A program made the translations under genes and the position numbers. From Armatimonadota bacterium (GTDB taxonomy: Bacteria > Armatimonadota > Fimbriimonadia > Fimbriimonadales > Fimbriimonadaceae), in assembly GCA_018268255.1 (NCBI GenBank), contig JAFDWX010000004.1, positions 248,001-312,000 on the forward strand: 64,000 nucleotides of DNA. The letters are read 5' to 3'. The notes under the pieces are model-generated. The model saw only the letters and a program-made list of their open reading frames with translations, searched no databases and had not been told where the DNA came from. The number at the start of each line of letters is the position of its first letter. The stretch's first letter is position 1. Below are positions 1-64,000 of this stretch, one piece after another.

Positions 1-104
1 GCAGGGCCTTGGGGTCCTCTGGGACCATGCTGACCCATCGCCATAGGGGCGAGAGCCACGGCCATCAACAGGCCTAAAGCGATTCGAGGTCGCTGGTACT
101 CCAT
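1..104 (-). CDS. exported protein, N-terminal part only (runs off the window)
   Basis: The minus strand opens with ATG at 104 after a strong purine-rich ribosome site (GAGGAGGA). The 34 visible codons give MEYQRPR, a hydrophobic stretch rich in Leu, Ala and Met, then AMG followed by QHGPRGPQGP. This looks like a signal peptide cleaved after AMG and a Gly/Pro-rich mature start. The start lies 31 bases inside the end of the anti-sigma gene, so it is probably the third gene of the sigma/anti-sigma operon. Small exported Spy/CpxP-like proteins often sit in this place, but too little is visible to assign a family. Confidence 0.6.
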   Translation of the reverse strand, partial: MEYQRPRIALGLLMAVALAPMAMGQHGPRGPQGP

Positions 105-556
105 TCCTCCTCCCCAGTGTAACTCGTTTCCTTACTGCTGACCACGTCCAGAGCATATGCGCTGGAGACATCCATTGCAGCAGCAGACTCGACGTGACTT
201 TGCATCAGCTGATCCTCAAAGTTCGTCGAATCGGCGATCGTGGTGTTGGTTGTCGCGATCACAGGGGTCCGAGTGTTGACGACCGACCAGACCGCTAAGC
301 TGGCTGCGCCGACCACCACAACACCGCTCGCCCATTTCCAAAGCCCGATCCTGCGCTTGGGCTTTTCAGCCAAAACACTCAGCTTCTCATTAAGTTGGCT
401 TCTCCACACCAGATTCGGTTCTTCGTGTGGAAGATCGCGGATGACATTCCCGATTGAACTAGATGAGTCCAGAAGAGCATCGAGCTCGGTGGACTCCTCA
501 GCAGAGAGGGCCATTTCTCCTTTCAATTTAGTAATCAAATTCTGTTCTTCTTTCAT
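74..556 (-). CDS. anti-sigma factor, single-pass membrane protein
   Basis: 160 residues. The N-terminal half (about 1-70) is cytoplasmic and charged. A basic patch (KPKRRIG) precedes one membrane helix at about residues 73-92 (WASGVVVVGAASLAVWSVV), and an acidic Ser/Thr-rich region follows, presumably outside the cytoplasm. No zinc-binding HxxxCxxC of the ZAS type is visible. The call rests on architecture and position: its ATG overlaps the stop of the ECF sigma gene (ATGA at 553-556), the usual arrangement of a sigma factor with its membrane-bound inhibitor. What it senses cannot be told from the sequence. Confidence 0.7.
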   Translation of the reverse strand: MKEEQNLITKLKGEMALSAEESTELDALLDSSSSIGNVIRDLPHEEPNLVWRSQLNEKLSVLAEKPKRRIGLWKWASGVVVVGAASLAVWSVVNTRTPVIATTNTTIADSTNFEDQLMQSHVESAAAMDVSSAYALDVVSSKETSYTGEEEWSTSDLESL

Positions 557-1179
557 TGCACCTCTCCCCTTCGATATTCCTCAATATGGGCTTTCATATG
601 CGCCCGAGCGAGAAACAGCCGACTCTTGACGGTTCCCACCGGCACTCCAACAGTCGATGCAATCTCTTCGTAGGCGAGTTCCTCCGCGTCGTGCAGAAGA
701 AGAACCGTCTTGAGCTTTGGGCTCATGGTCCTAAGCGCTTCTTCCACCACCAGCTGAAGTTCGTCGGTCATCAGCATTTCGATGGGACTCCACCGCTCAT
801 CTGCAAACTCCAGCGGATCGGATTCAGGATCCGAGGCCTCGATACTGACTTCGGTCAAACTCCGTTCCGCTTTGCGCGATCGATCGACACACAAGTTATA
901 GGCGATCCGGAAAAGCCACGTCTTCAAGGAGCAGCGTCCATCAAACCGCTCAAAAGCCGTAAAGGCTTTGATGAATACTTCCTGTGTTACGTCGAGCGCT
1001 TCTTCCGGATTCCGCACCATCCGCTTGACAAAGCCGAGAACCCTCGCCTGGTATGCATCCACGACTTTGCCGAACGCATCGAAGTTTCGTTTGCGGCACT
1101 GGTGGATCAAGGCCTGTTCAGTTTCAGAATCAAGCCTCTTTGGTATTTGCAATCCCATGACTCCCAGGTACTGGCTCAT
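553..1179 (-). CDS. ECF-family RNA polymerase sigma factor (sigma-70 group 4)
   Basis: 208 residues with both ECF regions. Sigma-2 lies at about residues 33-105, with DVTQEVFIKAF and the W-L-F-R-I-A-Y-N core that melts and binds the -10 element. Sigma-4 lies at about 140-200, with the helix-turn-helix ELAYEEIASTVGVPVGTVKSRLFLAR for -35 contact. It directs core polymerase to a stress or envelope regulon, held in check by the anti-sigma factor encoded directly downstream. A second ATG at 1158 has GGGAG two bases before it and suits the predicted promoter better than the ATG at 1179, so the N-terminus may be seven residues shorter. Confidence 0.9.
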   Translation of the reverse strand: MSQYLGVMGLQIPKRLDSETEQALIHQCRKRNFDAFGKVVDAYQARVLGFVKRMVRNPEEALDVTQEVFIKAFTAFERFDGRCSLKTWLFRIAYNLCVDRSRKAERSLTEVSIEASDPESDPLEFADERWSPIEMLMTDELQLVVEEALRTMSPKLKTVLLLHDAEELAYEEIASTVGVPVGTVKSRLFLARAHMKAHIEEYRRGEVQ

Positions 1180-1192
1180 GACTAAGGAGCCA

Positions 1193-1218
1193 TAACGTCG
1201 AGCAACTTCCGAAGTTCA
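1193..1218 (-). promoter_or_regulatory. candidate ECF-type autoregulated promoter of the sigma operon
   Basis: On the minus strand TGAAC (1214-1218) is followed after 16 bases by CGTTA (1193-1197). This resembles the TGAAAC-N16-CGTA and GGAAC-N16-CGT patterns of ECF promoters, and autoregulation is common for these operons. The predicted transcript would start near 1186, close to the ATG at 1179 and 28 bases before the ATG at 1158. It is a pattern match only. Confidence 0.35.
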
Positions 1219-1338
1219 CCCAACAACTACCAGTTTATTTTCCTTGCGAGCCGAAAAACAAATGGCACCAACACAGGCCGAGATCGGTAGTATTACCGTT
1301 ATCGAACTCGATCGATCCGATCTTAACCAACGAAGGCT

Positions 1339-3876
1339 ATGAATTCATATCGTGTTTCCTCCATCTTTTGCCTCGCACTGTCGCTCATTCTCGCGGTCAG
1401 TCCAGTTCACGCCCAAAATCGCCGAGCGGGCCCAGGAGCCGGAGGAGGCGGTGAATTCGGTCCTGGTCAAACCTCGAGACCAGAGGAATATGGGACCGCA
1501 ATCAAAGATTTCGCAAAGCAGGACGGCGTGTTTACGGTCTTCACCAAAGACGAGTCCATCTACTTTGAGATTCCTAAGAACATGTTCGGACGTGATTTTC
1601 TGATCAGTAGCGAACTCGCCCAATCTCCGGCTGGAGGATACAATGGCAGTGCAGCACGATCCACGGTCATTCGTTGGGAGCTTCGAGGCGAGAAAATACT
1701 GCTCCGATCGATAGACTACGCCGCACGAGCAACCGGTAGCGATGCCCTTTCGATGGCAGTCGCCGATTCTAATATCGACCCGATCATCCAGGTGTTTGAT
1801 ATCAAGAGCAAAAACCCAGATGGCAACGGAATTGTGGTGGACGTATCGCGCATGTTCAAGCAAGAAATCACCGAACTGAGCGTACGCAATCAACTGGGTG
1901 GTGGTTCGCCCGATCCAACCCGGACGTTCATCGAGCGAGTTGTCGCTTTTCCGGAAAACATCAATGTGGAAGTGCTCATGACGTTCACCGGCGCACAACA
2001 GCCGGCGACGACGCCTGGCGGAGGAGGAGGTGGGTTCCGAAGAGCACCTTCCCGATCTTCGAATACAGCCTTGGTCCATCACAGCATCGTTCTGCTTCCC
2101 GAAAAGCCCATGATGGGGCGTCTTGCCGATTCCCGCGTGGGATACTTTAGTTCCCCGTTTACCGAGTACAACACCGGCCACCACACAGAAGAAAAGGCAT
2201 TTATCGACCGATACAGGCTCGAGAAAAAGGATCCCAGCGCTGCCGTGAGCGAACCGGTCAAGCCGATCGTTTATTACATTAGCCGCGAGGTACCCGAAAA
2301 ATGGCGAAGCTACATCGCCCAAGGTATCGAGGACTGGCAATCCGCCTTTGAAAAAGCCGGTTTCAAGAAAGCGATCGTTGCTAAGGTAGCTCCAACAAAA
2401 CAGGAAGACCCCAAATGGAGTCCGGAGGACGTTCGTTACTCAGTCATCCGATGGGCGCCATTGCCGGTAGCCAACGCAATGGGACCCCACACCAGTGACC
2501 CGCGAAGCGGCGAAATCCTCTCGGCGCACGTGATCGTTTGGCATGACGTCCTAAAGCTCGCCGAGACGTGGTACTTCACCCAGGCTTCGCCAAATGACAA
2601 GCGAAGTCAGAAGTTGCCGATCCCTGACGATGTTTTGGGAGAGTGCTTGAGATTCGTAGTTTCGCACGAGGTGGGCCACACTCTGGGATTGCCTCACAAT
2701 GGCAAGAGCAGCGGCATGATCCCCGTCGAACTCCTTCGCGATCCGAAGTGGACCGATGAGAATGGCACCTGCACCAGCATCATGGACTACGCTCGGTTCA
2801 ATTACGTTGCGCAACCGGGCGACAATGCTCGCCTGATGCCGCGAATCGGCACCTACGACGACTTCTCGATTCGCTGGGGATACACGCCGATCCCTGAAGC
2901 TAGGAACCCAGAATCGGAAAAACCGACATTGGATAAATGGGCTGCAGTTCAGGTGGACAACCCAATGCTGCGGTTTTATGACAACTTTGCCGATTCCGAT
3001 CCTTCCGCTCAGTCCGAGGCATTGGGCGATGACGCGGTGAAAGCGTCGGACTACGGAGTCCAGAACCTCAAGAGGGTGGTGGACTATCTGGTTCCGGCGA
3101 GCACCAAACTCGGAGAAGACTACGATGAACTCCGTTCAGCGTACAACGCGGTTTGGGGGCAACTTGGCGAATACTCGGGCCATGTCATCACGATGGTCGG
3201 TGGCGTAGTTGAATCGGACTATCACGCTGGCAGAGGCGGCGAGGTCTATGTGGACGTACCCAAGGATCGTCAGAAAGCTGCTGTGCAATGGCTCGGAGCA
3301 AACGTTCTCGCCACTCCCGAATGGCTTCTTCGCCGCGACATTATCAGCAACATCAGCAATTCCGGATACGGAAATCGCCTTTTGGGTCTCCAGAACCAAG
3401 TCTTCAATGGGCTGCTCTCGACTGCGCGAATCGGGCGGATCCTCCAAAACGAATGGAAAAATGGAAGCTCTGCCTATTCAGCCGCCGAGATGATGGACGA
3501 CCTCAGAGGCTCCGTTTGGTCGGAACTCAAATCAGCTAATCCGGTGATTTCTGGACCGCGGCGAGCCATGCAGCGAGCCTATGTTCAAGCACTGATCAGC
3601 AAGCTCGTGGTCGGGAACTCGGACGTTCGGACATTTGTCGTCCGCGACCTCCAACTGCAAAAGGAAGCCCTGGACAAGGCAAGGCGAGGAACAAAAGATC
3701 GAGTGACACAAGCTCACATGATTGATTTGGCTCTTCAGATAGATCAAGCGCTTAAGTTTCCACCCCAAGCTCCGGCTGAGGCACCCGCTCAGCAAGGGTT
3801 TGGCCGCCGTCCCGATGGGATCATCGAGTGGTATCCGTGCGACCTCTGGACGCATGCTCCCGGCGACAAAAACTAA
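1339..3876 (+). CDS. secreted zinc-dependent metalloprotease (DUF5117/DUF4953 type)
   Basis: 845 residues. A signal peptide (residues 1-25, ending VHA-Q) is followed by a Gly-rich linker and a long beta-rich domain. The zinc site is HEVGHTLGLPH (H443, E444, H447, third ligand H453), and SIMDY about 35 residues later is a metzincin-type Met-turn. The family is known as 'zinc-dependent metalloprotease' with DUF5117 and DUF4953 regions, and its substrates are largely unknown. It probably degrades protein outside the cytoplasm. The gene stands alone, divergent from the sigma operon, with a ribosome site (GAAGG) before the ATG and a terminator after it. Confidence 0.85.
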   Translation: MNSYRVSSIFCLALSLILAVSPVHAQNRRAGPGAGGGGEFGPGQTSRPEEYGTAIKDFAKQDGVFTVFTKDESIYFEIPKNMFGRDFLISSELAQSPAGGYNGSAARSTVIRWELRGEKILLRSIDYAARATGSDALSMAVADSNIDPIIQVFDIKSKNPDGNGIVVDVSRMFKQEITELSVRNQLGGGSPDPTRTFIERVVAFPENINVEVLMTFTGAQQPATTPGGGGGGFRRAPSRSSNTALVHHSIVLLPEKPMMGRLADSRVGYFSSPFTEYNTGHHTEEKAFIDRYRLEKKDPSAAVSEPVKPIVYYISREVPEKWRSYIAQGIEDWQSAFEKAGFKKAIVAKVAPTKQEDPKWSPEDVRYSVIRWAPLPVANAMGPHTSDPRSGEILSAHVIVWHDVLKLAETWYFTQASPNDKRSQKLPIPDDVLGECLRFVVSHEVGHTLGLPHNGKSSGMIPVELLRDPKWTDENGTCTSIMDYARFNYVAQPGDNARLMPRIGTYDDFSIRWGYTPIPEARNPESEKPTLDKWAAVQVDNPMLRFYDNFADSDPSAQSEALGDDAVKASDYGVQNLKRVVDYLVPASTKLGEDYDELRSAYNAVWGQLGEYSGHVITMVGGVVESDYHAGRGGEVYVDVPKDRQKAAVQWLGANVLATPEWLLRRDIISNISNSGYGNRLLGLQNQVFNGLLSTARIGRILQNEWKNGSSAYSAAEMMDDLRGSVWSELKSANPVISGPRRAMQRAYVQALISKLVVGNSDVRTFVVRDLQLQKEALDKARRGTKDRVTQAHMIDLALQIDQALKFPPQAPAEAPAQQGFGRRPDGIIEWYPCDLWTHAPGDKN

Positions 3877-3939
3877 CGGGAACTTCTCCTAACTTGTTTC
3901 GGTTAGTTCAGATAAGCGAAGAGTGAGCGTTCACGAAAA

Positions 3940-3977
3940 GCCTCCGATGGCACCTCCATCGGGGGCTCTCCTTTTTT
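3940..3977 (+). terminator. rho-independent terminator of the metalloprotease gene
   Basis: An 11-bp stem (3940-3950 with 3956-3966, one G-T pair) closes a five-base loop and is followed by a T-rich tract ending in six T at 3972-3977. Confidence 0.85.
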
Positions 3978-4740
3978 AGCGAACTTTCTGAACGGGGAAA
4001 ACCTCGACACGGACTCCCGGTGAATACAGCCCATGACTGAGCGGGACGGAGAGCCCCGTACCGGCTTCCACAAGCGTATCTTCTACGGTCCAGTCCGCGA
4101 GTTCCGACACCTCGTACGGAGCGTGGGCCACAAGTCCTGTCAAGAGCGCTCCACGGCGAGAGGCATAGAGTCGGTAGCGCTCGGCGAGGAAGAACCCCAG
4201 GGTCCCTGGTTCGGTGGGAGTCGGGGTAGTTGCAGAGAGCTTGGCACGAAGCTTCACTCCGGGCAATCCGCGGCGTCCCCGAGAGCTTTCGTATCGAACC
4301 TCTTGTCCAGAGGTGTGCAACATCTCCGCGTGGAAGTAAGGCAGGGAGTAGGAGATGCGTGCTCCGGCAACGGCCAAGCGGCTGGACGCGTCCAAACTAA
4401 AAAACCAGACTCCTGGATCTCTTCCCTCCCGATGAACATACGTCCGAACGTTGTATTCAAGAAAATTTGTAGCCGTAGGGATCGGAGGAGCGTTTCGCCA
4501 CCGGATGTTCTGCATTTTGAACGTGACCAAGCCGAGCCAAGCCCGTTCATTTCCGGTGCCGTCTGGAAAGGTATCGACTGTCAAGCCACGAGGCATCAGC
4601 GCTTGTACGGCTTGGGGATCGGCGGTGGCATGCAAAAAGACTAGGTCCCGCCACTCTTGGAACATGGCCGCCGGACCAGCTGGTCGTTCCCGTTGACGCA
4701 GGTACTCATCGATCCCGATCACCGCTTCATTATCGCGCAA
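3976..4740 (-). CDS. DUF2071 (YqjF-like) protein
   Basis: 254 residues matching the DUF2071/YqjF family: WRDLVFLHATADPQAVQALMP near residue 30, then AWLGLVTFKM, the N-F-L-E-Y-N-V-R-T-Y-V core, and VWFFSLDA before a beta-rich C-terminal half. The family has an acetoacetate-decarboxylase-like fold, and its biochemical role is not established. The start is uncertain: the longest frame begins with TTG at 4740, next to the U-tract of the upstream terminator and without a ribosome site. An in-frame ATG at 4665, just before the conserved WRDL, is the main alternative. It is probably transcribed on its own. Confidence 0.8.
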   Translation of the reverse strand: MRDNEAVIGIDEYLRQRERPAGPAAMFQEWRDLVFLHATADPQAVQALMPRGLTVDTFPDGTGNERAWLGLVTFKMQNIRWRNAPPIPTATNFLEYNVRTYVHREGRDPGVWFFSLDASSRLAVAGARISYSLPYFHAEMLHTSGQEVRYESSRGRRGLPGVKLRAKLSATTPTPTEPGTLGFFLAERYRLYASRRGALLTGLVAHAPYEVSELADWTVEDTLVEAGTGLSVPLSHGLYSPGVRVEVFPVQKVR

Positions 4741-4776
4741 GAAAAAGTCGGAGAGCCGCTAATGGCCCTCCGACTT
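4741..4776 (-). terminator. rho-independent terminator of the outer-membrane barrel gene
   Basis: Read on the minus strand, a 9-bp stem (4768-4776 with 4745-4753), with GCC/GGC pairing inside the loop, runs into a tract of five T at 4742-4746. Confidence 0.7.
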
Positions 4777-4799
4777 CATGATCCTCGTGGTCCAATAAT

Positions 4800-5327
4800 T
4801 TAGAATCGGACGCCGACAAAAACACCAAATCCGTTCAGCTTGGACTTGCTGCTGCCGATGTACTTCGCTTCCACGAAGAGAGGCATTGCAGACTTTGTGA
4901 ATTCGTAGCCGATGCCTGCTTGATAAGCAAGCGCGGTGCTGCTCTTCTTTCTGTTGGTCGCATCGAGTTCTCGGACAAAACCAACGCCAGCGCCAGCCGT
5001 GTAGTAGAAGCCATCAGCTGTGCGACCCACATAGTTCAGCAGAACCGGAATGTTTCGATAATCCTTCTTCTGGAAGAGGTCGGCAGAGATGCTGTACGAA
5101 GCACTGTACATCTTATTCTCGTTTGCAAACGACAAATCGCCGAGTTTGTACTCCACGCCACCCGAAAACCACTGCTTACCGGCCGCATTCTTGGTCGTTT
5201 TTTGTGTCGGTAGGAAGATGCCTGCACGGACCGAAAGGCCAAGGGGCTTTGTCTCTTGAGCGAAAGCTGACACGGAAAGGAGGCTGCCGAAAGCCACCGC
5301 CGTCACGATAAGAACACTCTTTTTCAT
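4800..5327 (-). CDS. small outer-membrane beta-barrel protein
   Basis: 175 residues. A signal peptide (MKKSVLIVTAVAFGSLLSVSAFA, cleaved before QETK) is followed by alternating hydrophobic strands such as YYTAGAGVGFV and LAYQAGIGYEF. The chain ends in VRF, the C-terminal Phe that the BAM machinery recognises. It resembles eight-stranded OmpA/OmpW-like barrels. A second protein of the same style lies at 28443-28961. The ligand or function is unknown. AAGG precedes the ATG, and a terminator follows on the minus strand. Confidence 0.75.
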   Translation of the reverse strand: MKKSVLIVTAVAFGSLLSVSAFAQETKPLGLSVRAGIFLPTQKTTKNAAGKQWFSGGVEYKLGDLSFANENKMYSASYSISADLFQKKDYRNIPVLLNYVGRTADGFYYTAGAGVGFVRELDATNRKKSSTALAYQAGIGYEFTKSAMPLFVEAKYIGSSKSKLNGFGVFVGVRF

Positions 5328-5412
5328 CCTTGTATTTGTTCCTTGATAGATTTTGCCGAGGCTTGTGCCCCATCTTGAAAACTATAGCATGGGAGCCTTG
5401 TAAAGTTCCCGT

Positions 5413-6552
5413 CTAGGACTTTTGCGGTCTCGACAATTTTGCTGTTTCCCGTATTATTTCAACGCACAACTCAGCGTTCTTTATCATATCTGCGCGACTT
5501 ATGTACTCGTCGTGGGTATGGATTTTGTCCATTCCAGTTGCGACCACAATCGAGGGAATTCCCTTCGCGTTATATATATTCGCGTCGCTCCCACCCAGAG
5601 TCGTGCGGAGGGCGGGCTCAAGACCGAGTGCACGACTCGCCCGTTGAGCAATTTGGACCACCATGGAGTCTTCGGACACGTTGTATGCCCGATAGTGCCG
5701 GTCGTGGCGGATTTTTACCTGTGCGCCGTATTCCGATGCAGCTTCTGCGAAGAGCTTCACCATGTGATCCACCTGCTCGTCGAGAACCTGCTCGTTGGTG
5801 CTCCGAGCCTCCGCTCGGATAAGGACGCTGGCGCAAACCACGTTTGTGGCGCTACCGCCCTGAATCACACCCAAATTGGCCGTGGTCTCCGCATCGATTC
5901 GGCCGAGTTTCATTTGTGAAATTGCCCTTGCTGCAACCTGAATCGCGTTGATTCCCTTCTCGGGGTCCTTTCCAGCGTGCGCGGGTTTTCCGATAATCTC
6001 GATGTCGATCTTGTCGTGGGTCCCTGTGCGAGTGACATACGATCCTACTGGGGGGCCAGTATCAAGCACATAACCAAAGTCCAGATCAAGGTCCTCGATC
6101 TTAAGGGCGGCTGCTCCCTTGAGACCTATCTCTTCGGCACAGGATAGAAGGAGGACAATGTCGCCGTGGGGCTCTCCGCTATCAATAAAAGCGTGCACGG
6201 CCTCGATGATCGGCGCCATTCCGCCTTTGTCATCGGCACCCAGGATCGTATCCGATTTGCTGTAGAACACGCCGTCTCGCTCTTCGATTTCCAAACCTTC
6301 CGTTGGCTCGACGGTGTCGAAGTGCGCCGAAAGGAATATGCGCGGAGCCGAAGGGACAGTTCCTTTGAGAGTTGCGATGAGGTTATTTGCATTGCCTCCT
6401 ATGATTTCGGAAGCGTTATCCTCCACAACTTCAAGACCCATCTTCAGCAAATACTGCTTCGTCCATGCGACAGACTCACGTTCTTCAAGCGCGGGCGCGT
6501 TGATGAGGCAGAGATTTTTAAACAGCGAAATAAGCCTTTCTTCTTGAATCAT
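5413..6552 (-). CDS. PepT-like M20/M42 family metallopeptidase
   Basis: 379 residues of the two-zinc aminopeptidase fold related to peptidase T (PepT2-like). Visible metal and catalytic motifs are SAHFDTVEP (His and Asp), GADDKGG (bridging Asp), CAEEIGLKGA (Glu-Glu catalytic base and ligand), VLDTG and a late H-T-H-D-E. The lid (dimerisation) domain lies at about 180-290, with GKPAHAGKDPEKGINAI. It should act in the cytoplasm, releasing N-terminal residues from short peptides for recycling. The true substrate cannot be told from sequence. It diverges from the ferredoxin-pan operon. Confidence 0.88.
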   Translation of the reverse strand: MIQEERLISLFKNLCLINAPALEERESVAWTKQYLLKMGLEVVEDNASEIIGGNANNLIATLKGTVPSAPRIFLSAHFDTVEPTEGLEIEERDGVFYSKSDTILGADDKGGMAPIIEAVHAFIDSGEPHGDIVLLLSCAEEIGLKGAAALKIEDLDLDFGYVLDTGPPVGSYVTRTGTHDKIDIEIIGKPAHAGKDPEKGINAIQVAARAISQMKLGRIDAETTANLGVIQGGSATNVVCASVLIRAEARSTNEQVLDEQVDHMVKLFAEAASEYGAQVKIRHDRHYRAYNVSEDSMVVQIAQRASRALGLEPALRTTLGGSDANIYNAKGIPSIVVATGMDKIHTHDEYISRADMIKNAELCVEIIRETAKLSRPQKS

Positions 6553-6629
6553 TGCTCAGGTTTTACCTGGCAAACGTCTGGGAATATCGTCATCCCCACG
6601 CGGGTGATAAAGGGGTCATAATTCACACA

Positions 6630-6950
6630 ATGAGTTACAAAGTGGTGGTGCGAGGTTTAGGGGAAATTGAGGCCGAGCAGGGCCAAAAGCTCGTACTGGC
6701 GCTGGAGTGCAACGGCATCGACGTCAGCCACAGATGTGGCGGCAACGCGCGATGCACGACCTGCAGGGTTAAGTTTCATTCGCCGGAGCCACCCATGGGC
6801 GATGCCGAGCGTCAATCACTTGAAGAGGATGGAGTTTTAGGCGAATTTCGACTTAGCTGCCAGATTCGTGTGGATCAGCCTATGGACATCGAAGTTCTGA
6901 TGCGAGCATCGGAAAAAGGTTGGGATCCCGGCGTGGAAGTGGAGCCTTGA
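6630..6950 (+). CDS. plant-type [2Fe-2S] ferredoxin
   Basis: 106 residues with the cluster signature CGGNARCTTC (Cys-x5-Cys-x2-Cys) near residue 40 and the fourth Cys in RLSCQ about 35 residues later. It is a small electron carrier whose partner is not evident. The ATG at 6630 was chosen because the family begins with a short beta strand (YKVVVRG) and the longer frame upstream overlaps the PepT promoter region. CATAAT at 6617-6622 lies seven bases before this ATG and no ribosome site is visible, so a very short leader is possible. Its TGA overlaps the TTG start of panB. Confidence 0.88.
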   Translation: MSYKVVVRGLGEIEAEQGQKLVLALECNGIDVSHRCGGNARCTTCRVKFHSPEPPMGDAERQSLEEDGVLGEFRLSCQIRVDQPMDIEVLMRASEKGWDPGVEVEP

Positions 6951-7750
6951 GCACAGGGTCCACCAAGGTCGAGGCGGTCTCGGCTCCAAAAATCCTGGGG
7001 ATGAAGAAAAAGGGCGAGAAAATCGTCTGCCTAACAGCCTATGACTACACCTCAGCCCTCATAGCAGATCGATCGAATGTTGATTTGATTCTTGTGGGTG
7101 ACTCTGTTGGCAATGTGATTCAGGGACTTTCCACCACCTTGCCCGTCTCGTTGGATGCCATGGTGTATCACACTCAGATAGCCTCAAGAGGAGTTGCACG
7201 GGCCTTGCTGGTGGCTGATATGCCCTTTGGCTCATATCAAGTTTCCGTTTCCCAGGCGGTGGAATCCGCTATTCGTTTGATGAAGGCAGGAGCACAGGCA
7301 GTCAAGCTCGAAGGTGCCTATGTTGAGCAAGTTCAAGCCATAGTCGCGGCTGGAATACCTGTCATGGGACATGTGGGCATGACTCCCCAATCAGTGCATC
7401 AATTTGGCGGATTTAGGGTTCAAGGGAAAGGAGTCAAAGGCGAGGCAGTGCTAAAAGCAGCTGAAGCACTTCAACAGGCCGGGGCATTCTCCGTGGTTTT
7501 GGAACTAATCCCGAGCGAACTCTCCAAAACGATTACCGAAGCACTCGAGATTCCCACGATTGGAATCGGAGCGGGTAATCACTGTGATGGCCAAGTTCAG
7601 GTATTCCATGACTTGTTGGGAATTAACGAGTTCCATTTCAAACATGTCCGTCGATACGCTGAATTGGGTGAATCGATGCACATTGCTATCAGTCAATATG
7701 CACAAGATGTGCGTAGCGGAGCTTTTCCGACCGAGGTTGAGTCGTTTTGA
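6947..7750 (+). CDS. panB: 3-methyl-2-oxobutanoate hydroxymethyltransferase (PanB)
   Basis: 267 residues from the TTG at 6947. PanB adds a hydroxymethyl group from methylene-tetrahydrofolate to 2-oxoisovalerate, giving ketopantoate on the way to pantothenate and CoA. Family motifs are present: LTAYDY, VGDSVGNV (metal-binding Asp), VKLEG, IPVMGHVGMTPQ and PTIGIGAG. The start is inferred: TTG overlaps the ferredoxin stop as TTGA, GGAG sits just before it, and the next Met lies inside the conserved KKKGEKI region. Another TTG at 6920 would add nine residues. panC follows with the same TTGA junction. Confidence 0.95.
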   Translation: MSTGSTKVEAVSAPKILGMKKKGEKIVCLTAYDYTSALIADRSNVDLILVGDSVGNVIQGLSTTLPVSLDAMVYHTQIASRGVARALLVADMPFGSYQVSVSQAVESAIRLMKAGAQAVKLEGAYVEQVQAIVAAGIPVMGHVGMTPQSVHQFGGFRVQGKGVKGEAVLKAAEALQQAGAFSVVLELIPSELSKTITEALEIPTIGIGAGNHCDGQVQVFHDLLGINEFHFKHVRRYAELGESMHIAISQYAQDVRSGAFPTEVESF

Positions 7751-8592
7751 GAATCGCGAGAACAGTCGCTGAGATTAACAAAGCACGGCATGAATATTCA
7801 CGACTTGGATTTGTGCCTACAATGGGTGCCCTTCATAAGGGCCATTTGGAGTTGATGCGTACGGCAAAGGCAAAATGTGGGTTTTCTGCCGCGTCGATTT
7901 TTGTCAATCCGATTCAATTCGGACCTAAAGAAGACCTTGCGAAATACCCCAGGGACGAATCTGCCGATTTGGAACTCATGGATTCGGTAGGCGTGGATCT
8001 GGTTTTCCTGCCGAGTGTCGATGAAGTCTTGGGCGGCAATGTTACGACAGTTCAATTGGCGGGTCCAGCTGTCCCTTTTGAAGGCGTTTCGCGACCCACT
8101 CACTTTCAGGGAGTGGCGACAATTGTGCTGAAGCTGTTTAATATCATCAAACCTGACGTCGCGTATTTTGGTTTAAAGGATCTTCAGCAATGCGCTGTCG
8201 TGCGCAAGATGGTCGAAGACTTATTTGTGCCGGTTGAGCTCGAATTTGTGGAAACTATTCGAGAATCTGATGGCCTTGCCCTCTCAAGTCGAAACCGTTA
8301 CTTAGAGCCTTCTGCACGGACCAATGCATCCTTGTTGTTTCGATCCTTGACCCATATTGCAAACGAGGTTCATGTGGAACCAACCAAGTTCAGCGAGCTG
8401 AAAGAGGATGCACTCGCAACCCTTAGGGCAGCTGGTTTTGATGTTGAATATCTTGAAATGGTAGACATGCGAACCATGACCATTGACCATAAACCTAACG
8501 CCTATAGTCGAATCGTGATCGCCGCGAAGTACAACGGCGTGAGGCTTATTGACAACGTGGGTCTAGTGATTCATAATCAAATTGATTCTTAG
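7747..8592 (+). CDS. panC: pantoate--beta-alanine ligase (PanC)
   Basis: 281 residues, the normal length. The enzyme adenylates pantoate and joins it to beta-alanine to give pantothenate. Seen are VPTMGALHKGHLEL (nucleotide-binding H-x-G-H), FVNPIQFGP, RPTHFQGV, YFGLKDLQQ and LALSSRNRYL. In YFGLKD a Leu stands where many PanC enzymes have Glu or Gln. It starts with TTG, which overlaps the panB stop (TTGA), so translation is probably coupled. panD is not in the window. Confidence 0.95.
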   Translation: MRIARTVAEINKARHEYSRLGFVPTMGALHKGHLELMRTAKAKCGFSAASIFVNPIQFGPKEDLAKYPRDESADLELMDSVGVDLVFLPSVDEVLGGNVTTVQLAGPAVPFEGVSRPTHFQGVATIVLKLFNIIKPDVAYFGLKDLQQCAVVRKMVEDLFVPVELEFVETIRESDGLALSSRNRYLEPSARTNASLLFRSLTHIANEVHVEPTKFSELKEDALATLRAAGFDVEYLEMVDMRTMTIDHKPNAYSRIVIAAKYNGVRLIDNVGLVIHNQIDS

Positions 8593-8653
8593 GCTTGTGC
8601 AGACCCCACCCTAAAATATAAGGTAATGTTTGCCGAGGAGAATAGAGATCGCT

Positions 8654-9055
8654 ATGGCAAAAAAAGCTGATGAAATTACTCGCGCACTGAAGCTCAAAGC
8701 AGCGCCACGTCCCAACGCTCTTACATTCCGACAGGGAGTCAAGAAGTACGTACTTCCTTTCGAAGTTCGAGCTTTGAACTCCGATGGTTACCTGTTTGTG
8801 CACATTCCCCCAGCCGCCAATATCCTCAAGATCACGGATAACGGTTTGGTCGTTGTAAGCGATGATGCTGAGGCCGCAGCCGCGCAGCAATCCTTCCGCA
8901 CGACCCGAAAGCGCACTGGCCGACGAACCTCCTCTAAAGTCGAGATGGCTCCAGAGTTGCAGGAAGCACTCCGCAAGATCCCATCCGGTTACAAACTTTC
9001 GTACACGGCTACCGGCGAACCTCGGCTAGTCAAGACCCGAACTCGAAAGAAATAG
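8654..9055 (+). CDS. small basic protein of unknown function
   Basis: 133 residues, not recognised. The N-terminal part has beta-strand-like stretches (KKYVLPFEVRALNSDGYLFVHIP). The middle is strongly basic (FRTTRKRTGRRTSS) and the tail ends TRTRKK. The composition suggests nucleic-acid or ribosome binding, but this is inference. ATG 8654 was preferred over the upstream frame start because GAGGAG lies about 14 bases before it and the chain then begins MAKKADEITRAL. It follows panC by 61 bases and is read toward tRNA-Thr. Confidence 0.7.
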   Translation: MAKKADEITRALKLKAAPRPNALTFRQGVKKYVLPFEVRALNSDGYLFVHIPPAANILKITDNGLVVVSDDAEAAAAQQSFRTTRKRTGRRTSSKVEMAPELQEALRKIPSGYKLSYTATGEPRLVKTRTRKK

Positions 9056-9083
9056 GTCGGTTTGGGGTAAATTACCGGTTCTT

Positions 9084-9158
9084 GCCGGCATAGCTCAGTG
9101 GTAGAGCAGCTGTTTTGTAAACAGCGGGTCGCGGGTTCGAGTCCTGTTGCCGGCTCCA
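9084..9158 (+). tRNA. tRNA-Thr (anticodon TGT)
   Basis: Complete cloverleaf: acceptor GCCGGCA pairs with TGCCGGC, the D-arm contains GCTCAGTGGTAGAGC, the anticodon stem GCTGT/ACAGC closes the loop TTTGTAA, the T-loop is TTCGAGT, and CCA is encoded. Confidence 0.97.
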
Positions 9159-9181
9159 GAAATTAGGTTCGAAATACACCG

Positions 9182-9208
9182 AAAACCGCTAGGTTCCCTA
9201 GCGGTTTT
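9182..9208. terminator. bidirectional terminator between tRNA-Thr and the OstA-like gene
   Basis: A perfect 12-bp stem (9182-9193 with 9197-9208) with a three-base loop begins with AAAA and ends with TTTT. It can stop transcription from the tRNA side and, read in reverse, from the convergent gene ending at 9263. Confidence 0.8.
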
Positions 9209-9262
9209 CTACTTTCTCACCTCAGGACTAACGGCAGACCACACATCCTGCTGCCTCCCGCT

Positions 9263-10801
9263 TTACTTCTTCCCTGGTTGGCTGCGGTTGAAGGTTCTCT
9301 GAGAGAGTTTCCCGAAGAATTCCTCGACTCTAAAGCGCGCTCCGATGCGAACTTCCCTGGGGAACAGCCGGGCTTGCACAAATGGCTCGAAGCTCCCGGC
9401 CACAAAGGAGAATGAAAACTCCGTGTCGTACCAGTGGGCACGTTGCACGTCGTATTTCCACAATCCCCCGGCCAAATAGTTCCCTAACCTCACATCGGCA
9501 CGGAGGTGGATCGCATTTCGGGAAAAGAGCCGATCCACTTCATACTCCGCTGAACCCAGTTCCTTACCCCGAGCGTAGGCGGCGCCAAGTCTGAACACTG
9601 GCGTTGGCGACCAGATCGCCCCAATTTCCCCCCGGACCCAGCCAAATCCCTGCCCCTTGATGCCAGCGGCCCATAACTGGTCCATCCGAGCGGTGAGCGC
9701 AATGTTCTTAGATAGACGTATCGGTGGCAGTTGGGCCGAACCGAGAACCAGTGCTCGGTCGGTATACGGCGTGTCGGTGGCGAAACGAACCCTCTGGAGC
9801 CGCATTTGAGCCTGGAAGCCGATCCCATGAGCCTGTCCACCAAGCTCGCCCACAAATTCCAGTGGCTTGGTAGCTGCCAAGGAATCGGTCAGACGCCCGA
9901 CCGTTGCCGAATTCCAGGAGCTTAGAACCCCCAGGGTGAATTTGTCCCGTCGCAGGTCATCCGCTTCATCCTCCGGATTCTCGACATAGATCCGATTGAA
10001 ATATCCATTGCCGAACCGCTCATCCAACTCGGATCTGGGAACGATGAATCCACTGGAAGGTCGCGGCGGAATCTTGCTCCATGCCAACGCAACGGTTGTG
10101 GAAGGCAGATTATCGGGAAACGAGTTGGTCGCCGCGCTTAGGGCAGTCTGGTCGTTCAGCAAAAATCCGCTGGTCCATGAAACGCCCAGGCCCGATTTGC
10201 GCTTGAAATTCAACGAGGGCCACTTAAACCCCTCCACACGCTTATCCAGGCTAAAGGACGTGGGAAATAGCTTAACGATCTTCTTTCCGAATAGGGAGAC
10301 CGTTGGAGCAGCCATTCGTCCGCTGCGGCCCGGCCGGAGGACAATCTTCGGAGTGGAGATCGCGATGTCGGGAACTCGCCGCTTTGATGGAGTGCCGTAG
10401 ACCCCGTTCAGTACCCACCGATCCGGTGAAATTTCGATGGATTCGACCGTTCCGCGCATCCCAGCCGTCTCCAAGTAAACATTTTCGGCATGCCCGGTGC
10501 GCGCTTGCCAGTTGAAATCCAGGGAATTTGCGTCGAGCTTCCCTTCGGGGTCAAACACGTGAACATTGCCTCGTGCGAATCCCATTTTCTCCTCGGCGTG
10601 GATCTCAAGTTCGTCGCAAGAGACTACCGTCGGCCCGTAATAGGCTCGCACATTGCCCACAAACTTGAGAACCCCCGTATTTGGGTCGATGATCTTAGAT
10701 TGCCACTCCACCCGAAAGGTCTCATCAACCTGCTGGACCGTGGGCTCTGCACGTTGAATATGGACGGGAGGGAGTTTGGGTATCCCCAACAGTGCAGGCA
10801 T
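9263..10801 (-). CDS. OstA/LptD-like outer-membrane protein
   Basis: 512 residues. The first 150 form an OstA/LptA-type repeat region (FVGNVRAYYGPTVVSCDELEIH, FARGNVHVFDPEGKLDANSLDF), the jellyroll that carries lipopolysaccharide across the periplasm. The rest is rich in beta strands and looks like a barrel. It is shorter than typical LptD (about 780), and no clear signal peptide follows the ATG at 10801, nor is there a good ribosome site. Either the start is mis-placed or export is atypical. It probably helps assemble or transport an envelope lipid or glycolipid. Confidence 0.65.
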   Translation of the reverse strand: MPALLGIPKLPPVHIQRAEPTVQQVDETFRVEWQSKIIDPNTGVLKFVGNVRAYYGPTVVSCDELEIHAEEKMGFARGNVHVFDPEGKLDANSLDFNWQARTGHAENVYLETAGMRGTVESIEISPDRWVLNGVYGTPSKRRVPDIAISTPKIVLRPGRSGRMAAPTVSLFGKKIVKLFPTSFSLDKRVEGFKWPSLNFKRKSGLGVSWTSGFLLNDQTALSAATNSFPDNLPSTTVALAWSKIPPRPSSGFIVPRSELDERFGNGYFNRIYVENPEDEADDLRRDKFTLGVLSSWNSATVGRLTDSLAATKPLEFVGELGGQAHGIGFQAQMRLQRVRFATDTPYTDRALVLGSAQLPPIRLSKNIALTARMDQLWAAGIKGQGFGWVRGEIGAIWSPTPVFRLGAAYARGKELGSAEYEVDRLFSRNAIHLRADVRLGNYLAGGLWKYDVQRAHWYDTEFSFSFVAGSFEPFVQARLFPREVRIGARFRVEEFFGKLSQRTFNRSQPGKK

Positions 10802-10896
10802 GGTGTAAGTGGTTACAGTGTACCGCTCGGGTTCGGTTCACTCTGAACTCTCAGACGAATGATCTGGTGCAAAGTGCCACCACCGAACCCATGCCC

Positions 10897-10925
10897 TTGC
10901 GATTTAGTCCGAATTATGGAATACT
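10897..10925 (+). promoter_or_regulatory. predicted promoter of the tRNA-Asp/tRNA-Phe pair
   Basis: TTGCGA (10897-10902), 17-bp spacer, AATACT (10920-10925). The predicted start is a few bases before tRNA-Asp. Confidence 0.5.
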
Positions 10926-10943
10926 TCTCTTTCGCACCCAAGC

Positions 10944-11019
<76 letters not shown>

Positions 11020-11024
11020 TATAC

Positions 11025-11100
11025 GCCGCGGTAGCTCAGTTGGTAGAGCAAAGCACTGAAAATGCTTGGGTCGCCGGTTCGAGTCCGGCCTGCGGCACCA
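11025..11100 (+). tRNA. tRNA-Phe (anticodon GAA)
   Basis: Acceptor GCCGCGG pairs with CTGCGGC. The anticodon stem AAGCA/TGCTT closes the loop CTGAAAA, the T-arm GCCGG/CCGGC is perfect, and CCA is encoded. It is cotranscribed with tRNA-Asp. Confidence 0.96.
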
Positions 11101-11109
11101 CCTTCATTT

Positions 11110-11131
11110 CGCACCTTTTGGTGCGGCTTTT
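11110..11131 (+). terminator. short hairpin terminator after tRNA-Phe
   Basis: A 6-bp stem CGCACC/GGTGCG with a TTTT loop, followed by GCTTTT. It is short, so termination may be partial and feed the next gene. Confidence 0.5.
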
Positions 11132-11161
11132 GGCCTCGTAGCTCCGTCTGTTTCGCTAGTT

Positions 11162-12307
11162 ATGAAACTGTCGCGCGTGCTGTGGGTGCTGATGCTCCTG
11201 TTGACCCTGGTGTCTGGAGTAGTCGCGCAAAGCACCAGAAGTATTCGTCCCGGAGACAAGATCCAGGTCATCTGCCAAGAAGAACCGGCCCTGGACCGAA
11301 CCTACGAGGTCACCCAAGATGGTCTGATCATCTTGCCATTTGTGGGCGCCATCAAGGTCGGGGGCTTGTCAGAGGGAGAAGCAGCGGTGGCAATATCCGG
11401 CGCACTCATCGATCAGAGGATTCTGCGAAAGGCGACGGTTTCTGTTAAGGTGGATGGGAGTACCGATACTCCGATTCAGCCAGAGCCGCCTAAAACAAAG
11501 GCCGTGAAGGTTCTTGGGGCGGTCGAAAAAGAAGTTGAGATTCCCTTTGTGGATGGCCTGCGACTTTCCGACGTGCTTCGGTTTGCCCAGCTCAAAAGCA
11601 CCGCGGATGTGTCAGCGGTGGAAATCAAGACTGCGGACGGAAAAGCCAAAACCGTGCAGTTCAGGGACGATCCGAACGCTGGCGAAAACGTCAATCCGAT
11701 TCTGGGACCAGGAGACACCGTGTTTGTGCCAGAGAAGCAGCTCCCGAAGGACGTATTTGTCCTGGGGGGAGTCAAGCGTCCCGGGCTCATCACTTGGCGG
11801 GATGGTCTGACCCTGCAGGCCGCTCTTGAGTTGGCAGGTGGATTGGACGACTTAGGAGATCCAAGTCGAATCCGGCTTGAGCGCGTCGGTGCACAGCCGA
11901 CGATTTACGATATTGCTCAACTCGGAGCCAATTATGCCCTGCAGCCAGGGGACAAGGTCGTCGTCGAACTCCAAGCGAATCGCAAGTTCGTCTTGGTGAT
12001 GGGCTATGTCGCCAAGCCCGGCCAGGTTGAATATAGCGAAGGCATGACGCTGACCCAAGCCGTTGCGGCAGCAGGCGGAGTCATGGAACGGCTTCCAATC
12101 GACCGAGTTGCGGTTTACTCGCCGGAAGACAAGGAGTTTAAGAAGCCCACCGTTTACAGCTTGGAACGTATTACGCGAGGCTTTGTGGGCGATGTGAAGC
12201 TAGAGCCCGGTTCAAAGGTTGAAGCCATGCGCGGCGACCAGCGTAACCCCAAAGGTATGGTCGCCTTCCTCGCGGCAGTCGCACTTATCATATACTTAGG
12301 CCGTTGA
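11162..12307 (+). CDS. polysaccharide export protein with SLBB domains (Wza-like)
   Basis: 381 residues. A signal peptide (MKLSRVLWVLMLLLTLVSGVVA, cleaved before Q) precedes a Poly_export domain (IRPGDKIQVICQEEPALDRTYEVTQDGLIILPFVGAIKVGGLSE in outline). Ligand-binding SLBB beta-grasp repeats follow near residues 110-180, 200-260 and 270-330 (VFVLGGVKRPGLITW, VLVMGYVAKPGQVEY). It ends with a hydrophobic helix (FLAAVALIIYLG). No lipobox Cys is seen, unlike Wza. It should form part of the outer-membrane or periplasmic channel for exopolysaccharide. ATG 11162 was chosen because the longer frame starts inside tRNA-Phe. Confidence 0.88.
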   Translation: MKLSRVLWVLMLLLTLVSGVVAQSTRSIRPGDKIQVICQEEPALDRTYEVTQDGLIILPFVGAIKVGGLSEGEAAVAISGALIDQRILRKATVSVKVDGSTDTPIQPEPPKTKAVKVLGAVEKEVEIPFVDGLRLSDVLRFAQLKSTADVSAVEIKTADGKAKTVQFRDDPNAGENVNPILGPGDTVFVPEKQLPKDVFVLGGVKRPGLITWRDGLTLQAALELAGGLDDLGDPSRIRLERVGAQPTIYDIAQLGANYALQPGDKVVVELQANRKFVLVMGYVAKPGQVEYSEGMTLTQAVAAAGGVMERLPIDRVAVYSPEDKEFKKPTVYSLERITRGFVGDVKLEPGSKVEAMRGDQRNPKGMVAFLAAVALIIYLGR

Positions 12308-13035
12308 TGAAATGGGACCGAACTAAGGGCCGCCCAGAGCCTATTCGCTTGCTCAATCTTGTGTCTGAAATCGAGTCGGGGGAGCCGCTCGTGGACATTC
12401 GCGATGTTGCTCCGCGGGTCCGTATTCCCCGGCCTCAAACAATTCCCTATTGCCGCAAGTCTGTCGCCGAAATGGTGGCGCGAGCCAACGACATGCTGCC
12501 ACCTGGGGTGACCATTGCCATCACCGACGCCTGGAGACCCTTCCGCCGTCAGCAGATGATTTACGATTTCATGTGGAAATGCGCCCAGGAGGCATTTCCG
12601 CACTTGGATTTCGCCGGGCTTCGCCGCAAAGTCAATCGGTGGGTTGCTCCGGTGGACCAAAAGGCACCCCCGGGCCACTGCACCGGCGCGGCTCTCGATA
12701 TCCTCCTCGTGGATTCCGAGGGTAACGATATTGACATCGTTTCACCGTTTGATCGGTTCTCCGGCGCACCCACCTATATTTACGGGCTTACTCCCGAGGC
12801 TCACAGGAACCGATTCCTGATGGTGGATGCGATGCTTGCCGCCGGATTCAGCAACTGCCGAGATGAACACTGGCACTACAGTTTTGGAGATGCGGGCTGG
12901 GCTGTGCGGCTTGGCCTGGATACCTGCCAGTACGGTCTGATCGAACTCCCGTTGGAAACCTACGCCGAAAACCAGCGCGAATGGGAGGCTGCCTTTGTTG
13001 GCCGCCCAAATCCGTTCTTGGAACTGCCGAAATAG
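12307..13035 (+). CDS. D-Ala-D-Ala dipeptidase-like peptidase (M15D, VanX/DdpX-like)
   Basis: 242 residues. Motifs fit the zinc peptidase M15 family: DAWRP (transition-state Arg), GHCTGAALDI (zinc ligands His and Asp, with G-H where many family members have S-x-H) and EHWHY (catalytic Glu and third ligand His). VanX-type enzymes split D-Ala-D-Ala. Chromosomal copies usually serve peptidoglycan turnover, and resistance should not be inferred without vanH/vanA neighbours, which are absent. No signal peptide, so cytoplasmic. Its ATG overlaps the export-protein stop (TGATG), suggesting co-expression. Confidence 0.82.
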   Translation: MKWDRTKGRPEPIRLLNLVSEIESGEPLVDIRDVAPRVRIPRPQTIPYCRKSVAEMVARANDMLPPGVTIAITDAWRPFRRQQMIYDFMWKCAQEAFPHLDFAGLRRKVNRWVAPVDQKAPPGHCTGAALDILLVDSEGNDIDIVSPFDRFSGAPTYIYGLTPEAHRNRFLMVDAMLAAGFSNCRDEHWHYSFGDAGWAVRLGLDTCQYGLIELPLETYAENQREWEAAFVGRPNPFLELPK

Positions 13036-13080
13036 GGAGATCGGGCATGTTGCCAAGCCCGACCCCTTTGCGAAATTGCC

Positions 13081-13710
13081 TCAAGCTTTTCGTCGCCGCC
13101 GAATGACGGAAACCAACCCAACTCCGATCCCTGCAAGGGTTGCTGGCTCGGGGACGGATTCGGTGACTACCCGAAGGCGATCTCCAGGGTTGTTAGCCGA
13201 AAATCTAAACGTGATGGATTTGCGGTCAGCCGCAATATTGAACTTGTCTGCATTTGCGGCCAATTCAAGTCCATATGCACCAGTCGCCGTTCCGTAAATC
13301 GTCGATGGATCTCCCAATATCGGCGTGGACGAGCTCATGGCTGGATTTTCGTAGATCACGCCAAGAATCTTGCTGTCAAACCTGACGATGCCCTCCCGGA
13401 CAAGGGTACTTGCAGGGTCGAAGTGGATGAAAGTACTGTCCACAACGGAACCAGATGCCACGGAACCAGCAATGGCGTCTCCCGGATTTTGAACTGCACC
13501 GGAATTGACCGCATCCAAAGCCAAATTGCTGGCGAGCGTCACGGCAGACTTCTCTGCGAACACATTCACAAAATTCGATTGGACTACGCCGGGATTGACA
13601 TTCCCGGGGTTAAAGATGCGAACATCCGGTCCCGCAACACCGATTACGGCTGCGATCGATTGAGCACTTAGCGCAGCCACGAGGGCCGCGCCCAACATCA
13701 GTTTCTTCAT
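13081..13710 (-). CDS. PEP-CTERM sorting domain protein
   Basis: 209 residues. A signal peptide (MKKLMLGAALVAALSAQSIAA) and a C-terminal sorting tag (VPEPATLAGIGVGLVSVIRRRRKA in outline: PEP motif, hydrophobic helix, basic tail) frame a beta-rich domain of unknown function. Such proteins are anchored, cleaved by an exosortase and often decorate exopolysaccharide. No exosortase lies in the window. The ATG at 13710 has AAGGAG seven bases upstream, so the longer frame from 13758 is rejected. Confidence 0.9.
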   Translation of the reverse strand: MKKLMLGAALVAALSAQSIAAVIGVAGPDVRIFNPGNVNPGVVQSNFVNVFAEKSAVTLASNLALDAVNSGAVQNPGDAIAGSVASGSVVDSTFIHFDPASTLVREGIVRFDSKILGVIYENPAMSSSTPILGDPSTIYGTATGAYGLELAANADKFNIAADRKSITFRFSANNPGDRLRVVTESVPEPATLAGIGVGLVSVIRRRRKA

Positions 13711-13987
13711 TTTTGTCTCCTTCTCACGAACAAGGGTCCGATGCAGACCATCGAACACCCTTTGCCTTTGAATAGACTGAGCGTGGTCTCAATTGTTCAC
13801 TAATGACGCAAAAACTATTACAATTACTTGAAACGGGTCAGAATTTCCCGCTAATTCTGCCGGTTCCCGTGATAGGGAACAGTTGATTGCATGTTAATAT
13901 CCATGCGACATATTTTACATCTATACAACTGTTTTCTACCCCCAGAAAGTAAGAGTCGCAAGGGAACCCGGCACATTCTAGAACGCT
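13711..13987. other. AT-rich intergenic region with a perfect inverted repeat
   Basis: This gap between two minus-strand genes holds GTTCCC-N6-GGGAAC at 13863-13880. It lacks a T-tract, so it is more likely an operator or transcript hairpin than a terminator. No RNA gene is seen. Confidence 0.4.
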
Positions 13988-15475
13988 TCAATCTCCGAAC
14001 ATATCAAAGTTCTTGTTAATAATTAAGTAATCGAAAATGGTGACCGCTCCGTCAAAGTCTAGATCTGCATCTCGCGGATAATATCCATTTCCCATCTTAA
14101 TCAACCAGTTTGTGTCCGTGGAAGTCGAGTCAAATGCATCGCTCAAAATGAGGTAGTCAAAGACACTCACGCTATTGTCTCTGTCGATGTCGCCACCAAT
14201 GAGGTTCACCGAAAAATCGTAATGTCCCATATTGGAAACTGCAATAGGTGGTACAGCTTTTTTAAGAGAGTGCTTTGTGCTCACCAAAAATTGGAGATTC
14301 CCTTCCAATGGCTCGTACCATGAAAACTCGCCACCGGCCGATGCTCTTGGTACACGCCAAGCTACAAATTGCCCATCGCGGTAAACCATTACGCTAACCA
14401 GAAACTGGCTCCAGTTCGACCCGAAGTCTTCAGATTGGAGGTGCCCGACAACGTGAGCTGTTTTCTCGATTGGGAACAGGAGACCACTTGTTGCATATTG
14501 AGAGTTGAACGAATATCGCACAGCAACTGTCCCGCCTGAGGAAACCGCTTCCACGTTCGTTATGGTTCGGTTGTATCCGTCGTTCGGCATCACAACTTCA
14601 TCTTGTAGGTTTCTCTTTCCCCCAACTGTGTCAAACATCCAAGCGCTCTGAGGTGTAAAAGTATTTAGTAACTCGTAGCCGTCTGCCCCAAACACCGTTC
14701 CAGTGTTGTCAATCCCGCAAACATCAATGGCGCCTCCAGCGATCTGAGTGAGCAGACCATCTTTCAGGTACCACGCAGTTCGAGTTTTGGATGCGCCTGA
14801 ACCTTTCACGCAAAGGCCAGCAGCCACGTGCCAATCATTGACAAATCCGGACGACAACGTGGAACCACTCGCCGAAGATATCTGGTCCCAAGGAATGGTG
14901 CTCCTCCCACCGGGTGAATAGATATATCCAGGAGCGCTGCCAGATTGACTGACGGCGACGACTTCCCCAAATGAGTTGAGGTTGTTCCTAGCAACTCGGT
15001 CGGCATAGGTTGGGTTCAATTTTGTCGAAAGAAATAGGTCAATATCGTAGGTACCAAAGTTGTTGCCCCCGAGGTCCAGAAGCTTTGGATCGGAAGTGAA
15101 AACTACTGCCTGGTTCAAATTGTTCAGAAGGCGCGGACGGCCGTATGTAAATGTTTGTAATTGCAACTGGCCGAGGTCAAATACTCTCGATACTCCAGAA
15201 CTCAGGTTGTTCAGTATCGCGAATCGGTTATTGTTCAGGCCGAAAGTAGTCGCGGCTGGGTCATTGACAAACCAATAGTAACCTCCGACATCGGCCCGAA
15301 AGAAGGCATTGTTCAGGCCGTTAACTGCACCGGCAAAGTCGCCAAGATCATTTACATGGAAAATGCCACCTACCTGAGCACCTAGTCCCAGATCAACAAA
15401 GGCGAACTTTGGAGATCCGAGAGCGGCGCAACCAATAGACACACAAATACCTGCTGCTGCCAGTCGACGATTCAT
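13988..15475 (-). CDS. secreted protein with C-terminal dockerin-type repeats
   Basis: 495 residues. The signal peptide (MNRRLAAAGICVSIGCAALG) is followed by a region with HAF-like short repeats (VNDLGDFAGAVNG, GLNNNRFAILNN, NNLNSFGEVVAVS, GIDNTGTVFGADG), seen in 'extracellular repeat' proteins. Two calcium-binding loops close the chain: DIDRDNSVSVFD and DADLDFDGAVTIFD, a dockerin-like pair. The role is unknown. In this phylum such repeats need not mean a cellulosome. The frame extends upstream into rpoC, but ATG 15475 with its signal peptide is the evident start. Confidence 0.8.
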   Translation of the reverse strand: MNRRLAAAGICVSIGCAALGSPKFAFVDLGLGAQVGGIFHVNDLGDFAGAVNGLNNAFFRADVGGYYWFVNDPAATTFGLNNNRFAILNNLSSGVSRVFDLGQLQLQTFTYGRPRLLNNLNQAVVFTSDPKLLDLGGNNFGTYDIDLFLSTKLNPTYADRVARNNLNSFGEVVAVSQSGSAPGYIYSPGGRSTIPWDQISSASGSTLSSGFVNDWHVAAGLCVKGSGASKTRTAWYLKDGLLTQIAGGAIDVCGIDNTGTVFGADGYELLNTFTPQSAWMFDTVGGKRNLQDEVVMPNDGYNRTITNVEAVSSGGTVAVRYSFNSQYATSGLLFPIEKTAHVVGHLQSEDFGSNWSQFLVSVMVYRDGQFVAWRVPRASAGGEFSWYEPLEGNLQFLVSTKHSLKKAVPPIAVSNMGHYDFSVNLIGGDIDRDNSVSVFDYLILSDAFDSTSTDTNWLIKMGNGYYPRDADLDFDGAVTIFDYLIINKNFDMFGD

Positions 15476-15590
15476 GAACCCATCATACCAACCAGCAGGC
15501 GACCATGCACTACACTTGAGTTCCTCAATTTCGACCAAGGCAGATTTCCAGACTAATTGCGGGGAACTCCCGGCCACCTCACCAGTACCC

Positions 15591-15633
15591 AAAGCAAAAA
15601 TACAGGGCGACTTCCAATCTGGAAGTCGCCCTG
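15591..15633 (-). terminator. rho-independent terminator of rpoC
   Basis: A perfect 14-bp stem (15603-15616 with 15620-15633) with a three-base loop. Read on the minus strand it is followed by TATTTTTGCTTT. Confidence 0.9.
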
Positions 15634-15657
15634 ATTCTTCAGACTCACCCAAAGGGC

Positions 15658-18600
15658 TCAATCTTCTTCGTCGATGTCGAACTCCGGTGAGCCGGCCATA
15701 TCGGCAAGGCTCGGGAAGTCCAAGATGCCGAGATCGTCCGTCTCGTCCAGTTCGTCGGCCTCCACCAGCGCGTTGAGGGACTGATGAGCCCAACTCGGCG
15801 CGGAGCGATCGACCTCGATACTGACGTCGCGGTACTGCTTGACACCGGTACCGGTTGGAATCAACCGTCCGATGATGACGTTCTCCTTCAAGCCGACCAA
15901 GTGGTCCTTCTTGCCTCGAACGGCCGCTTCGGTCAACACGCGCGTCGTCTTTTGGAACGATGCGGCAGACAGGAACGAGTCGGTAGCCAAGGATGCCTCG
16001 GTGATACCCAGCAGAATCCAAGTGGCGTTTGCCTCCTTCGGATCGCGCTCCACGGTCTCGCCGGTAATCGGATCTTGGTACTTGATCTTCTTCTCCTGCG
16101 CGATGAGTTGCTTGACGCGGTCATTCTCACGCTGGAATCGGAAGCGGTCGACAATTTGTCCCGGAAGGAACGGCGTGTCGCCCGGCTCCTTGATCTGTCG
16201 CTTGCGCATCATCTGGCGAATGATCACTTCAATGTGTTTGTCATTGATGTCAACGCCCTGAGCCTTATAAACGCGTTGCAGATTCTCGATAAAGTACTCG
16301 TGGACGGCAGCTGCGCCAGCAAGGTCCAGAACCTCGTGCGGATCGAGCGGGCCATCTGTGAGCGGGTCGCCCTTGATGACCTTGGTGCCCTTCTGAACCG
16401 GGAGTTTTCCAAGAGGCGGAACAAGGCTCGGGTAAAGGATTTTTACCGTCTCCTTGCCGTACTTCTTGAGCACCGCCAACGATGCTGCCACCATCTTGGT
16501 ACCGATCAACCGCTCAAGATAGCTGTAGCCATCGTCATTCGGGTTCCAATCTTGGTCGTCGCTCACGTAGGCTTCGCGAAGGACCGCGTTGGTAGGAACT
16601 ACGGCCTCGATGATAATCCATCGGCCGAATGAGCTTTCCTGGATATCGGCAACAGTTCCGCTGACCGGACAGATGATTGCCTTACCTCGAGGTTGTCGTC
16701 GTGCCTCAAAGATTTCTTCGACGCGGACGATACCGCTGGATTCACCCGTCCAAGTTGCAAAGAAGGTCTTTCGGGATCGGTCCCAGAGCTTCTGGCTTTC
16801 CTTGTCGGCTTTCTCCGCTTTCTTCTGCTCGGCCTTGATCTGGCGAGCGGTCATCTTGCTTTCGGCTGGTTCCTCACCGCTTGCCTGACCACCCTTGAAC
16901 AAGCTCTTCACGACAGATTCCTGAGACTCGATCAATTTGGTCGAGTCGAAGTCCTTCATATCGGTCTGAGTTGCCGCCGAGAAGTCCTCCAAGAACTGCT
17001 TGATGAACTTTCCGGTTTTATACTGGTTGGTGCGGGCGATGGTAGCCGAACCGGCAACACCACCCGTGTGGAAGGTCCGCATCGTAAGCTGCGTACCAGG
17101 CTCGCCGATTGACTGAGCGGCGATGATTCCGACGGCGACCCCGATTTCAACCTGCTTCTTGGAAGAAAGGTCCCAACCGTAGCACTTGGTACAAATTCCC
17201 TGCTCCAGCTCGCAACCCAGTGGGGAGCGAACTTTGACACAGAGTCGGCCATGCTCGTTCAAGGTGAATCCGCACGCCTCATACCTTGCCCCGACGGCAG
17301 CCTTCGCGGGCTCACCTTCGGCAGCTTCGTACTCTCGCACGAAACTCAACTCAAGTGCATTGATGCGCTTGGCAGAGTCGGCGTTGATCAGCTCATCGTA
17401 CACCGCGATTTGTTCCCCAGTTTCGGGCTCCGTAATCGTGGTAAGCGAAATTCGGCCCAGCACACGCTCCTGAAGCGACTCGATCGCGTCGCCCTCATCC
17501 ACGATCCGGTGAGCCAGAATTCCTTCGGTCGTACCGCAATCATGGGTTCGGGTGATTACGTCCTGAGCCACGTCGCAGAGACGTCGGGTCAGATAGCCAG
17601 CGTCTGCAGTACGCAGAGCAGTATCCGCGAGACCCTTACGGGCGCCGTGGGTGGTCACGAAGTACTCAAGCATGCTCAGTCCGCGGTGGAACGAGTTCTT
17701 AACCGGAAGCTCGTAAATAACCTCGTTGAACTGGTTCATCATGAGGCCGCGCATTCCAGATAGCTGAGCAAGCTGCTTAACGGAACCACGAGCGCCGGAC
17801 ACCGTGATGATCGAGAGCGGATTGAACTGGTGCATACCGTGCACAAGCTCCTTACCAATTTCGTCATAGGTTTCCTGCCACAGCTTCACGAGGCTTTGTT
17901 GCATCTCGTTAAAGCCGAGCATTCCCCGACGGAACTGGGTGCTGATTCGCTCGGATCGGTTATCTGCATCCTTGAGAATCTCGTCACGTCGACCTGGCGG
18001 GTCCATGTCCGTGATCGCGATAGTGAGGCCATATTTGGTCGCCCACTTGAATCCGAGATCCTTCATGTCATCGAGCAGGCGAATGGTGCCGTCGATGCCT
18101 ACCAACGTGTGGCAGGTGACAATCGTCTCAGCGATGGCCTTTTTGGTGAGCTCGATGTTCAGGAATCGATCGCTGTATCGCATGGGATACGGCAAAATCG
18201 CGTTGAAGATCAACTGTCCTGGAGTCACCTTTGCGATGATGGTCTCCCATTCCGTATCGATGGGCACCAGTTCTCGAACCTCATTATCGTCCTCGTCGAT
18301 TCGCGTTTCGTACCGATACTCTTGTCCAGTTCGAGCGTCGCGATAGTCGACATCCGCATCTGGCTTTGGCACAGGCCTCTGGAGACGAACCTTGACCGGA
18401 TCGTTCAGACCAAAATCTCGCTCGATAGCCGGAGCTTCCATGATGAAGATGACATCATCCGGAGAGGAGTAAACATAGGGAGCCGGGAACGACTCAGGAT
18501 TATCCTTGTGCCGGGCGTCCTGCTCTTCCAGCTTCTGCCGCCCCGCTTCGGACATGAATGTCAGAGCGTAGGCTCCCAAAACAATGTCCTGAATCGGCGA

Positions 18601-20385
18601 CATAACCGGCTTGCCGTCCGCAGGCGAGAACAGGTTCTGCGTCGACATCATCAAGACGCGCGCTTCGGCCTGTGCTTGCGTACTAAGCGGCACGTGGACG
18701 GCCATCTGGTCGCCGTCAAAGTCGGCGTTATAGGCATGGCACACCAACGGGTGAACCTGGATTGCCTTTCCTTCGACCAAGATCGGCTCGAAAGCCTGGA
18801 TACCCAAGCGGTGCAGCGTCGGAGCGCGGTTGAGAAGAACCGGATGCTCCTTAATCACCTCTTCTAGGCCATCCCAAACCGCAGGATGCATTCGGTCGAT
18901 CATCCGCTTGGCTGTCTTGATGTTCTGGGTGATCTTCTTTTCGACCAGCGACTTCATGACGAACGGCTTGAAAAGCTCCAGCGCCATTTCCTTCGGCAAT
19001 CCGCACTGGTTGAGCTTAAGGTGAGGACCCACGACGATAACAGATCGTCCGGAGTAGTCCACACGCTTACCGAGAAGGTTTTTGCGGAACCGGCCTTCCT
19101 TACCCTTGAGCATGTCGCTCAAAGATTTAAGCGGGCGCTGGTTCGAGCCAACGACCGGTCGGCTTCGGCGGCCGTTATCGATGAGAGCATCCACCGCTTC
19201 CTGGAGCAGTCGCTTTTCGTGGTTAACGATGCTTTCCGGCGCCTGGATCTCCATGATCTTTTTCAGGCGATTGTTGCGGTTGATGATGCGTCGATACAGA
19301 TCGTTAAGGTCCGACGTCGCAAATCGACCACCGTCGAGCTGCACCATCGGGCGAAGCTCAGGCGAAATGACCGGCACAACGTCGAGGATCATCCATTCTG
19401 GGCGGCTCTTCGAAGAAATAAGAGCATCGCAGAGTTCAAGCCGCTTGATCGCGCGGATGCGCCGCTGGCTGGTGGTCTTGACGATTTCCTGCCGCAACGA
19501 TCGGCTGAGCGCTTCAAGATCGACTCTCTTGAGCAGTTCCTTGACGGCTTCGGCACCGATATTGGCCTTGACTAGGTTGCTGAGGTCCTTGCGGAGCCTT
19601 CTGCCGACGCTGTCGAGCATCTTGCTGATGGCCCGCCATTTGTCTTCGTCGATCAGCTGGTTGGGCTCCAGCTTGCTGAGCATCTCGACTGCGACATCCA
19701 AGTCCTTCAGTCGGTCGTCGGCGTCGCGGTACTCGGCTCGGATTCGGTCGAAATTGGCCTTCATGCGGTCACGCACAAAGGACTCGTCCATGTACTCGTC
19801 CGGGTTGTTGCGCATCTCGGTGGTCAATCGCTCCAGGGAGTCGATTTCCAAAACGCGCATCTCTTCTTGAATCGAGAGCTTCTCGTCTTCGACCGTCTTG
19901 CGGATGGTCGGCATGAGCTCGTTGATTCGCTCCGTGTCGAGATCGATCACGATAAAACTGGCGAAGTAAATGACCTTCTCCAACATCCTCGGAGAAATTT
20001 CGAGGATCAGAGAAAGCGGTGAGGGGACGCCCTTGAGGTACCAAATGTGGCACACCGGCGCAGCGAGCTCCACAATGCCCATGCGCTCCCGGCGAACCTT
20101 GCTGCGCGTGACTTCTACGCCGCAACGCTCGCAGATAATGCCTTTGTACTTAATTTTCTTGTAGCGTCCGCAAGAGCATTCCCAGTCCTTCACGGGACCA
20201 AAAATTCGCTCACAGAACAAGCCGTCGCGTTCGGGCTTGAACGTGCGGTAGTTGATGGTTTCAGGCTTTTTGACCTCGTAATGGATCATTTGCCCGTTGG
20301 AGTCTTTGCGATAAGCCCAGCTTCGGATATCTTCTGGGCTAGCAATGCCGATTCGAATCTTGTCAAATACGCTAGCTTCGGCCAT
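15658..20385 (-). CDS. rpoC: DNA-directed RNA polymerase beta' subunit
   Basis: 1575 residues. It forms the polymerase clamp and active centre. Seen are the N-terminal zinc finger (CSCGRYK...ICERCGVEV), the catalytic Mg site [12 protein letters not shown], the bridge-helix and trigger-loop region with MRTFHTGG, and a second zinc cluster ([22 protein letters not shown]). A charged Lys/Glu-rich segment ([18 protein letters not shown], near residue 1180) looks like a lineage insert. ATG 20385 is preferred to the TTG at 20397. Unusually, rpoB is not upstream: the neighbour is a DUF1801 gene, and rpoB is nowhere in the window. Confidence 0.98.
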
Positions 20386-20502
20386 AAGGATTCTCAATGT
20401 TCGGACACGACTACATCACCCCAATCAAAGGGTGCACCAAAAAGGGGGATGCAAGGCGTCCAAGAGTACAATCATACCCCGACGCTGTCCGTGAATCTAG
20501 CC

Positions 20503-20991
20503 TTATGCGCTTGCTGGCTTGCGTTTTTTGTGTTTTTGGAGAACTTCCGGCTTCAGAGCCGATTCATATGAGCGGATAAATCCATCCACTGTTACCTTTC
20601 GGACGAGTTCGCCGACCACATCGAGCGGCAGGTCATCCAGCTTTTTGAAGCGAACACACCCCGCCCCGATATCTCGCTTCTTTCCGGATTCCTCGTACTT
20701 CTGCTCAAACCACTTCTTCAGTTCTCCGTCCCCGTACATACAGAACAGATGGAGCGCCATGTGGCCCTTTGTGGAAGCAACATTGATCGCGCCGAGGGGC
20801 AACTTGGGATCGCAGTGGTAGCCCCAGGGGTAGGTCTCAAACGGCACCACCCACCCCGGCATCTTATAGATGATGCGCTCCTCGAATCCTGGCTGGATGT
20901 TCGCGCGAATCACCCCGATCACTTGGTTGAGGGCTTCCCGACGGTCATCGGGAAGCCCAGCCAGATACTCTGCGAATGGATCGGCGGACAT
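20503..20991 (-). CDS. DUF1801 (YdhG-like) protein
   Basis: 162 residues. The pattern FAEYLAGLPDDRREALNQVIGVIR, then the strand-rich EERIIYKMPGWVVPF, MALHLFCMYGDG and a C-terminal helix, matches DUF1801, a small fold related to iron-chaperone-like proteins. Its function is not settled. The tail ends in basic residues (HKKRKPASA). It starts 21 bases after the GH13 gene on the same strand, so the two may be cotranscribed, and it lies 117 bases upstream of rpoC. Confidence 0.85.
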   Translation of the reverse strand: MSADPFAEYLAGLPDDRREALNQVIGVIRANIQPGFEERIIYKMPGWVVPFETYPWGYHCDPKLPLGAINVASTKGHMALHLFCMYGDGELKKWFEQKYEESGKKRDIGAGCVRFKKLDDLPLDVVGELVRKVTVDGFIRSYESALKPEVLQKHKKRKPASA

Positions 20992-21012
20992 TTTGTCGTT
21001 TTACACCGAAAG

Positions 21013-23169
21013 TTAGTCTTTTGCCAAGATCACGACCGAATATGGTGCCAAATTTACCGTGGCGCTGTAGCCAAGACCATCGTAAGCGGGCGCACCGGCC
21101 GTCACGTTGGGCGAATAGAGATTCCCAAACAGACTTGAGTATCCGTTCCAGTCGCTGTTGAAAACCACAGACCAGCTTCCGCTTCTCGGCAAGCCGACGC
21201 GGTAGTTGCTCCACGTGGCGTTCTTAAAGTTGGCGACGACAACCACATCATCCCCGCTTCCGCCGTTATCCCAGCGGTGGTAAGCAATGACCTTATTCGT
21301 GTCGTTCAGGTGGGATACGTTGATGTTGCGGCCACGGAGACCTTGCGTCTTGCCGCCGAGGTTGCGCCGTAATCCAATGAGATCCTTATAAAGAGCGTTG
21401 ATTCCGGAGAATGTAGTCACCTTGGACCAGTCCAACGGGTCGCTGTCGGCAAAGTAGCCATCTTCTAGAAACTCTTGGCCCATAAACAGCATGGGAATGC
21501 CAGGAGCGGTAAGGGTGATTGCCGCTCCCAAGGTTGAGCGCTTCTGAGCCCAGTAGCTGGCAGGGTTGCTGCTGTCGATCTCGGCTGGAAGCCGTTGATG
21601 ACCGTTCGCATCTTCATCGTGGCTTTCCGTATAGATCACTCGTTGCATGGGATCGCCGTTATAAGCCTCAACGAGTGCGCTGCGCACCGCCCACATGCTC
21701 CGATTGTTATCATCAGCCTGTGTCAGTACTCCTCGTATGGTATGCACGTAGTTGGACCACTGGCTGTCGAACCCTGCTCCGCCGACTGCTGTGGGCTTAG
21801 TCAGCCATTCATTGTTCTGCATGTCCTCGGCGATATTGATCTTCCACGGTTGAGTTGCATCGAGATCATTATTAAGCCATTGTAGGAGGCTCCACCCATC
21901 AGGGTTGTCGCCCCAATTCGTGGTCCGCATGGTGAGGCATGAGTCCCATCTGAACCCACTGACACGAAAATCTTGCGCCCACATCATCTGATTATCGTGT
22001 ATGTATTGGCGAACTTCACTCCGTCCGAAATCAGGACGGGTGTAGCCCCAACTCGTGATAGCTCGATCATCGTTATAGAAGAACACTCCACCCCATGTGC
22101 CCTGGTACCAGCCGTCGTAGCGCCACAAATCCATGTCGTTGGGACCATAGTGGTTATGGACTAAGTCGAGGAGCACGGCGATGCCGCGCTTATTGGCTTC
22201 ATCGACGAATTTCTTGAGTGCAGCAGGTCCACCATAGGCTGATTCAACAGTGTAAGGATACGAATTATTGTATCCCCATGAAAAGTCGCCTGGAAACTCC
22301 TGAACCGGCAGCAGTTCGACACAGTTAATACCGACGCTTTGCAGATAATCAAGCTTGGCTAATGCTGTTGTGAGTGTCCCGGGTCCGCCACCAACAGAGT
22401 CATTGAAAGCGCCCACGTGCATCTCGTAGATGACCAGGTCGTTCCAACTGGGAGTTTGAAAGTTATTCGTTTGCCAAGTGTAGGCCTTTTGATCGAAAAT
22501 TACGGAGTTGCCGGTTGAATTCGTGAGTTGCTTTGCCCACGGATCATTTTTCCAACTTGTCGTGCTTCCGTTTTTCAGCACGAATTTGTATTGCTGCCCC
22601 GGATTGGCGTTGCGATAGTCGAGCGACCACCATCCGTTCCCTTCGCTCTGCATCAGCGCTGCTGTTCCGCTCCAGTTGTTAAATTGGCCTGAAATGTAAG
22701 CCGATGTGGCGAACGGTGCCCAGGTTCTAAAGGTCGTTCCCTTGGCAAACGGGGTCGCTCCGTTGCCCGAAAACTGGGCTGGAATCGACTTCACGCTCTT
22801 GCTGAGAGTGAAGGTGGCAGGTCCCTTTTGATATGCGGCGACATACCAGTTGTCGCTGGTGAGAGCCGGAGTGCTCGCATTCGTGATCCGCACCGTCTTG
22901 GTCGCGGCGTTGCCGGTCACCCGATAGTCGTAGGTGGTGAGCGTCGGCACACCCGCTCGGCGAATATAAAGGTCGGCTTGGCCGCTGGTTGTATTGAGGG
23001 TGGCTGTGAGCTCCCCCTGAAAATCGTACGGCTTGATGACCTGATAGGTCCACTTGCCGAGTTGGCCGATCTGAGGGTTCCCCGATTTGGGAGCTTGGGC
23101 CAATGCGGAGAGGGAGAGGGCGGATGCAGCCACAAGGAGGGCGGTTCTGGCTGACACGGCATTGTGCAT
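21013..23169 (-). CDS. secreted GH13 alpha-glucan enzyme with PPC-like and CBM48 domains
   Basis: 718 residues. The signal peptide (TALLVAASALSLSALA) leads to a PPC-like beta domain (about 25-110), a CBM48-type domain (TFRTWAPFATSAYISGQFNNW) and a GH13 barrel with YEMHVGAF, LLDLVHNHYG, nucleophile D409 in FRWDS, acid/base E448 in IAEDM and D518 in SHDED. A C-terminal beta domain (VVVVANFKNATW) follows. The barrel most resembles glycogen branching enzymes, normally cytoplasmic, so a secreted version is notable. Branching versus hydrolysis cannot be decided from sequence. ATG 23169 was chosen for its signal peptide. Confidence 0.85.
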   Translation of the reverse strand: MHNAVSARTALLVAASALSLSALAQAPKSGNPQIGQLGKWTYQVIKPYDFQGELTATLNTTSGQADLYIRRAGVPTLTTYDYRVTGNAATKTVRITNASTPALTSDNWYVAAYQKGPATFTLSKSVKSIPAQFSGNGATPFAKGTTFRTWAPFATSAYISGQFNNWSGTAALMQSEGNGWWSLDYRNANPGQQYKFVLKNGSTTSWKNDPWAKQLTNSTGNSVIFDQKAYTWQTNNFQTPSWNDLVIYEMHVGAFNDSVGGGPGTLTTALAKLDYLQSVGINCVELLPVQEFPGDFSWGYNNSYPYTVESAYGGPAALKKFVDEANKRGIAVLLDLVHNHYGPNDMDLWRYDGWYQGTWGGVFFYNDDRAITSWGYTRPDFGRSEVRQYIHDNQMMWAQDFRVSGFRWDSCLTMRTTNWGDNPDGWSLLQWLNNDLDATQPWKINIAEDMQNNEWLTKPTAVGGAGFDSQWSNYVHTIRGVLTQADDNNRSMWAVRSALVEAYNGDPMQRVIYTESHDEDANGHQRLPAEIDSSNPASYWAQKRSTLGAAITLTAPGIPMLFMGQEFLEDGYFADSDPLDWSKVTTFSGINALYKDLIGLRRNLGGKTQGLRGRNINVSHLNDTNKVIAYHRWDNGGSGDDVVVVANFKNATWSNYRVGLPRSGSWSVVFNSDWNGYSSLFGNLYSPNVTAGAPAYDGLGYSATVNLAPYSVVILAKD

Positions 23170-23284
23170 GCCTCTATGATACGCCAAGAATACGTATTCC
23201 GATGCTCCGATTTTTGTGGGGAGGAGGCGGGACTGTGGCTTATGGCGTGCAACAACCTGCTTTCGGCATTGGGCTGCAGGTCTT

Positions 23285-23320
23285 ATAAGTCCTATAAGCC
23301 CTATAAGTCCTATTAGTCCT
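23285..23320. repeat. 9-bp tandem repeat, four copies
   Basis: Four head-to-tail copies of ATAAGTCCT: two exact and two with one change each (ATAAGCCCT, ATTAGTCCT). It lies between the GH13 start and the groEL terminator. Confidence 0.85.
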
Positions 23321-23330
23321 AGATGAACTT

Positions 23331-23369
23331 CAAAAAAAACGCAGGGCCAGCATGAATAGCTGGCCCTGC
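23331..23369 (-). terminator. rho-independent terminator of groEL
   Basis: A perfect 11-bp GC-rich stem (23341-23351 with 23359-23369) and seven-base loop. On the minus strand it is followed by eight T (23332-23339). Confidence 0.93.
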
Positions 23370-23385
23370 CTTAGGACTATTGTCT

Positions 23386-26462
<3,077 letters not shown>

Positions 26463-26466
<4 letters not shown>

Positions 26467-26492
26467 TCGTCTTCGCGTGACCGTGCTATAAT
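26463..26492 (+). promoter_or_regulatory. predicted rpmB promoter
   Basis: TTGATC (26463-26468), 18-bp spacer, TATAAT (26487-26492). The -35 overlaps the stop codon of the upstream gene. Confidence 0.65.
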
Positions 26493-26523
26493 TTGACTTC
26501 GCGTCGAGAGACGGGAGATTGCT

Positions 26524-26790
26524 ATGGCGAAGATTTGTCAAGTCAGCGGAAAAAAAGCCAACCAGGCCCAGCACTGTCGGCACCGACACTCGGCGTGGAA
26601 GTTCAAGGCTCCGCACAAGCCGAGGGTCCAGAACCCCAACCTGCAAACGGTTACCATCAAGACCCCCCACGGTAAGGTCCGCCTGACTGTGGCGACCTCT
26701 GTGATGAAGAGTGCAGAATTTGCTGCAGTAGTTGCTGGGATCAAGCCGATTCCCCGAGCTTGGTTGAAACCGACAGGTTACGGTATCTAA
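26524..26790 (+). CDS. rpmB: 50S ribosomal protein bL28
   Basis: 88 residues beginning MAKICQVSGKKANQAQ, followed by the basic RNA-binding stretch typical of bL28 and the conserved-style WKFKAP and VRLTVATSVM. A CxxxGK-type start is kept, but the zinc-form Cys quartet is not. It binds 23S rRNA near the E site. GGGAG precedes the ATG. It is transcribed alone between its own promoter and a strong terminator. Confidence 0.92.
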   Translation: MAKICQVSGKKANQAQHCRHRHSAWKFKAPHKPRVQNPNLQTVTIKTPHGKVRLTVATSVMKSAEFAAVVAGIKPIPRAWLKPTGYGI

Positions 26791-26811
26791 CCCCGTATTC
26801 AAAGCTATTTC

Positions 26812-26852
26812 AATGTGGACGACTCGAAATTTCGAGTCGTCCACATTGTTTT
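26812..26852 (+). terminator. strong rho-independent terminator after rpmB
   Basis: A perfect 36-base palindrome (26812-26847, 18-base arms, AAATTT at its centre) followed by GTTTTTGG. Confidence 0.88.
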
Positions 26853-26939
26853 TGGTTCGGTTCGAACGTCCAGAATCGCGGTCGATTGGGAGCTGGCTCA
26901 CGGCGGCCCCGAGGCTCCGAAAGGTAAAACTCCCATCAG

Positions 26940-28325
26940 ATGCGCGTTGTGATGCTCTCTTGGGAGTACCCTCCCCGAATCGTGGGTGGGATCAGTCCCC
27001 ACGTATTCGATCTCAGCAAGGAACTGGCCAAACTTGGGGTCGAAGTTCACGTGGTGACCAAGGCCACTCCCAACGCTCCAGACGAAATCGTCGAACCCAG
27101 CGGAGTCCACGTCCATCGGGTCCATTTGGAGAAAGAGCCCGACAACTTCGTCCACGAAATTCAGCTTCTGAACAAAGCCACCGATCTGCGAGTTCGCAAG
27201 CTTTTGGAAGACTGGCGACCTGGGGGCCAACCCACCATCTTCCATGCACACGACTGGCTATCGCTGGATTCGGCGCGTGAACTGAAGTACGAATACCAAC
27301 TTCCGATCGTCGCGACCATCCACGCCACCGAGCAGGGGCGAAACCAAGGTCTGCACACCGACCTCCAGCGATACATCCATGAGCAGGAATACTGGCTGAC
27401 CTATGAGGCTTGGCGAGTCATCGTGTGCAGCAACTTCATGAAGGATGAAGTTGCCCGATACTTCAGCACGCCGCGCGACAAGATCGACATCATTTTCAAC
27501 GGCGTCGAATACAAGAAATTTGAGTTCGATTGGACCGAGGCAGAACGCGCCGAGTGGCGGAAAAAGTTCGCCTTGCCAGACGAGAAGATCGTGATGTACG
27601 TTGGCCGATTCGTCCGAGAAAAAGGCATCCATGTGCTCCTCAACGCAGCCAGCGCTGTTCTGGCCCAAGAACCGGACACCAAATTTGTCATCGTTGGCGG
27701 CGGCAATCGGGACAATTACGAAAAATTCGTTCGATGGTATGGCCTCGAGGAAAAGGTCCTTTTCACTGGTTTCATGGCCAATCGGTCGCTCCACCAGGTG
27801 TATCGAGTGGCGGATGTCGCAGTCTTCCCTTCCCTCTACGAACCGTTCGGCATCGTCGCGCTAGAGGGCATGGCGGCCGGAGCAGCAGTTGTGGCCAGCG
27901 ATGCAGGTGGTCTGCGCGAAGTCGTTCTCCACGACCAGACGGGCACGCTCCACTACGCTGGCAATGCAGAAAGCCTGGCGTGGTCGATCCTGCGCGTATT
28001 GCGAGACCCTGTACGGGCCGAAGAGATGAAGGAAGCGGCTCGCGAACGGCTGGAAGTCGATTTCGATTGGGGACATATCGCTCGACAAACAGTCGATGTC
28101 TATGAGCGTGTATGGGCGGAATTCCTGCACAGCTATTGGGCCGACAACACGCTTTGGCCGGTTAGCCCAGGAGCCACTGAACGCGCCGAACGACTTCACG
28201 TCAGTGAGAAAGCCAAGACGGGTGCCTACCACTCGCGGCCTCAACGCGGAACGCATATACCCATCCCCTCGGCGCCGATCCGGGTGGATGAAAAGCTCAA
28301 AGACCCAGTTGAAGACGAGGACTAG
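26940..28325 (+). CDS. GT4 glycosyltransferase, glycogen-synthase-like
   Basis: 461 residues with GT-B fold: N-terminal domain MRVVMLSWEYPPRIVGGISPHV, FHAHDWLSLDSA and IHATEQGRNQG, C-terminal nucleotide-sugar domain with YVGRFVREKGIHVLL and FPSLYEPFGIVALEGMAAG (E-x7-E motif of retaining GT4). The N-terminal W-E-Y-P-P-x-x-x-G-G and A-T-E-x-G-R are shared with GT4 glucan synthases of bacteria and archaea, so transfer of glucose to an alpha-glucan is likely but not proved. The last 60 residues are a disordered Pro/Glu-rich tail. A secreted GH13 enzyme at 21-23 kb is the other alpha-glucan gene in the window. Confidence 0.82.
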   Translation: MRVVMLSWEYPPRIVGGISPHVFDLSKELAKLGVEVHVVTKATPNAPDEIVEPSGVHVHRVHLEKEPDNFVHEIQLLNKATDLRVRKLLEDWRPGGQPTIFHAHDWLSLDSARELKYEYQLPIVATIHATEQGRNQGLHTDLQRYIHEQEYWLTYEAWRVIVCSNFMKDEVARYFSTPRDKIDIIFNGVEYKKFEFDWTEAERAEWRKKFALPDEKIVMYVGRFVREKGIHVLLNAASAVLAQEPDTKFVIVGGGNRDNYEKFVRWYGLEEKVLFTGFMANRSLHQVYRVADVAVFPSLYEPFGIVALEGMAAGAAVVASDAGGLREVVLHDQTGTLHYAGNAESLAWSILRVLRDPVRAEEMKEAARERLEVDFDWGHIARQTVDVYERVWAEFLHSYWADNTLWPVSPGATERAERLHVSEKAKTGAYHSRPQRGTHIPIPSAPIRVDEKLKDPVEDED

Positions 28326-28370
28326 GTCCCAGCATGATGTGCACCACAGGCTCCGACGATTCCGGGCAAA

Positions 28371-28440
28371 CGCTCCGCCCGAGGGCGGAGAGGCGAGCGC
28401 AAGTGAGCCTCGAGGGCGCGGCTTCGGGCCGGGCGGAGCG
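28371..28440. repeat. GC-rich multi-hairpin intergenic element
   Basis: An 11-bp outer inverted repeat (28371-28381 CGCTCCGCCCG with 28430-28440) encloses at least two further hairpins: CTCCGCCC/GGGCGGAG, and a GAGGC/GCCTC stem around GAGCGCAAGTGA. It sits between convergent genes. It resembles REP-type palindromic repeats, and it may also end transcription. Confidence 0.6.
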
Positions 28441-28442
28441 CC

Positions 28443-28961
28443 TTAGAATCGTACGCCGATTTCGAGCGACAGTCCAGAATACGGATTGCGGCCCACCGAA
28501 TACCCAAGTTCCACAAACGGACTCACCACCGGCGTGGCTTTCAATACATCCCAGCCGATCCCAAATTGTGTAACAAAGCCTGCGCCCGTATTGAACTTGG
28601 TCGTCCCTCGGGCTGAGCTGCCGCCATATCCCACACCAAACACGCCGTAGAATCCTTGGCCGGGTACGTGCGCGCGGCCCGTCAGCATCAATTTATAAAT
28701 CGTGCCGTCACTATCATTGCCCTGGCGCAAGCCTCCGCCCCAAATGATCGTGGGCGAAAACGAGATATTGACCAACGGAATCGGCAAACCAACTGGAATA
28801 TCCAAACCCAGCGACGGACCTTCCAACTTAACTTTGCCGGATTGTCCTGTGAACTTGTTGCCAAACCAGTATCCGGTTCGAACCCGAGCACCCATAATCT
28901 GTGCCTGCGCCGAAGCCACCAAAACGACCAAAGCAATTCCTGCAATCCAACCGCGTTTCAT
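28443..28961 (-). CDS. small outer-membrane beta-barrel protein
   Basis: 172 residues. Signal peptide MKRGWIAGIALVVLVASAQA before Q, alternating strands (FYGVFGVGYGGSSA, GFVTQFGIGWDV), and a C-terminus LEIGVRF that should be read by the BAM complex. It is similar in style and length to the protein at 4800-5327. ATG 28961 is chosen because the signal peptide starts there, and the frame upstream runs into the divergent gene. The role is unknown. Confidence 0.75.
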   Translation of the reverse strand: MKRGWIAGIALVVLVASAQAQIMGARVRTGYWFGNKFTGQSGKVKLEGPSLGLDIPVGLPIPLVNISFSPTIIWGGGLRQGNDSDGTIYKLMLTGRAHVPGQGFYGVFGVGYGGSSARGTTKFNTGAGFVTQFGIGWDVLKATPVVSPFVELGYSVGRNPYSGLSLEIGVRF

Positions 28962-29023
28962 GTTCGCAACATTACCTGGACCGTCGGCCCGACAGTCGCG
29001 GTTTGAATTAAGATACTGTTGAT

Positions 29024-31300
29024 ATGGCTTCCATTGGGCGAATTTTCGTCGTACAGCACTCCCACACCGATATTGGCTACACGCATGGGCAGGGCAGGAT
29101 TCTCGCGTGGCACGTCGATTACATCCGCCAAGCGCTCGATCTTTGCGAAAAACACCAAGACTTTCGATGGCAATGCGAAACAACCTATCCGGTCGAACAC
29201 TTCCTCAAGACTGCATCGGGGGCCGATATCGCGAGACTAAAGGCAGCCATTGCCGGCGGCCAAATCGCCGTCTCTGCCAATTTTCTTCAGTTCACGGAGT
29301 TGCTGGACGGTGAGATGCTCCAAACCATCGCCCAAAGATCAGCCGACGTGATTCGCTCCCTCGGAACTGAGCCCAAAGCTGCCATGACGGCGGATATCAA
29401 TGGTGTTCCTCTGGCATACGGCAGAGGGCTGGCCGACGCTGGAGTCCAGGTGATCGTAACTCAGATCCACCCGCATCACGGCGATTCGATCTTGGGCAAA
29501 CGGATGGCTGCGTTCAAATGGGACCTTGGCAATGGCCAATCGATCAAGGTTTTTAATAACGACCACTACCACACGGGCAATGAGCTTGGTCTTTCGCCCG
29601 GAGGAAGCACCAATTACGTCAACTTCTCCCAAGGCCCGCTGCCGATCACGGACGCCGGATTTGTTGAGCGCGTCGAAGCCTATATCAGCAAGATCGATCC
29701 CGAGTGGCCTCTCGACTTCCTGGTCTTTACATGCAGCGGACTTATCACGGATAACAGCTGCCCGTCCGCATCCGTCCTCCATCGAATCCAGGTCTGGAAC
29801 GCAGCCCACCCAGAAATGCCGATGGTAATGGCGACCCTGGATGCTGTCGCGGATGCTTTGGACGGTGTGGAACTACCCACACTTGCCGGAGATTGGCTCG
29901 ATTGGTGGAACGATGGCACAGCCGGAGACCCCGAAGGGACCATGATGTTTCGGCACGCTCAACGCGAGCGACACGCCATCGCCAAGCTCGATCCCAACGT
30001 CGACTTAGCCGAGTTGGATTTGAACCTGGCACTGTACGCTGAACACACCTTTGGGCATAGTGCCAGCGTCCACCGACCTTGGAATCGTTTGGCGCAGCAG
30101 CTGCACACACGCAAAGTCGGTTTCGCGGCTCAGGCCGCCGATCTGGCCGAAGTTCTTGCGGATGAAGCAGTACGAAATCAAGGTGGTGCGCCGGTCCAAG
30201 CCGATGATCGACCGTTGGTGTTCGAGGTACGCAACCTGGGTGACGAACCGTTCCAAGGTTTGGTTGAATTCGAATGGGATGGGTGCGAATCAGTCCGTTG
30301 GGGTCTGGGTTCGAACCTGGAAGTCGTGAATGAGGCGACCGGGAGCGCAGAAGTTTCTCAACGGTGCGCTTCGCTCAGAGGTCCGAGTTTGGCGGTCTAC
30401 GCTGAGATGACCCCTGGCGAATCGCGACGATATTCCATTCGCAATGCCCCGCTCTCCGCTGGAGTCCATCCCCACATCACGCGTTTCCCAGATACTGGTA
30501 CCGACTTGGGCCAGCCACGTGCCGCTTCGCTCGGCGAGACCTTTAAGGCAGGACAACTCGCCCTCGTTTGGCAGGATGGAGCTTTGGGTTGGTTCCTTGA
30601 TGGAAAAAGTTTGGAGTCACCCTTTGAGCTTGTGCGCACGGTGGAACCAGGTCCGATCTCGGCAAATCCAGCTTGCGAAATCCGCCAGAAGCTTGGCAGA
30701 AATCGCGTAAGCGCTTCCGTGGAGATCTCAAGATCGTCCGCAGGGCCAGTGGAAGTCGTGGAGCAAGGCCCGCTGTTCACGATCTTGCGGCAGCGCCTCA
30801 GTTGCCCAGGGTTTGAGTTCATCGAGCAGGAGTACAAGGTGATTCCCGAGTGCGGCACCGTGGACGTCGCAACACGCATGCACAAAATCGGCACTTGGAT
30901 GCCCGAGAATGTCTACCAAACTTTGCCGGTGGTCGAAGGCGCCGAGCTCTTTGTGGACCGGGGTTGGAAAATGCGACCTTGGAAAGATCTGCTCCCAGGA
31001 ACCCTCACCGACTACATGGGAGTGCAGCAGGGGATTTCTTGGGAGGGCCTAGGCTCTCCCCTGACCGTCGAGTTGCGCGACGCGCATCTCGTGCAATTCG
31101 GACCAATCGCATTTGGTGAGCGACTGAGGATGGGCGACCCACGCCTCCCTGCCGTACCCGATCAGGTTTCGGCATGGCTGATGTGCTCGACTTGGGAGAC
31201 CAACTTCTCGCCCGAACTCGGCGGATTCTATGAGTTTCGGGCATCTCTCCGCGCCGCAGCAAGAGAAAGTAGGCGGAGTATCGCTATTTACCGAATCTAA
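29024..31300 (+). CDS. GH38-like (DUF5054-type) glycosidase-related protein
   Basis: 758 residues. It opens with VVQHSHTDIGYTHGQGR, the zinc-binding H-x-H-x-D-I-G-Y-T of the GH38/GH57-like seven-stranded barrel, followed by TADINGVPLAY (candidate catalytic Asp) and AEHTFGHSAS. The C-terminal half is beta-rich, as in alpha-mannosidases. No signal peptide, so cytoplasmic. Family members act on mannosides or other glycosides, and the substrate here is unknown. It ends four bases into the convergent feoB gene, the two sharing overlapping stop codons. Confidence 0.7.
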   Translation: MASIGRIFVVQHSHTDIGYTHGQGRILAWHVDYIRQALDLCEKHQDFRWQCETTYPVEHFLKTASGADIARLKAAIAGGQIAVSANFLQFTELLDGEMLQTIAQRSADVIRSLGTEPKAAMTADINGVPLAYGRGLADAGVQVIVTQIHPHHGDSILGKRMAAFKWDLGNGQSIKVFNNDHYHTGNELGLSPGGSTNYVNFSQGPLPITDAGFVERVEAYISKIDPEWPLDFLVFTCSGLITDNSCPSASVLHRIQVWNAAHPEMPMVMATLDAVADALDGVELPTLAGDWLDWWNDGTAGDPEGTMMFRHAQRERHAIAKLDPNVDLAELDLNLALYAEHTFGHSASVHRPWNRLAQQLHTRKVGFAAQAADLAEVLADEAVRNQGGAPVQADDRPLVFEVRNLGDEPFQGLVEFEWDGCESVRWGLGSNLEVVNEATGSAEVSQRCASLRGPSLAVYAEMTPGESRRYSIRNAPLSAGVHPHITRFPDTGTDLGQPRAASLGETFKAGQLALVWQDGALGWFLDGKSLESPFELVRTVEPGPISANPACEIRQKLGRNRVSASVEISRSSAGPVEVVEQGPLFTILRQRLSCPGFEFIEQEYKVIPECGTVDVATRMHKIGTWMPENVYQTLPVVEGAELFVDRGWKMRPWKDLLPGTLTDYMGVQQGISWEGLGSPLTVELRDAHLVQFGPIAFGERLRMGDPRLPAVPDQVSAWLMCSTWETNFSPELGGFYEFRASLRAAARESRRSIAIYRI

Positions 31301-33264
31301 CCGAAAAGCAGACTAACCCGGTGGATCGCCACAGCGGCGACATATGCCAGGCCTGTCATGTACACAAACATGAACAGCGGCCACTTCCAGGAGTTGGTCT
31401 CGCGGCGGACGGTGGCCAGGGTGGACATGCACTGGCAGCACAGCGCAAAGAAGACCATGAATCCCACCGCTGTCCAGGGAGTGAAAAGGGGGCGACCATC
31501 GGGCCAAGTGGACGAGCTCAACGCCGATTGGAGGTCCTTCTCCTCGGCGTCGCTCCCGAGGCTGAACAGGATTCCGATCGAGCTCACAACCACCTCGCGT
31601 GCGGGAAACGCGCAGAGGATCGCTGTACTCAATCGCCAATCGAAGCCAGCCGGAGCGAACACCGGCTCGATTCCCTTTCCAATCCGACCCAGATAGCTTT
31701 GCTCGACGTGAACCTGTTGCAGATACTTGTCTTCCGAAACCCTCTCCCGAAAGTCCGCGTTCTTGGCTGAATATTCGCGTTTCGCCCGAGCCTCCCCTTC
31801 GATATCGCGGGGGAAGTAGAGCAGCGCCCACATCACCACCGACATCAGCACAATGATGGTGCCCGCGGTCTGGAGAAACACTTTGCCACGAAGGAACATG
31901 CTCAGCCAGACGTCTCGCCACTTGGGCCACTGATACCGTGGAAGCTCCATGATGAACGGCAACCGCTTCATTTTGAGGACGTTTCGGTTCAGGATGAGGA
32001 CAATGGGAATGGCGATGATCAGTCCGACAAAGTGCATCGCGAACAGCGTAAATCCGGCCCACCCGGGTCCGAATCGAGGCTCGATGAAGGCTCCGATGAG
32101 CAGGATATAAACCGGAAGGCGAGCGCTGCAACTCATCAACGGCGCGATGATAATCGTCGCCAAGCGTGACCGTGCATCCGGCATCACCCGAGCCGCCATG
32201 ATGCCCGGGATGGCACACGCAAACGAGCTCAAAAGCGGAATGAACGCGCGGCCACTGAGGCCGCACCAGCCCAAAAGCCGATCCATCAAAAACGCGGATC
32301 GAGCCAGATATCCCGTACCCTCCAGGGCGGCGATGAAAAAGAAAAGGATGAGAATCTGCGGCAGGAAAACAAGTGCTGAGCCCACGCCGCCGATCAGCCC
32401 ATCGACCACCAAAGATTGAAGCCAGGGAATGCCCTCGATGGACGGCGATACCGCATCACCCAGCTGTCCGATCAGCCACTCGATACCGTCCATCATCGGC
32501 GCGGCGAGCGTATAGATCGATTGGAACAGCCCATACATCACGCCGACGAAGATCGCCAGCCCGAACACTCGGTGGGTCAGGATGGCATCGATCTTTTCGG
32601 TAGTGCTCCGGTGAGGTGGCCCTTCCAACACGCTCGTTTCCCGAACTTCCTGAGCCCATTTGTAGCGCTCGTCGGTTGAAATCTCCACCTTGGAGCCAGG
32701 TTCCTTTCCGACCGGAGGTGGGACGGGTTTCTGTTCGAGCGCGGTCAAGATCGCAGACTTGAGGTCCTCCAGTCCGACACCCTTATGGCTGATGACCGAA
32801 ACGACCACCGTGCCCAGTGCTTGAGACAAAGCCTCAATGTTAACGGACCCGCCTTGTTTTGCCAAGGCATCAGTCATTGTGAGCGCGACGATCATCGGTT
32901 GGCCAAGATCGGCAACCTGCGAAAAGAAGTAAAGGCTGCGTTCCAGGTTCGTAACGTCGGCGACAAACACCAAAAGGTCAAGTGCAGGTCCCGCTGCGCC
33001 GCGAATCTCCTCGGCCGCAACCTGTTCATCCACGCTAACGGCATTGGTGGAGTAGAGCCCCGGAACGTCCACAACCTCGATCGCCGCTCCTGGCGTATTC
33101 CCCCGCAAGCGGCCGACCGCTCGCTCTACGGTTACGCCGGGATAGTTGGCGACCTTCTGTTGGCTGCCCGTAAGAGCGTTGAAGAGCGATGTTTTTCCTG
33201 CGTTGGGATTGCCGACCAACGCAACCGTGTGAAGCACAGTTCGAACAATCGGTGTCGCGGTCAC
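31297..33264 (-). CDS. feoB: ferrous iron transporter FeoB
   Basis: 655 residues. The N-terminal G domain has GNPNAGKTSLFNALTG (G1), DVPGLYS (G3) and a GTPase-linked helical region. The membrane part has two Gate-type halves (LPQILILFFFIAALEGTGYLAR, CAIPGIMAARVM) carrying the conserved Cys-x-x-Pro-style pore motif. It drives Fe(II) uptake through the inner membrane. It is shorter than E. coli FeoB (773) but complete. It starts with GTG overlapping the feoA stop (GTGA). Confidence 0.96.
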   Translation of the reverse strand: MTATPIVRTVLHTVALVGNPNAGKTSLFNALTGSQQKVANYPGVTVERAVGRLRGNTPGAAIEVVDVPGLYSTNAVSVDEQVAAEEIRGAAGPALDLLVFVADVTNLERSLYFFSQVADLGQPMIVALTMTDALAKQGGSVNIEALSQALGTVVVSVISHKGVGLEDLKSAILTALEQKPVPPPVGKEPGSKVEISTDERYKWAQEVRETSVLEGPPHRSTTEKIDAILTHRVFGLAIFVGVMYGLFQSIYTLAAPMMDGIEWLIGQLGDAVSPSIEGIPWLQSLVVDGLIGGVGSALVFLPQILILFFFIAALEGTGYLARSAFLMDRLLGWCGLSGRAFIPLLSSFACAIPGIMAARVMPDARSRLATIIIAPLMSCSARLPVYILLIGAFIEPRFGPGWAGFTLFAMHFVGLIIAIPIVLILNRNVLKMKRLPFIMELPRYQWPKWRDVWLSMFLRGKVFLQTAGTIIVLMSVVMWALLYFPRDIEGEARAKREYSAKNADFRERVSEDKYLQQVHVEQSYLGRIGKGIEPVFAPAGFDWRLSTAILCAFPAREVVVSSIGILFSLGSDAEEKDLQSALSSSTWPDGRPLFTPWTAVGFMVFFALCCQCMSTLATVRRETNSWKWPLFMFVYMTGLAYVAAVAIHRVSLLFG

Positions 33265-33497
33265 TGCTCCGCGACCATGGGTTCAATTTCGATACCGTCG
33301 CACTCCTTGCCGCGGACCACGAGTCGTTGGCAGCGGAAACAGATTTCGATAGGATCGCCAAGAGGAGCAATCTTGGTGACTTGGAACTCGGTACCCAAGG
33401 TCAATCCCATCTCTTGGAGGCGCATGACGCAATCGGTGCGGTCACAATAGCCCACAACCTGGGCCTTGGCTCCTTGTTTCAGTTCACCGATCTTCAT
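33261..33497 (-). CDS. feoA: ferrous iron transport protein FeoA
   Basis: 78 residues, a single SH3-like FeoA domain (MKIGELKQGAKAQVVGY, LQEMGLTLGTEFQVTKIAPLGDP in outline, then a domain-closing strand). It binds and tunes FeoB in the cytoplasm. It carries a few Cys, not obviously a metal site. It is directly upstream of and overlaps feoB. No Fur-box was recognised in the 75 bases upstream. Confidence 0.93.
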   Translation of the reverse strand: MKIGELKQGAKAQVVGYCDRTDCVMRLQEMGLTLGTEFQVTKIAPLGDPIEICFRCQRLVVRGKECDGIEIEPMVAEQ

Positions 33498-33572
33498 CCC
33501 TTTGAATTCACCTATTGTATCCCACGGCCAATGTTCGAGGGACGTTTGAACTTCCGCAAATTTGTCTAATTG

Positions 33573-34292
33573 CTACGGAACCACCCGAAACAAAGAGGCA
33601 TCGACGGCAGCATCAGGCTTGATGTTCACTTTCCACTCGCTCACCATGTTTTGAGTCGGCTGATTGGGAAAGGTCATCGGCTCAACAATCTGATACTGCG
33701 TCAGCTCGAAATCCTTGCTCAGGCCGATTTGGTAGCTTCCCGATACGGAGGCGTTGCCATAGGCGCGCCATTTGCCGTTGATGATGTAACCCGACTCGCG
33801 CTCGACCATATTGTCGATCGAGGCCCACTGATTCCGGAGGTACTTAAGATCTTCAAGCCGACTGATGGCGAGATCCAGCGGCGCACTTCGATCGATCAAA
33901 CAGGCGGAAGCGGCAGCGTAAATCCTCTGGTAGTCCAGCACGTCGATACCTTGCTTCACGGTCTCCGTGAGACGTCGGCCCTCTGCTGCGGTCGCTTTTG
34001 GCGCATCGTAGGTGAATCGGACACCGTCGGATGTTACGAGTGCTTGGTCTGGATCCGAAGCACGCTTGACTTGACGAATATAAAGCTTCGAGGGCCGCTC
34101 GTACTGGAATCGCGTTTCAACTTCAACTGCAACGTTGCCAAAGGTCTGCCGCAGGATAATTGTGCCCGCCATAGACTTTTTTTCGTGGTACAGGGCGATC
34201 ATCTTCGAGATCGCCTGCCCGGCCGATATTTTGGGTTCGCCTGCAGGTTGTTCTTGGGCCAACATCAGGCCAGCGAGGGTGAGGGTGATCAT
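33573..34292 (-). CDS. LolA-like / DUF2092-like exported protein
   Basis: 239 residues. A short hydrophobic leader (MITLTLAGLMLAQEQ) is followed by the pattern ISKMIALYHEKKSMAGTIILRQ, then beta strands FQYERPSKLYIRQVK and LVTSDGVRFTYDAP, the strand order of LolA/LppX half-barrels that carry lipids or lipoproteins. Function is inferred from fold only. The ATG at 34292 lies five bases past the end of the adenosyltransferase gene, so it is probably the last gene of that short operon. Confidence 0.6.
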   Translation of the reverse strand: MITLTLAGLMLAQEQPAGEPKISAGQAISKMIALYHEKKSMAGTIILRQTFGNVAVEVETRFQYERPSKLYIRQVKRASDPDQALVTSDGVRFTYDAPKATAAEGRRLTETVKQGIDVLDYQRIYAAASACLIDRSAPLDLAISRLEDLKYLRNQWASIDNMVERESGYIINGKWRAYGNASVSGSYQIGLSKDFELTQYQIVEPMTFPNQPTQNMVSEWKVNIKPDAAVDASLFRVVP

Positions 34293-34296
34293 GATC

Positions 34297-34836
34297 TTAG
34301 GAGTCCAAAGTGAATTTTTTCCAGGTGACGTCTCCGCCTGAATTTTGATTCGCAAAGCGTGCGGCCACAAAACACCAATCGGATAGACGGTTCAAAAAGA
34401 CCAACAATTCGATACCGATCGGCGATTCCTTGTGCAACTTCAGCAGTGTTCGCTCTGCCCGGCGGCAAATTGTTCGGGCCAGGTGAAGCCGTGCCGCAAG
34501 TTCGCAGCCTCCGGGTAGCACAAATGTCCGGAGTTCTGGAAGCTGTTCGGTCATGCGGTCCATGTCGGCTTCCAGGAACTTGGCGTGCGGCTCTCGGACC
34601 GAGGTCATCTCGCCATTTGGACAGCTGAGTTCTGCGCCAAGGTCAAAGAGCCAATTCTGTATCTTAAAGATCGTATCGCCAGTGGGATCGCCAGAAGAAA
34701 CCTGTGCCAACCCAAGCGCGGCGTTGAGTTCGTCGATCTCGCCAATCGCTTCGATCCTTGCGGAAGTCTTGCTCACGCGCGCGTTCCCGAAGAGACCTGT
34801 GGTTCCCGAGTCACCCGTGCCGGTGTAAACCCTCAA
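34297..34836 (-). CDS. corrinoid adenosyltransferase, PduO type
   Basis: 179 residues from the TTG at 34836. It transfers the adenosyl group of ATP to cob(I)alamin, making coenzyme B12. Diagnostic motifs are YTGTGDSGTTGLFG (ATP phosphate loop), IGEIDELNAALG, RTICRRAERTLL and LNRLSDWCFVAAR. The longest frame starts 90 bases earlier inside the previous gene, and the family begins right at VYTGTGD. TTG overlapping the upstream TGA (TTGA) is therefore chosen. No other B12 gene is nearby. Confidence 0.9.
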   Translation of the reverse strand: MRVYTGTGDSGTTGLFGNARVSKTSARIEAIGEIDELNAALGLAQVSSGDPTGDTIFKIQNWLFDLGAELSCPNGEMTSVREPHAKFLEADMDRMTEQLPELRTFVLPGGCELAARLHLARTICRRAERTLLKLHKESPIGIELLVFLNRLSDWCFVAARFANQNSGGDVTWKKFTLDS

Positions 34837-35582
34837 ACCTTCCCCCGAATCACCATCCAGGCGAACTGGGGCAATTTTTTGACTTTCGCGATTTTTGTCG
34901 GATTGAGCGCCAGACGCCAGAGCCACTCCATATGAAGTTTTTGAAAAAGGATCGGAGCGCGCTTGGTTTTCCCGCTGAAAACGTCGAAGGATCCCCCAAC
35001 ACCCATGGCCACAGGAGCCTGAATGGTTGTCATGGTTTTAAGGATGAACTCCTCCTGGCGCGGCATCCCCATCGCCACAAACAAGATGTCGGGTTTGGCT
35101 GCGGCGATCTCCTGGGCGACGATATCGTCCGAATCTGCGGGGAAATAGCCGTGATGGGTTCCGACGATGTTGCACCCCGGGAAGCGGAGCCTCATTTTTT
35201 CTGCTGCCATCTCGGCCACGCCAGGGGATGATCCCATATAGTAGATCCGCAAGCCAGTCTGAGAGCTGATCTCGGTGAGTTTGGCAACCAGATCGACACC
35301 GCTGACTTTGTGTGGGCTCGCGATGCCTTTCTTACGCAAAGCCCACAGAATTCCCACGCTATCCGCGGTGATCAACGAAGCTTCCCTCAAGACATCCATG
35401 AACTTCGGAGTCTCCTGGGCGATAACCAGCGCCGTCGCATCAGCGGTGATCACTAAACTTGGCACCCGGCTCTCCACTCGAGCCGCAATCCAATCAAGCG
35501 TAGCGTTCATATCCATCAGGGAGATGGGGATGCCAAGCAAATTTGCGGTATTTACATGCGGCTCGGAGCGGTCTTGCACCAT
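34833..35582 (-). CDS. WecG/TagA/CpsF-family glycosyltransferase (GT26)
   Basis: 249 residues. Family features: VITADATALVIAQ near 45, LITADSVGILWAL (active-site Asp region), YYMGSSPGVAEMAAEKM, FVAMGMPRQEEFI and GVGGSFDVFSGKTKRAP. Such enzymes add ManNAc-type sugars to a lipid-linked precursor at the inner membrane during surface-polymer synthesis. A paralogue lies at 44776-45570 in the polysaccharide island. It overlaps the adenosyltransferase gene by four bases. Confidence 0.9.
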   Translation of the reverse strand: MVQDRSEPHVNTANLLGIPISLMDMNATLDWIAARVESRVPSLVITADATALVIAQETPKFMDVLREASLITADSVGILWALRKKGIASPHKVSGVDLVAKLTEISSQTGLRIYYMGSSPGVAEMAAEKMRLRFPGCNIVGTHHGYFPADSDDIVAQEIAAAKPDILFVAMGMPRQEEFILKTMTTIQAPVAMGVGGSFDVFSGKTKRAPILFQKLHMEWLWRLALNPTKIAKVKKLPQFAWMVIRGKV

Positions 35583-35709
35583 GGTATTGCTAGAGTTTAC
35601 CGGGGGAACATTGTTAACGAACGATTAGTCGGATAGATTGGTCTTTGTTAAGAACTGGACTTTGGGGCACCAAATGCGCTACATTCTCCGGGCAATTGTG
35701 TTCGGATTG

Positions 35710-35725
35710 TTAAGGGAATGCTAAG
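35710..35725 (+). promoter_or_regulatory. 16-base motif shared with the other pseudopilin locus
   Basis: TTAAGGGAATGCTAAG here matches CTAAGGGAATGTTAAG at 54967-54982 at 14 of 16 positions. Both lie 50-65 bases upstream of a pseudopilin start, in opposite orientation to the genes. It may be a shared operator. Confidence 0.35.
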
Positions 35726-35774
35726 GTGCATCCAGAATCAGTTCCACGCAATTACTCAGAGTCAGGAGATGTGC

Positions 35775-36608
35775 ATGCGCCGAAACAAGGCATTTACCCT
35801 AATTGAACTTTTGGTGGTTATCGCTATTATTGCGATTCTCGCCGCCATTCTCTTCCCCGTCTTTGCCCAGGCTAAGGCAGCCGCAAAAAAGACCGCCGCC
35901 ATCAGCAATTCAAAGCAGAATGCTCTCGCAACGCTGATGTATATCGACAATAACGACGATACGTTCCCTCAGTCGGCATATTTCGAAGTCAACGGCACGA
36001 CCAAGAATCTGGTCTCCGCTTACGACGCGATCTATCCTTACACCAAGAACGTTGACATCTTCAAGGATCCGGCAGATCCCGAAGCGATCAAGTGGGACCA
36101 AATCCTTGCCAATACGTCGATCGTGCCGGGCGGCCCTTGGCTCTCTCCGCAGAAAATTGCGCGAGCAGGCGTGGGATTGAACTTTGCCTTGTTTGAGGAT
36201 CCAGGCATCCCGCCAACGGTAGGCGATGCAGACCCTGTTCGCTCTTCTGGCAGCATCTCCGATCCTGTCGGGACGGTCATGTTCTACTCTGCCGATTACA
36301 CGGCAAAGGGCGTTGCCAACAAGTACAAGAACCAATACGGCGCGCAGTTCACCACACGCGGTGGCAATGCGTTCTATTTGACTCCGCCAGTCGGCTTCAA
36401 CCGGTACAACTTTGCCGGTTCACCTCGACACAGCGGAAGTCTCGTGATCAATTTCGCGGACGGCCATGCGGCAGCAAAGAATGCGACCGCCAACCTCCCT
36501 GGAACAGGTCCAGACACAACCACCACAGCCAACACGGTGGTCAACTGCTACAACCTTCCGTTTGACTTGAACGGTATCCCCGATACCGTAGGCGAGCCGA
36601 AGGACTAA
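35775..36608 (+). CDS. prepilin-type pseudopilin (DUF1559-like)
   Basis: 277 residues. A short basic leader ends in KA-FTLIELLVVIAIIAILAAIL, the prepilin peptidase site and hydrophobic helix of type IV pilin-like proteins, followed by FPVFAQAKAAAKKT. The C-terminus has HSGSLVINFADGHAAAKN, the 'H-x-G-...-DGH' ending of the DUF1559-type family that is greatly expanded in Planctomycetes and Armatimonadota. It probably forms part of a pilus or secretion fibre. ATG 35775 was chosen because AGGAG lies six bases before it; the ATG at 35769 touches the ribosome site. Confidence 0.9.
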   Translation: MRRNKAFTLIELLVVIAIIAILAAILFPVFAQAKAAAKKTAAISNSKQNALATLMYIDNNDDTFPQSAYFEVNGTTKNLVSAYDAIYPYTKNVDIFKDPADPEAIKWDQILANTSIVPGGPWLSPQKIARAGVGLNFALFEDPGIPPTVGDADPVRSSGSISDPVGTVMFYSADYTAKGVANKYKNQYGAQFTTRGGNAFYLTPPVGFNRYNFAGSPRHSGSLVINFADGHAAAKNATANLPGTGPDTTTTANTVVNCYNLPFDLNGIPDTVGEPKD

Positions 36609-36638
36609 CTCCCTTTTCATCTGGGAAAATTCAATGAG

Positions 36639-36670
36639 CGGTCCGGCCTCTTAGGAGGTCGGGCCGTTCT
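36639..36670 (+). terminator. hairpin terminator after the pseudopilin gene
   Basis: A 12-bp stem with two G-T pairs (36639-36650 with 36655-36666) and TTAG loop. The T-tract is weak (TTCT). Confidence 0.5.
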
Positions 36671-36720
36671 GCATGTGTGTGATCCCGTAGATTTCAGTTA
36701 AACTAAATCCTAATTCGACT

Positions 36721-37488
36721 ATGGCAAGCAAGATCCGTCTAAAAGTCCATCGCCAGGTCAGCAAAGGCCAGCCCTCGCACTTCGACACGTTCGAGATTCC
36801 GTACACGGAGAACATGAACGTGATCAGCGCTTTGATGGAAGTTAGAAAGAACCCAAAAACGGTCGATGGATCCGCCGTTGAACCACCAGTTTGGGATGCA
36901 GCCTGCCTCGAAGAGGTCTGCGGCTCCTGCACGATGAACATTAACGGGAACATTCGGCAGGCGTGCTCTGCGCTGATCGAAGAAGTTGGGCATCTCAACG
37001 GCGATGTTTACGAGGTCACGCTTGAGCCCATGCAGAAGTTTCCGCTTGTCAGAGATCTCAGCGTGGACCGCTCGAAGATGTTCGAGAACCTTAAGAGGCT
37101 CAAGGCTTGGGTTCCCATCGACGGAAGCTACGACCTTGGGATGGCCCAGGCTCAGGACGATCACGTTCGTCAGTTTAGATACGCGCTTTCTCGCTGCATG
37201 ACGTGCGGATGCTGCATGGAGGCATGCCCACAGGTGAGCGAGAAGACGACCTTTATCGGACCTGCCGCCGTTGGACAAGCTCTACTTTTTAACCTTCACC
37301 CAGTCGGAGAGGCTCTCCAAGCTGACCGCATGGAAGTCCTGACCAGCGAAGATGGAATCACCAACTGCGGCAATGCGCAGAACTGCGTCAAAGTGTGCCC
37401 CAAAGCGGTTCCACTCACCACCGCCATCGCCAGAATCAACCGCGACTCGACGGTGTATAAATTGAAGCGCTGGATGGGTATCGCCTAG
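36721..37488 (+). CDS. sdhB: succinate dehydrogenase/fumarate reductase iron-sulfur subunit
   Basis: 255 residues, normal for SdhB. An N-terminal ferredoxin domain holds the [2Fe-2S] Cys (CLEEVCGSC, then C in QACSAL). The C-terminal domain holds CMTCGCCMEACP for [4Fe-4S] and NCGNAQNCVKVCPK for [3Fe-4S]. It passes electrons from the flavoprotein to quinone at the inner membrane. The flavoprotein (sdhA) and membrane anchor (sdhC) genes are not beside it, which is unusual. Confidence 0.93.
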   Translation: MASKIRLKVHRQVSKGQPSHFDTFEIPYTENMNVISALMEVRKNPKTVDGSAVEPPVWDAACLEEVCGSCTMNINGNIRQACSALIEEVGHLNGDVYEVTLEPMQKFPLVRDLSVDRSKMFENLKRLKAWVPIDGSYDLGMAQAQDDHVRQFRYALSRCMTCGCCMEACPQVSEKTTFIGPAAVGQALLFNLHPVGEALQADRMEVLTSEDGITNCGNAQNCVKVCPKAVPLTTAIARINRDSTVYKLKRWMGIA

Positions 37489-37772
37489 GCAATTTGCCAG
37501 AATCATGTCAGGCCCCTTGAAATTTTTGGGGCGATATGGCTAACCTAAGTCTTGGTGAATCGGTTCGACCGATGAGGGCAAAGCAGCGTTGCCCGGGTGC
37601 CTTCCAATGCTTATTACCGCTCTCTGAATACAACGCGAACTGACCCAGTTCACATTCCGGCACGACTTTCGTGCGGATTGGGCGTTGTTTTCAACTCTCG
37701 CTCTAGGCCTTTGCGGCTATGCCATGGGATGGGCTGCCGCATCGCCCCTGTCGAAAAAACTACGGAGAGTTT
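37489..37772 (+). other. non-coding leader with three hairpins before the ABC exporter gene
   Basis: No gene in this 284-base gap. Hairpins: 37559-37573 (ATCGGT/ACCGAT), 37576-37594 (GGGCAA/TTGCCC) and 37656-37677 (TCCG plus CACGA paired with TCGTG and CGGA, one bulged G). I match it to no known riboswitch. It may be a structured 5' leader. Confidence 0.4.
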
Positions 37773-40001
37773 ATGGATCCTGCTTCACCTGAAGCGAAAC
37801 CTGATTTAGAAACGCTTAAGTCCGAAGACGAACTGATTCGGCTCGACGCCGATTTTGGACTTGACGGCAACTACGGCCACCGCACGATGGTGGTCTCGGC
37901 GGAACATGTCCGCGTGTACGAATCAAGCGGAGTCATGTCGTTTCAAGCTCCCATCGTGGAGATTGCCTCGGCACGCAACGAGCCGTTGGTCAGCGGTGGA
38001 CGGCTTGAACTGAACATGAAGAACGGGGACAAGGTCCCCATCGTCACCTACTCGAATTCCACAGCTGCCCTCTTTAGTGAAGCGGCTCGCGGCATCGAGC
38101 AGTTGGCAACGGGCGAACCGCTGTCCATCAATCTCAAGCAAGAACGAACGCGGTGTCCAAAGTGCAATCGGCTGCTGCCCGAGAAAGATGGCGTATGTCC
38201 GAGCTGCGTCAACCGTGGCAAAACCATGCTGCGGATCGGACAGTTTTTGATGCCCTACAAGAAGCAGGCCGGATTCTTGGCCCTGCTTTCGCTCACCACA
38301 ACGATCCTCAACCTGATTACACCGGAGATTCAAGGAAGAATTATCCACGAAGTCGTTGAGAAGAAAAGCAATCTCAATATCCTGTGGTTGTTGATGGGCT
38401 CTTGGCTCGCAGTGGCGGCCTCTGCATCGCTTGTCAACATTACACGTGACAGGCTAAATGCGGCCCTCGCCGGAAGTATCGCGGGCGATCTTCGCTCGAC
38501 CGTGTATCGTGCGATTGAGTTCCTTCAGTTGACCTTCTTCGATAAGAAGCAGGTCGGAGCCATCGCCAGCCGCGTAACGAGCGATACGGACCGTGTCTGG
38601 GGATTCCTGGTTGAAGGTGTTCCCTACTTCCTGCTCAATGGCCTGACTTTGGTCTGTGTGACTGTGATGTTGTTCAGCATCAATCCGATCATGGCGGCCT
38701 TCGTTCTGATCCCCGTACCTCTCGTCGTGATCGTCGGCGTCACGTTTTGGCGGCCGATGTCGCAGATGTGGCACCGGGTGGGCCAGAAATGGGCTCGATT
38801 CCATGTGCATCTGAACGAATCGCTCAACGGCATCCGCGTCGTGAAGGCCTTCGCGACGGAAGACACGGAATTCAGCAAGTTCATGAGCCGAAACCGCGAA
38901 CTTCGGAACGCAGGTGTCAGTGCCGACCAGCGCTGGTTCACGATCTTTGGCGCGATGATGTTCTTCACCACGCTCGGGACTCTGATCTGCTGGGCAGTGG
39001 GCGGCTACCTCATGGCGACGGGAAGACTCCAACTCAGCCAATTCTGGCGGATTCAGGCCTACCTGGGTCTCGTCTATGGCCCCCTGCAGTGGTTCGCCGC
39101 TGTGAACAACTGGTTCACGCGCGCCATGGCAGGTGCGGACCGAATCTTCGAGATCGTGGATATGACGCCGGAAACCTACGGGAACCGCGGTACGGGTGAT
39201 CGGATCAAAGGTCAGGTCGAATTCAGGAACGTTCGATTTGGTTACGATAAGTCCAACCCAGTTCTCAAGGGAATCACTTTCACGGCGAACGCAGGAGAAA
39301 TGATCGGTCTGGTGGGCAAATCCGGTGCTGGAAAGTCGACGACGATCAACCTCATCGCGCGATTCTATGAGCCTGATTCCGGCGTGATCAAGATCGATGA
39401 TAAGGACTATCGAGAGATCGCTCTTCAGGATCTGCGACACCAAATTGGAATCGTTTTGCAAGAGCCGTTTCTATTTAACGGCACCATCGCTGAGAACATT
39501 GCCTACGGCAAACCCGGAGCCTCTTTCGAGGAGGTTGTGGAAGCGGCTCGTGCTGCCAATGCCCACAATTTCATTTTGGGCAAGCCGGATGGCTACGACA
39601 CCATGGTGGGCGAACGTGGAGCGAAATTGAGCGGTGGCGAACGCCAGCGAATTTCCATCGCGCGCGCGATCTTGCACAACCCTGCGATTCTGATCCTCGA
39701 CGAGGCGACATCCAGTGTGGACGTTGAAACGGAAAAGCAGATTCAGGAGGCTCTTCAGCATCTGGTGGCTGGCCGCACGACCTTTGCCATCGCCCATAGG
39801 CTCTCGACCCTACGCAACGCAGATCGACTGGTTGTTCTGGATCGAGGCCAAATCGCGGAGATCGGCACCCATGAGGAACTCATGGCAAAGAAGGGCGTAT
39901 TCCACGGTCTCGTCCAGACACAGAGCGCGATCCAAGAAATCCTTGGCGTTGCGTATCTCGAAGGCGACGAAACTCCACAAGGAGAGGTGGATTGGCAGTA
40001 G
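37773..40001 (+). CDS. ABC exporter with N-terminal zinc-ribbon extension
   Basis: 742 residues. Residues 1-120 form a PH-like beta domain (VVSAEHVRVYESSGVMSF). A zinc ribbon follows with Cys128, 131, 142 and 145 (RCPKCNRLLPEKDGVCPSC in outline). Then come six membrane helices (about 155-430) of the type-IV exporter fold, and the ATPase with Walker A GKSGAGKST near 515, signature LSGGERQRISIARA, Walker B ILILDEATSSVD and H-loop IAHRLST. It would work as a homodimer pumping an unknown substrate outward. It belongs with the DUF1854 protein 0.9 kb downstream, a pairing I recall from other phyla. GGAGAG precedes ATG 37773. Confidence 0.88.
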   Translation: MDPASPEAKPDLETLKSEDELIRLDADFGLDGNYGHRTMVVSAEHVRVYESSGVMSFQAPIVEIASARNEPLVSGGRLELNMKNGDKVPIVTYSNSTAALFSEAARGIEQLATGEPLSINLKQERTRCPKCNRLLPEKDGVCPSCVNRGKTMLRIGQFLMPYKKQAGFLALLSLTTTILNLITPEIQGRIIHEVVEKKSNLNILWLLMGSWLAVAASASLVNITRDRLNAALAGSIAGDLRSTVYRAIEFLQLTFFDKKQVGAIASRVTSDTDRVWGFLVEGVPYFLLNGLTLVCVTVMLFSINPIMAAFVLIPVPLVVIVGVTFWRPMSQMWHRVGQKWARFHVHLNESLNGIRVVKAFATEDTEFSKFMSRNRELRNAGVSADQRWFTIFGAMMFFTTLGTLICWAVGGYLMATGRLQLSQFWRIQAYLGLVYGPLQWFAAVNNWFTRAMAGADRIFEIVDMTPETYGNRGTGDRIKGQVEFRNVRFGYDKSNPVLKGITFTANAGEMIGLVGKSGAGKSTTINLIARFYEPDSGVIKIDDKDYREIALQDLRHQIGIVLQEPFLFNGTIAENIAYGKPGASFEEVVEAARAANAHNFILGKPDGYDTMVGERGAKLSGGERQRISIARAILHNPAILILDEATSSVDVETEKQIQEALQHLVAGRTTFAIAHRLSTLRNADRLVVLDRGQIAEIGTHEELMAKKGVFHGLVQTQSAIQEILGVAYLEGDETPQGEVDWQ

Positions 40002-40939
40002 TACGGCCAATGGATATGGAACGGGATCTGGAGGCGTTCGTTCGATTACGAGCGCTGAACGATCCCACACCGCTCACGGTGGAGGAGCTTAAAATTCGGT
40101 GGGCTGCATATCAAGATAGGCTGCTCCATGGGGGTTTCGTCGCGGAAGTATTTGGAGCCGTAGTCGGGTACGCCCGGTGGGCTCGGTTTCACGAAGAAAA
40201 GCCGGGAGTTGCAAGCGTTTCCGTCGCAGTGGACCCTGAGTTTCAGCAACAGGGGATTGGCAGCAACCTTTTGAAAACATCCATGGAATCGATGCTAGCC
40301 AATGGAATTCACAGTCCCTTTGGAGGAACTGACGCCTCCAGAGAGCGCTCGGTGCGTTTTGCCCAGAATGCAGGCTTTGAACAGGTCCAGACCTATCACG
40401 AGATGGAATGCCAACTCGGAGAGCGGGAGGCATTCGAAGTTGAGGCAGCCCGAGCACATTTGTTTGCACTTGGACTAGCGCACCATACGCTAACGATTTC
40501 AGACGAAAAGGACTCGCAGTTGGCGGATCTTTACGACTTGTTCGCCGAGGCCGATGCTGACGAACCGTTCACGGCGTCCGTTGGGGTGGCGAATTTCGAG
40601 ACCTTTTGCCAGAAATGGGCACTTCCCGAGGTTCAGGCTGGCAGAACGATTTCCGTTAGAGAACCTAACGGAAATGTCGTAGGAATGACTTACTATTCCT
40701 GCATTTCGGACGGAAGCTCACTCTCGGAATTCACCGGCGTACGTCGAGCATGGCGCGGCAAAGGCGTTGCAGCTGCCATGAAGCTCTTGATCCTTGAGAT
40801 TGCGCGCATGAATGGAGTGAGGTCCATGCACACCAGTAACAGCAGCATGAACCCGGCGATGCTGAAAATCAACCGGACCCTCGGGTTCCAGAGTAAGTAC
40901 GACTGGATGATCCTTGAGAAACAAGGAGGTAACCATTGA
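39992..40939 (+). CDS. tandem GNAT acetyltransferase
   Basis: 315 residues with two GNAT folds. The first (about 1-145) has VSVAVDPEFQQQGIGSNLL, a full acetyl-CoA loop. The second (about 160-310) has FTGVRRAWRGKGVAAAMKLL and NPAMLKINRTLGF. The acceptor is unknown. It starts with TTG at 39992, seven bases after AAGGAG and ten bases inside the ABC exporter gene, so it is translationally coupled to it. Its own stop overlaps the next TTG start. This places it firmly in the exporter operon. Confidence 0.88.
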   Translation: MAVVRPMDMERDLEAFVRLRALNDPTPLTVEELKIRWAAYQDRLLHGGFVAEVFGAVVGYARWARFHEEKPGVASVSVAVDPEFQQQGIGSNLLKTSMESMLANGIHSPFGGTDASRERSVRFAQNAGFEQVQTYHEMECQLGEREAFEVEAARAHLFALGLAHHTLTISDEKDSQLADLYDLFAEADADEPFTASVGVANFETFCQKWALPEVQAGRTISVREPNGNVVGMTYYSCISDGSSLSEFTGVRRAWRGKGVAAAMKLLILEIARMNGVRSMHTSNSSMNPAMLKINRTLGFQSKYDWMILEKQGGNH

Positions 40940-41406
40940 AACCAGAAGATTTGAATCTATTCTATGAACCTAAAGATCGACTGCGGCTTACCGTTGGAGA
41001 TCGCTCCTGGCACACGGTCGTTCCGACTTGGGCCAGTCCTCTCACGTATCCCGGCAAGTATGTAAGCCTTTTGGATGGCAAGAACCAGGAAATCGCCTTG
41101 GTTCCTGAACTGAGCCAACTCAGCAAGGAATCCCGAGAGGCTCTGGAGGAAGAACTCCGCCGGAGATACCTGACGGCGCAAATCGAGAAGATCGAGTTTG
41201 CGCGGACCGAATGGGGTGCGACTTACTGGACCGTAACCACCAATCGCGGCCGGCGTGAGTTCGTAACTCAGTCGTTGAGTGAGAACGCACAGTGGCTCGG
41301 TCCCGGGCATATCCTGCTGACCGACGTGGACGGCAACAAATTCGAACTGCGAGACGTCGAGGCACTGGATCCTTCGAGCCGGGAAATGCTTGGACGTATT
41401 CTCTAG
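40936..41406 (+). CDS. DUF1854 protein
   Basis: 156 residues matching DUF1854: YPGKYVSLLDGKNQEIALV, LEEELRRRYLTAQIEKIE, YWTVTTNRGRREFVT and ILLTDVDGNKFELRDVEALD in order. The family is often found next to ABC exporters, and in some proteobacteria next to cyanophycin genes. Its function is unknown. The TTG start (40936) has a near-perfect AAGGAGG and overlaps the GNAT stop (TTGA). No cyanophycin synthetase is in the window. I infer that it works with the exporter. Confidence 0.88.
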   Translation: MKPEDLNLFYEPKDRLRLTVGDRSWHTVVPTWASPLTYPGKYVSLLDGKNQEIALVPELSQLSKESREALEEELRRRYLTAQIEKIEFARTEWGATYWTVTTNRGRREFVTQSLSENAQWLGPGHILLTDVDGNKFELRDVEALDPSSREMLGRIL

Positions 41407-41414
41407 TAGAGACC

Positions 41415-42326
41415 ATGCCCGCTGATCCCACCCAGATCGGAGCTTACGGCCGAGTTGGAAACTATCTGACTTGGCGGCAAGTTCATGCTGCGTACGAAGC
41501 CGACGATCTGGGTCTGGCGATGAAACTCATCGAGAGTATCGGCTTGGAGGAGTCCATGGCTGCTCTCCAGCTATTTCGGATGATCGATGCTGAACTCATC
41601 AGCAGGAACCACGCAGACCTCTTCGATGCAAGCGACCTGCTGACCATTGAGGCAGACCGGGGATTTCCAGAAGTCGTCCCAGACTATCTCGCAATACGAT
41701 GGGATGAATGCGTCGGCCGGGTGATGGCCCGACTCCAGTTGAAGGAGATGCCGCCTGTTCTGCTGACCGTGCTCGTCCCAGATGCCAATGCCAGTTGGGT
41801 GCCGGGACGACACGGCTACTGCGTTGCGAAAAGGGATTTTTACAAAATCTGTATTCCCTCTTACCTCTTGGGAGATGAGCCGGAATTGGATATTGCGGTC
41901 AGCCACGAGGCAACTCATGCCCTTATCCAGTACCACTCGGGAAGAAACTTGCCGAGGTGGTTGGATGAGGGGATCGCCATGCGGATGGGGGGCCATGTTG
42001 AAGCCAACTATCGCCATCGGATGGCAAGTTCGGAATCGTCGTGGCCCAGTCCGGAGGAGCTTGACCGGCATTACAGTGTGGACAGGGAGTCGGACGACGG
42101 CGCGCGGATCATTCGGGATGCCTATCAGCAGTCTTTGGCGATCGTCGATTATATGTGCTCACTCCAACCGGAAAGTAAGCTGGGCAAATTGGTCCAAGCC
42201 CATCGACCGAGCGGAATTTTGACCGCCCTCAAGATGTCGGTCACGCCCCGATCCGCAACCGAAGATGCGTTGGAAAACCTGTATGGCCTTTCGGTATCGG
42301 AGCTCTTCCACAAGGCAAAGCCCTAG
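41415..42326 (+). CDS. peptidase-MA-like gluzincin
   Basis: 303 residues. The zinc site HEATH (H164, E165, H168) and LPRWLDEGIAM about 20 residues later (Glu as third ligand) mark a peptidase_MA_2-type gluzincin. The N-terminal part (WRQVHAAYEADDLGLAMKLIES) is helical. No signal peptide, so it probably acts in the cytoplasm. ATG 41415 lies eight bases after the DUF1854 stop, which makes it the likely fourth gene of the exporter operon. The substrate is unknown; protease activity is inferred from the metal motif. Confidence 0.72.
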   Translation: MPADPTQIGAYGRVGNYLTWRQVHAAYEADDLGLAMKLIESIGLEESMAALQLFRMIDAELISRNHADLFDASDLLTIEADRGFPEVVPDYLAIRWDECVGRVMARLQLKEMPPVLLTVLVPDANASWVPGRHGYCVAKRDFYKICIPSYLLGDEPELDIAVSHEATHALIQYHSGRNLPRWLDEGIAMRMGGHVEANYRHRMASSESSWPSPEELDRHYSVDRESDDGARIIRDAYQQSLAIVDYMCSLQPESKLGKLVQAHRPSGILTALKMSVTPRSATEDALENLYGLSVSELFHKAKP

Positions 42327-42392
42327 TCCAGCCCAGGCTCTGGAGTTCAGGTGCGGTATTCTTCGATCCGCCCAACTTCTCGCCCAGCCGCT

Positions 42393-43547
42393 ATGAAGAT
42401 TCTTCTCGCCCACACCCGGTACCGCCAACGCGGAGGAGAGGATTCCGTGGTTGACGCTGAGATTGAGATGCTCCGAAAAGGAGGACACGATGTGGTCTTC
42501 TGGGAGAAGTCCAATGAGCCGTTGAGCTCAATGTCCCCCCTTGAGCAGTTCAAAACAACCATCTCTAATCCCCAGGCGGTAGCAGAACTGGGCGACTTGT
42601 TGCGGAGCGAAAAGCCGGACGTGGTCCATTTTCATAACACGTTTCAGTGGATGAGCCCCGCCGTTGTGGAAGCTGCCCACGACCAGGGATTTCCAGTCGT
42701 CCAAACCCTACACAACTATCGCCTGCTATGTTGCAACGGTGTCCTGTATCGAGACGGCGCGGTGTGCGAGCAATGTGTGAGCAAGAGTCTTAAATGGCCC
42801 GGCGTGCTGCATGCGTGCTATCGGTCCAGTAAGCCGGCGTCTCTGGCAGTGGCGATGATGTTGCGCCATGCGCTGCCCATCTATCGGGACAAGGTCCACC
42901 GGATCATCTGCATCACTGAGTTCTCCAAGGCGAAACATGTGGAAGGGGGCCTCACTGCGGAGAAGATTGCGGTGAAATCAAATTTTATTCCCGATCCCGG
43001 TGTTGGAAATGGGTCAGGCAACTACGCCCTATTCATCGGGAGGTTCAGCGTTGAGAAGGGCATTCACATCCTCCTGGAAGCGTGGAGTCGCGTTCGGGGA
43101 CACACCCTCAAGTTGATTGGCGACGGTCCGCTCGAGTCGGAAATGAAGGCAAATTATGGCCACTTCCCACACATTGAGTTTCTGGGTGCCCAACCCAAAT
43201 CCGAGGTGATCCGGCTTCTCCAGAACGCCAGCCTCTCCGTACTCCCAAGTGTGTGCTACGAAGGCGCCATACCCATGACGGTCATCGAGTCCCTGGCATG
43301 CGGCACACCATGTCTGAGTGCAAATCTGGGAGGAATGCCGGAGCTTAACAATGACCCGTCCCTTGTGTATGCAGACTCCAATAGCGAGAGCCTGTCTCAG
43401 AAGTCTCAGCACCTGCTCGACCATCCCGAACACCTGCAGACGCTCCGGAAGCAAGCACGAGGACTTTACGAAAGTCGATTCACCGAAGCGCACGCACTGG
43501 AGCAAGCGAACCGTGTTTACGCGGATGCCATCAGCGCCCGGAGCTAG
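42393..43547 (+). CDS. GT4 glycosyltransferase
   Basis: 384 residues. N-terminal domain begins MKILLAHTRYRQRGGEDSVV and has VVHFHNTFQWMSP and VQTLHNYRLLC; a Cys-rich stretch (CCNGVLYRDGAVCEQC) follows, common in this GT4 group. The C-terminal domain has LFIGRFSVEKGIHILLEAW and PSVCYEGAIPMTVIESLACGTP with the E-x7-E motif. It probably adds a sugar to a lipid-linked polysaccharide unit in the cytoplasm. It shares its stop (CTAG) with the convergent GT4 gene. Confidence 0.9.
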   Translation: MKILLAHTRYRQRGGEDSVVDAEIEMLRKGGHDVVFWEKSNEPLSSMSPLEQFKTTISNPQAVAELGDLLRSEKPDVVHFHNTFQWMSPAVVEAAHDQGFPVVQTLHNYRLLCCNGVLYRDGAVCEQCVSKSLKWPGVLHACYRSSKPASLAVAMMLRHALPIYRDKVHRIICITEFSKAKHVEGGLTAEKIAVKSNFIPDPGVGNGSGNYALFIGRFSVEKGIHILLEAWSRVRGHTLKLIGDGPLESEMKANYGHFPHIEFLGAQPKSEVIRLLQNASLSVLPSVCYEGAIPMTVIESLACGTPCLSANLGGMPELNNDPSLVYADSNSESLSQKSQHLLDHPEHLQTLRKQARGLYESRFTEAHALEQANRVYADAISARS

Positions 43548-44650
43548 CCTCGTCGGCTGTTTAGCATCGCAACAAATCTCTCCGCGGATGCTCGAACAGT
43601 GAAACTCTCTTCGATGCGTTGTTTGGCATGGGAGCCCAACTCCTGTTTTCGGACGAACGCCTCAGTGATGGCGGCAAGATATCGCTCTTGCCTGGGTTCC
43701 ACAAGCAATCCATCCAGTCCGTCCCGGATGATGAAGTCAGGGCCGGGGGCATGGGCTGCTACCACAGGCACCTCGTAGTGCATGGCCTCCAAGATCGCCA
43801 TGCCGAAAATCTCTTCGACGCTGAGGTTCACGAATACGTCCATCGCGTGGTATGCGCGCCACATTTCGCGATTCTTTAGCGATGGCAGGATGGAAATATC
43901 CTCACCGAGTCCCAGTGCCTCAATCCGCTCATCGACCGATGCGCGCACTTCACCATCGCCAACGATGAGCCCTTGCCAAGACGAGTCTTGTTTCCTAACC
44001 TCGTTGACCATTTCGACGAAGCCCACTGGGTTTTTACGCGGCACCAGGGCACCGACAAATCCCAGAACCTTGGAATTTGGGAGGAGTCCACATGCGGTCC
44101 GAGCATCCTCAACGCTCCCCTGAAATGGAGTCAGAGTATCGATGTTCAGGCCAACAGGCACGACCTCGCTCTTCACACCGAGCTGTTGCAACTGCTGCCC
44201 CACCGCCGGTGTCTTAACCGCAACCACTGCCTTGCGATAAGTCTCCAGCGTCCGCTTCAGGATCCAGCCCCGAAATCCGCCTTCTTCAACGTTCCCAAGG
44301 GTGCCCACGTAGTTGATCAGCGGAATCCCGTGTTTGGCTGCCCACTGATTGACGGTGGAAACCATGAGCTGGCGGTCCGAGTACATGATGATCCCGTCCA
44401 AAGTTTTCGGGAGCTTTGCGCCGGGCGAAAAGACGACGTGGCTGCCGATAGTGAGTTGAGCGAGAGGTCGAACCTCACCACCCAATTCACGGAAACGCTG
44501 GGTGTCCGCATCCGGCAGCAATAATGCTCGAAACAGGATAACTTTGTGGCCCAATTCGGCCAATCCCAGCGCCAAACCGAGATCCTGAAGGTTGTAATAT
44601 CCGGGTCGCGAGTTCGCAATCGACGAGAGAGTTATCACTGCGACGGTCAT
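43544..44650 (-). CDS. GT4 glycosyltransferase
   Basis: 368 residues. Short N-terminal domain (VAVITLSSIANSRPGYYNLQ), then VGALVPRKNPVGFVEMVNEV and VNLSVEEIFGMAILEAMHYEVPVVA (E-x7-E), as in retaining GT4 enzymes. ATG 44650 begins the conserved MTVAVITL; upstream Met codons give an unlikely leader. It is the only island gene apart from the one at 48731-49858 read leftward, so it may be expressed separately. The sugar and acceptor are unknown. Confidence 0.87.
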   Translation of the reverse strand: MTVAVITLSSIANSRPGYYNLQDLGLALGLAELGHKVILFRALLLPDADTQRFRELGGEVRPLAQLTIGSHVVFSPGAKLPKTLDGIIMYSDRQLMVSTVNQWAAKHGIPLINYVGTLGNVEEGGFRGWILKRTLETYRKAVVAVKTPAVGQQLQQLGVKSEVVPVGLNIDTLTPFQGSVEDARTACGLLPNSKVLGFVGALVPRKNPVGFVEMVNEVRKQDSSWQGLIVGDGEVRASVDERIEALGLGEDISILPSLKNREMWRAYHAMDVFVNLSVEEIFGMAILEAMHYEVPVVAAHAPGPDFIIRDGLDGLLVEPRQERYLAAITEAFVRKQELGSHAKQRIEESFTVRASAERFVAMLNSRRG

Positions 44651-44775
44651 GGGCATCGGCTCTGGACTTTCTCGAATGCAGGGCAAAGTCCACATCCGGG
44701 CAGAGTTAAGGTACCTTATGGTTCATACGGCTGCGGCCGAGCTGAGTCGCTACGCCTGATTGTCTGAGGTCAGAA

Positions 44776-45570
44776 TTGGATTCCAATCAAGTGCGAGAAG
44801 AAGAGATTCAGAAACTTGGGCCATCTGGCAAGCTTCTTGGCACCCAGGTCGATGCAGTGACCTTTCCAGACGTGATCCAAAGGGTCTCGTATTGGGTCAA
44901 CAACAAAGTACCTGCAGGCATCATCGCTGCCAACGTGCACGTGGTGATGGAAGGCGTCGATCACCCGGACTACCAGAAGTTGGTCAACGAGACCGAACTG
45001 GTCACCCCCGACGGCATGCCGCTCGTTTGGTTCCTGCGTCGTCGCGGATTCCGACAACAGACTCGAATTACAGGTCCGGATCTGATGCTGCTCCTGGTTC
45101 AGGAGGCGGCTCGACAAGGCTGGCGTGTCGGTCTTTACGGCTCCAGCCCCGAAACGCTGGCCAATCTGGTTCGCAATTTAGAAGAGCGCTATCCGGGCAT
45201 CAGTCTGCCCTATGTATTCTCACCGCCGTTCCGACCAGCGACGGACGAGGAACTTGAAACCTTTCATTCGGAGCTCAAGAACAACGACATTCAATTGCTC
45301 TTTGTGTCGCTGGGTTGCCCGAAGCAGGAGCGCTTCATCCACGAACAGAAGGCCAAGTCAACCTGCGTCATGGCAGCTGTGGGTGCTGCTTTTCCATTCC
45401 ATGCTGGAACTTTGCGCAAGGCTCCGAAAGCTATGCAGCAACTTGGTCTAGAATGGTTCTTCCGATTTCTTGTTGAACCTCGCCGACTTTGGAAGCGGTA
45501 CCTTACGACCGTTCCGAGATTCATTTGGCTTTACGCACGCCAAGAGTTCTTTTCCAAATCAAAGAACTAG
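44776..45570 (+). CDS. WecG/TagA-family glycosyltransferase (GT26)
   Basis: 264 residues, paralogous to 34833-35582. It keeps IIAANVHVVMEG, ELVTPDGMPLVWFLRRRG, GLYGSSPETLANLV, FVSLGCPKQERFIHEQ and VGAAFPFHAGTLRKAP. It likely adds an N-acetylhexosamine to a lipid-linked sugar in exopolysaccharide synthesis. TTG 44776 is the only start that fits the family N-terminus (LGTQVDAVTF), preceded by GAGG. The deacetylase gene follows after 26 bases. Confidence 0.9.
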   Translation: MDSNQVREEEIQKLGPSGKLLGTQVDAVTFPDVIQRVSYWVNNKVPAGIIAANVHVVMEGVDHPDYQKLVNETELVTPDGMPLVWFLRRRGFRQQTRITGPDLMLLLVQEAARQGWRVGLYGSSPETLANLVRNLEERYPGISLPYVFSPPFRPATDEELETFHSELKNNDIQLLFVSLGCPKQERFIHEQKAKSTCVMAAVGAAFPFHAGTLRKAPKAMQQLGLEWFFRFLVEPRRLWKRYLTTVPRFIWLYARQEFFSKSKN

Positions 45571-45596
45571 AGACTGCGGCTAAACTCCAATCGTCG

Positions 45597-46421
45597 ATGG
45601 ATCGCGTGCCTTCTCCAAGTGGTAAGTCCCCGGATCGGTACGCCGACGCTTGGCGAAAGGGAGCTTGGGTTTCCTGGGTATTGTTGCTCACCGGAGTCGT
45701 CCCGGCGTTTCTCATTTGGCATAGGTGGTTTGGTTCACGAACGATCGTCCTCACCTATCACAAGATCACAGATGATTTCGAAACCACCCCCGAAATTGTA
45801 GTTACGCCTATCACCTTTCGGAAACAAATCCGGTTCATAAGGGCACTGGGGACCTTTGTGACCCCCAGTCGATGCCTGGACCTGCCTGCGAGAAAGGGGA
45901 TGCGCTTTGTCATTACCTTCGATGACGGATATGAAGACAACTACACGAATGCGCTTCCTGTGCTGAGAGAGGCTACCGCGCCAGCGGCGATTTTCCTCAT
46001 CTCAAGTCAGATCGGAAACGAGGGATTCCTCGACGCGGGTCAAATCGACGAAATGCAATCGCATGGAATCGAGTTTGGAGCCCACACAGTTAGCCACCCA
46101 AGGCTGGCGGACCTAGATCGCGATGGCTGCGAGTTGGAAGTGAGGCAATCCGTCCAAGAGGTCGAAGCTGTGGTCGGCCGTCGGTGCACCCTTTTCGCCT
46201 ACCCTTACGGCAAACCGGAGCAAGTTGGCGAAATCGCTCCCGAGGTGGTAAGCAACGCGGGTGTGGAGCTAGCATTTACCACAATTAATGGCCCCATTAC
46301 AGCAGAGTGTGATGCGGTGCGTCTTCCTCGAATCGGAATACGAGAATGCAGCCTGGTCACCTTTGCCGCGCGAATTTCCGGAGTTTTTGAGTCACGCGCC
46401 ATGCGATTCCTCAAGCGGTGA
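45597..46421 (+). CDS. membrane-anchored polysaccharide deacetylase (NodB domain)
   Basis: 274 residues. One N-terminal membrane helix (WVSWVLLLTGVVPAFLIW) then a NodB domain: TYHKI, FVITFDDGYEDN (catalytic Asp and zinc Asp), FGAHTVSHPRLADL (zinc His pair) and LFAYPYGKP. It removes acetyl groups from N-acetylhexosamines of a polysaccharide, probably on the outer face of the inner membrane. ATG 45597 is taken because the longer frame overlaps the transferase gene. It fits the WecG neighbour, which would supply HexNAc units. Confidence 0.9.
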   Translation: MDRVPSPSGKSPDRYADAWRKGAWVSWVLLLTGVVPAFLIWHRWFGSRTIVLTYHKITDDFETTPEIVVTPITFRKQIRFIRALGTFVTPSRCLDLPARKGMRFVITFDDGYEDNYTNALPVLREATAPAAIFLISSQIGNEGFLDAGQIDEMQSHGIEFGAHTVSHPRLADLDRDGCELEVRQSVQEVEAVVGRRCTLFAYPYGKPEQVGEIAPEVVSNAGVELAFTTINGPITAECDAVRLPRIGIRECSLVTFAARISGVFESRAMRFLKR

Positions 46422-46573
46422 GAGTCGTTTCCTCCCTCAAAAATGTCCTGACTTCTGGAATACAAATTATTGCCAGTTTCTCTCGATTTTGCTCATCTGT
46501 CGATAGGAATTCCGTAAATCGTCGCATAATGAGGGGAGTTGCAATGGCTTCCGACAGAGGTTGAAGCAAAGTT

Positions 46574-46579
46574 TATAAT
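46574..46579 (+). promoter_or_regulatory. -10 element directly before the epimerase gene
   Basis: TATAAT ends eight bases before the ATG at 46588. Transcription would begin at or next to the ATG, and no ribosome site is visible, so the message may be leaderless. A weak -35 (TTCCGA, 46549-46554) is 19 bases upstream. Confidence 0.5.
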
Positions 46580-46587
46580 AAGCACTT

Positions 46588-47532
46588 ATGGGACAGGTCT
46601 TGGTCACTGGCGGAGCGGGGTTCATTGGCAGTCATCTCGCCGATGCACTGGTCAGGCTTGGCAACCGAGTAACGATTCTCGACAACTTCGAGTCGGGGAG
46701 CAAGAGTAATCTCGTCGACCTGGTCGACGACGTGGAAATCATCGAAGGCGATATTCGCGACGAAGCTCTCGTGGAATCACTCTGCCGAGGAAAAGACTGC
46801 GTCTTCCACCTTGCTGCGATTGTGGGAGTTCCCATATCCTTCGATTCGCCTAACCACACCTTCGACATCAATCTGGGAGGTACGGTCAAGGTGTTGGAAG
46901 GGGCTCGCAAAGCCGGAGCTCGCTTCATTTTAAGTTCGTCTGCTGCCGTCTACGGTTGCAGCCATCCCAAAAGCCAACCCCACAACAACTTGCCCAGTTC
47001 GCCTTACGGACTCCAAAAGCTCCTCGGTGAGCGGTATGCCCAGTGGTACTCCCAGTTCTACGGTACCGATGTCGCCGTGCTCCGCTACTACAACGTCTAC
47101 GGACCGCGCCAGAACCCAAAAAGTCCCTATGCGAGCGTGCTCTCATCCTTTCTCTACCGGGGCTTGACCGGAAAGGACTTGGTGATCTATGGCGACGGTC
47201 TCCAAACCAGAGACATCGTCTATGTCGGAGATATCGTGCGTGCGAATTTGGCTGCGAGCCAGCTCTCAACCATGCCGGCAAACCCTATTGATATCGGTTC
47301 CGGTCGCAGCCTATCGGTGCTGGAGATCGCCCAAACAACGATTCGGGTTTTGGGTGCAAATGTAAATATCATCCACGGTGAAGCTCGTCCTGGAGAGGTT
47401 CGGTTCTCCGAATGCGACCCCTGCCCTGCTCAGGAATCTCTGGATTTCCGCGCGGAAACTCGATTTGCGGACGGGCTTTCGGCAACAGCAAATTGGATGA
47501 AGGATATGATCGAGACGGGGGTATGGGAGTAA
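46588..47532 (+). CDS. NAD-dependent sugar-nucleotide epimerase/dehydratase
   Basis: 314 residues. Extended short-chain dehydrogenase fold: TGGAGFIGSHL (NAD loop), LDNFESG, FHLAAIVG, SSSAAVYG and YGLQK (catalytic Tyr-Lys), then NVYGPRQ and FSECDP in the substrate domain. The family includes UDP-glucose 4-epimerase-like enzymes that supply sugars for surface polymers; the exact sugar is not certain. It stands between the deacetylase and a GT4 gene of the island and appears to have its own promoter. Confidence 0.9.
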   Translation: MGQVLVTGGAGFIGSHLADALVRLGNRVTILDNFESGSKSNLVDLVDDVEIIEGDIRDEALVESLCRGKDCVFHLAAIVGVPISFDSPNHTFDINLGGTVKVLEGARKAGARFILSSSAAVYGCSHPKSQPHNNLPSSPYGLQKLLGERYAQWYSQFYGTDVAVLRYYNVYGPRQNPKSPYASVLSSFLYRGLTGKDLVIYGDGLQTRDIVYVGDIVRANLAASQLSTMPANPIDIGSGRSLSVLEIAQTTIRVLGANVNIIHGEARPGEVRFSECDPCPAQESLDFRAETRFADGLSATANWMKDMIETGVWE

Positions 47533-47583
47533 GGACGCCACCAGAGCATCCCTATGAGGATGCTGCTTCCGAGGAGTTGGGTC

Positions 47584-48780
47584 ATGGGGACAGCTCTAGC
47601 AACTGAAACGCCTGCCGAAAATGAGCGATTAATGGGAAAGGACCGTCCCACGATTCTCATGATCGGAATTCGCGGGTTCCCTAACATTCCTGGCGGTGCC
47701 GAAACGCATGTTCAAGAGATTTCGACCCGCCTAGCCGCTCGGGGTTGGAAAGTCATCGCATTCTCGCGGCTCCCGTTTGCTGATCCCGCCGTGAGGCAAT
47801 TCGAGGGAGTAGAGATCCGGCCGATAGCCACAACAACTCGGGTCGGACTGGAAGCTTTTTGGCATACACTCAAGGCTGTCCTAGAGTCTCGCAAGGTCAA
47901 ACCGGCGATTGTCCACATCCACAACATCGGGCCGGGGCTTCTGACGCCTCTTGCTCGGCTGTTGGGGCATCGCGTGGTTGTCACGGGGCACAGTCTTAAC
48001 TACAAACATTCCAAATGGAGCAGATTTGGGAAGCTGGCTCTGAGACTCGGTGAAAAACTATCCGCCAAATACTCCGACGCGCTGATCGCAGTATCGCCCA
48101 CGGTGGCCAGTGAGATTTCGCACAACCAGTCGATTGTCGTCCCTGTCATACCGAACGGAATCTCTCAGTTTCCCAACTGCGAGTTGGACCCCGCGATTCA
48201 GACTCTTATCGGGCAGAAGCCGTACCTCGTCTGTGTCGGCCGAATCAACCGAGATAAGGGCATCCCGGAGTTGCTGGAGGCTTGGCGAGACCACTTAACC
48301 GACCTCCACGAGCAATACCAACTGATCATTGTCGGTGCGCCAGCGGATAACGAACCCGACGCCGAGCAAATTGTTGCGGATGGCCAGCAGACCCCTGCGG
48401 TAACGTTCACCGGTCCGCTCCCCAGAAACCAAGTGGGCGCGCTCCTCAAGGGAGCCACCATGTTTGTGCACCCTTCCCACTTCGAAGGTCACCCCATTGC
48501 AATCATTGAAGCCATCTCGCAGAGATTGCCATGCGTTGTTTCGGATATTCCAGAGTTGAGAATTCTAGACTTCCCGACGATGCGCTACTTCGCGGTCCGA
48601 AACGTCGCCGCTCTCGCACAGGCTCTGAGAGAGACCCTTCTTGATCTTCCTGGACCGGAGGCTTTGTCTCGCGCCGCGGACACGGCGCTCGCTACCTACG
48701 ATTGGGACGACATTACCAGTCGCACGGAGGCTATTTATTGCGAAGTGCTCGAACGTGCTTCTGGAAATCGGACCAGATAA
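47584..48780 (+). CDS. GT4 glycosyltransferase
   Basis: 398 residues. IGIRGFPNIPGGAETHVQ and GHSLNYKHSKWSRFGK are typical of GT4 (capsular galactosyl- or glucosyl-type) enzymes, with LVCVGRINRDKGIPELLEAW and HPSHFEGHPIAIIEAISQRLP (E-x7-E). ATG 47584 was chosen for AGGAG seven bases upstream; in-frame ATGs at 47554 and 47632 are possible. Its last 50 bases overlap the end of the convergent GT gene. Likely function: sugar addition to a lipid-linked repeat unit. Confidence 0.88.
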   Translation: MGTALATETPAENERLMGKDRPTILMIGIRGFPNIPGGAETHVQEISTRLAARGWKVIAFSRLPFADPAVRQFEGVEIRPIATTTRVGLEAFWHTLKAVLESRKVKPAIVHIHNIGPGLLTPLARLLGHRVVVTGHSLNYKHSKWSRFGKLALRLGEKLSAKYSDALIAVSPTVASEISHNQSIVVPVIPNGISQFPNCELDPAIQTLIGQKPYLVCVGRINRDKGIPELLEAWRDHLTDLHEQYQLIIVGAPADNEPDAEQIVADGQQTPAVTFTGPLPRNQVGALLKGATMFVHPSHFEGHPIAIIEAISQRLPCVVSDIPELRILDFPTMRYFAVRNVAALAQALRETLLDLPGPEALSRAADTALATYDWDDITSRTEAIYCEVLERASGNRTR

Positions 48781-49858
48781 TTTCCGCGTTTTGAAGGGGG
48801 GTTTTCAAAATGCTGGGATCGATGGGCGGGATTTCGCCACGCACCGCACGATCCAGAGCATGGTCAAAGTCTTCGGGATTTTCAGGATCGAATCGGGCCT
48901 CTGGAGCGGGGATGATCTCGGGACAGCATCCGGCATGAACGCTGCAAAGGACGGGGGTTCCGATCAAGATCGCCTCGTTGGGCGTCAGTCCCCAAACGTC
49001 TTCTAGCGTCGGAAATACGAACACATCGGCGCTGGCATAAAACCCGGCCATAGCGTTCGGTTTTTGGAATGGATACCAATGCACGTCTTGGAGGTTGTTC
49101 TCTTCGGCGAATGCCCTCAATTGAGCCTCATCTGAGCCTCCGCCAACCATGAGTGTCGAAAACTCCAAGCCTCGAGCCTGGGCTCGGTGGACAGCCTGCA
49201 GAAACTCCAGCCCGCCTTTTCTCGCAATCATCTGGCCATTGAAGAGCAGAACCGGACGCTTGAGTCCAGGAACTGCTGGGGCAGTTCCCTTCGGAAAAAG
49301 ATCGAAATCAACACAGTTTTGGATCTGGGCAACCGATTCAGGCTTGACTCCGAGCGTCACGAGATAATCGGTCGAGCTGAGCCCCATGCTAATCCAGTGC
49401 TTGGCCCATCGAGCGATAAATCGTCGGATTCCTGTCTTGATTCTTCCGATGTCACCCTCGGAACGGATTGTGCCGCCGAACCAGATCCAAACCGGAGCAC
49501 CGGTCAGAGTTCCAAAGGTGAGGGCTATGAGCGTCCGAAATCCGAGTTCAACAGAAATTATCGCGTGGGGTCGAACCCGAATGAGGTCGAGGAGATAGCC
49601 TGGCTGGATTTGAATGTAACGAGTTTCAAACTCCTTGCCACCTTTGCTTCGCTTCAGCCGATAGAGGAAACCCGACGAGCTTTTCACCGAAAACCGCGCA
49701 TTTGCCGGAACAAGATTATGCCAAGTGGGCCGGTTGGGTTCTGGCTTGCCAATGAAGATTCGGAGATCGCACCACTTGCCCAGTTCCTGGTACACGGGGA
49801 TTCGGTACGGCGTGAGAATGGGCGCAAGCAAAGCCACTTTGATCGGTTTGTCTGCCAT
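48731..49858 (-). CDS. GT4-type glycosyltransferase
   Basis: 375 residues. VALLAPILTPYRIPVYQEL and IISVELGFRTLIAL in the first domain; LLFNGQMIARKGGLEFLQAV and FPTLEDVWGLTPNEAILIGTP (Glu in E-D-V-W and N-E-A) in the second. It resembles glycosyltransferases of the same island. It is read opposite to the neighbouring GT4 gene and their 3' ends overlap by 50 bases, an uncommon amount. Its substrate is unknown. Confidence 0.86.
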   Translation of the reverse strand: MADKPIKVALLAPILTPYRIPVYQELGKWCDLRIFIGKPEPNRPTWHNLVPANARFSVKSSSGFLYRLKRSKGGKEFETRYIQIQPGYLLDLIRVRPHAIISVELGFRTLIALTFGTLTGAPVWIWFGGTIRSEGDIGRIKTGIRRFIARWAKHWISMGLSSTDYLVTLGVKPESVAQIQNCVDFDLFPKGTAPAVPGLKRPVLLFNGQMIARKGGLEFLQAVHRAQARGLEFSTLMVGGGSDEAQLRAFAEENNLQDVHWYPFQKPNAMAGFYASADVFVFPTLEDVWGLTPNEAILIGTPVLCSVHAGCCPEIIPAPEARFDPENPEDFDHALDRAVRGEIPPIDPSILKTPLQNAEIIWSDFQKHVRALRNK

Positions 49859-50162
49859 CGCCAGGCTAGAATCTACCAGAGTGTTATGAGCGCCTGTCGC
49901 TGATGGTTCCCTTATCTAAAACCCAGGATCTCTTGCACTTCATCTAGATGGCGGCCATATCTACCAGATGTCAGTGTTACGGTCCCTGAGGGTGGAACGT
50001 ACCCAAACTCACAAACCTCAGTCGAATCTAAGTAAACGTATTGCTTCACTGATGGAAAGTATCCATTATTGACTTTCAGTCCGCAATTTAATGAACACGC
50101 ACGTATAATCGGGAGTGTGCATGGGCCCGAATTTTTGTGGGTCCTATTTAGGAGGGAGAAAA
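49859..50162. other. intergenic region, possible gene remnant and promoter
   Basis: No sure gene. On the minus strand 49912-50094 encodes about 60 residues ending GYVPPSGTVTLTSGRYGRH...ILGFR, with protein-like composition. Its only starts lie inside the next gene's leader, so it may be a 5'-cut remnant. The right part carries the promoter of the PEP-CTERM gene. Confidence 0.35.
50104..50109 (+). promoter_or_regulatory. -10 element of the PEP-CTERM gene
   Basis: A perfect TATAAT at 50104-50109 lies 53 bases before the ATG; no clear -35 is seen at 17 bases (TTGACT lies 29 bases away). Confidence 0.4.
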
Positions 50163-50822
50163 ATGAAATCTTTGTTCTGGAGAGGTGCACTCGCAGCAGT
50201 GTCTCTTGCAGGAGCAGCAACAGGCTCCGCCGTGGAGCTACTCACCAATGGCAGTTTCGAAAACAACCACGCCGTGGGAACTGTCTACAACAACTCAAAC
50301 AGCGAGTTCGAAGCTCTCGTCCCGGCGGTTTACGCGTTCGGGACATCCTCAGAAGTCGATCTGATGGATTGGGCAGATACCTACGGTCCGAAGCCATCGT
50401 CCGGAAACTGGAAAATTGCTCTGCACGCAAAGGTCAGCACTCCGGATGTCGATGCAATCTCGTTCGACTTAAAAACTCCAATCGTAGGCGGAAAAGACTA
50501 CAACGTTAGCTTCGATGCTGCTTATATCACTGCCTATGATCCCAATGGTGGCCCGATACAGGTTGGGGTATCAAACAACGCTCACTCTTTTGGCACATTG
50601 GTATTCACCGGTGTGCCGACGCTGGGAACTTGGACCACACTCGCAGGAACTTTCCAAGCGCCATCAGACGGGTACTACCTGACCGTGCGTAACGATCCTG
50701 GAGTTCCAGGCTCCTGGGTCCATCTGGACAACTTCCACTTGAGCGTAGTGCCCGAGCCAGCGACCTTGGCGATTTTGAGTCTTGGAGCACTGCTCACACT
50801 GAAGAAGCGAACTGCAAAGTAG
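50163..50822 (+). CDS. PEP-CTERM sorting domain protein
   Basis: 219 residues. Signal peptide (MKSLFWRGALAAVSLAGAATGSA), a jellyroll-like domain of carbohydrate-binding style (LLTNGSFENNHAVGT, WVHLDNFHLS), and the sorting tag VVPEPATLAILSLGALLTL with a basic tail. It should be processed by an exosortase and displayed at the surface. ATG 50163 has GGAGGGA before it. It may belong with the polysaccharide island just upstream, since PEP-CTERM systems and exopolysaccharide genes often occur together. Confidence 0.88.
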   Translation: MKSLFWRGALAAVSLAGAATGSAVELLTNGSFENNHAVGTVYNNSNSEFEALVPAVYAFGTSSEVDLMDWADTYGPKPSSGNWKIALHAKVSTPDVDAISFDLKTPIVGGKDYNVSFDAAYITAYDPNGGPIQVGVSNNAHSFGTLVFTGVPTLGTWTTLAGTFQAPSDGYYLTVRNDPGVPGSWVHLDNFHLSVVPEPATLAILSLGALLTLKKRTAK

Positions 50823-50857
50823 CAGCTCTGCTCACTCTGACAAGCAAAAATAACATT

Positions 50858-50890
50858 GCCCCGGAGCTAACTACTCCGGGGCCTTTTTGG
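50858..50890. terminator. bidirectional terminator between the PEP-CTERM gene and dnaK
   Basis: A perfect 9-bp stem GCCCCGGAG/CTCCGGGGC (50858-50866 with 50874-50882) followed by CTTTTTGG on the plus strand. On the minus strand a T-rich tract (TGTTATTTTTGC) follows. Confidence 0.88.
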
Positions 50891-50902
50891 CTTACCAGCC
50901 AA

Positions 50903-52807
50903 TCACTTTTCTTCTTTGTACTCGGCGTCGATAATGTCCTCACCCTGATTGGCTCCGACACCGGCGCCAACCTTCTCGCCTTCCTCCGCACCAGCTTCGT
51001 TGGAAGTTGCCTGGTACATCTTTTCAGCAAGCGAATGGGATTCGGATTCCAACTCGTTGAACGCAGAACGGATTTCGTCTTCGTTGTCGCCTGCAACTGC
51101 CTTTCGCAGTGCCGCAACTTTGTCCTCGATCCGACCTTTGTCGTTCGGGTCGACCTTGTCTCCCGCATCTCGCAGAGTCTTTTCAACCGAATAGGCGAGC
51201 TGATCCGCCTTGTTCTTGAGCTCCGCGAAATCCCGTGCCTTCTGGTCGGTGGAAGCGTTGGTTTCTGCTTCCTTCATCATCCTGTCGATCTCGTCGCGGT
51301 TGAGGTTGCCCGAACCGGTGATCGTGATCTTCTGCTGGTTTCCGGTGCCGAGGTCCTTTGCACTTACCTGGAGAATTCCGTTCGCGTCGATGTCGAATGT
51401 GACTTCGATTTGTGGCACTCGGGCAGGTGCTGGCGGAATACCAGCGAGGTGGAATCGGCCTAGGCTCTTGTTATCCCGTGCGAGCGGGCGCTCACCCTGC
51501 AGAATGTGAATCTCCACTTCTGGCTGATTGTCGACTGCAGTCGTGTACGTTCGGCTCTTTTTCGTTGGGATTGTCGTATTCCGTTCGATGATCTTGTCGA
51601 AAATTCCGCCCTGAGTCTCCACACCCAGGGAAAGCGGAGTGACATCGAGGAGAAGAATGTCCTTGACTTCTCCACCCAAGACGCCCGCCTGAATCGCAGC
51701 ACCAACGGCCACAACTTCATCGGGGTTAACCGATCGATTGGGCTCCTTGTTGGTGAGCTGTTTGACCAGCTCCTGCACCATCGGCATTCGGCTCGAGCCA
51801 CCCACCAAGATCACCTCGTTCAGCTCGTCTGCTTTCAGACGCGCATCTTCCAGGGCTTGATTGAATGGTCTCTTGATCCGACCCATCAGTCCCTCGCTCA
51901 GTTCCTCGAACTTGCTTCGGGTGAGGGTTACGTCGAGGTGCTTCGGCTGGTTATCTACCGCTGTAATGTACGGCAAATTGATATTCGTCGTGACCTGCGC
52001 GCTCAGCTCGATCTTTGCTTTCTCAGCGGCCTCGCGAAGGCGCTGAAGAGCGTCTTTCTGTTGAAGCAAGTCGATGCCTTGCTCCTTTTTGAATTCGCTT
52101 GCAAGATACTCCACGATGACTTGGTCAAAATCGTCACCGCCCAAGTGGCTGTCGCCCGCGGTCGATCGAACTTCTATCAGGCCTTCGCTGACATCCAGGA
52201 CCGAGACGTCGAAGGTACCACCGCCCAAGTCGAACACGAGAATTGTCTCGCTACCCTTTTTGTCAATTCCGTAGGCCAGCGAAGCTGCAGTCGGCTCGTT
52301 GATGATCCGGAGCACCTTCATGCCCGCGATCTCACCCGCGTTTTTGGTTGCAGTGCGCTGCGAGTCATTGAAGTAGGCGGGCACCGTGATGACGGCTTGG
52401 TCGACGGTCGTCCCCAAGTAAGCCTCAGCGTCGGCTTTCAGCTTCTGCAGGATCATCGCGCTGATCTCTTCGGGGGTGAAATCTTTATCGACTGCGGTGA
52501 CGTGGGCAACGGCCATGCCCTTGCTATCCTCTTTCACACGGTAAGCCACACGCTTGGCTTCTTCTGAAACCTCACTGAATTTGTGGCCCATAAATCGCTT
52601 GATGGAAGCGATGGTGTTTTCGGGGTTCACCACAGCCTGGCGCTTGGCGGTTACGCCGACCATGCGCTCTCCGTTATTCTTGAAAGCCACCACGCTGGGC
52701 ATGGTGCGAGTGCCTTCTGCCGTGGCAATGACGACCGGCTCTCCACCTTCCATCACAGCCACAACCGAATTTGTGGTTCCTAAGTCAATTCCTACAACGC
52801 GTCCCAT
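50903..52807 (-). CDS. dnaK: chaperone DnaK (Hsp70)
   Basis: 634 residues. ATPase domain with [32 protein letters not shown] and [14 protein letters not shown]; substrate domain with [15 protein letters not shown]-terminal helical lid and a conserved-style acidic tail ([12 protein letters not shown]). It binds unfolded stretches with ATP-driven cycling, aided by DnaJ (59.2 kb) and GrpE (not in the window). Ribosome site GAGG is eight bases upstream. grpE is not linked, unlike in many dnaK operons. Confidence 0.98.
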
Positions 52808-52829
52808 TTATCTTCCTCGTATAAGTCTA

Positions 52830-52865
52830 CTCAAGGCAAAAGATTTGAGCCTATGAGACTCACTT
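52830..52865. promoter_or_regulatory. HAIR-like HspR operator upstream of dnaK
   Basis: TTTGAGC-N7-ACTCACT (52845-52865) fits HspR's CTTGAGT-N7-ACTCAAG at 10 of 14 positions with exact spacing. A separate exact half-site ACTCAAG lies at 52830-52836. The site is 38 bases from the dnaK ATG, where HspR would block transcription. Confidence 0.5.
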
Positions 52866-52955
52866 GTTACTTGTAACGCTAGTTATACCCGAAGGGTTCC
52901 AATTGGTTAGACGAATTTCGGCTCGAACTCTGTGATGAGCCTATTTGGTCTGAGA

Positions 52956-53546
52956 CTACTTGAGCGGGTCGGGTGCCCCGTGTTTGCCGAAGTTGTAGAG
53001 CAGGACCAACAGATCGAACCCTGTGACCTGCTTATCGCCGTCAAAGTCGGCAAATCCACCTGGATAGCGAGCCTGAGCCGGAGAATTCAGATCCACAACC
53101 CCAGCCCAATATCTCATGTCATTGCCGCCGTTTTCTTTCGCTCCCAACACACTTTTGAGAATGCTGAGGTCTTTGTCATCGATCACATTGTCTTCATTGA
53201 TGTCGCCGAAAATAGGGTGAAGGGTGATCTCGGTCGTTTTAATGGGATCGAATTCGATTCGGTACCCAATTCCAGATCGGTATCGGCAATGCAAGTAATA
53301 GTTGCTGCGCCTTTTTGGAATTGGCAATTCTTGACCTTGGGGGGTATACGGGAGTGCTAGGCTCTCCATGAGAGGTTCATAGATCCCATCTTCCAGTTCC
53401 TCGATTGTCACAACTGGAAAAAGAAGTTCGCTCACCTTGGGGAGCTTTAATGTGATCAAGTAGAAGTCGTCTTCCTCGGGGAGATTGGTCTGAGCCCACA
53501 CTTGCGAGCCCACCAAGATACCGACAACCAGGATCAGCAGTTTCAT
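52956..53546 (-). CDS. exported protein with dockerin-type repeats
   Basis: 196 residues. Signal peptide MKLLILVVGILVGSQVWA before Q, then about 90 residues of unrecognised sequence, and two calcium-binding loops DINEDNVIDDKD and DFDGDKQVTGFD as in dockerin type I. Same pattern as the protein at 13988-15475, although the rest is unrelated. Start 53546 is chosen by its signal peptide. The function is unknown. Confidence 0.8.
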   Translation of the reverse strand: MKLLILVVGILVGSQVWAQTNLPEEDDFYLITLKLPKVSELLFPVVTIEELEDGIYEPLMESLALPYTPQGQELPIPKRRSNYYLHCRYRSGIGYRIEFDPIKTTEITLHPIFGDINEDNVIDDKDLSILKSVLGAKENGGNDMRYWAGVVDLNSPAQARYPGGFADFDGDKQVTGFDLLVLLYNFGKHGAPDPLK

Positions 53547-53595
53547 GACCTTTATCTGTATTGTGCCCAGGAACGGAACATACGTTCGGTGAGAG

Positions 53596-53633
53596 CTAAA
53601 AAAAAGTCCCTCACTCATGGAGCGAGGGACTTT
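53596..53633 (-). terminator. rho-independent terminator of the pseudopilin-lipoprotein operon
   Basis: On the minus strand a 14-bp stem (53620-53633 with 53603-53616, one G-T pair) and a three-base loop run into about eight T at 53596-53603. Confidence 0.9.
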
Positions 53634-53649
53634 CGTACTCGTAAGGAGG

Positions 53650-53919
53650 TCAGTTGCCTGACGGAGTAGGCGATTTTGGTGCCGGTGAAGGTTCGGCGGG
53701 TGCAGGTTGACTCCCTCCTTGGCCAGCGTCCTGGTTGTGCTGAGCCTCGAGCTTTTTGTAGTCTTCCAACTCCTTTTCGCGCCCGGATTCTTTCATCGCT
53801 TTTTCAAAAGACTCATTGGAGAAATCCGCTTTGCTCCCTTCGGCCTGCGTATTGGATCCACAACCGACTAGGAATGCGCACACTGTCATCACAATGAATC
53901 CCGAGATGACCTTTTTCAT
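53650..53919 (-). CDS. small lipoprotein coupled to the pseudopilin
   Basis: 89 residues. Signal peptide MKKVISGFIVMTVCAFLVGC: LVGC is an acceptable lipobox, so Cys20 is likely lipidated. The mature part is charged, then Pro/Ser/Ala-rich (PAPAEPSPAPKSPTPSGN), probably disordered and spanning the cell wall. Its ATG overlaps the stop of the pseudopilin gene (ATGA), so both are made together. The function is unknown; a role at the pilus or its anchoring is inference from the operon. Confidence 0.82.
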   Translation of the reverse strand: MKKVISGFIVMTVCAFLVGCGSNTQAEGSKADFSNESFEKAMKESGREKELEDYKKLEAQHNQDAGQGGSQPAPAEPSPAPKSPTPSGN

Positions 53920-54914
53920 TGCGATTGAAGTCCCCACAAGGGATAGTTGATTGATGTGTTTGGTTTTACAAACCCCAAGTTTCCAACTTCAATCGGAACG
54001 CAATCGTGTTGGTAGGTCCACCCAGCGGTGGGTCCCCCTGAAACTCCGAGATACTCAAACTTTGTGGGGGTTTTTGCCAGAAAAGCTTCAGCCGAATAGA
54101 ATTTTGAGCTCCCATCAGCGTGCCCGATTGTCAGGCCGCCACCAGGGGCTTTTTGAGGATCTGGCGTGGTCCCTTTCGTACCCTTAGTGCAGTCCGTGAT
54201 GTCACCAACCATGAGCTTATATCGCCAGAACTCTCGGATCGCTGGCGGATATGAGGTCATTGTAGGACCCTTTCCTTCACTATCCACAGTACCGCCCGGG
54301 ACCTGGGCAGTACCCACCCACTTGGCCTTAGACGGATTCCATTGAGCAGGAAATTCCAGCATCAGCGCTGCGGCAGAGGGGTTCGGAAGTCCAGTAACGC
54401 TGCCTCCCGTCCAGCTATTGCGATACTGATACGGCGAATTCGCCTGATTTCCGTAAACATCAAGTTGGCCGGTGATTGAAGTATTGAGGGCGAACCCGCC
54501 GACTACTTGGCCATTTGAATCCCACTGGTCCTGCAACTTCTTACGCAGAGGATGCTCCAGAATTTCCAGATTCTTGGTGTACATCATCACCCACTTTTGC
54601 CAAGAGAATGCGTTCATCCTGTTATAGAAGGGACCACTACAACCCGCTGTTGCAGAGCCGTTGTAGCTGGCGGCCTTGAATTTTGGATTCAGCGACGAGT
54701 TCAAGATGCATCCATCGTCGCGCGGCCACATATCATCGTGGTCACCCGCGTACATGATGAGTGCGAGCACGTTCTGTTTCTGGTTGGAAATGCTCTTGGT
54801 TTTTTGAGCAGCCATCTTGGCCTGAGCAAAGACTGGGAAGAGGATGGCGGCGAGGATCGCGATGATGGCGATGACGACTAGCAGTTCAATAAGCGTAAAG
54901 GCTCTACGTTTCAT
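53916..54914 (-). CDS. prepilin-type pseudopilin (DUF1559-like)
   Basis: 332 residues. MKRRA-FTLIELLVVIAIIAIL is the prepilin peptidase site and helix, followed by LFPVFAQAKMAAQKT, nearly identical to the protein at 35775-36608. GGGLTIGHADGSSKFY near residue 265 is the family's GH-DG motif. It probably builds a pilus-like fibre. Unlike the other pseudopilin it is followed directly by a lipoprotein gene. A leader of about 50 bases carries GGAGG close to the ATG. Confidence 0.9.
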   Translation of the reverse strand: MKRRAFTLIELLVVIAIIAILAAILFPVFAQAKMAAQKTKSISNQKQNVLALIMYAGDHDDMWPRDDGCILNSSLNPKFKAASYNGSATAGCSGPFYNRMNAFSWQKWVMMYTKNLEILEHPLRKKLQDQWDSNGQVVGGFALNTSITGQLDVYGNQANSPYQYRNSWTGGSVTGLPNPSAAALMLEFPAQWNPSKAKWVGTAQVPGGTVDSEGKGPTMTSYPPAIREFWRYKLMVGDITDCTKGTKGTTPDPQKAPGGGLTIGHADGSSKFYSAEAFLAKTPTKFEYLGVSGGPTAGWTYQHDCVPIEVGNLGFVKPNTSINYPLWGLQSQ

Positions 54915-54966
54915 ACGGAGTGGTCCTCCCTTAACAATTCAGGTCTTGAAGTATATTCTCCTTAGG

Positions 54967-54982
54967 CTAAGGGAATGTTAAG
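54967..54982 (-). promoter_or_regulatory. copy of the 16-base motif upstream of the second pseudopilin
   Basis: CTAAGGGAATGTTAAG read on the plus strand, 53-68 bases upstream of the pseudopilin start (54914). It differs from 35710-35725 at two positions. Its orientation relative to the gene is inverted compared with that copy. Confidence 0.35.
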
Positions 54983-55093
54983 AAGGTGTGGCAATTTTAC
55001 TGGGAAAAACTGCTGCGCCACCCGCAAGATATCCATCTCTGGGCAAAGGAACCCTGTCCAATAGAGTCGAATCTATCCTAGCAAGGGAGTTCA

Positions 55094-57169
55094 ATGTTGA
55101 AGACCTATTCACCAGACCACATCCGTAATGTTGCCATTGTAGGCCACGGCGGGGCGGGCAAAACGATGCTCGTCGAACACATGCTCTACACCGCCGGAGC
55201 GACCGACCGACTGGGGACCGTGGAAGGAGGCACGACCCAAAGCGACTACGATCCGCTCGAGGTGCGACGCAAAATCAGCCTGGGCGCTTCCATCTTACCA
55301 ATCGAGTGGCACGACCACAAAATCAACCTTATCGACGTGCCCGGATTTCCCGATTTCATAGGCGAATTGCACTCTGTCGCACGGGTCGTCGAATCGATGG
55401 TTTTTGTTTGCGAGGCAAAGAAAGATCTTGATGTTGGATTCGACCTCGCCTGGGAAGTCGCCGAGCAGTACGGGTTGGCGCGGTGCATTTTCATCAACAA
55501 GCTTGAACGTGACAATGCCGACTACGAGGGCCTGATCGAGACTCTTCACGAGCGGTACGGGCGCAAAATCGTCAACGTTCAAATACCCATCGGTCACCAG
55601 GCAGCATTCAGCGGAGTGCTGGATCTGCTTTCGATGAAGGTCTACAAGGGCCACGACCGCGGTCTCGAAATCGACGACATCCCTGCTGGCTATGCTGAAC
55701 AAGCAGCCGAGCGCAGAGACAAGATGATGGACGCCGCTGCCGAGGGCGATGACGAACTCGCTATGAAGTATCTGGAGGGCGAGTCCTTAACTTCGGAAGA
55801 GATTGAGCACGGCCTGTTGGTCGGCACTGAAACCGGCAAAGTCGTCCCTGTGCTGTTGGGATCTGCTCATACCGGCATCGGTGTCGCGACGCTTCTGGAC
55901 CGAATCATCGGTGAATTGCCCTCGCCAAAGGACATGCCCAAGGAGCACGATGGAAAGCCTCTTCAGCCAGATCCAGACGGGCCGCTTGCAGCCTTTGTCT
56001 TCAAGTCCACGGCAGACCCCTATGTCGGCAAAATCAACTTTGTTCGGGTCTTTAGCGGCCAGCTCAAGGTGGATCAAGTCGTCAAAAACTCGACCTCTGG
56101 CACGGACGAGAGGTTGCACAACCTGTACTTCTCGCACGGAAAGGGTCAGGAATCGGCGACTGTCGTTCCACCGGGCGATATCTGTGCGGTTGCCAAACTG
56201 CAGCATACAGGCACGGGCGAAACCCTTACGACTGCGAAAGACAACGTTGCTTTGGAACCCATCAAGTTCCCAGAGCCGATCTATGCAGTGGCCATCCGAC
56301 CCGTCAGCAAGACCGATGAAGACAAGCTAGGGCCTTCGCTCCAACGCCTGTTGGAAGAAGATCCCACCTTGCGGTACGAGCGCGACCCACAACTCCACCA
56401 GGAAATCTTGCGGGGCATGGGTGATATCCACCTGGATACCGTCATCGACAAGCTCAAGACTCGGTTCGGAGTCGGGGTCACGGTCGAAGACGCCAAAGTT
56501 CCCTATCGCGAGACCATTCGTGGTTCTGCAAAGGCACAAGGGCGACACAAACGGCAGACGGGCGGCAAGGGCCAGTTCGGCGACTGCTGGATCGAGATGG
56601 GACCACTCGGTCGAGGCGAAGGGTTCACATTCGACAACAAGGTTGTCGGCGGCGCGATCCCCAAGAACTTCATTCCCGCCATCGAAAAAGGCATCCGAGA
56701 GACGCTCGACAAGGGCGTTATGGCTGGATACCCCGTGGTGGACGTCAAGGTCACCGTCTACGATGGCAGCTACCACGACGTGGACTCCAGCGAAGCTGCT
56801 TTTAAGATTGCGGGATCTCTCGCTTTCAAGAATGCGGCGGCGGCGGCGGGTACGAGCATCCTGGAGCCGATTCTGGAAGTCCATGTGGACGTGCCCGATG
56901 AATGCGTGGGCGACGTGGTGGGCGACCTGAATGGCCGCAGGGGCCGACTGAATGGCATGGAACCTATTTCCGCCGGAAAGACGGAGATTCATGCGCAAGT
57001 TCCCCAAGCAACCATGATGCGGTACGCGCTCGACTTGCGGTCGATCACCAAGGGTCGTGGCCGATTCCGACAAGTGTTTTCGCACTATGAGGAATTGCCG
57101 CACCCAGAGGCCCAGAGTCTGGTCGAAGCTTACGAAAAGGCTCGAAAAGAACACGAAGACGATCACTAG
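55094..57169 (+). CDS. EF-G-like translational GTPase (EF-G2 type)
   Basis: 691 residues with EF-G domain order: GTPase, domain II (about 290-370), domains III-V (PYRETIRGSAKAQGRHKRQTGGKGQFGD in outline; the HKRQTGGKGQF loop of domain IV). Key GTPase motifs are changed: G1 reads GHGGAGKT (EF-G has GHIDAGKT), G3 reads DVPGFPDF with Phe85 where EF-G has the catalytic His, and G4 reads NKLE with Glu138 instead of Asp. This pattern is known for EF-G2-type paralogues. It may act in a special step of translation rather than as main EF-G. Confidence 0.88.
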   Translation: MLKTYSPDHIRNVAIVGHGGAGKTMLVEHMLYTAGATDRLGTVEGGTTQSDYDPLEVRRKISLGASILPIEWHDHKINLIDVPGFPDFIGELHSVARVVESMVFVCEAKKDLDVGFDLAWEVAEQYGLARCIFINKLERDNADYEGLIETLHERYGRKIVNVQIPIGHQAAFSGVLDLLSMKVYKGHDRGLEIDDIPAGYAEQAAERRDKMMDAAAEGDDELAMKYLEGESLTSEEIEHGLLVGTETGKVVPVLLGSAHTGIGVATLLDRIIGELPSPKDMPKEHDGKPLQPDPDGPLAAFVFKSTADPYVGKINFVRVFSGQLKVDQVVKNSTSGTDERLHNLYFSHGKGQESATVVPPGDICAVAKLQHTGTGETLTTAKDNVALEPIKFPEPIYAVAIRPVSKTDEDKLGPSLQRLLEEDPTLRYERDPQLHQEILRGMGDIHLDTVIDKLKTRFGVGVTVEDAKVPYRETIRGSAKAQGRHKRQTGGKGQFGDCWIEMGPLGRGEGFTFDNKVVGGAIPKNFIPAIEKGIRETLDKGVMAGYPVVDVKVTVYDGSYHDVDSSEAAFKIAGSLAFKNAAAAAGTSILEPILEVHVDVPDECVGDVVGDLNGRRGRLNGMEPISAGKTEIHAQVPQATMMRYALDLRSITKGRGRFRQVFSHYEELPHPEAQSLVEAYEKARKEHEDDH

Positions 57170-57191
57170 CGCTTGTGATCGACGACATAGT

Positions 57192-57219
57192 GCAGGAGCA
57201 TTCGTGCTCCTGCCTTTTT
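57192..57219 (+). terminator. rho-independent terminator of the EF-G-like gene
   Basis: A 9-bp stem GCAGGAGCA/TGCTCCTGC (57192-57200 with 57205-57213) closed by a stable TTCG tetraloop, then CTTTTTAT. Confidence 0.92.
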
Positions 57220-58135
57220 ATTGGTGAACGTCGAGAATCGACTGGGCCCGCAACACGTGGTTCACCATTACCTGCGAGATTGCTCCGACTTGGGCTGGTG
57301 CAAGCTTCAGCTGGTTGAGCAGCAGAGCTGTGGCAGCTGGTGGAGCCGTGCTGGCATTGGCAAAACCCGTCTCGTGGGCCATGCGATCGGCGAGAGCCAC
57401 GATGCTTGAAACCTCGTAGTGCTCGTTGTCGAACTCGGGCATGTGGTGATTCGCCGCCGCAGATACCACAGGTGCGGGCATGCACCACTCACGACAGAGC
57501 ATAGCACCAGATTCGGCATGAGTCCAACCCAAACGTCGATGCTCCTCCACTCCGTATTCCTCTCGATTGGATCGCGCGGCAAAGAAAATCTCCTCGTGAG
57601 CAGCAGGAATCTGGCTCGCATGGACAAGGTAACCCACGTCGTGAAGGAGCCCTGCGAGATAGGCGATCTCTGGATCAACCTTGTTGGTGAGAAGCGCGAG
57701 CACTTTGGAACCCATGGCGACAGCCACCGAGTGTCTCCAATATTCCGTAAGGCTGAAGTGGCGAAATACGTAAGCGTCGCGGCGCAGGGTTCGAGTTGCA
57801 TGCGCCTTCATCAGCGAAAGAACGTTCGGCACCTTGGTGACTTGGACCGCTGTCACGAGATTTTCTAGGCTTTCTGGAGCAGATTCGCTATGTGCTCCTT
57901 CCCGGAAAAGGCGAATGGCAAAGGCAGGTTCCAATTCGGCCACTTTCGCAAGCTCTTCGGGTGCCAGGTTGTTCGACTCCGAGATGGAGATGAGTTTGCG
58001 CGCAACCTGTGGCTCGGTAGGCAAAAAGTCTAGGCGTTTCAGCCGAACGCACATCGACTCCAAGTCGACGCCAAGTGCTGTTGGCTGGACTGGAGTGCCC
58101 TTTTCGTCCGTATCAAGTCTGCTTCTGGCCTGCAT
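57218..58135 (-). CDS. HDOD domain protein
   Basis: 305 residues. The HDOD core (about 40-240) has LPTEPQVARKLISIS, LAGLLHDVGYLVHAS (a His-Asp pair as in true HD domains), GWTHAESGAMLCREW and ANHHMPEF. HDOD proteins act in signalling, often with cyclic-di-GMP or chemotaxis systems, and most lack a confirmed enzyme activity. No partner domain is fused. A second HDOD gene lies directly upstream on the same strand (58176-59069), so the two are likely cotranscribed paralogues. Confidence 0.85.
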   Translation of the reverse strand: MQARSRLDTDEKGTPVQPTALGVDLESMCVRLKRLDFLPTEPQVARKLISISESNNLAPEELAKVAELEPAFAIRLFREGAHSESAPESLENLVTAVQVTKVPNVLSLMKAHATRTLRRDAYVFRHFSLTEYWRHSVAVAMGSKVLALLTNKVDPEIAYLAGLLHDVGYLVHASQIPAAHEEIFFAARSNREEYGVEEHRRLGWTHAESGAMLCREWCMPAPVVSAAANHHMPEFDNEHYEVSSIVALADRMAHETGFANASTAPPAATALLLNQLKLAPAQVGAISQVMVNHVLRAQSILDVHQ

Positions 58136-58175
58136 TATCTAGTACTTTTGCAAAAAATGTGCCTTTGGACGTCTT

Positions 58176-59069
58176 TTAAGCTACTGCCAACAGGTTTAGC
58201 TGTTCTTCAGCACGCGCAACTTCTCGCACCATAAACTCCTGAATGCTGGGATACTGTGCCGACGGCAACCCAACCTCCTGGGCGACAAACGGATCAATAT
58301 CCCAGCTGCAACAACCCTGATTATTGGTAAATCCGGCTTGATGTGCGAGGGTATTCGCCAAGGAAACGACGCAAATCGCCTTATAGTGATTCACGGCGCG
58401 CTCTGGGTAATGATGGAAAAGAACCACATCTCGAACCAAGGGGCTTAGATTCCATTTTTCGGCCAAGATGCCGCCCGCATCAGAATGGGTCCAACCGAGG
58501 TTGGCTCCTTCGATCGTATATACGGGCTGACTTTCAGACTGACTGGTGGTCAGCACGGACTCCCAGATCCGCTCTGCAAACCTCTGATTGACGAGCATGC
58601 CGATATCGTGGAGCATCCCGGCACTGTAAAGTTCCTCTGAATTGGGAAGCTTGAGCAGCTTTGCCAGCACCTTCGAGCCGATGGCAACAGCGTAAGAGTG
58701 GCGCCAGTACTCGCGTTGATTGAAGTACGTCGTGGAATGTCGATCGTCGGTCATGGCCTGGAAAGCCAGGTTCATCATGATACTCTTGAGCGAGCCGATC
58801 CCGATCACAGCAATTGCGCGCGCACAGTTTTCGACCGTGCCGCATCCAAATTGGGCGCTGTTTGCCACCTTGAGGAGTTTTGCGGCCATCGCAGGGTCCT
58901 TTTCGATCACAACTTCGAGCTCCCTTGCTCCTACCGATGGGTCATCCGCACGCTTCAAAACTAGCCGAGCCGCCTCTGATAGGACGGGCAAGTTTTCACA
59001 CCTGGAGACTCTTATTCCCAACGATTCGATGTCCACAGCTTGAATTGTGGAAGTTTCAACAACTTTCAT
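58176..59069 (-). CDS. HDOD domain protein
   Basis: 297 residues, paralogue of the next gene: LPVLSEAARLVLKRADD, VIEKDPAMAAKLLKVANS, IAVIGIGSLKSIMMNL, SAGMLHDIGMLVNQRFAE and GWTHSDAGGILAEKW. The pair D-x-H-D in MLHDIG is kept. ATG 59069 (MKVVETST) is preferred to the earlier frame start. It diverges from dnaJ-hspR, whose operator region lies about 100 bases away. Signalling role inferred; the signal is unknown. Confidence 0.85.
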   Translation of the reverse strand: MKVVETSTIQAVDIESLGIRVSRCENLPVLSEAARLVLKRADDPSVGARELEVVIEKDPAMAAKLLKVANSAQFGCGTVENCARAIAVIGIGSLKSIMMNLAFQAMTDDRHSTTYFNQREYWRHSYAVAIGSKVLAKLLKLPNSEELYSAGMLHDIGMLVNQRFAERIWESVLTTSQSESQPVYTIEGANLGWTHSDAGGILAEKWNLSPLVRDVVLFHHYPERAVNHYKAICVVSLANTLAHQAGFTNNQGCCSWDIDPFVAQEVGLPSAQYPSIQEFMVREVARAEEQLNLLAVA

Positions 59070-59158
59070 TGGACCTAAAAATAGGGACAACTTTGTGTAC
59101 AGATTTTCGCACTGGCAAATTTTCCGTGCTTCACCTGAAATCGAACCTTTTTGGGTGA

Positions 59159-59179
59159 CTTGAGCGTTATATACTCATA
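59159..59179. promoter_or_regulatory. HAIR-like HspR operator upstream of dnaJ-hspR
   Basis: CTTGAGC-N7-ACTCATA (59159-59179) fits CTTGAGT-N7-ACTCAAG at 11 of 14 positions with exact spacing. It ends 20 bases before the dnaJ ATG and overlaps TATA-rich promoter-like sequence. HspR is encoded in the same operon, as expected for autoregulation. Confidence 0.65.
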
Positions 59180-59199
59180 TATTTGAGCGAACTGAGCTT

Positions 59200-60267
59200 A
59201 TGGCAAAGGACTTCTACAAGATTCTTGGACTAGACCGGACCGCGGATGACCGGGCCGTTAAAGCTGCTTACCGAAAGCTTGCCCGCAAGTACCACCCGGA
59301 CCTCAACCCCAATGACAAGGAGGCCGAGAACAGGTTCAAAGAGGTCCAGGAAGCTTATGAAGTTCTTTCAGATCCCGAAAAGCGAGCGAAATATGATCGA
59401 TTTGGTGCGAATTGGGATCGGGTAGTTGACGACCCCAGCCAGTGGGGCGGCTCCGGCGTTAATTTCGACCCGGGGGATTTAGGCTCCATCTTCTCTCAGT
59501 TTTTTGGTGGCGGCGGATTTTCGGAGGCAGATGTTGCTCAACCACGAAATCGCGGTGCCCAGCCGTCTGACGTCGAAAAAACTGTTGAGCTCACCCTGGA
59601 AGAAATCGACTCTGGCACCAAGCGCACGTTGACATATCAAGTCAACGACTCGTGCAAGACGTGCGATGGAACTGGGCAAGTCCGACTCCGGCAGCCGAAG
59701 CCGTGCAGACAATGTGGCGGTTCGGGCCAGATGCGCTCAGTGTTTGGAGTTCAGCCCTGCACGGCTTGTCACGGGCGAGGAAGAACAGACCTGGAGGCGT
59801 GCCCAACCTGCAGCGGCGCGGGTGTACTCCCCACGACCAAACGGGTGGAGGTAACCATTCCGGCTGGTATCCAGGAAGGCAAGAAGCTCCGCGTCCCCGG
59901 AAAGGGCTCTATGGGAGCCAACGGCCGCGCTGGCGACCTCTACGTTCTGGTCAAAGAACTCCCGCACAGCAACTTCAAGCGAAAAGGCGACGACTTGGAA
60001 ACAGAAGTTACTGTGCCGTATTATCGAGCACTGTTGGGCGGGGAAATCAAAGTGGACAGCATCCGTCCTGGATCGCTTTCGATGCGGATACCCGAATGCA
60101 CCCAGAGCGGACAGACCTTTCGGCTTGCTGACCAGGGCCTTTCTCTGTTGGGAGGTAAACGGGGCAACCTGCTCGTGAGGGTGAAAATCGGCATTCCCAA
60201 GGCACTGTCTTCGGAAGAAAAGGACCTACTGAAGAAGATTGAAGCCGGACAAGGAGTTCAGAAGTGA
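59200..60267 (+). CDS. dnaJ: chaperone DnaJ (Hsp40, type I)
   Basis: 355 residues. The J domain (1-70) has the HPD loop (KYHPDLNPNDKEAE) that stimulates DnaK. A short Gly/Phe region (FFGGGGFSEAD) follows. The zinc domain has four CxxCxGxG repeats: CKTCDGTG, CRQCGGSG, CTACHGRG and CPTCSGAG. The C-terminal substrate-binding beta domains end at VQK. It hands unfolded proteins to DnaK. The hspR start overlaps its stop (GTGA), the arrangement known from actinobacterial dnaK-operon ends. Confidence 0.97.
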   Translation: MAKDFYKILGLDRTADDRAVKAAYRKLARKYHPDLNPNDKEAENRFKEVQEAYEVLSDPEKRAKYDRFGANWDRVVDDPSQWGGSGVNFDPGDLGSIFSQFFGGGGFSEADVAQPRNRGAQPSDVEKTVELTLEEIDSGTKRTLTYQVNDSCKTCDGTGQVRLRQPKPCRQCGGSGQMRSVFGVQPCTACHGRGRTDLEACPTCSGAGVLPTTKRVEVTIPAGIQEGKKLRVPGKGSMGANGRAGDLYVLVKELPHSNFKRKGDDLETEVTVPYYRALLGGEIKVDSIRPGSLSMRIPECTQSGQTFRLADQGLSLLGGKRGNLLVRVKIGIPKALSSEEKDLLKKIEAGQGVQK

Positions 60268-60665
60268 GAAGCGAGCATCAGCCGGTTTACATGATTGGAG
60301 TGGCTTCGAAACTGTGCGGCATCCACCCACAGACACTTCGCCAATACGAGCGAATGGGCTTTATCGCGCCCAGCCGCGTTGGAGCCAAAAACCGTTTGTA
60401 TAGCGAGGCGGACATTTTTCGCGTCAAGAAGATTCAGCGGTTAACACAGGAACTAGGGGTGAATCTCGCGGGTGTGGAGATCATTCTGAAGTTGCTCGAT
60501 GATATGGAGTCGATGCGTTCTGACATGGAGCAAGAATTCGATGACTTTCGGCGAGAAGCAGAGGAACGAATCCATCGCCTGCTCAGTAATAGCAATTTGC
60601 CCGTCCGAAAAGATGAGCCTTTGCTTCCGGAGAGGCACCTGAAGTTTAAGAACACCGATTTTTGA
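60264..60665 (+). CDS. hspR: MerR-type heat-shock repressor HspR
   Basis: 133 residues. The winged helix is the HspR signature: YMIGVASKLCGIHPQTLRQYERMGFI, RLYSEADIFRVKKIQRL and the dimerising ELGVNLAGVEIILKL. HspR binds HAIR inverted repeats and, with DnaK as co-repressor in Streptomyces, shuts off heat-shock genes. Starting with GTG inside the dnaJ stop (GTGA, after AAGGAG), it is coupled to dnaJ. Two HAIR-like sites in the window fit it. The C-terminal tail (about 35 residues) is divergent. Confidence 0.93.
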   Translation: MRSEHQPVYMIGVASKLCGIHPQTLRQYERMGFIAPSRVGAKNRLYSEADIFRVKKIQRLTQELGVNLAGVEIILKLLDDMESMRSDMEQEFDDFRREAEERIHRLLSNSNLPVRKDEPLLPERHLKFKNTDF

Positions 60666-60683
60666 CCTGAGAGACTACAAGAT

Positions 60684-61526
60684 ATGACATTTGCCCTTCT
60701 TGCTATTTGTGCTGTTCACCTTGCTCCGACCATTAAGGAAGAATTGGACGTTACCTACAACAAAGTGGCGGGTAAAGAGCTCAAAATGGATATCTTCCAA
60801 CCGGAGGCAAAACCTGTTGCCATGAGACCAGCCATTATCGTTATCCATGGTGGAGCATGGATGGCTGGAGATCGGAAGGACATGCACGCTCTGGCTCGAG
60901 AATTTGCAAAGAAAGGGTTCTTCGCGGCAAGCGTTCAGTATCGCTTGGCCCCCATGTTCAAGTATCCCACCATGATTGATGATGTGCAGACTGCGGTGCG
61001 ATTTTTGAGGGCCAATGCGGGCAAATACTCATTAGATAAGAATCGTTTTGCAGCAACCGGTGCCAGCGCTGGTGGGCATCTCTCTTTGCTATTGGGATTT
61101 ACCGACACGCGTGATCCGAAGCCGACCGCCTTTCCGAAGGAGTCCAGCAAGGTGCAGGTTGTGCTCAATATCTTTGGGCCGACGGATATGAGGAGAGATT
61201 TTCCTTCTTCCCTAGATCCATTGTATTTCGCATTACTGGGCAAAAAGCGCTCGGAAGCAGCACGGGAAATCGAGCTAGCTTCTCCACTTTACTATGTCAA
61301 CAGCAGCGTGGCTCCCGTGTTTACCATTCATGGTGAAAGTGATCCGCTCGTGCCGGTTATCCAAGCTAAAATACTTGATGAAGCGCTTGCCAAAGTGAAG
61401 GTGGATCATAAAACGGTATTGATACCTAATATGGGGCATGCACTTCCGATCGAAAGAAAAGAAGTACTGGATGCCCTGACTCAGGGCATCCAGTTTGTAT
61501 GTGATAAACTTAACGTGAAGAGTTAA
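60684..61526 (+). CDS. alpha/beta-hydrolase (esterase-like)
   Basis: 280 residues. A short hydrophobic N-terminus (MTFALLAICAVHLAP) may be a signal peptide or anchor. The hydrolase core has VIHGGAWMAGDRKD (oxyanion HGGAW), FAATGASAGGHLSLL (nucleophile Ser in GASAG), FTIHGESDPLVP (Asp) and NMGHALP (His). This is the layout of hormone-sensitive-lipase-like or feruloyl-type carboxylesterases, with unknown substrate. It begins 18 bases after hspR, so it may be cotranscribed with the heat-shock genes. Confidence 0.85.
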   Translation: MTFALLAICAVHLAPTIKEELDVTYNKVAGKELKMDIFQPEAKPVAMRPAIIVIHGGAWMAGDRKDMHALAREFAKKGFFAASVQYRLAPMFKYPTMIDDVQTAVRFLRANAGKYSLDKNRFAATGASAGGHLSLLLGFTDTRDPKPTAFPKESSKVQVVLNIFGPTDMRRDFPSSLDPLYFALLGKKRSEAAREIELASPLYYVNSSVAPVFTIHGESDPLVPVIQAKILDEALAKVKVDHKTVLIPNMGHALPIERKEVLDALTQGIQFVCDKLNVKS

Positions 61527-61531
61527 TAGTT

Positions 61532-61684
61532 TTACTCTTCTTCCTCGATTTTCACGGGCGGAGAGTTCTCTTTTCGCCATGCATCAATGAGGTGGCGATC
61601 CAGTTCCTCCTCCTGTTCAGCCCTGTCCTTCTCAATGAGGTAATGATCCAAGGCTTCTCGATCTGGGTGACGTGCGTATTCCAT
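61532..61684 (-). CDS. 50-residue acidic protein
   Basis: ATG at 61684, strong ribosome site (AAGGGGGG), stop at 61532. The chain starts MEYARHPDREALDHYLIEKD, then EQEEELDRHLIDAWRKE and ends VKIEEEE. It is highly charged and probably one helix; no function is recognised. The stop lies within a short hairpin (GAAGAGT/ACTCTTC, 61517-61540) it shares with the convergent hydrolase gene. It is on the strand and side of the DnaE2-like gene end, 93 bases away, and may follow it in one transcript. Confidence 0.6.
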   Translation of the reverse strand: MEYARHPDREALDHYLIEKDRAEQEEELDRHLIDAWRKENSPPVKIEEEE

Positions 61685-61776
61685 AGTTTCCCCCCTTGCG
61701 CACTGCTAAGAGGTTCGGTCCATGTTTAGAATGCGTTTCTCCTAGGTATGTTCCCCGGGACGGGGAGAAAGTCCCG

Positions 61777-64000
61777 TCATTTCATCAGGAAATCGGCTGT
61801 CCTGAGAGGCAGTACATCCGACTGCTTCAGCATATTCAACAGCACTGGATGATAAGGAAATACACGGTGGGCTAGAAATGCCATGTGCCCATCCCGGTCT
61901 TGCACCTCGCCAACTACAGTTACATAAGGTGAGCAAACTATTGCCGCGCCGTCACGCAAATATACTTTGTCAAAACAAGTAACATTCAGTAGACCGCATT
62001 CATCTTCCAAATCGAAAAACACGACTCTCTTACCGCTCTTTGTTGGCGGAAATCTCAATCTGATTCCATTTCCCACAACAAATGCTTTTGAACCTGCTGG
62101 GAGTTGCACAACGCTTGCGGAAGTCTGTCCTCCACGACTTGCGATATGTTGTCTTTCGAATGCAACCAAGTGACTTTCGATGTCTAGACCCAGAATCTGC
62201 CGCTCATAAATGGCTTTTTGAGCAATATTGAAATCAGCCACGTCCGATGGTATGGTTGGTTCATCAAAGTCAAGCGGAAGAGGGCTGTTACCAGAATGAC
62301 ATAGTTCCAAAGCATGAGGGATAGCCCACAACATTGCGCGCCTATTTGTCGTAAAGCAATCGAGAGCACCGCAACGTATCAGTTGTTCCATTTCGTCCCG
62401 ACAAGGCATCACCCTCTTGGCAAAATCAAACATCGATACGAAAGTAGACCTTAATTGCTCACAGATGATCCTTTCACAGATCTTGTTATCGATGCCCGCT
62501 ATATAGTCCAAGCCAATACGGATAGCACCATGAGGTATTCGGATTCTGGGATCGGAATCAGCTACGATGTCTTCAACCGTACACACTCTTGAGCTTCGAT
62601 TGACGCATGGTCCAAGGATCTTTACCCCTCGAATTCTGGCTTCGTTCACAATGGTGTGTGGTCCATAATAACCAGCCGGCTGAGCGTTCAGGAGTGCTGC
62701 GAAATACTCTGCGGGATGGTTTTGTTGAAGCCATACGCATCTGATAGAGATATCGGCAAAGGCCAAAGCGTGGCCTTGCGCAAAACCATATCCATTGAAT
62801 CCGGCGACCAAATCAAACACTTTTTCGGCCACGCATTGTGAATACCCATGATCGACAACGCGCCTGAGTATCTGATTTTTTATTGAATGAGCGTAATCTT
62901 CCCTTCTTCGCTTGTGGATGGCTTCGCGTGTTTCCTCAGCTTCCCCAGAGGTGTATCCGCAAAATTCTTGGAGCAGTTGATCGATCTGCTCTTGGAATAC
63001 AACTATTCCGTAAGTATTGCCCAATATCTCTCGTAACTTGGGATGCTCATACTCAAATGGCTTCCCTCTTCTTCGGGCTATAAGCTCATTGATCTTCACT
63101 GAGCCGCCAACTCCTGGCCGAATTCCGGCTTGAACCAAACTCGCATCGGTGAGGTCTTTGGTTTGCACACGAACATGAGCCTGACGCATAGCAGGCGATG
63201 CTGACTGTGGAATTCCAATCAAATTTCCACTTCTAAAAGCTGCAAACACTTCCTCGTCAGAAGAACTTATGGTGTCTAATGTGAATTCCAGCTCTTTGAG
63301 ACGTATGGATTCCTCAGTCTTCGAAAGTACATCTTGGCCACGAAGACATAGAATGTCGAATTTATCAAATAGCACCTTTGCGCTGCGCTTATCCCATTGA
63401 ATAATCGGGACACCGACCACACCAGAATGTTGCAGGGGCAAAGTGTCTCGGATGGGTTCTGCTGAGATGATCACCCCTGAGGAATGCGCACGCATATTTC
63501 TGGGTATATCCGTCATCCTCTCGGCCAACCTGAAAATCCATCGAAATCGCTCCTTGGGTATGTTGATATTCTTGAGTTCTGGCCGTTTCTCCAAAGCTTG
63601 TTCAAGCTTGTCTGGCGAGATGCCGCCATGCAATCTTTTCGAGAGAAATCGAATCGACTCTTCCGGAACACCCATCACTTTTCCCACTTCTCTTATGATC
63701 CCCCGTGTTGAGTAGGCACCTATCGCAGCGACTGTGGCGACATGTTCTCGTCCGTATTTTTCCGATAGATATTGGCGGACATCTTCCCTTCGCTTCGCTT
63801 CGAAATCGATGTCGATATCCGGTCGTTTGCTTCCATCAGCGGGCAGAAACCTCTCGAAGTGCAAATGATGCTCCCAAGCATTGATACGGGTCATACGAAG
63901 GTGAAAAGCCACGACCGAGTCTACGACAGAACCTCGTGCGCTAAAGTGTATTCCCTGGCTTCTAGCCCATTCGCACATATCCCAAGCAACTAAAAAGTGT
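61777..64000 (-). CDS. error-prone DNA polymerase III alpha subunit, DnaE2/ImuC type (5' part beyond the window)
   Basis: About 741 residues are visible; the reading frame is open to the window edge (HFLVAWDMCEWARSQGI continues the palm domain). Catalytic Asp are kept in RPDIDIDFE and in KFDILCLR. YGREHVATVAAIGAY, IIREVGKVMG and GNTYGIVVFQEQIDQL fit DnaE2-type polymerases, and the OB-like C-terminal domain (VVFFDLEDECGLLNVTCF) is shared by that group. The normal GRGSAA fingers motif reads ARGSVVDS here. DnaE2 carries out mutagenic repair after DNA damage. No imuB or imuA is in the window. Confidence 0.85.
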   Translation of the reverse strand, partial: HFLVAWDMCEWARSQGIHFSARGSVVDSVVAFHLRMTRINAWEHHLHFERFLPADGSKRPDIDIDFEAKRREDVRQYLSEKYGREHVATVAAIGAYSTRGIIREVGKVMGVPEESIRFLSKRLHGGISPDKLEQALEKRPELKNINIPKERFRWIFRLAERMTDIPRNMRAHSSGVIISAEPIRDTLPLQHSGVVGVPIIQWDKRSAKVLFDKFDILCLRGQDVLSKTEESIRLKELEFTLDTISSSDEEVFAAFRSGNLIGIPQSASPAMRQAHVRVQTKDLTDASLVQAGIRPGVGGSVKINELIARRRGKPFEYEHPKLREILGNTYGIVVFQEQIDQLLQEFCGYTSGEAEETREAIHKRRREDYAHSIKNQILRRVVDHGYSQCVAEKVFDLVAGFNGYGFAQGHALAFADISIRCVWLQQNHPAEYFAALLNAQPAGYYGPHTIVNEARIRGVKILGPCVNRSSRVCTVEDIVADSDPRIRIPHGAIRIGLDYIAGIDNKICERIICEQLRSTFVSMFDFAKRVMPCRDEMEQLIRCGALDCFTTNRRAMLWAIPHALELCHSGNSPLPLDFDEPTIPSDVADFNIAQKAIYERQILGLDIESHLVAFERQHIASRGGQTSASVVQLPAGSKAFVVGNGIRLRFPPTKSGKRVVFFDLEDECGLLNVTCFDKVYLRDGAAIVCSPYVTVVGEVQDRDGHMAFLAHRVFPYHPVLLNMLKQSDVLPLRTADFLMK

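Follow-up and report, generated by a model that had tools for sequence, protein, structure and literature searches.

The window analysed here, i.e. the whole 64-kb stretch of DNA, carries on its forward strand a dnaJ gene (59200-60267, 355 aa) followed by hspR (60264-60665, 133 aa), which encodes a MerR-type repressor, begins with GTG and overlaps the dnaJ stop by 4 nt (GTGA). A palindrome, CTTGAGC-gttatat-ACTCATA (59159-59179, forward strand), lies 41 nt before the dnaJ ATG; gene order, overlap and palindrome are all as described in the earlier note on this DNA. Pfam comparisons find the J, CXXCXGXG and DnaJ_C domains in the dnaJ product, and a full MerR DNA-binding domain (Pfam MerR domains) in that of 60264-60665. 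The latter scores 108.5 bits against the NCBIfam HeatShock_HspR equivalog model NF047375 (cut-off 105), so its assignment as HspR holds. Homologue searches locate HspR in 100 of 101 relatives and, contig breaks excepted, dnaJ is 5' of hspR in the loci examined in the family and at order/phylum level. HspR also matches CbpM (4e-7) and Thermus DafA (PDB 9dvi, 4.5e-6), both of which are DnaJ-binding modulators, a similarity hinting that HspR may contact DnaJ.

An alpha/beta hydrolase gene (BD-FAE; 60684-61526, forward strand) follows hspR at a distance of 18 nt, and some 14 other loci in the family have a relative of it close 3' of hspR, so the dnaJ-hspR transcript may include it as a third gene. 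A perfect 13-bp hairpin (61466-61494), terminator-like on both strands, is located within the 3' end of the hydrolase ORF. On the other side of the locus, a divergent HDOD-domain gene (58176-59090, reverse strand) starts some 70-90 bp 5' of the palindrome, and an HDOD-like gene is likewise divergent in one relative (G025, L138). The window's genome (G000) has a second dnaJ (G000:C5:235266-236303, L274), located after an rpoZ-like gene; its product is fuller and scores over the TIGR02349 cut-off, for which reason the HspR-linked DnaJ is regarded as a paralogue. Neither a HAIR nor an ECF motif was found upstream of this second copy, which is presumably the housekeeping one. The HspR-linked DnaJ is ~40-50 residues shorter in many relatives, and the DnaJ match at G009:C1:2008131-2009054 skips model positions 155-194, i.e. 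the central zinc-finger region.

The palindrome has the exact N7 spacer that the earlier note ascribed to it, and matches the HAIR operator, CTTGAGT-N7-ACTCAAG, at 11 of its 14 bases. When up to 3 mismatches to HAIR are allowed, the 64-kb window has 4 sites where 2.5 are expected, and the bare HAIR pattern has 264 strand matches genome-wide, compared with 474 for the reversed control. Pattern-only significance was rejected as proof of HAIR, since sites with three mismatches occur at chance level; matches with two mismatches at ATP synthase genes (L092) and in other coding regions of the window's own genome (L091, L096) were set aside as noise. It is conservation, not the pattern alone, that makes the site significant.

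The earlier note proposed to check other Armatimonadota for conservation of the palindrome 5' of dnaJ-hspR; this check finds HAIR there (up to 4 of 14 mismatches) in 29 of 30 genera of the family, the related genomes in such counts not being independent samples. An independent collection names the relatives as Armatimonadetes, several of them as Fimbriimonadaceae. HAIR is located at -41/-43 from the dnaJ start, nearly always within 32-44 nt; two genomes (L030, L057) carry it without any mismatch. Information in the family alignment is about 0 in the DNA 5' of HAIR, at -40 to -17, and 1.0-2.0 bits over most of both HAIR arms; the operator is kept at a nearly fixed place, while its flanks and spacer drift. 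When scored with a 32-column matrix made without the window sequence, the window's site reaches 45.9 and the next best on either strand of the 64 kb only 15.5. With a sequence-only operator model (R1, built from 40 family sequences including the window's own, and searched in 101 whole genomes), the sole match at E<=1 in the window's genome is the site before dnaJ-hspR. By these comparisons, the HAIR of dnaJ-hspR is a real, evolutionarily conserved element.

HAIR sites are also associated with other chaperone genes. The 20 secondary R1 places examined in relatives are directly 5' of dnaK (11), clpB (8) or dnaJ (1). In the window, dnaK (50903-52807, reverse strand, 634 aa) has a HAIR-like operator, AGTGAGT-ctcatag-GCTCAAA (AGTGAGTctcatagGCTCAAA; 52844-52864, reverse strand), 57 nt before its ATG, and further HAIRs are upstream of clpB (TTTTAGTctaggagGCTCAAT) and hsp20 (CTTGAGTcctatacACTAACG, G000:C5:307522-307542) in the same genome. 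All three are weaker than the site of dnaJ-hspR; p is ~0.005 for each when the upstream region of the gene concerned is shuffled. The dnaK HAIR is only seventh in the 64-kb window by matrix score, so its assignment depends on position and not on score alone. Most other Armatimonadota families examined have HAIR 5' of dnaK, typically at loci with dnaK, dnaJ and hspR side by side. Such a distribution over chaperone genes is expected of an HspR regulon, and supports one. The autoregulation via HspR and HAIR predicted in the earlier note thus gains comparative support, but as a description of the circuit it is incomplete, in that HAIR also marks dnaK, clpB and hsp20; it likewise lacked the third half-site and the ECF-type look of the promoter. 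No CIRCE/HrcA site (TTAGCACTC-N9-GAGTGCTAA) was found at dnaJ-hspR, the single CIRCE-like site of the genome being on another contig (C2:167829). In another Armatimonadota family, a weak HAIR-model match is 52 bp from a perfect CIRCE (G097:C97:80754-80857), which suggests joint HspR/HrcA control at that locus.

The third half-site, TTGAG (59183-59187, forward strand), is a direct repeat of the left HAIR arm 23 bp downstream. Of the 55 family sequences 46 have it, and its columns (24-28, counted from the first HAIR base) carry 0.77-1.43 bits. A fourth half-site, which in a few genomes (L054, L055) completes a second HAIR spanning the start codon, is not conserved and was rejected. HspR of Helicobacter has been proposed to nucleate on HAIR and then to recruit dimers via flanking determinants, over 70-80 bp (PMC6102357); by analogy, the third half-site is a concrete candidate for a flanking determinant of the type proposed for cooperative HspR binding there.

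The promoters with which these operators are associated look, on the basis of their motifs, to be of the ECF type. The SigE/SigH consensus of corynebacteria and mycobacteria is GGAAC-N18-19-GTT or GGAAYR-N17-GTT (PMC10012870, PMC4803200), and the consensus of the family's chaperone promoters equals it. In the window, an imperfect ECF-type -35 element, CGAAC (59142-59146, forward strand), weaker than the family consensus GAAAC, is separated by 19 nt from a -10 GTT (59166-59168, forward strand) inside the HAIR spacer. A G[AG]AAC-like element (consensus GAAAC) occurs at HAIR -16 in 27 of 48 family sequences, where 1000 shuffles gave at most 7; GT occupies HAIR positions 7-8 in every one of the 27. 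Among family promoters, the pair G[AGC]AAC..GT[TC] peaks at a spacing of 18 for dnaJ (32/52), dnaK (14/17) and clpB (8/14), with low counts at other spacings and shuffle means of 0.1-0.4. The window's genome has motif matches of the form GGAAC-N18-GTT at dnaK (52875-52900, reverse strand) and at clpB, and GGAAC-N19-GTT at hsp20, where HAIR fills the spacer. The SigE/SigH-type sequence GGAAY-N18(19)-GTT is found family-wide at dnaJ, dnaK and clpB, the window's own dnaJ copy being imperfect (CGAAC-N19-GTT); some 40% of the family's dnaJ sequences lack a clear match to the ECF motif.

Between genera the ECF pair slides by 11-12 bp relative to HAIR, its own spacing staying at 18, rarely 19. Nine sequences from six genera have GTT/GTC 3-5 bp before HAIR, rather than 7 bp into it, again with the spacing of 18 kept (19 in one). 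This argues against explaining the ECF motif simply as a by-product of a conserved operator. Genome-wide, GGAACY-N16-CGTT gave no excess over the reversed control, so an ECF regulon, if there is one, would be small or hidden; a scan for GAAAC-N18-GTT likewise gave no excess over control, and the element is thus not callable by pattern alone. Outside the family, the ECF motif at spacing 18 was found at none of 44 dnaJ-hspR loci (nearly all non-Armatimonadota, mostly Campylobacterota), most of which carry HAIR-like sites.

The window's genome has nine ECF matches, none of them over the cut-off of TIGR02947 (SigH_actino), and provides two candidate ECF sigmas for these promoters, the products of G000:C5:309584 and C8:233124. 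The former, of a candidate family beginning MLFRK, is encoded at G000:C5:309584-310105 (L253); in several relatives a GGAAC-N18/19-GTT is found near -56 of the sigma gene itself, not clearly so in the window's genome. This gene is ~2 kb from the HAIR-bearing hsp20, and its relatives overlap one that encodes an anti-sigma-like protein.

The strongest alternative is that there is HspR/HAIR repression only, acting on an ordinary sigma-A promoter with its -10 TATACT inside HAIR, GAAAC having another role. Such a -10 is within many dnaJ operators, including 19 of the 27 sequences with the upstream element; a promoter scan of the locus gives GTGACT-17-TATATT (GTGACT at 59155, TATATT at 59178-59183) as alternative elements, and TTGACA-N17-TATAAT is used with HAIR in other families of the phylum. 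By contrast, TTGA[CT]A followed at 16-18 nt by TANNNT is absent from the family promoters of dnaJ (0/52), dnaK (0/17) and clpB (0/14), whereas an ECF motif with the spacing of 18 occurs in many of them and moves as a unit relative to HAIR, making a purely sigma-A promoter unlikely. Considerably less probable, indeed improbable, is that the HspR-like protein mainly modulates its partner DnaJ in a CbpM/DafA-like manner, the palindrome serving another regulator. The matches to CbpM and DafA, and the adjacency of hspR and dnaJ wherever the contig is long enough, are compatible with such a role; however, the DNA-binding domain is kept in full, the HspR equivalog cut-off is passed, and the operator at these loci is the HspR consensus HAIR, which also marks dnaK and clpB. 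That the palindrome is a chance match, as the mismatch counting in the window might imply, is refuted by its conservation across genera, the leave-one-out score and the restriction of the secondary sites to chaperone genes, and may be dismissed.

The preferred reading, to which we assign a probability of about 0.78, is that HspR represses dnaJ-hspR, dnaK, clpB and hsp20 via HAIR at ECF-type promoters, which would thus be under double control; gene order and the motifs with their conservation, placement and spacing are observed, HspR binding, repression, sigma use and a co-repressor role for DnaK inferred. HspR would act through HAIRs overlapping or abutting the promoters of dnaJ-hspR, dnaK, clpB and an hsp20. 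Work on Streptomyces identified DnaK as the HspR co-repressor. On heat or proteotoxic stress, unfolded proteins would occupy DnaK, probably with DnaJ, so that HspR would be left without its co-repressor and repression would be lifted. Because the family's promoters appear to be of the ECF type, the genes are probably expressed in full only when a stress sigma is active and HspR has been released. A larger HspR complex at dnaJ-hspR is suggested by the -10 GTT within HAIR and the third half-site near the expected transcript start.

The proposed circuit has clear parallels in studied systems. The Streptomyces HspR/HAIR regulon (dnaK operon, clpB, lon) appears, as judged from sequence comparison, to share with it the HspR family, the operator type, chaperone targets and autoregulation. 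By contrast with Streptomyces, hspR is here split from dnaK and is with dnaJ only, the promoters look ECF-type, and there is a third half-site at dnaJ-hspR. In Helicobacter/Campylobacter cbpA-hspR, a gene for a J-protein is likewise directly followed by hspR, with a HAIR-like site at the promoter and an operator that extends past HAIR (three-dimer model, PMC6102357). The promoters of the latter, however, are without GAAAC-N18-GTT, and the extra determinant is here a visible, conserved half-site. At M. tuberculosis clpB, an HspR site overlaps a SigH-regulated promoter (PMC4803200), the GGAAYR-N17-GTT consensus of which has spacing identical to that of the family's motif. The differences are that the phylum is another, that the ECF-type motif is here at dnaJ-hspR, dnaK, clpB and hsp20, and that no sigma of the genome exceeds the SigH_actino cut-off. 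By analogy with M. tuberculosis clpB, the family's promoters are likely ECF-driven and HspR-repressed.

Other Armatimonadota families present a different arrangement 5' of dnaK, where the left HAIR arm is often CTTGACA/CTTGATA and thus contains a sigma-A -35, which TATAAT-like -10s follow. One family (f5) has both promoter types; the window's family would have the SigE/SigH-type ECF promoter only, at dnaJ-hspR, dnaK, clpB and hsp20. It seems reasonably probable, if less so than the double control itself, that within the phylum HspR and HAIR were kept while the promoter class changed, the window's family having two stress inputs and an autoregulated operator with three half-sites.

The HspR/HAIR circuit as such is of a known kind; strong comparative evidence here extends it to the Armatimonadota, and the literature searched yielded no paper on the circuit in this phylum. 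What merits further attention is the occurrence, throughout the family, of ECF-type promoters under HspR operators, and the change in promoter class. The latter suggests a natural series in which a repressor-operator pair is kept and the sigma factor serving it is changed, in which the evolution of heat-shock regulation is testable. If this reading is true, chaperone expression in these bacteria would depend on two stress inputs.
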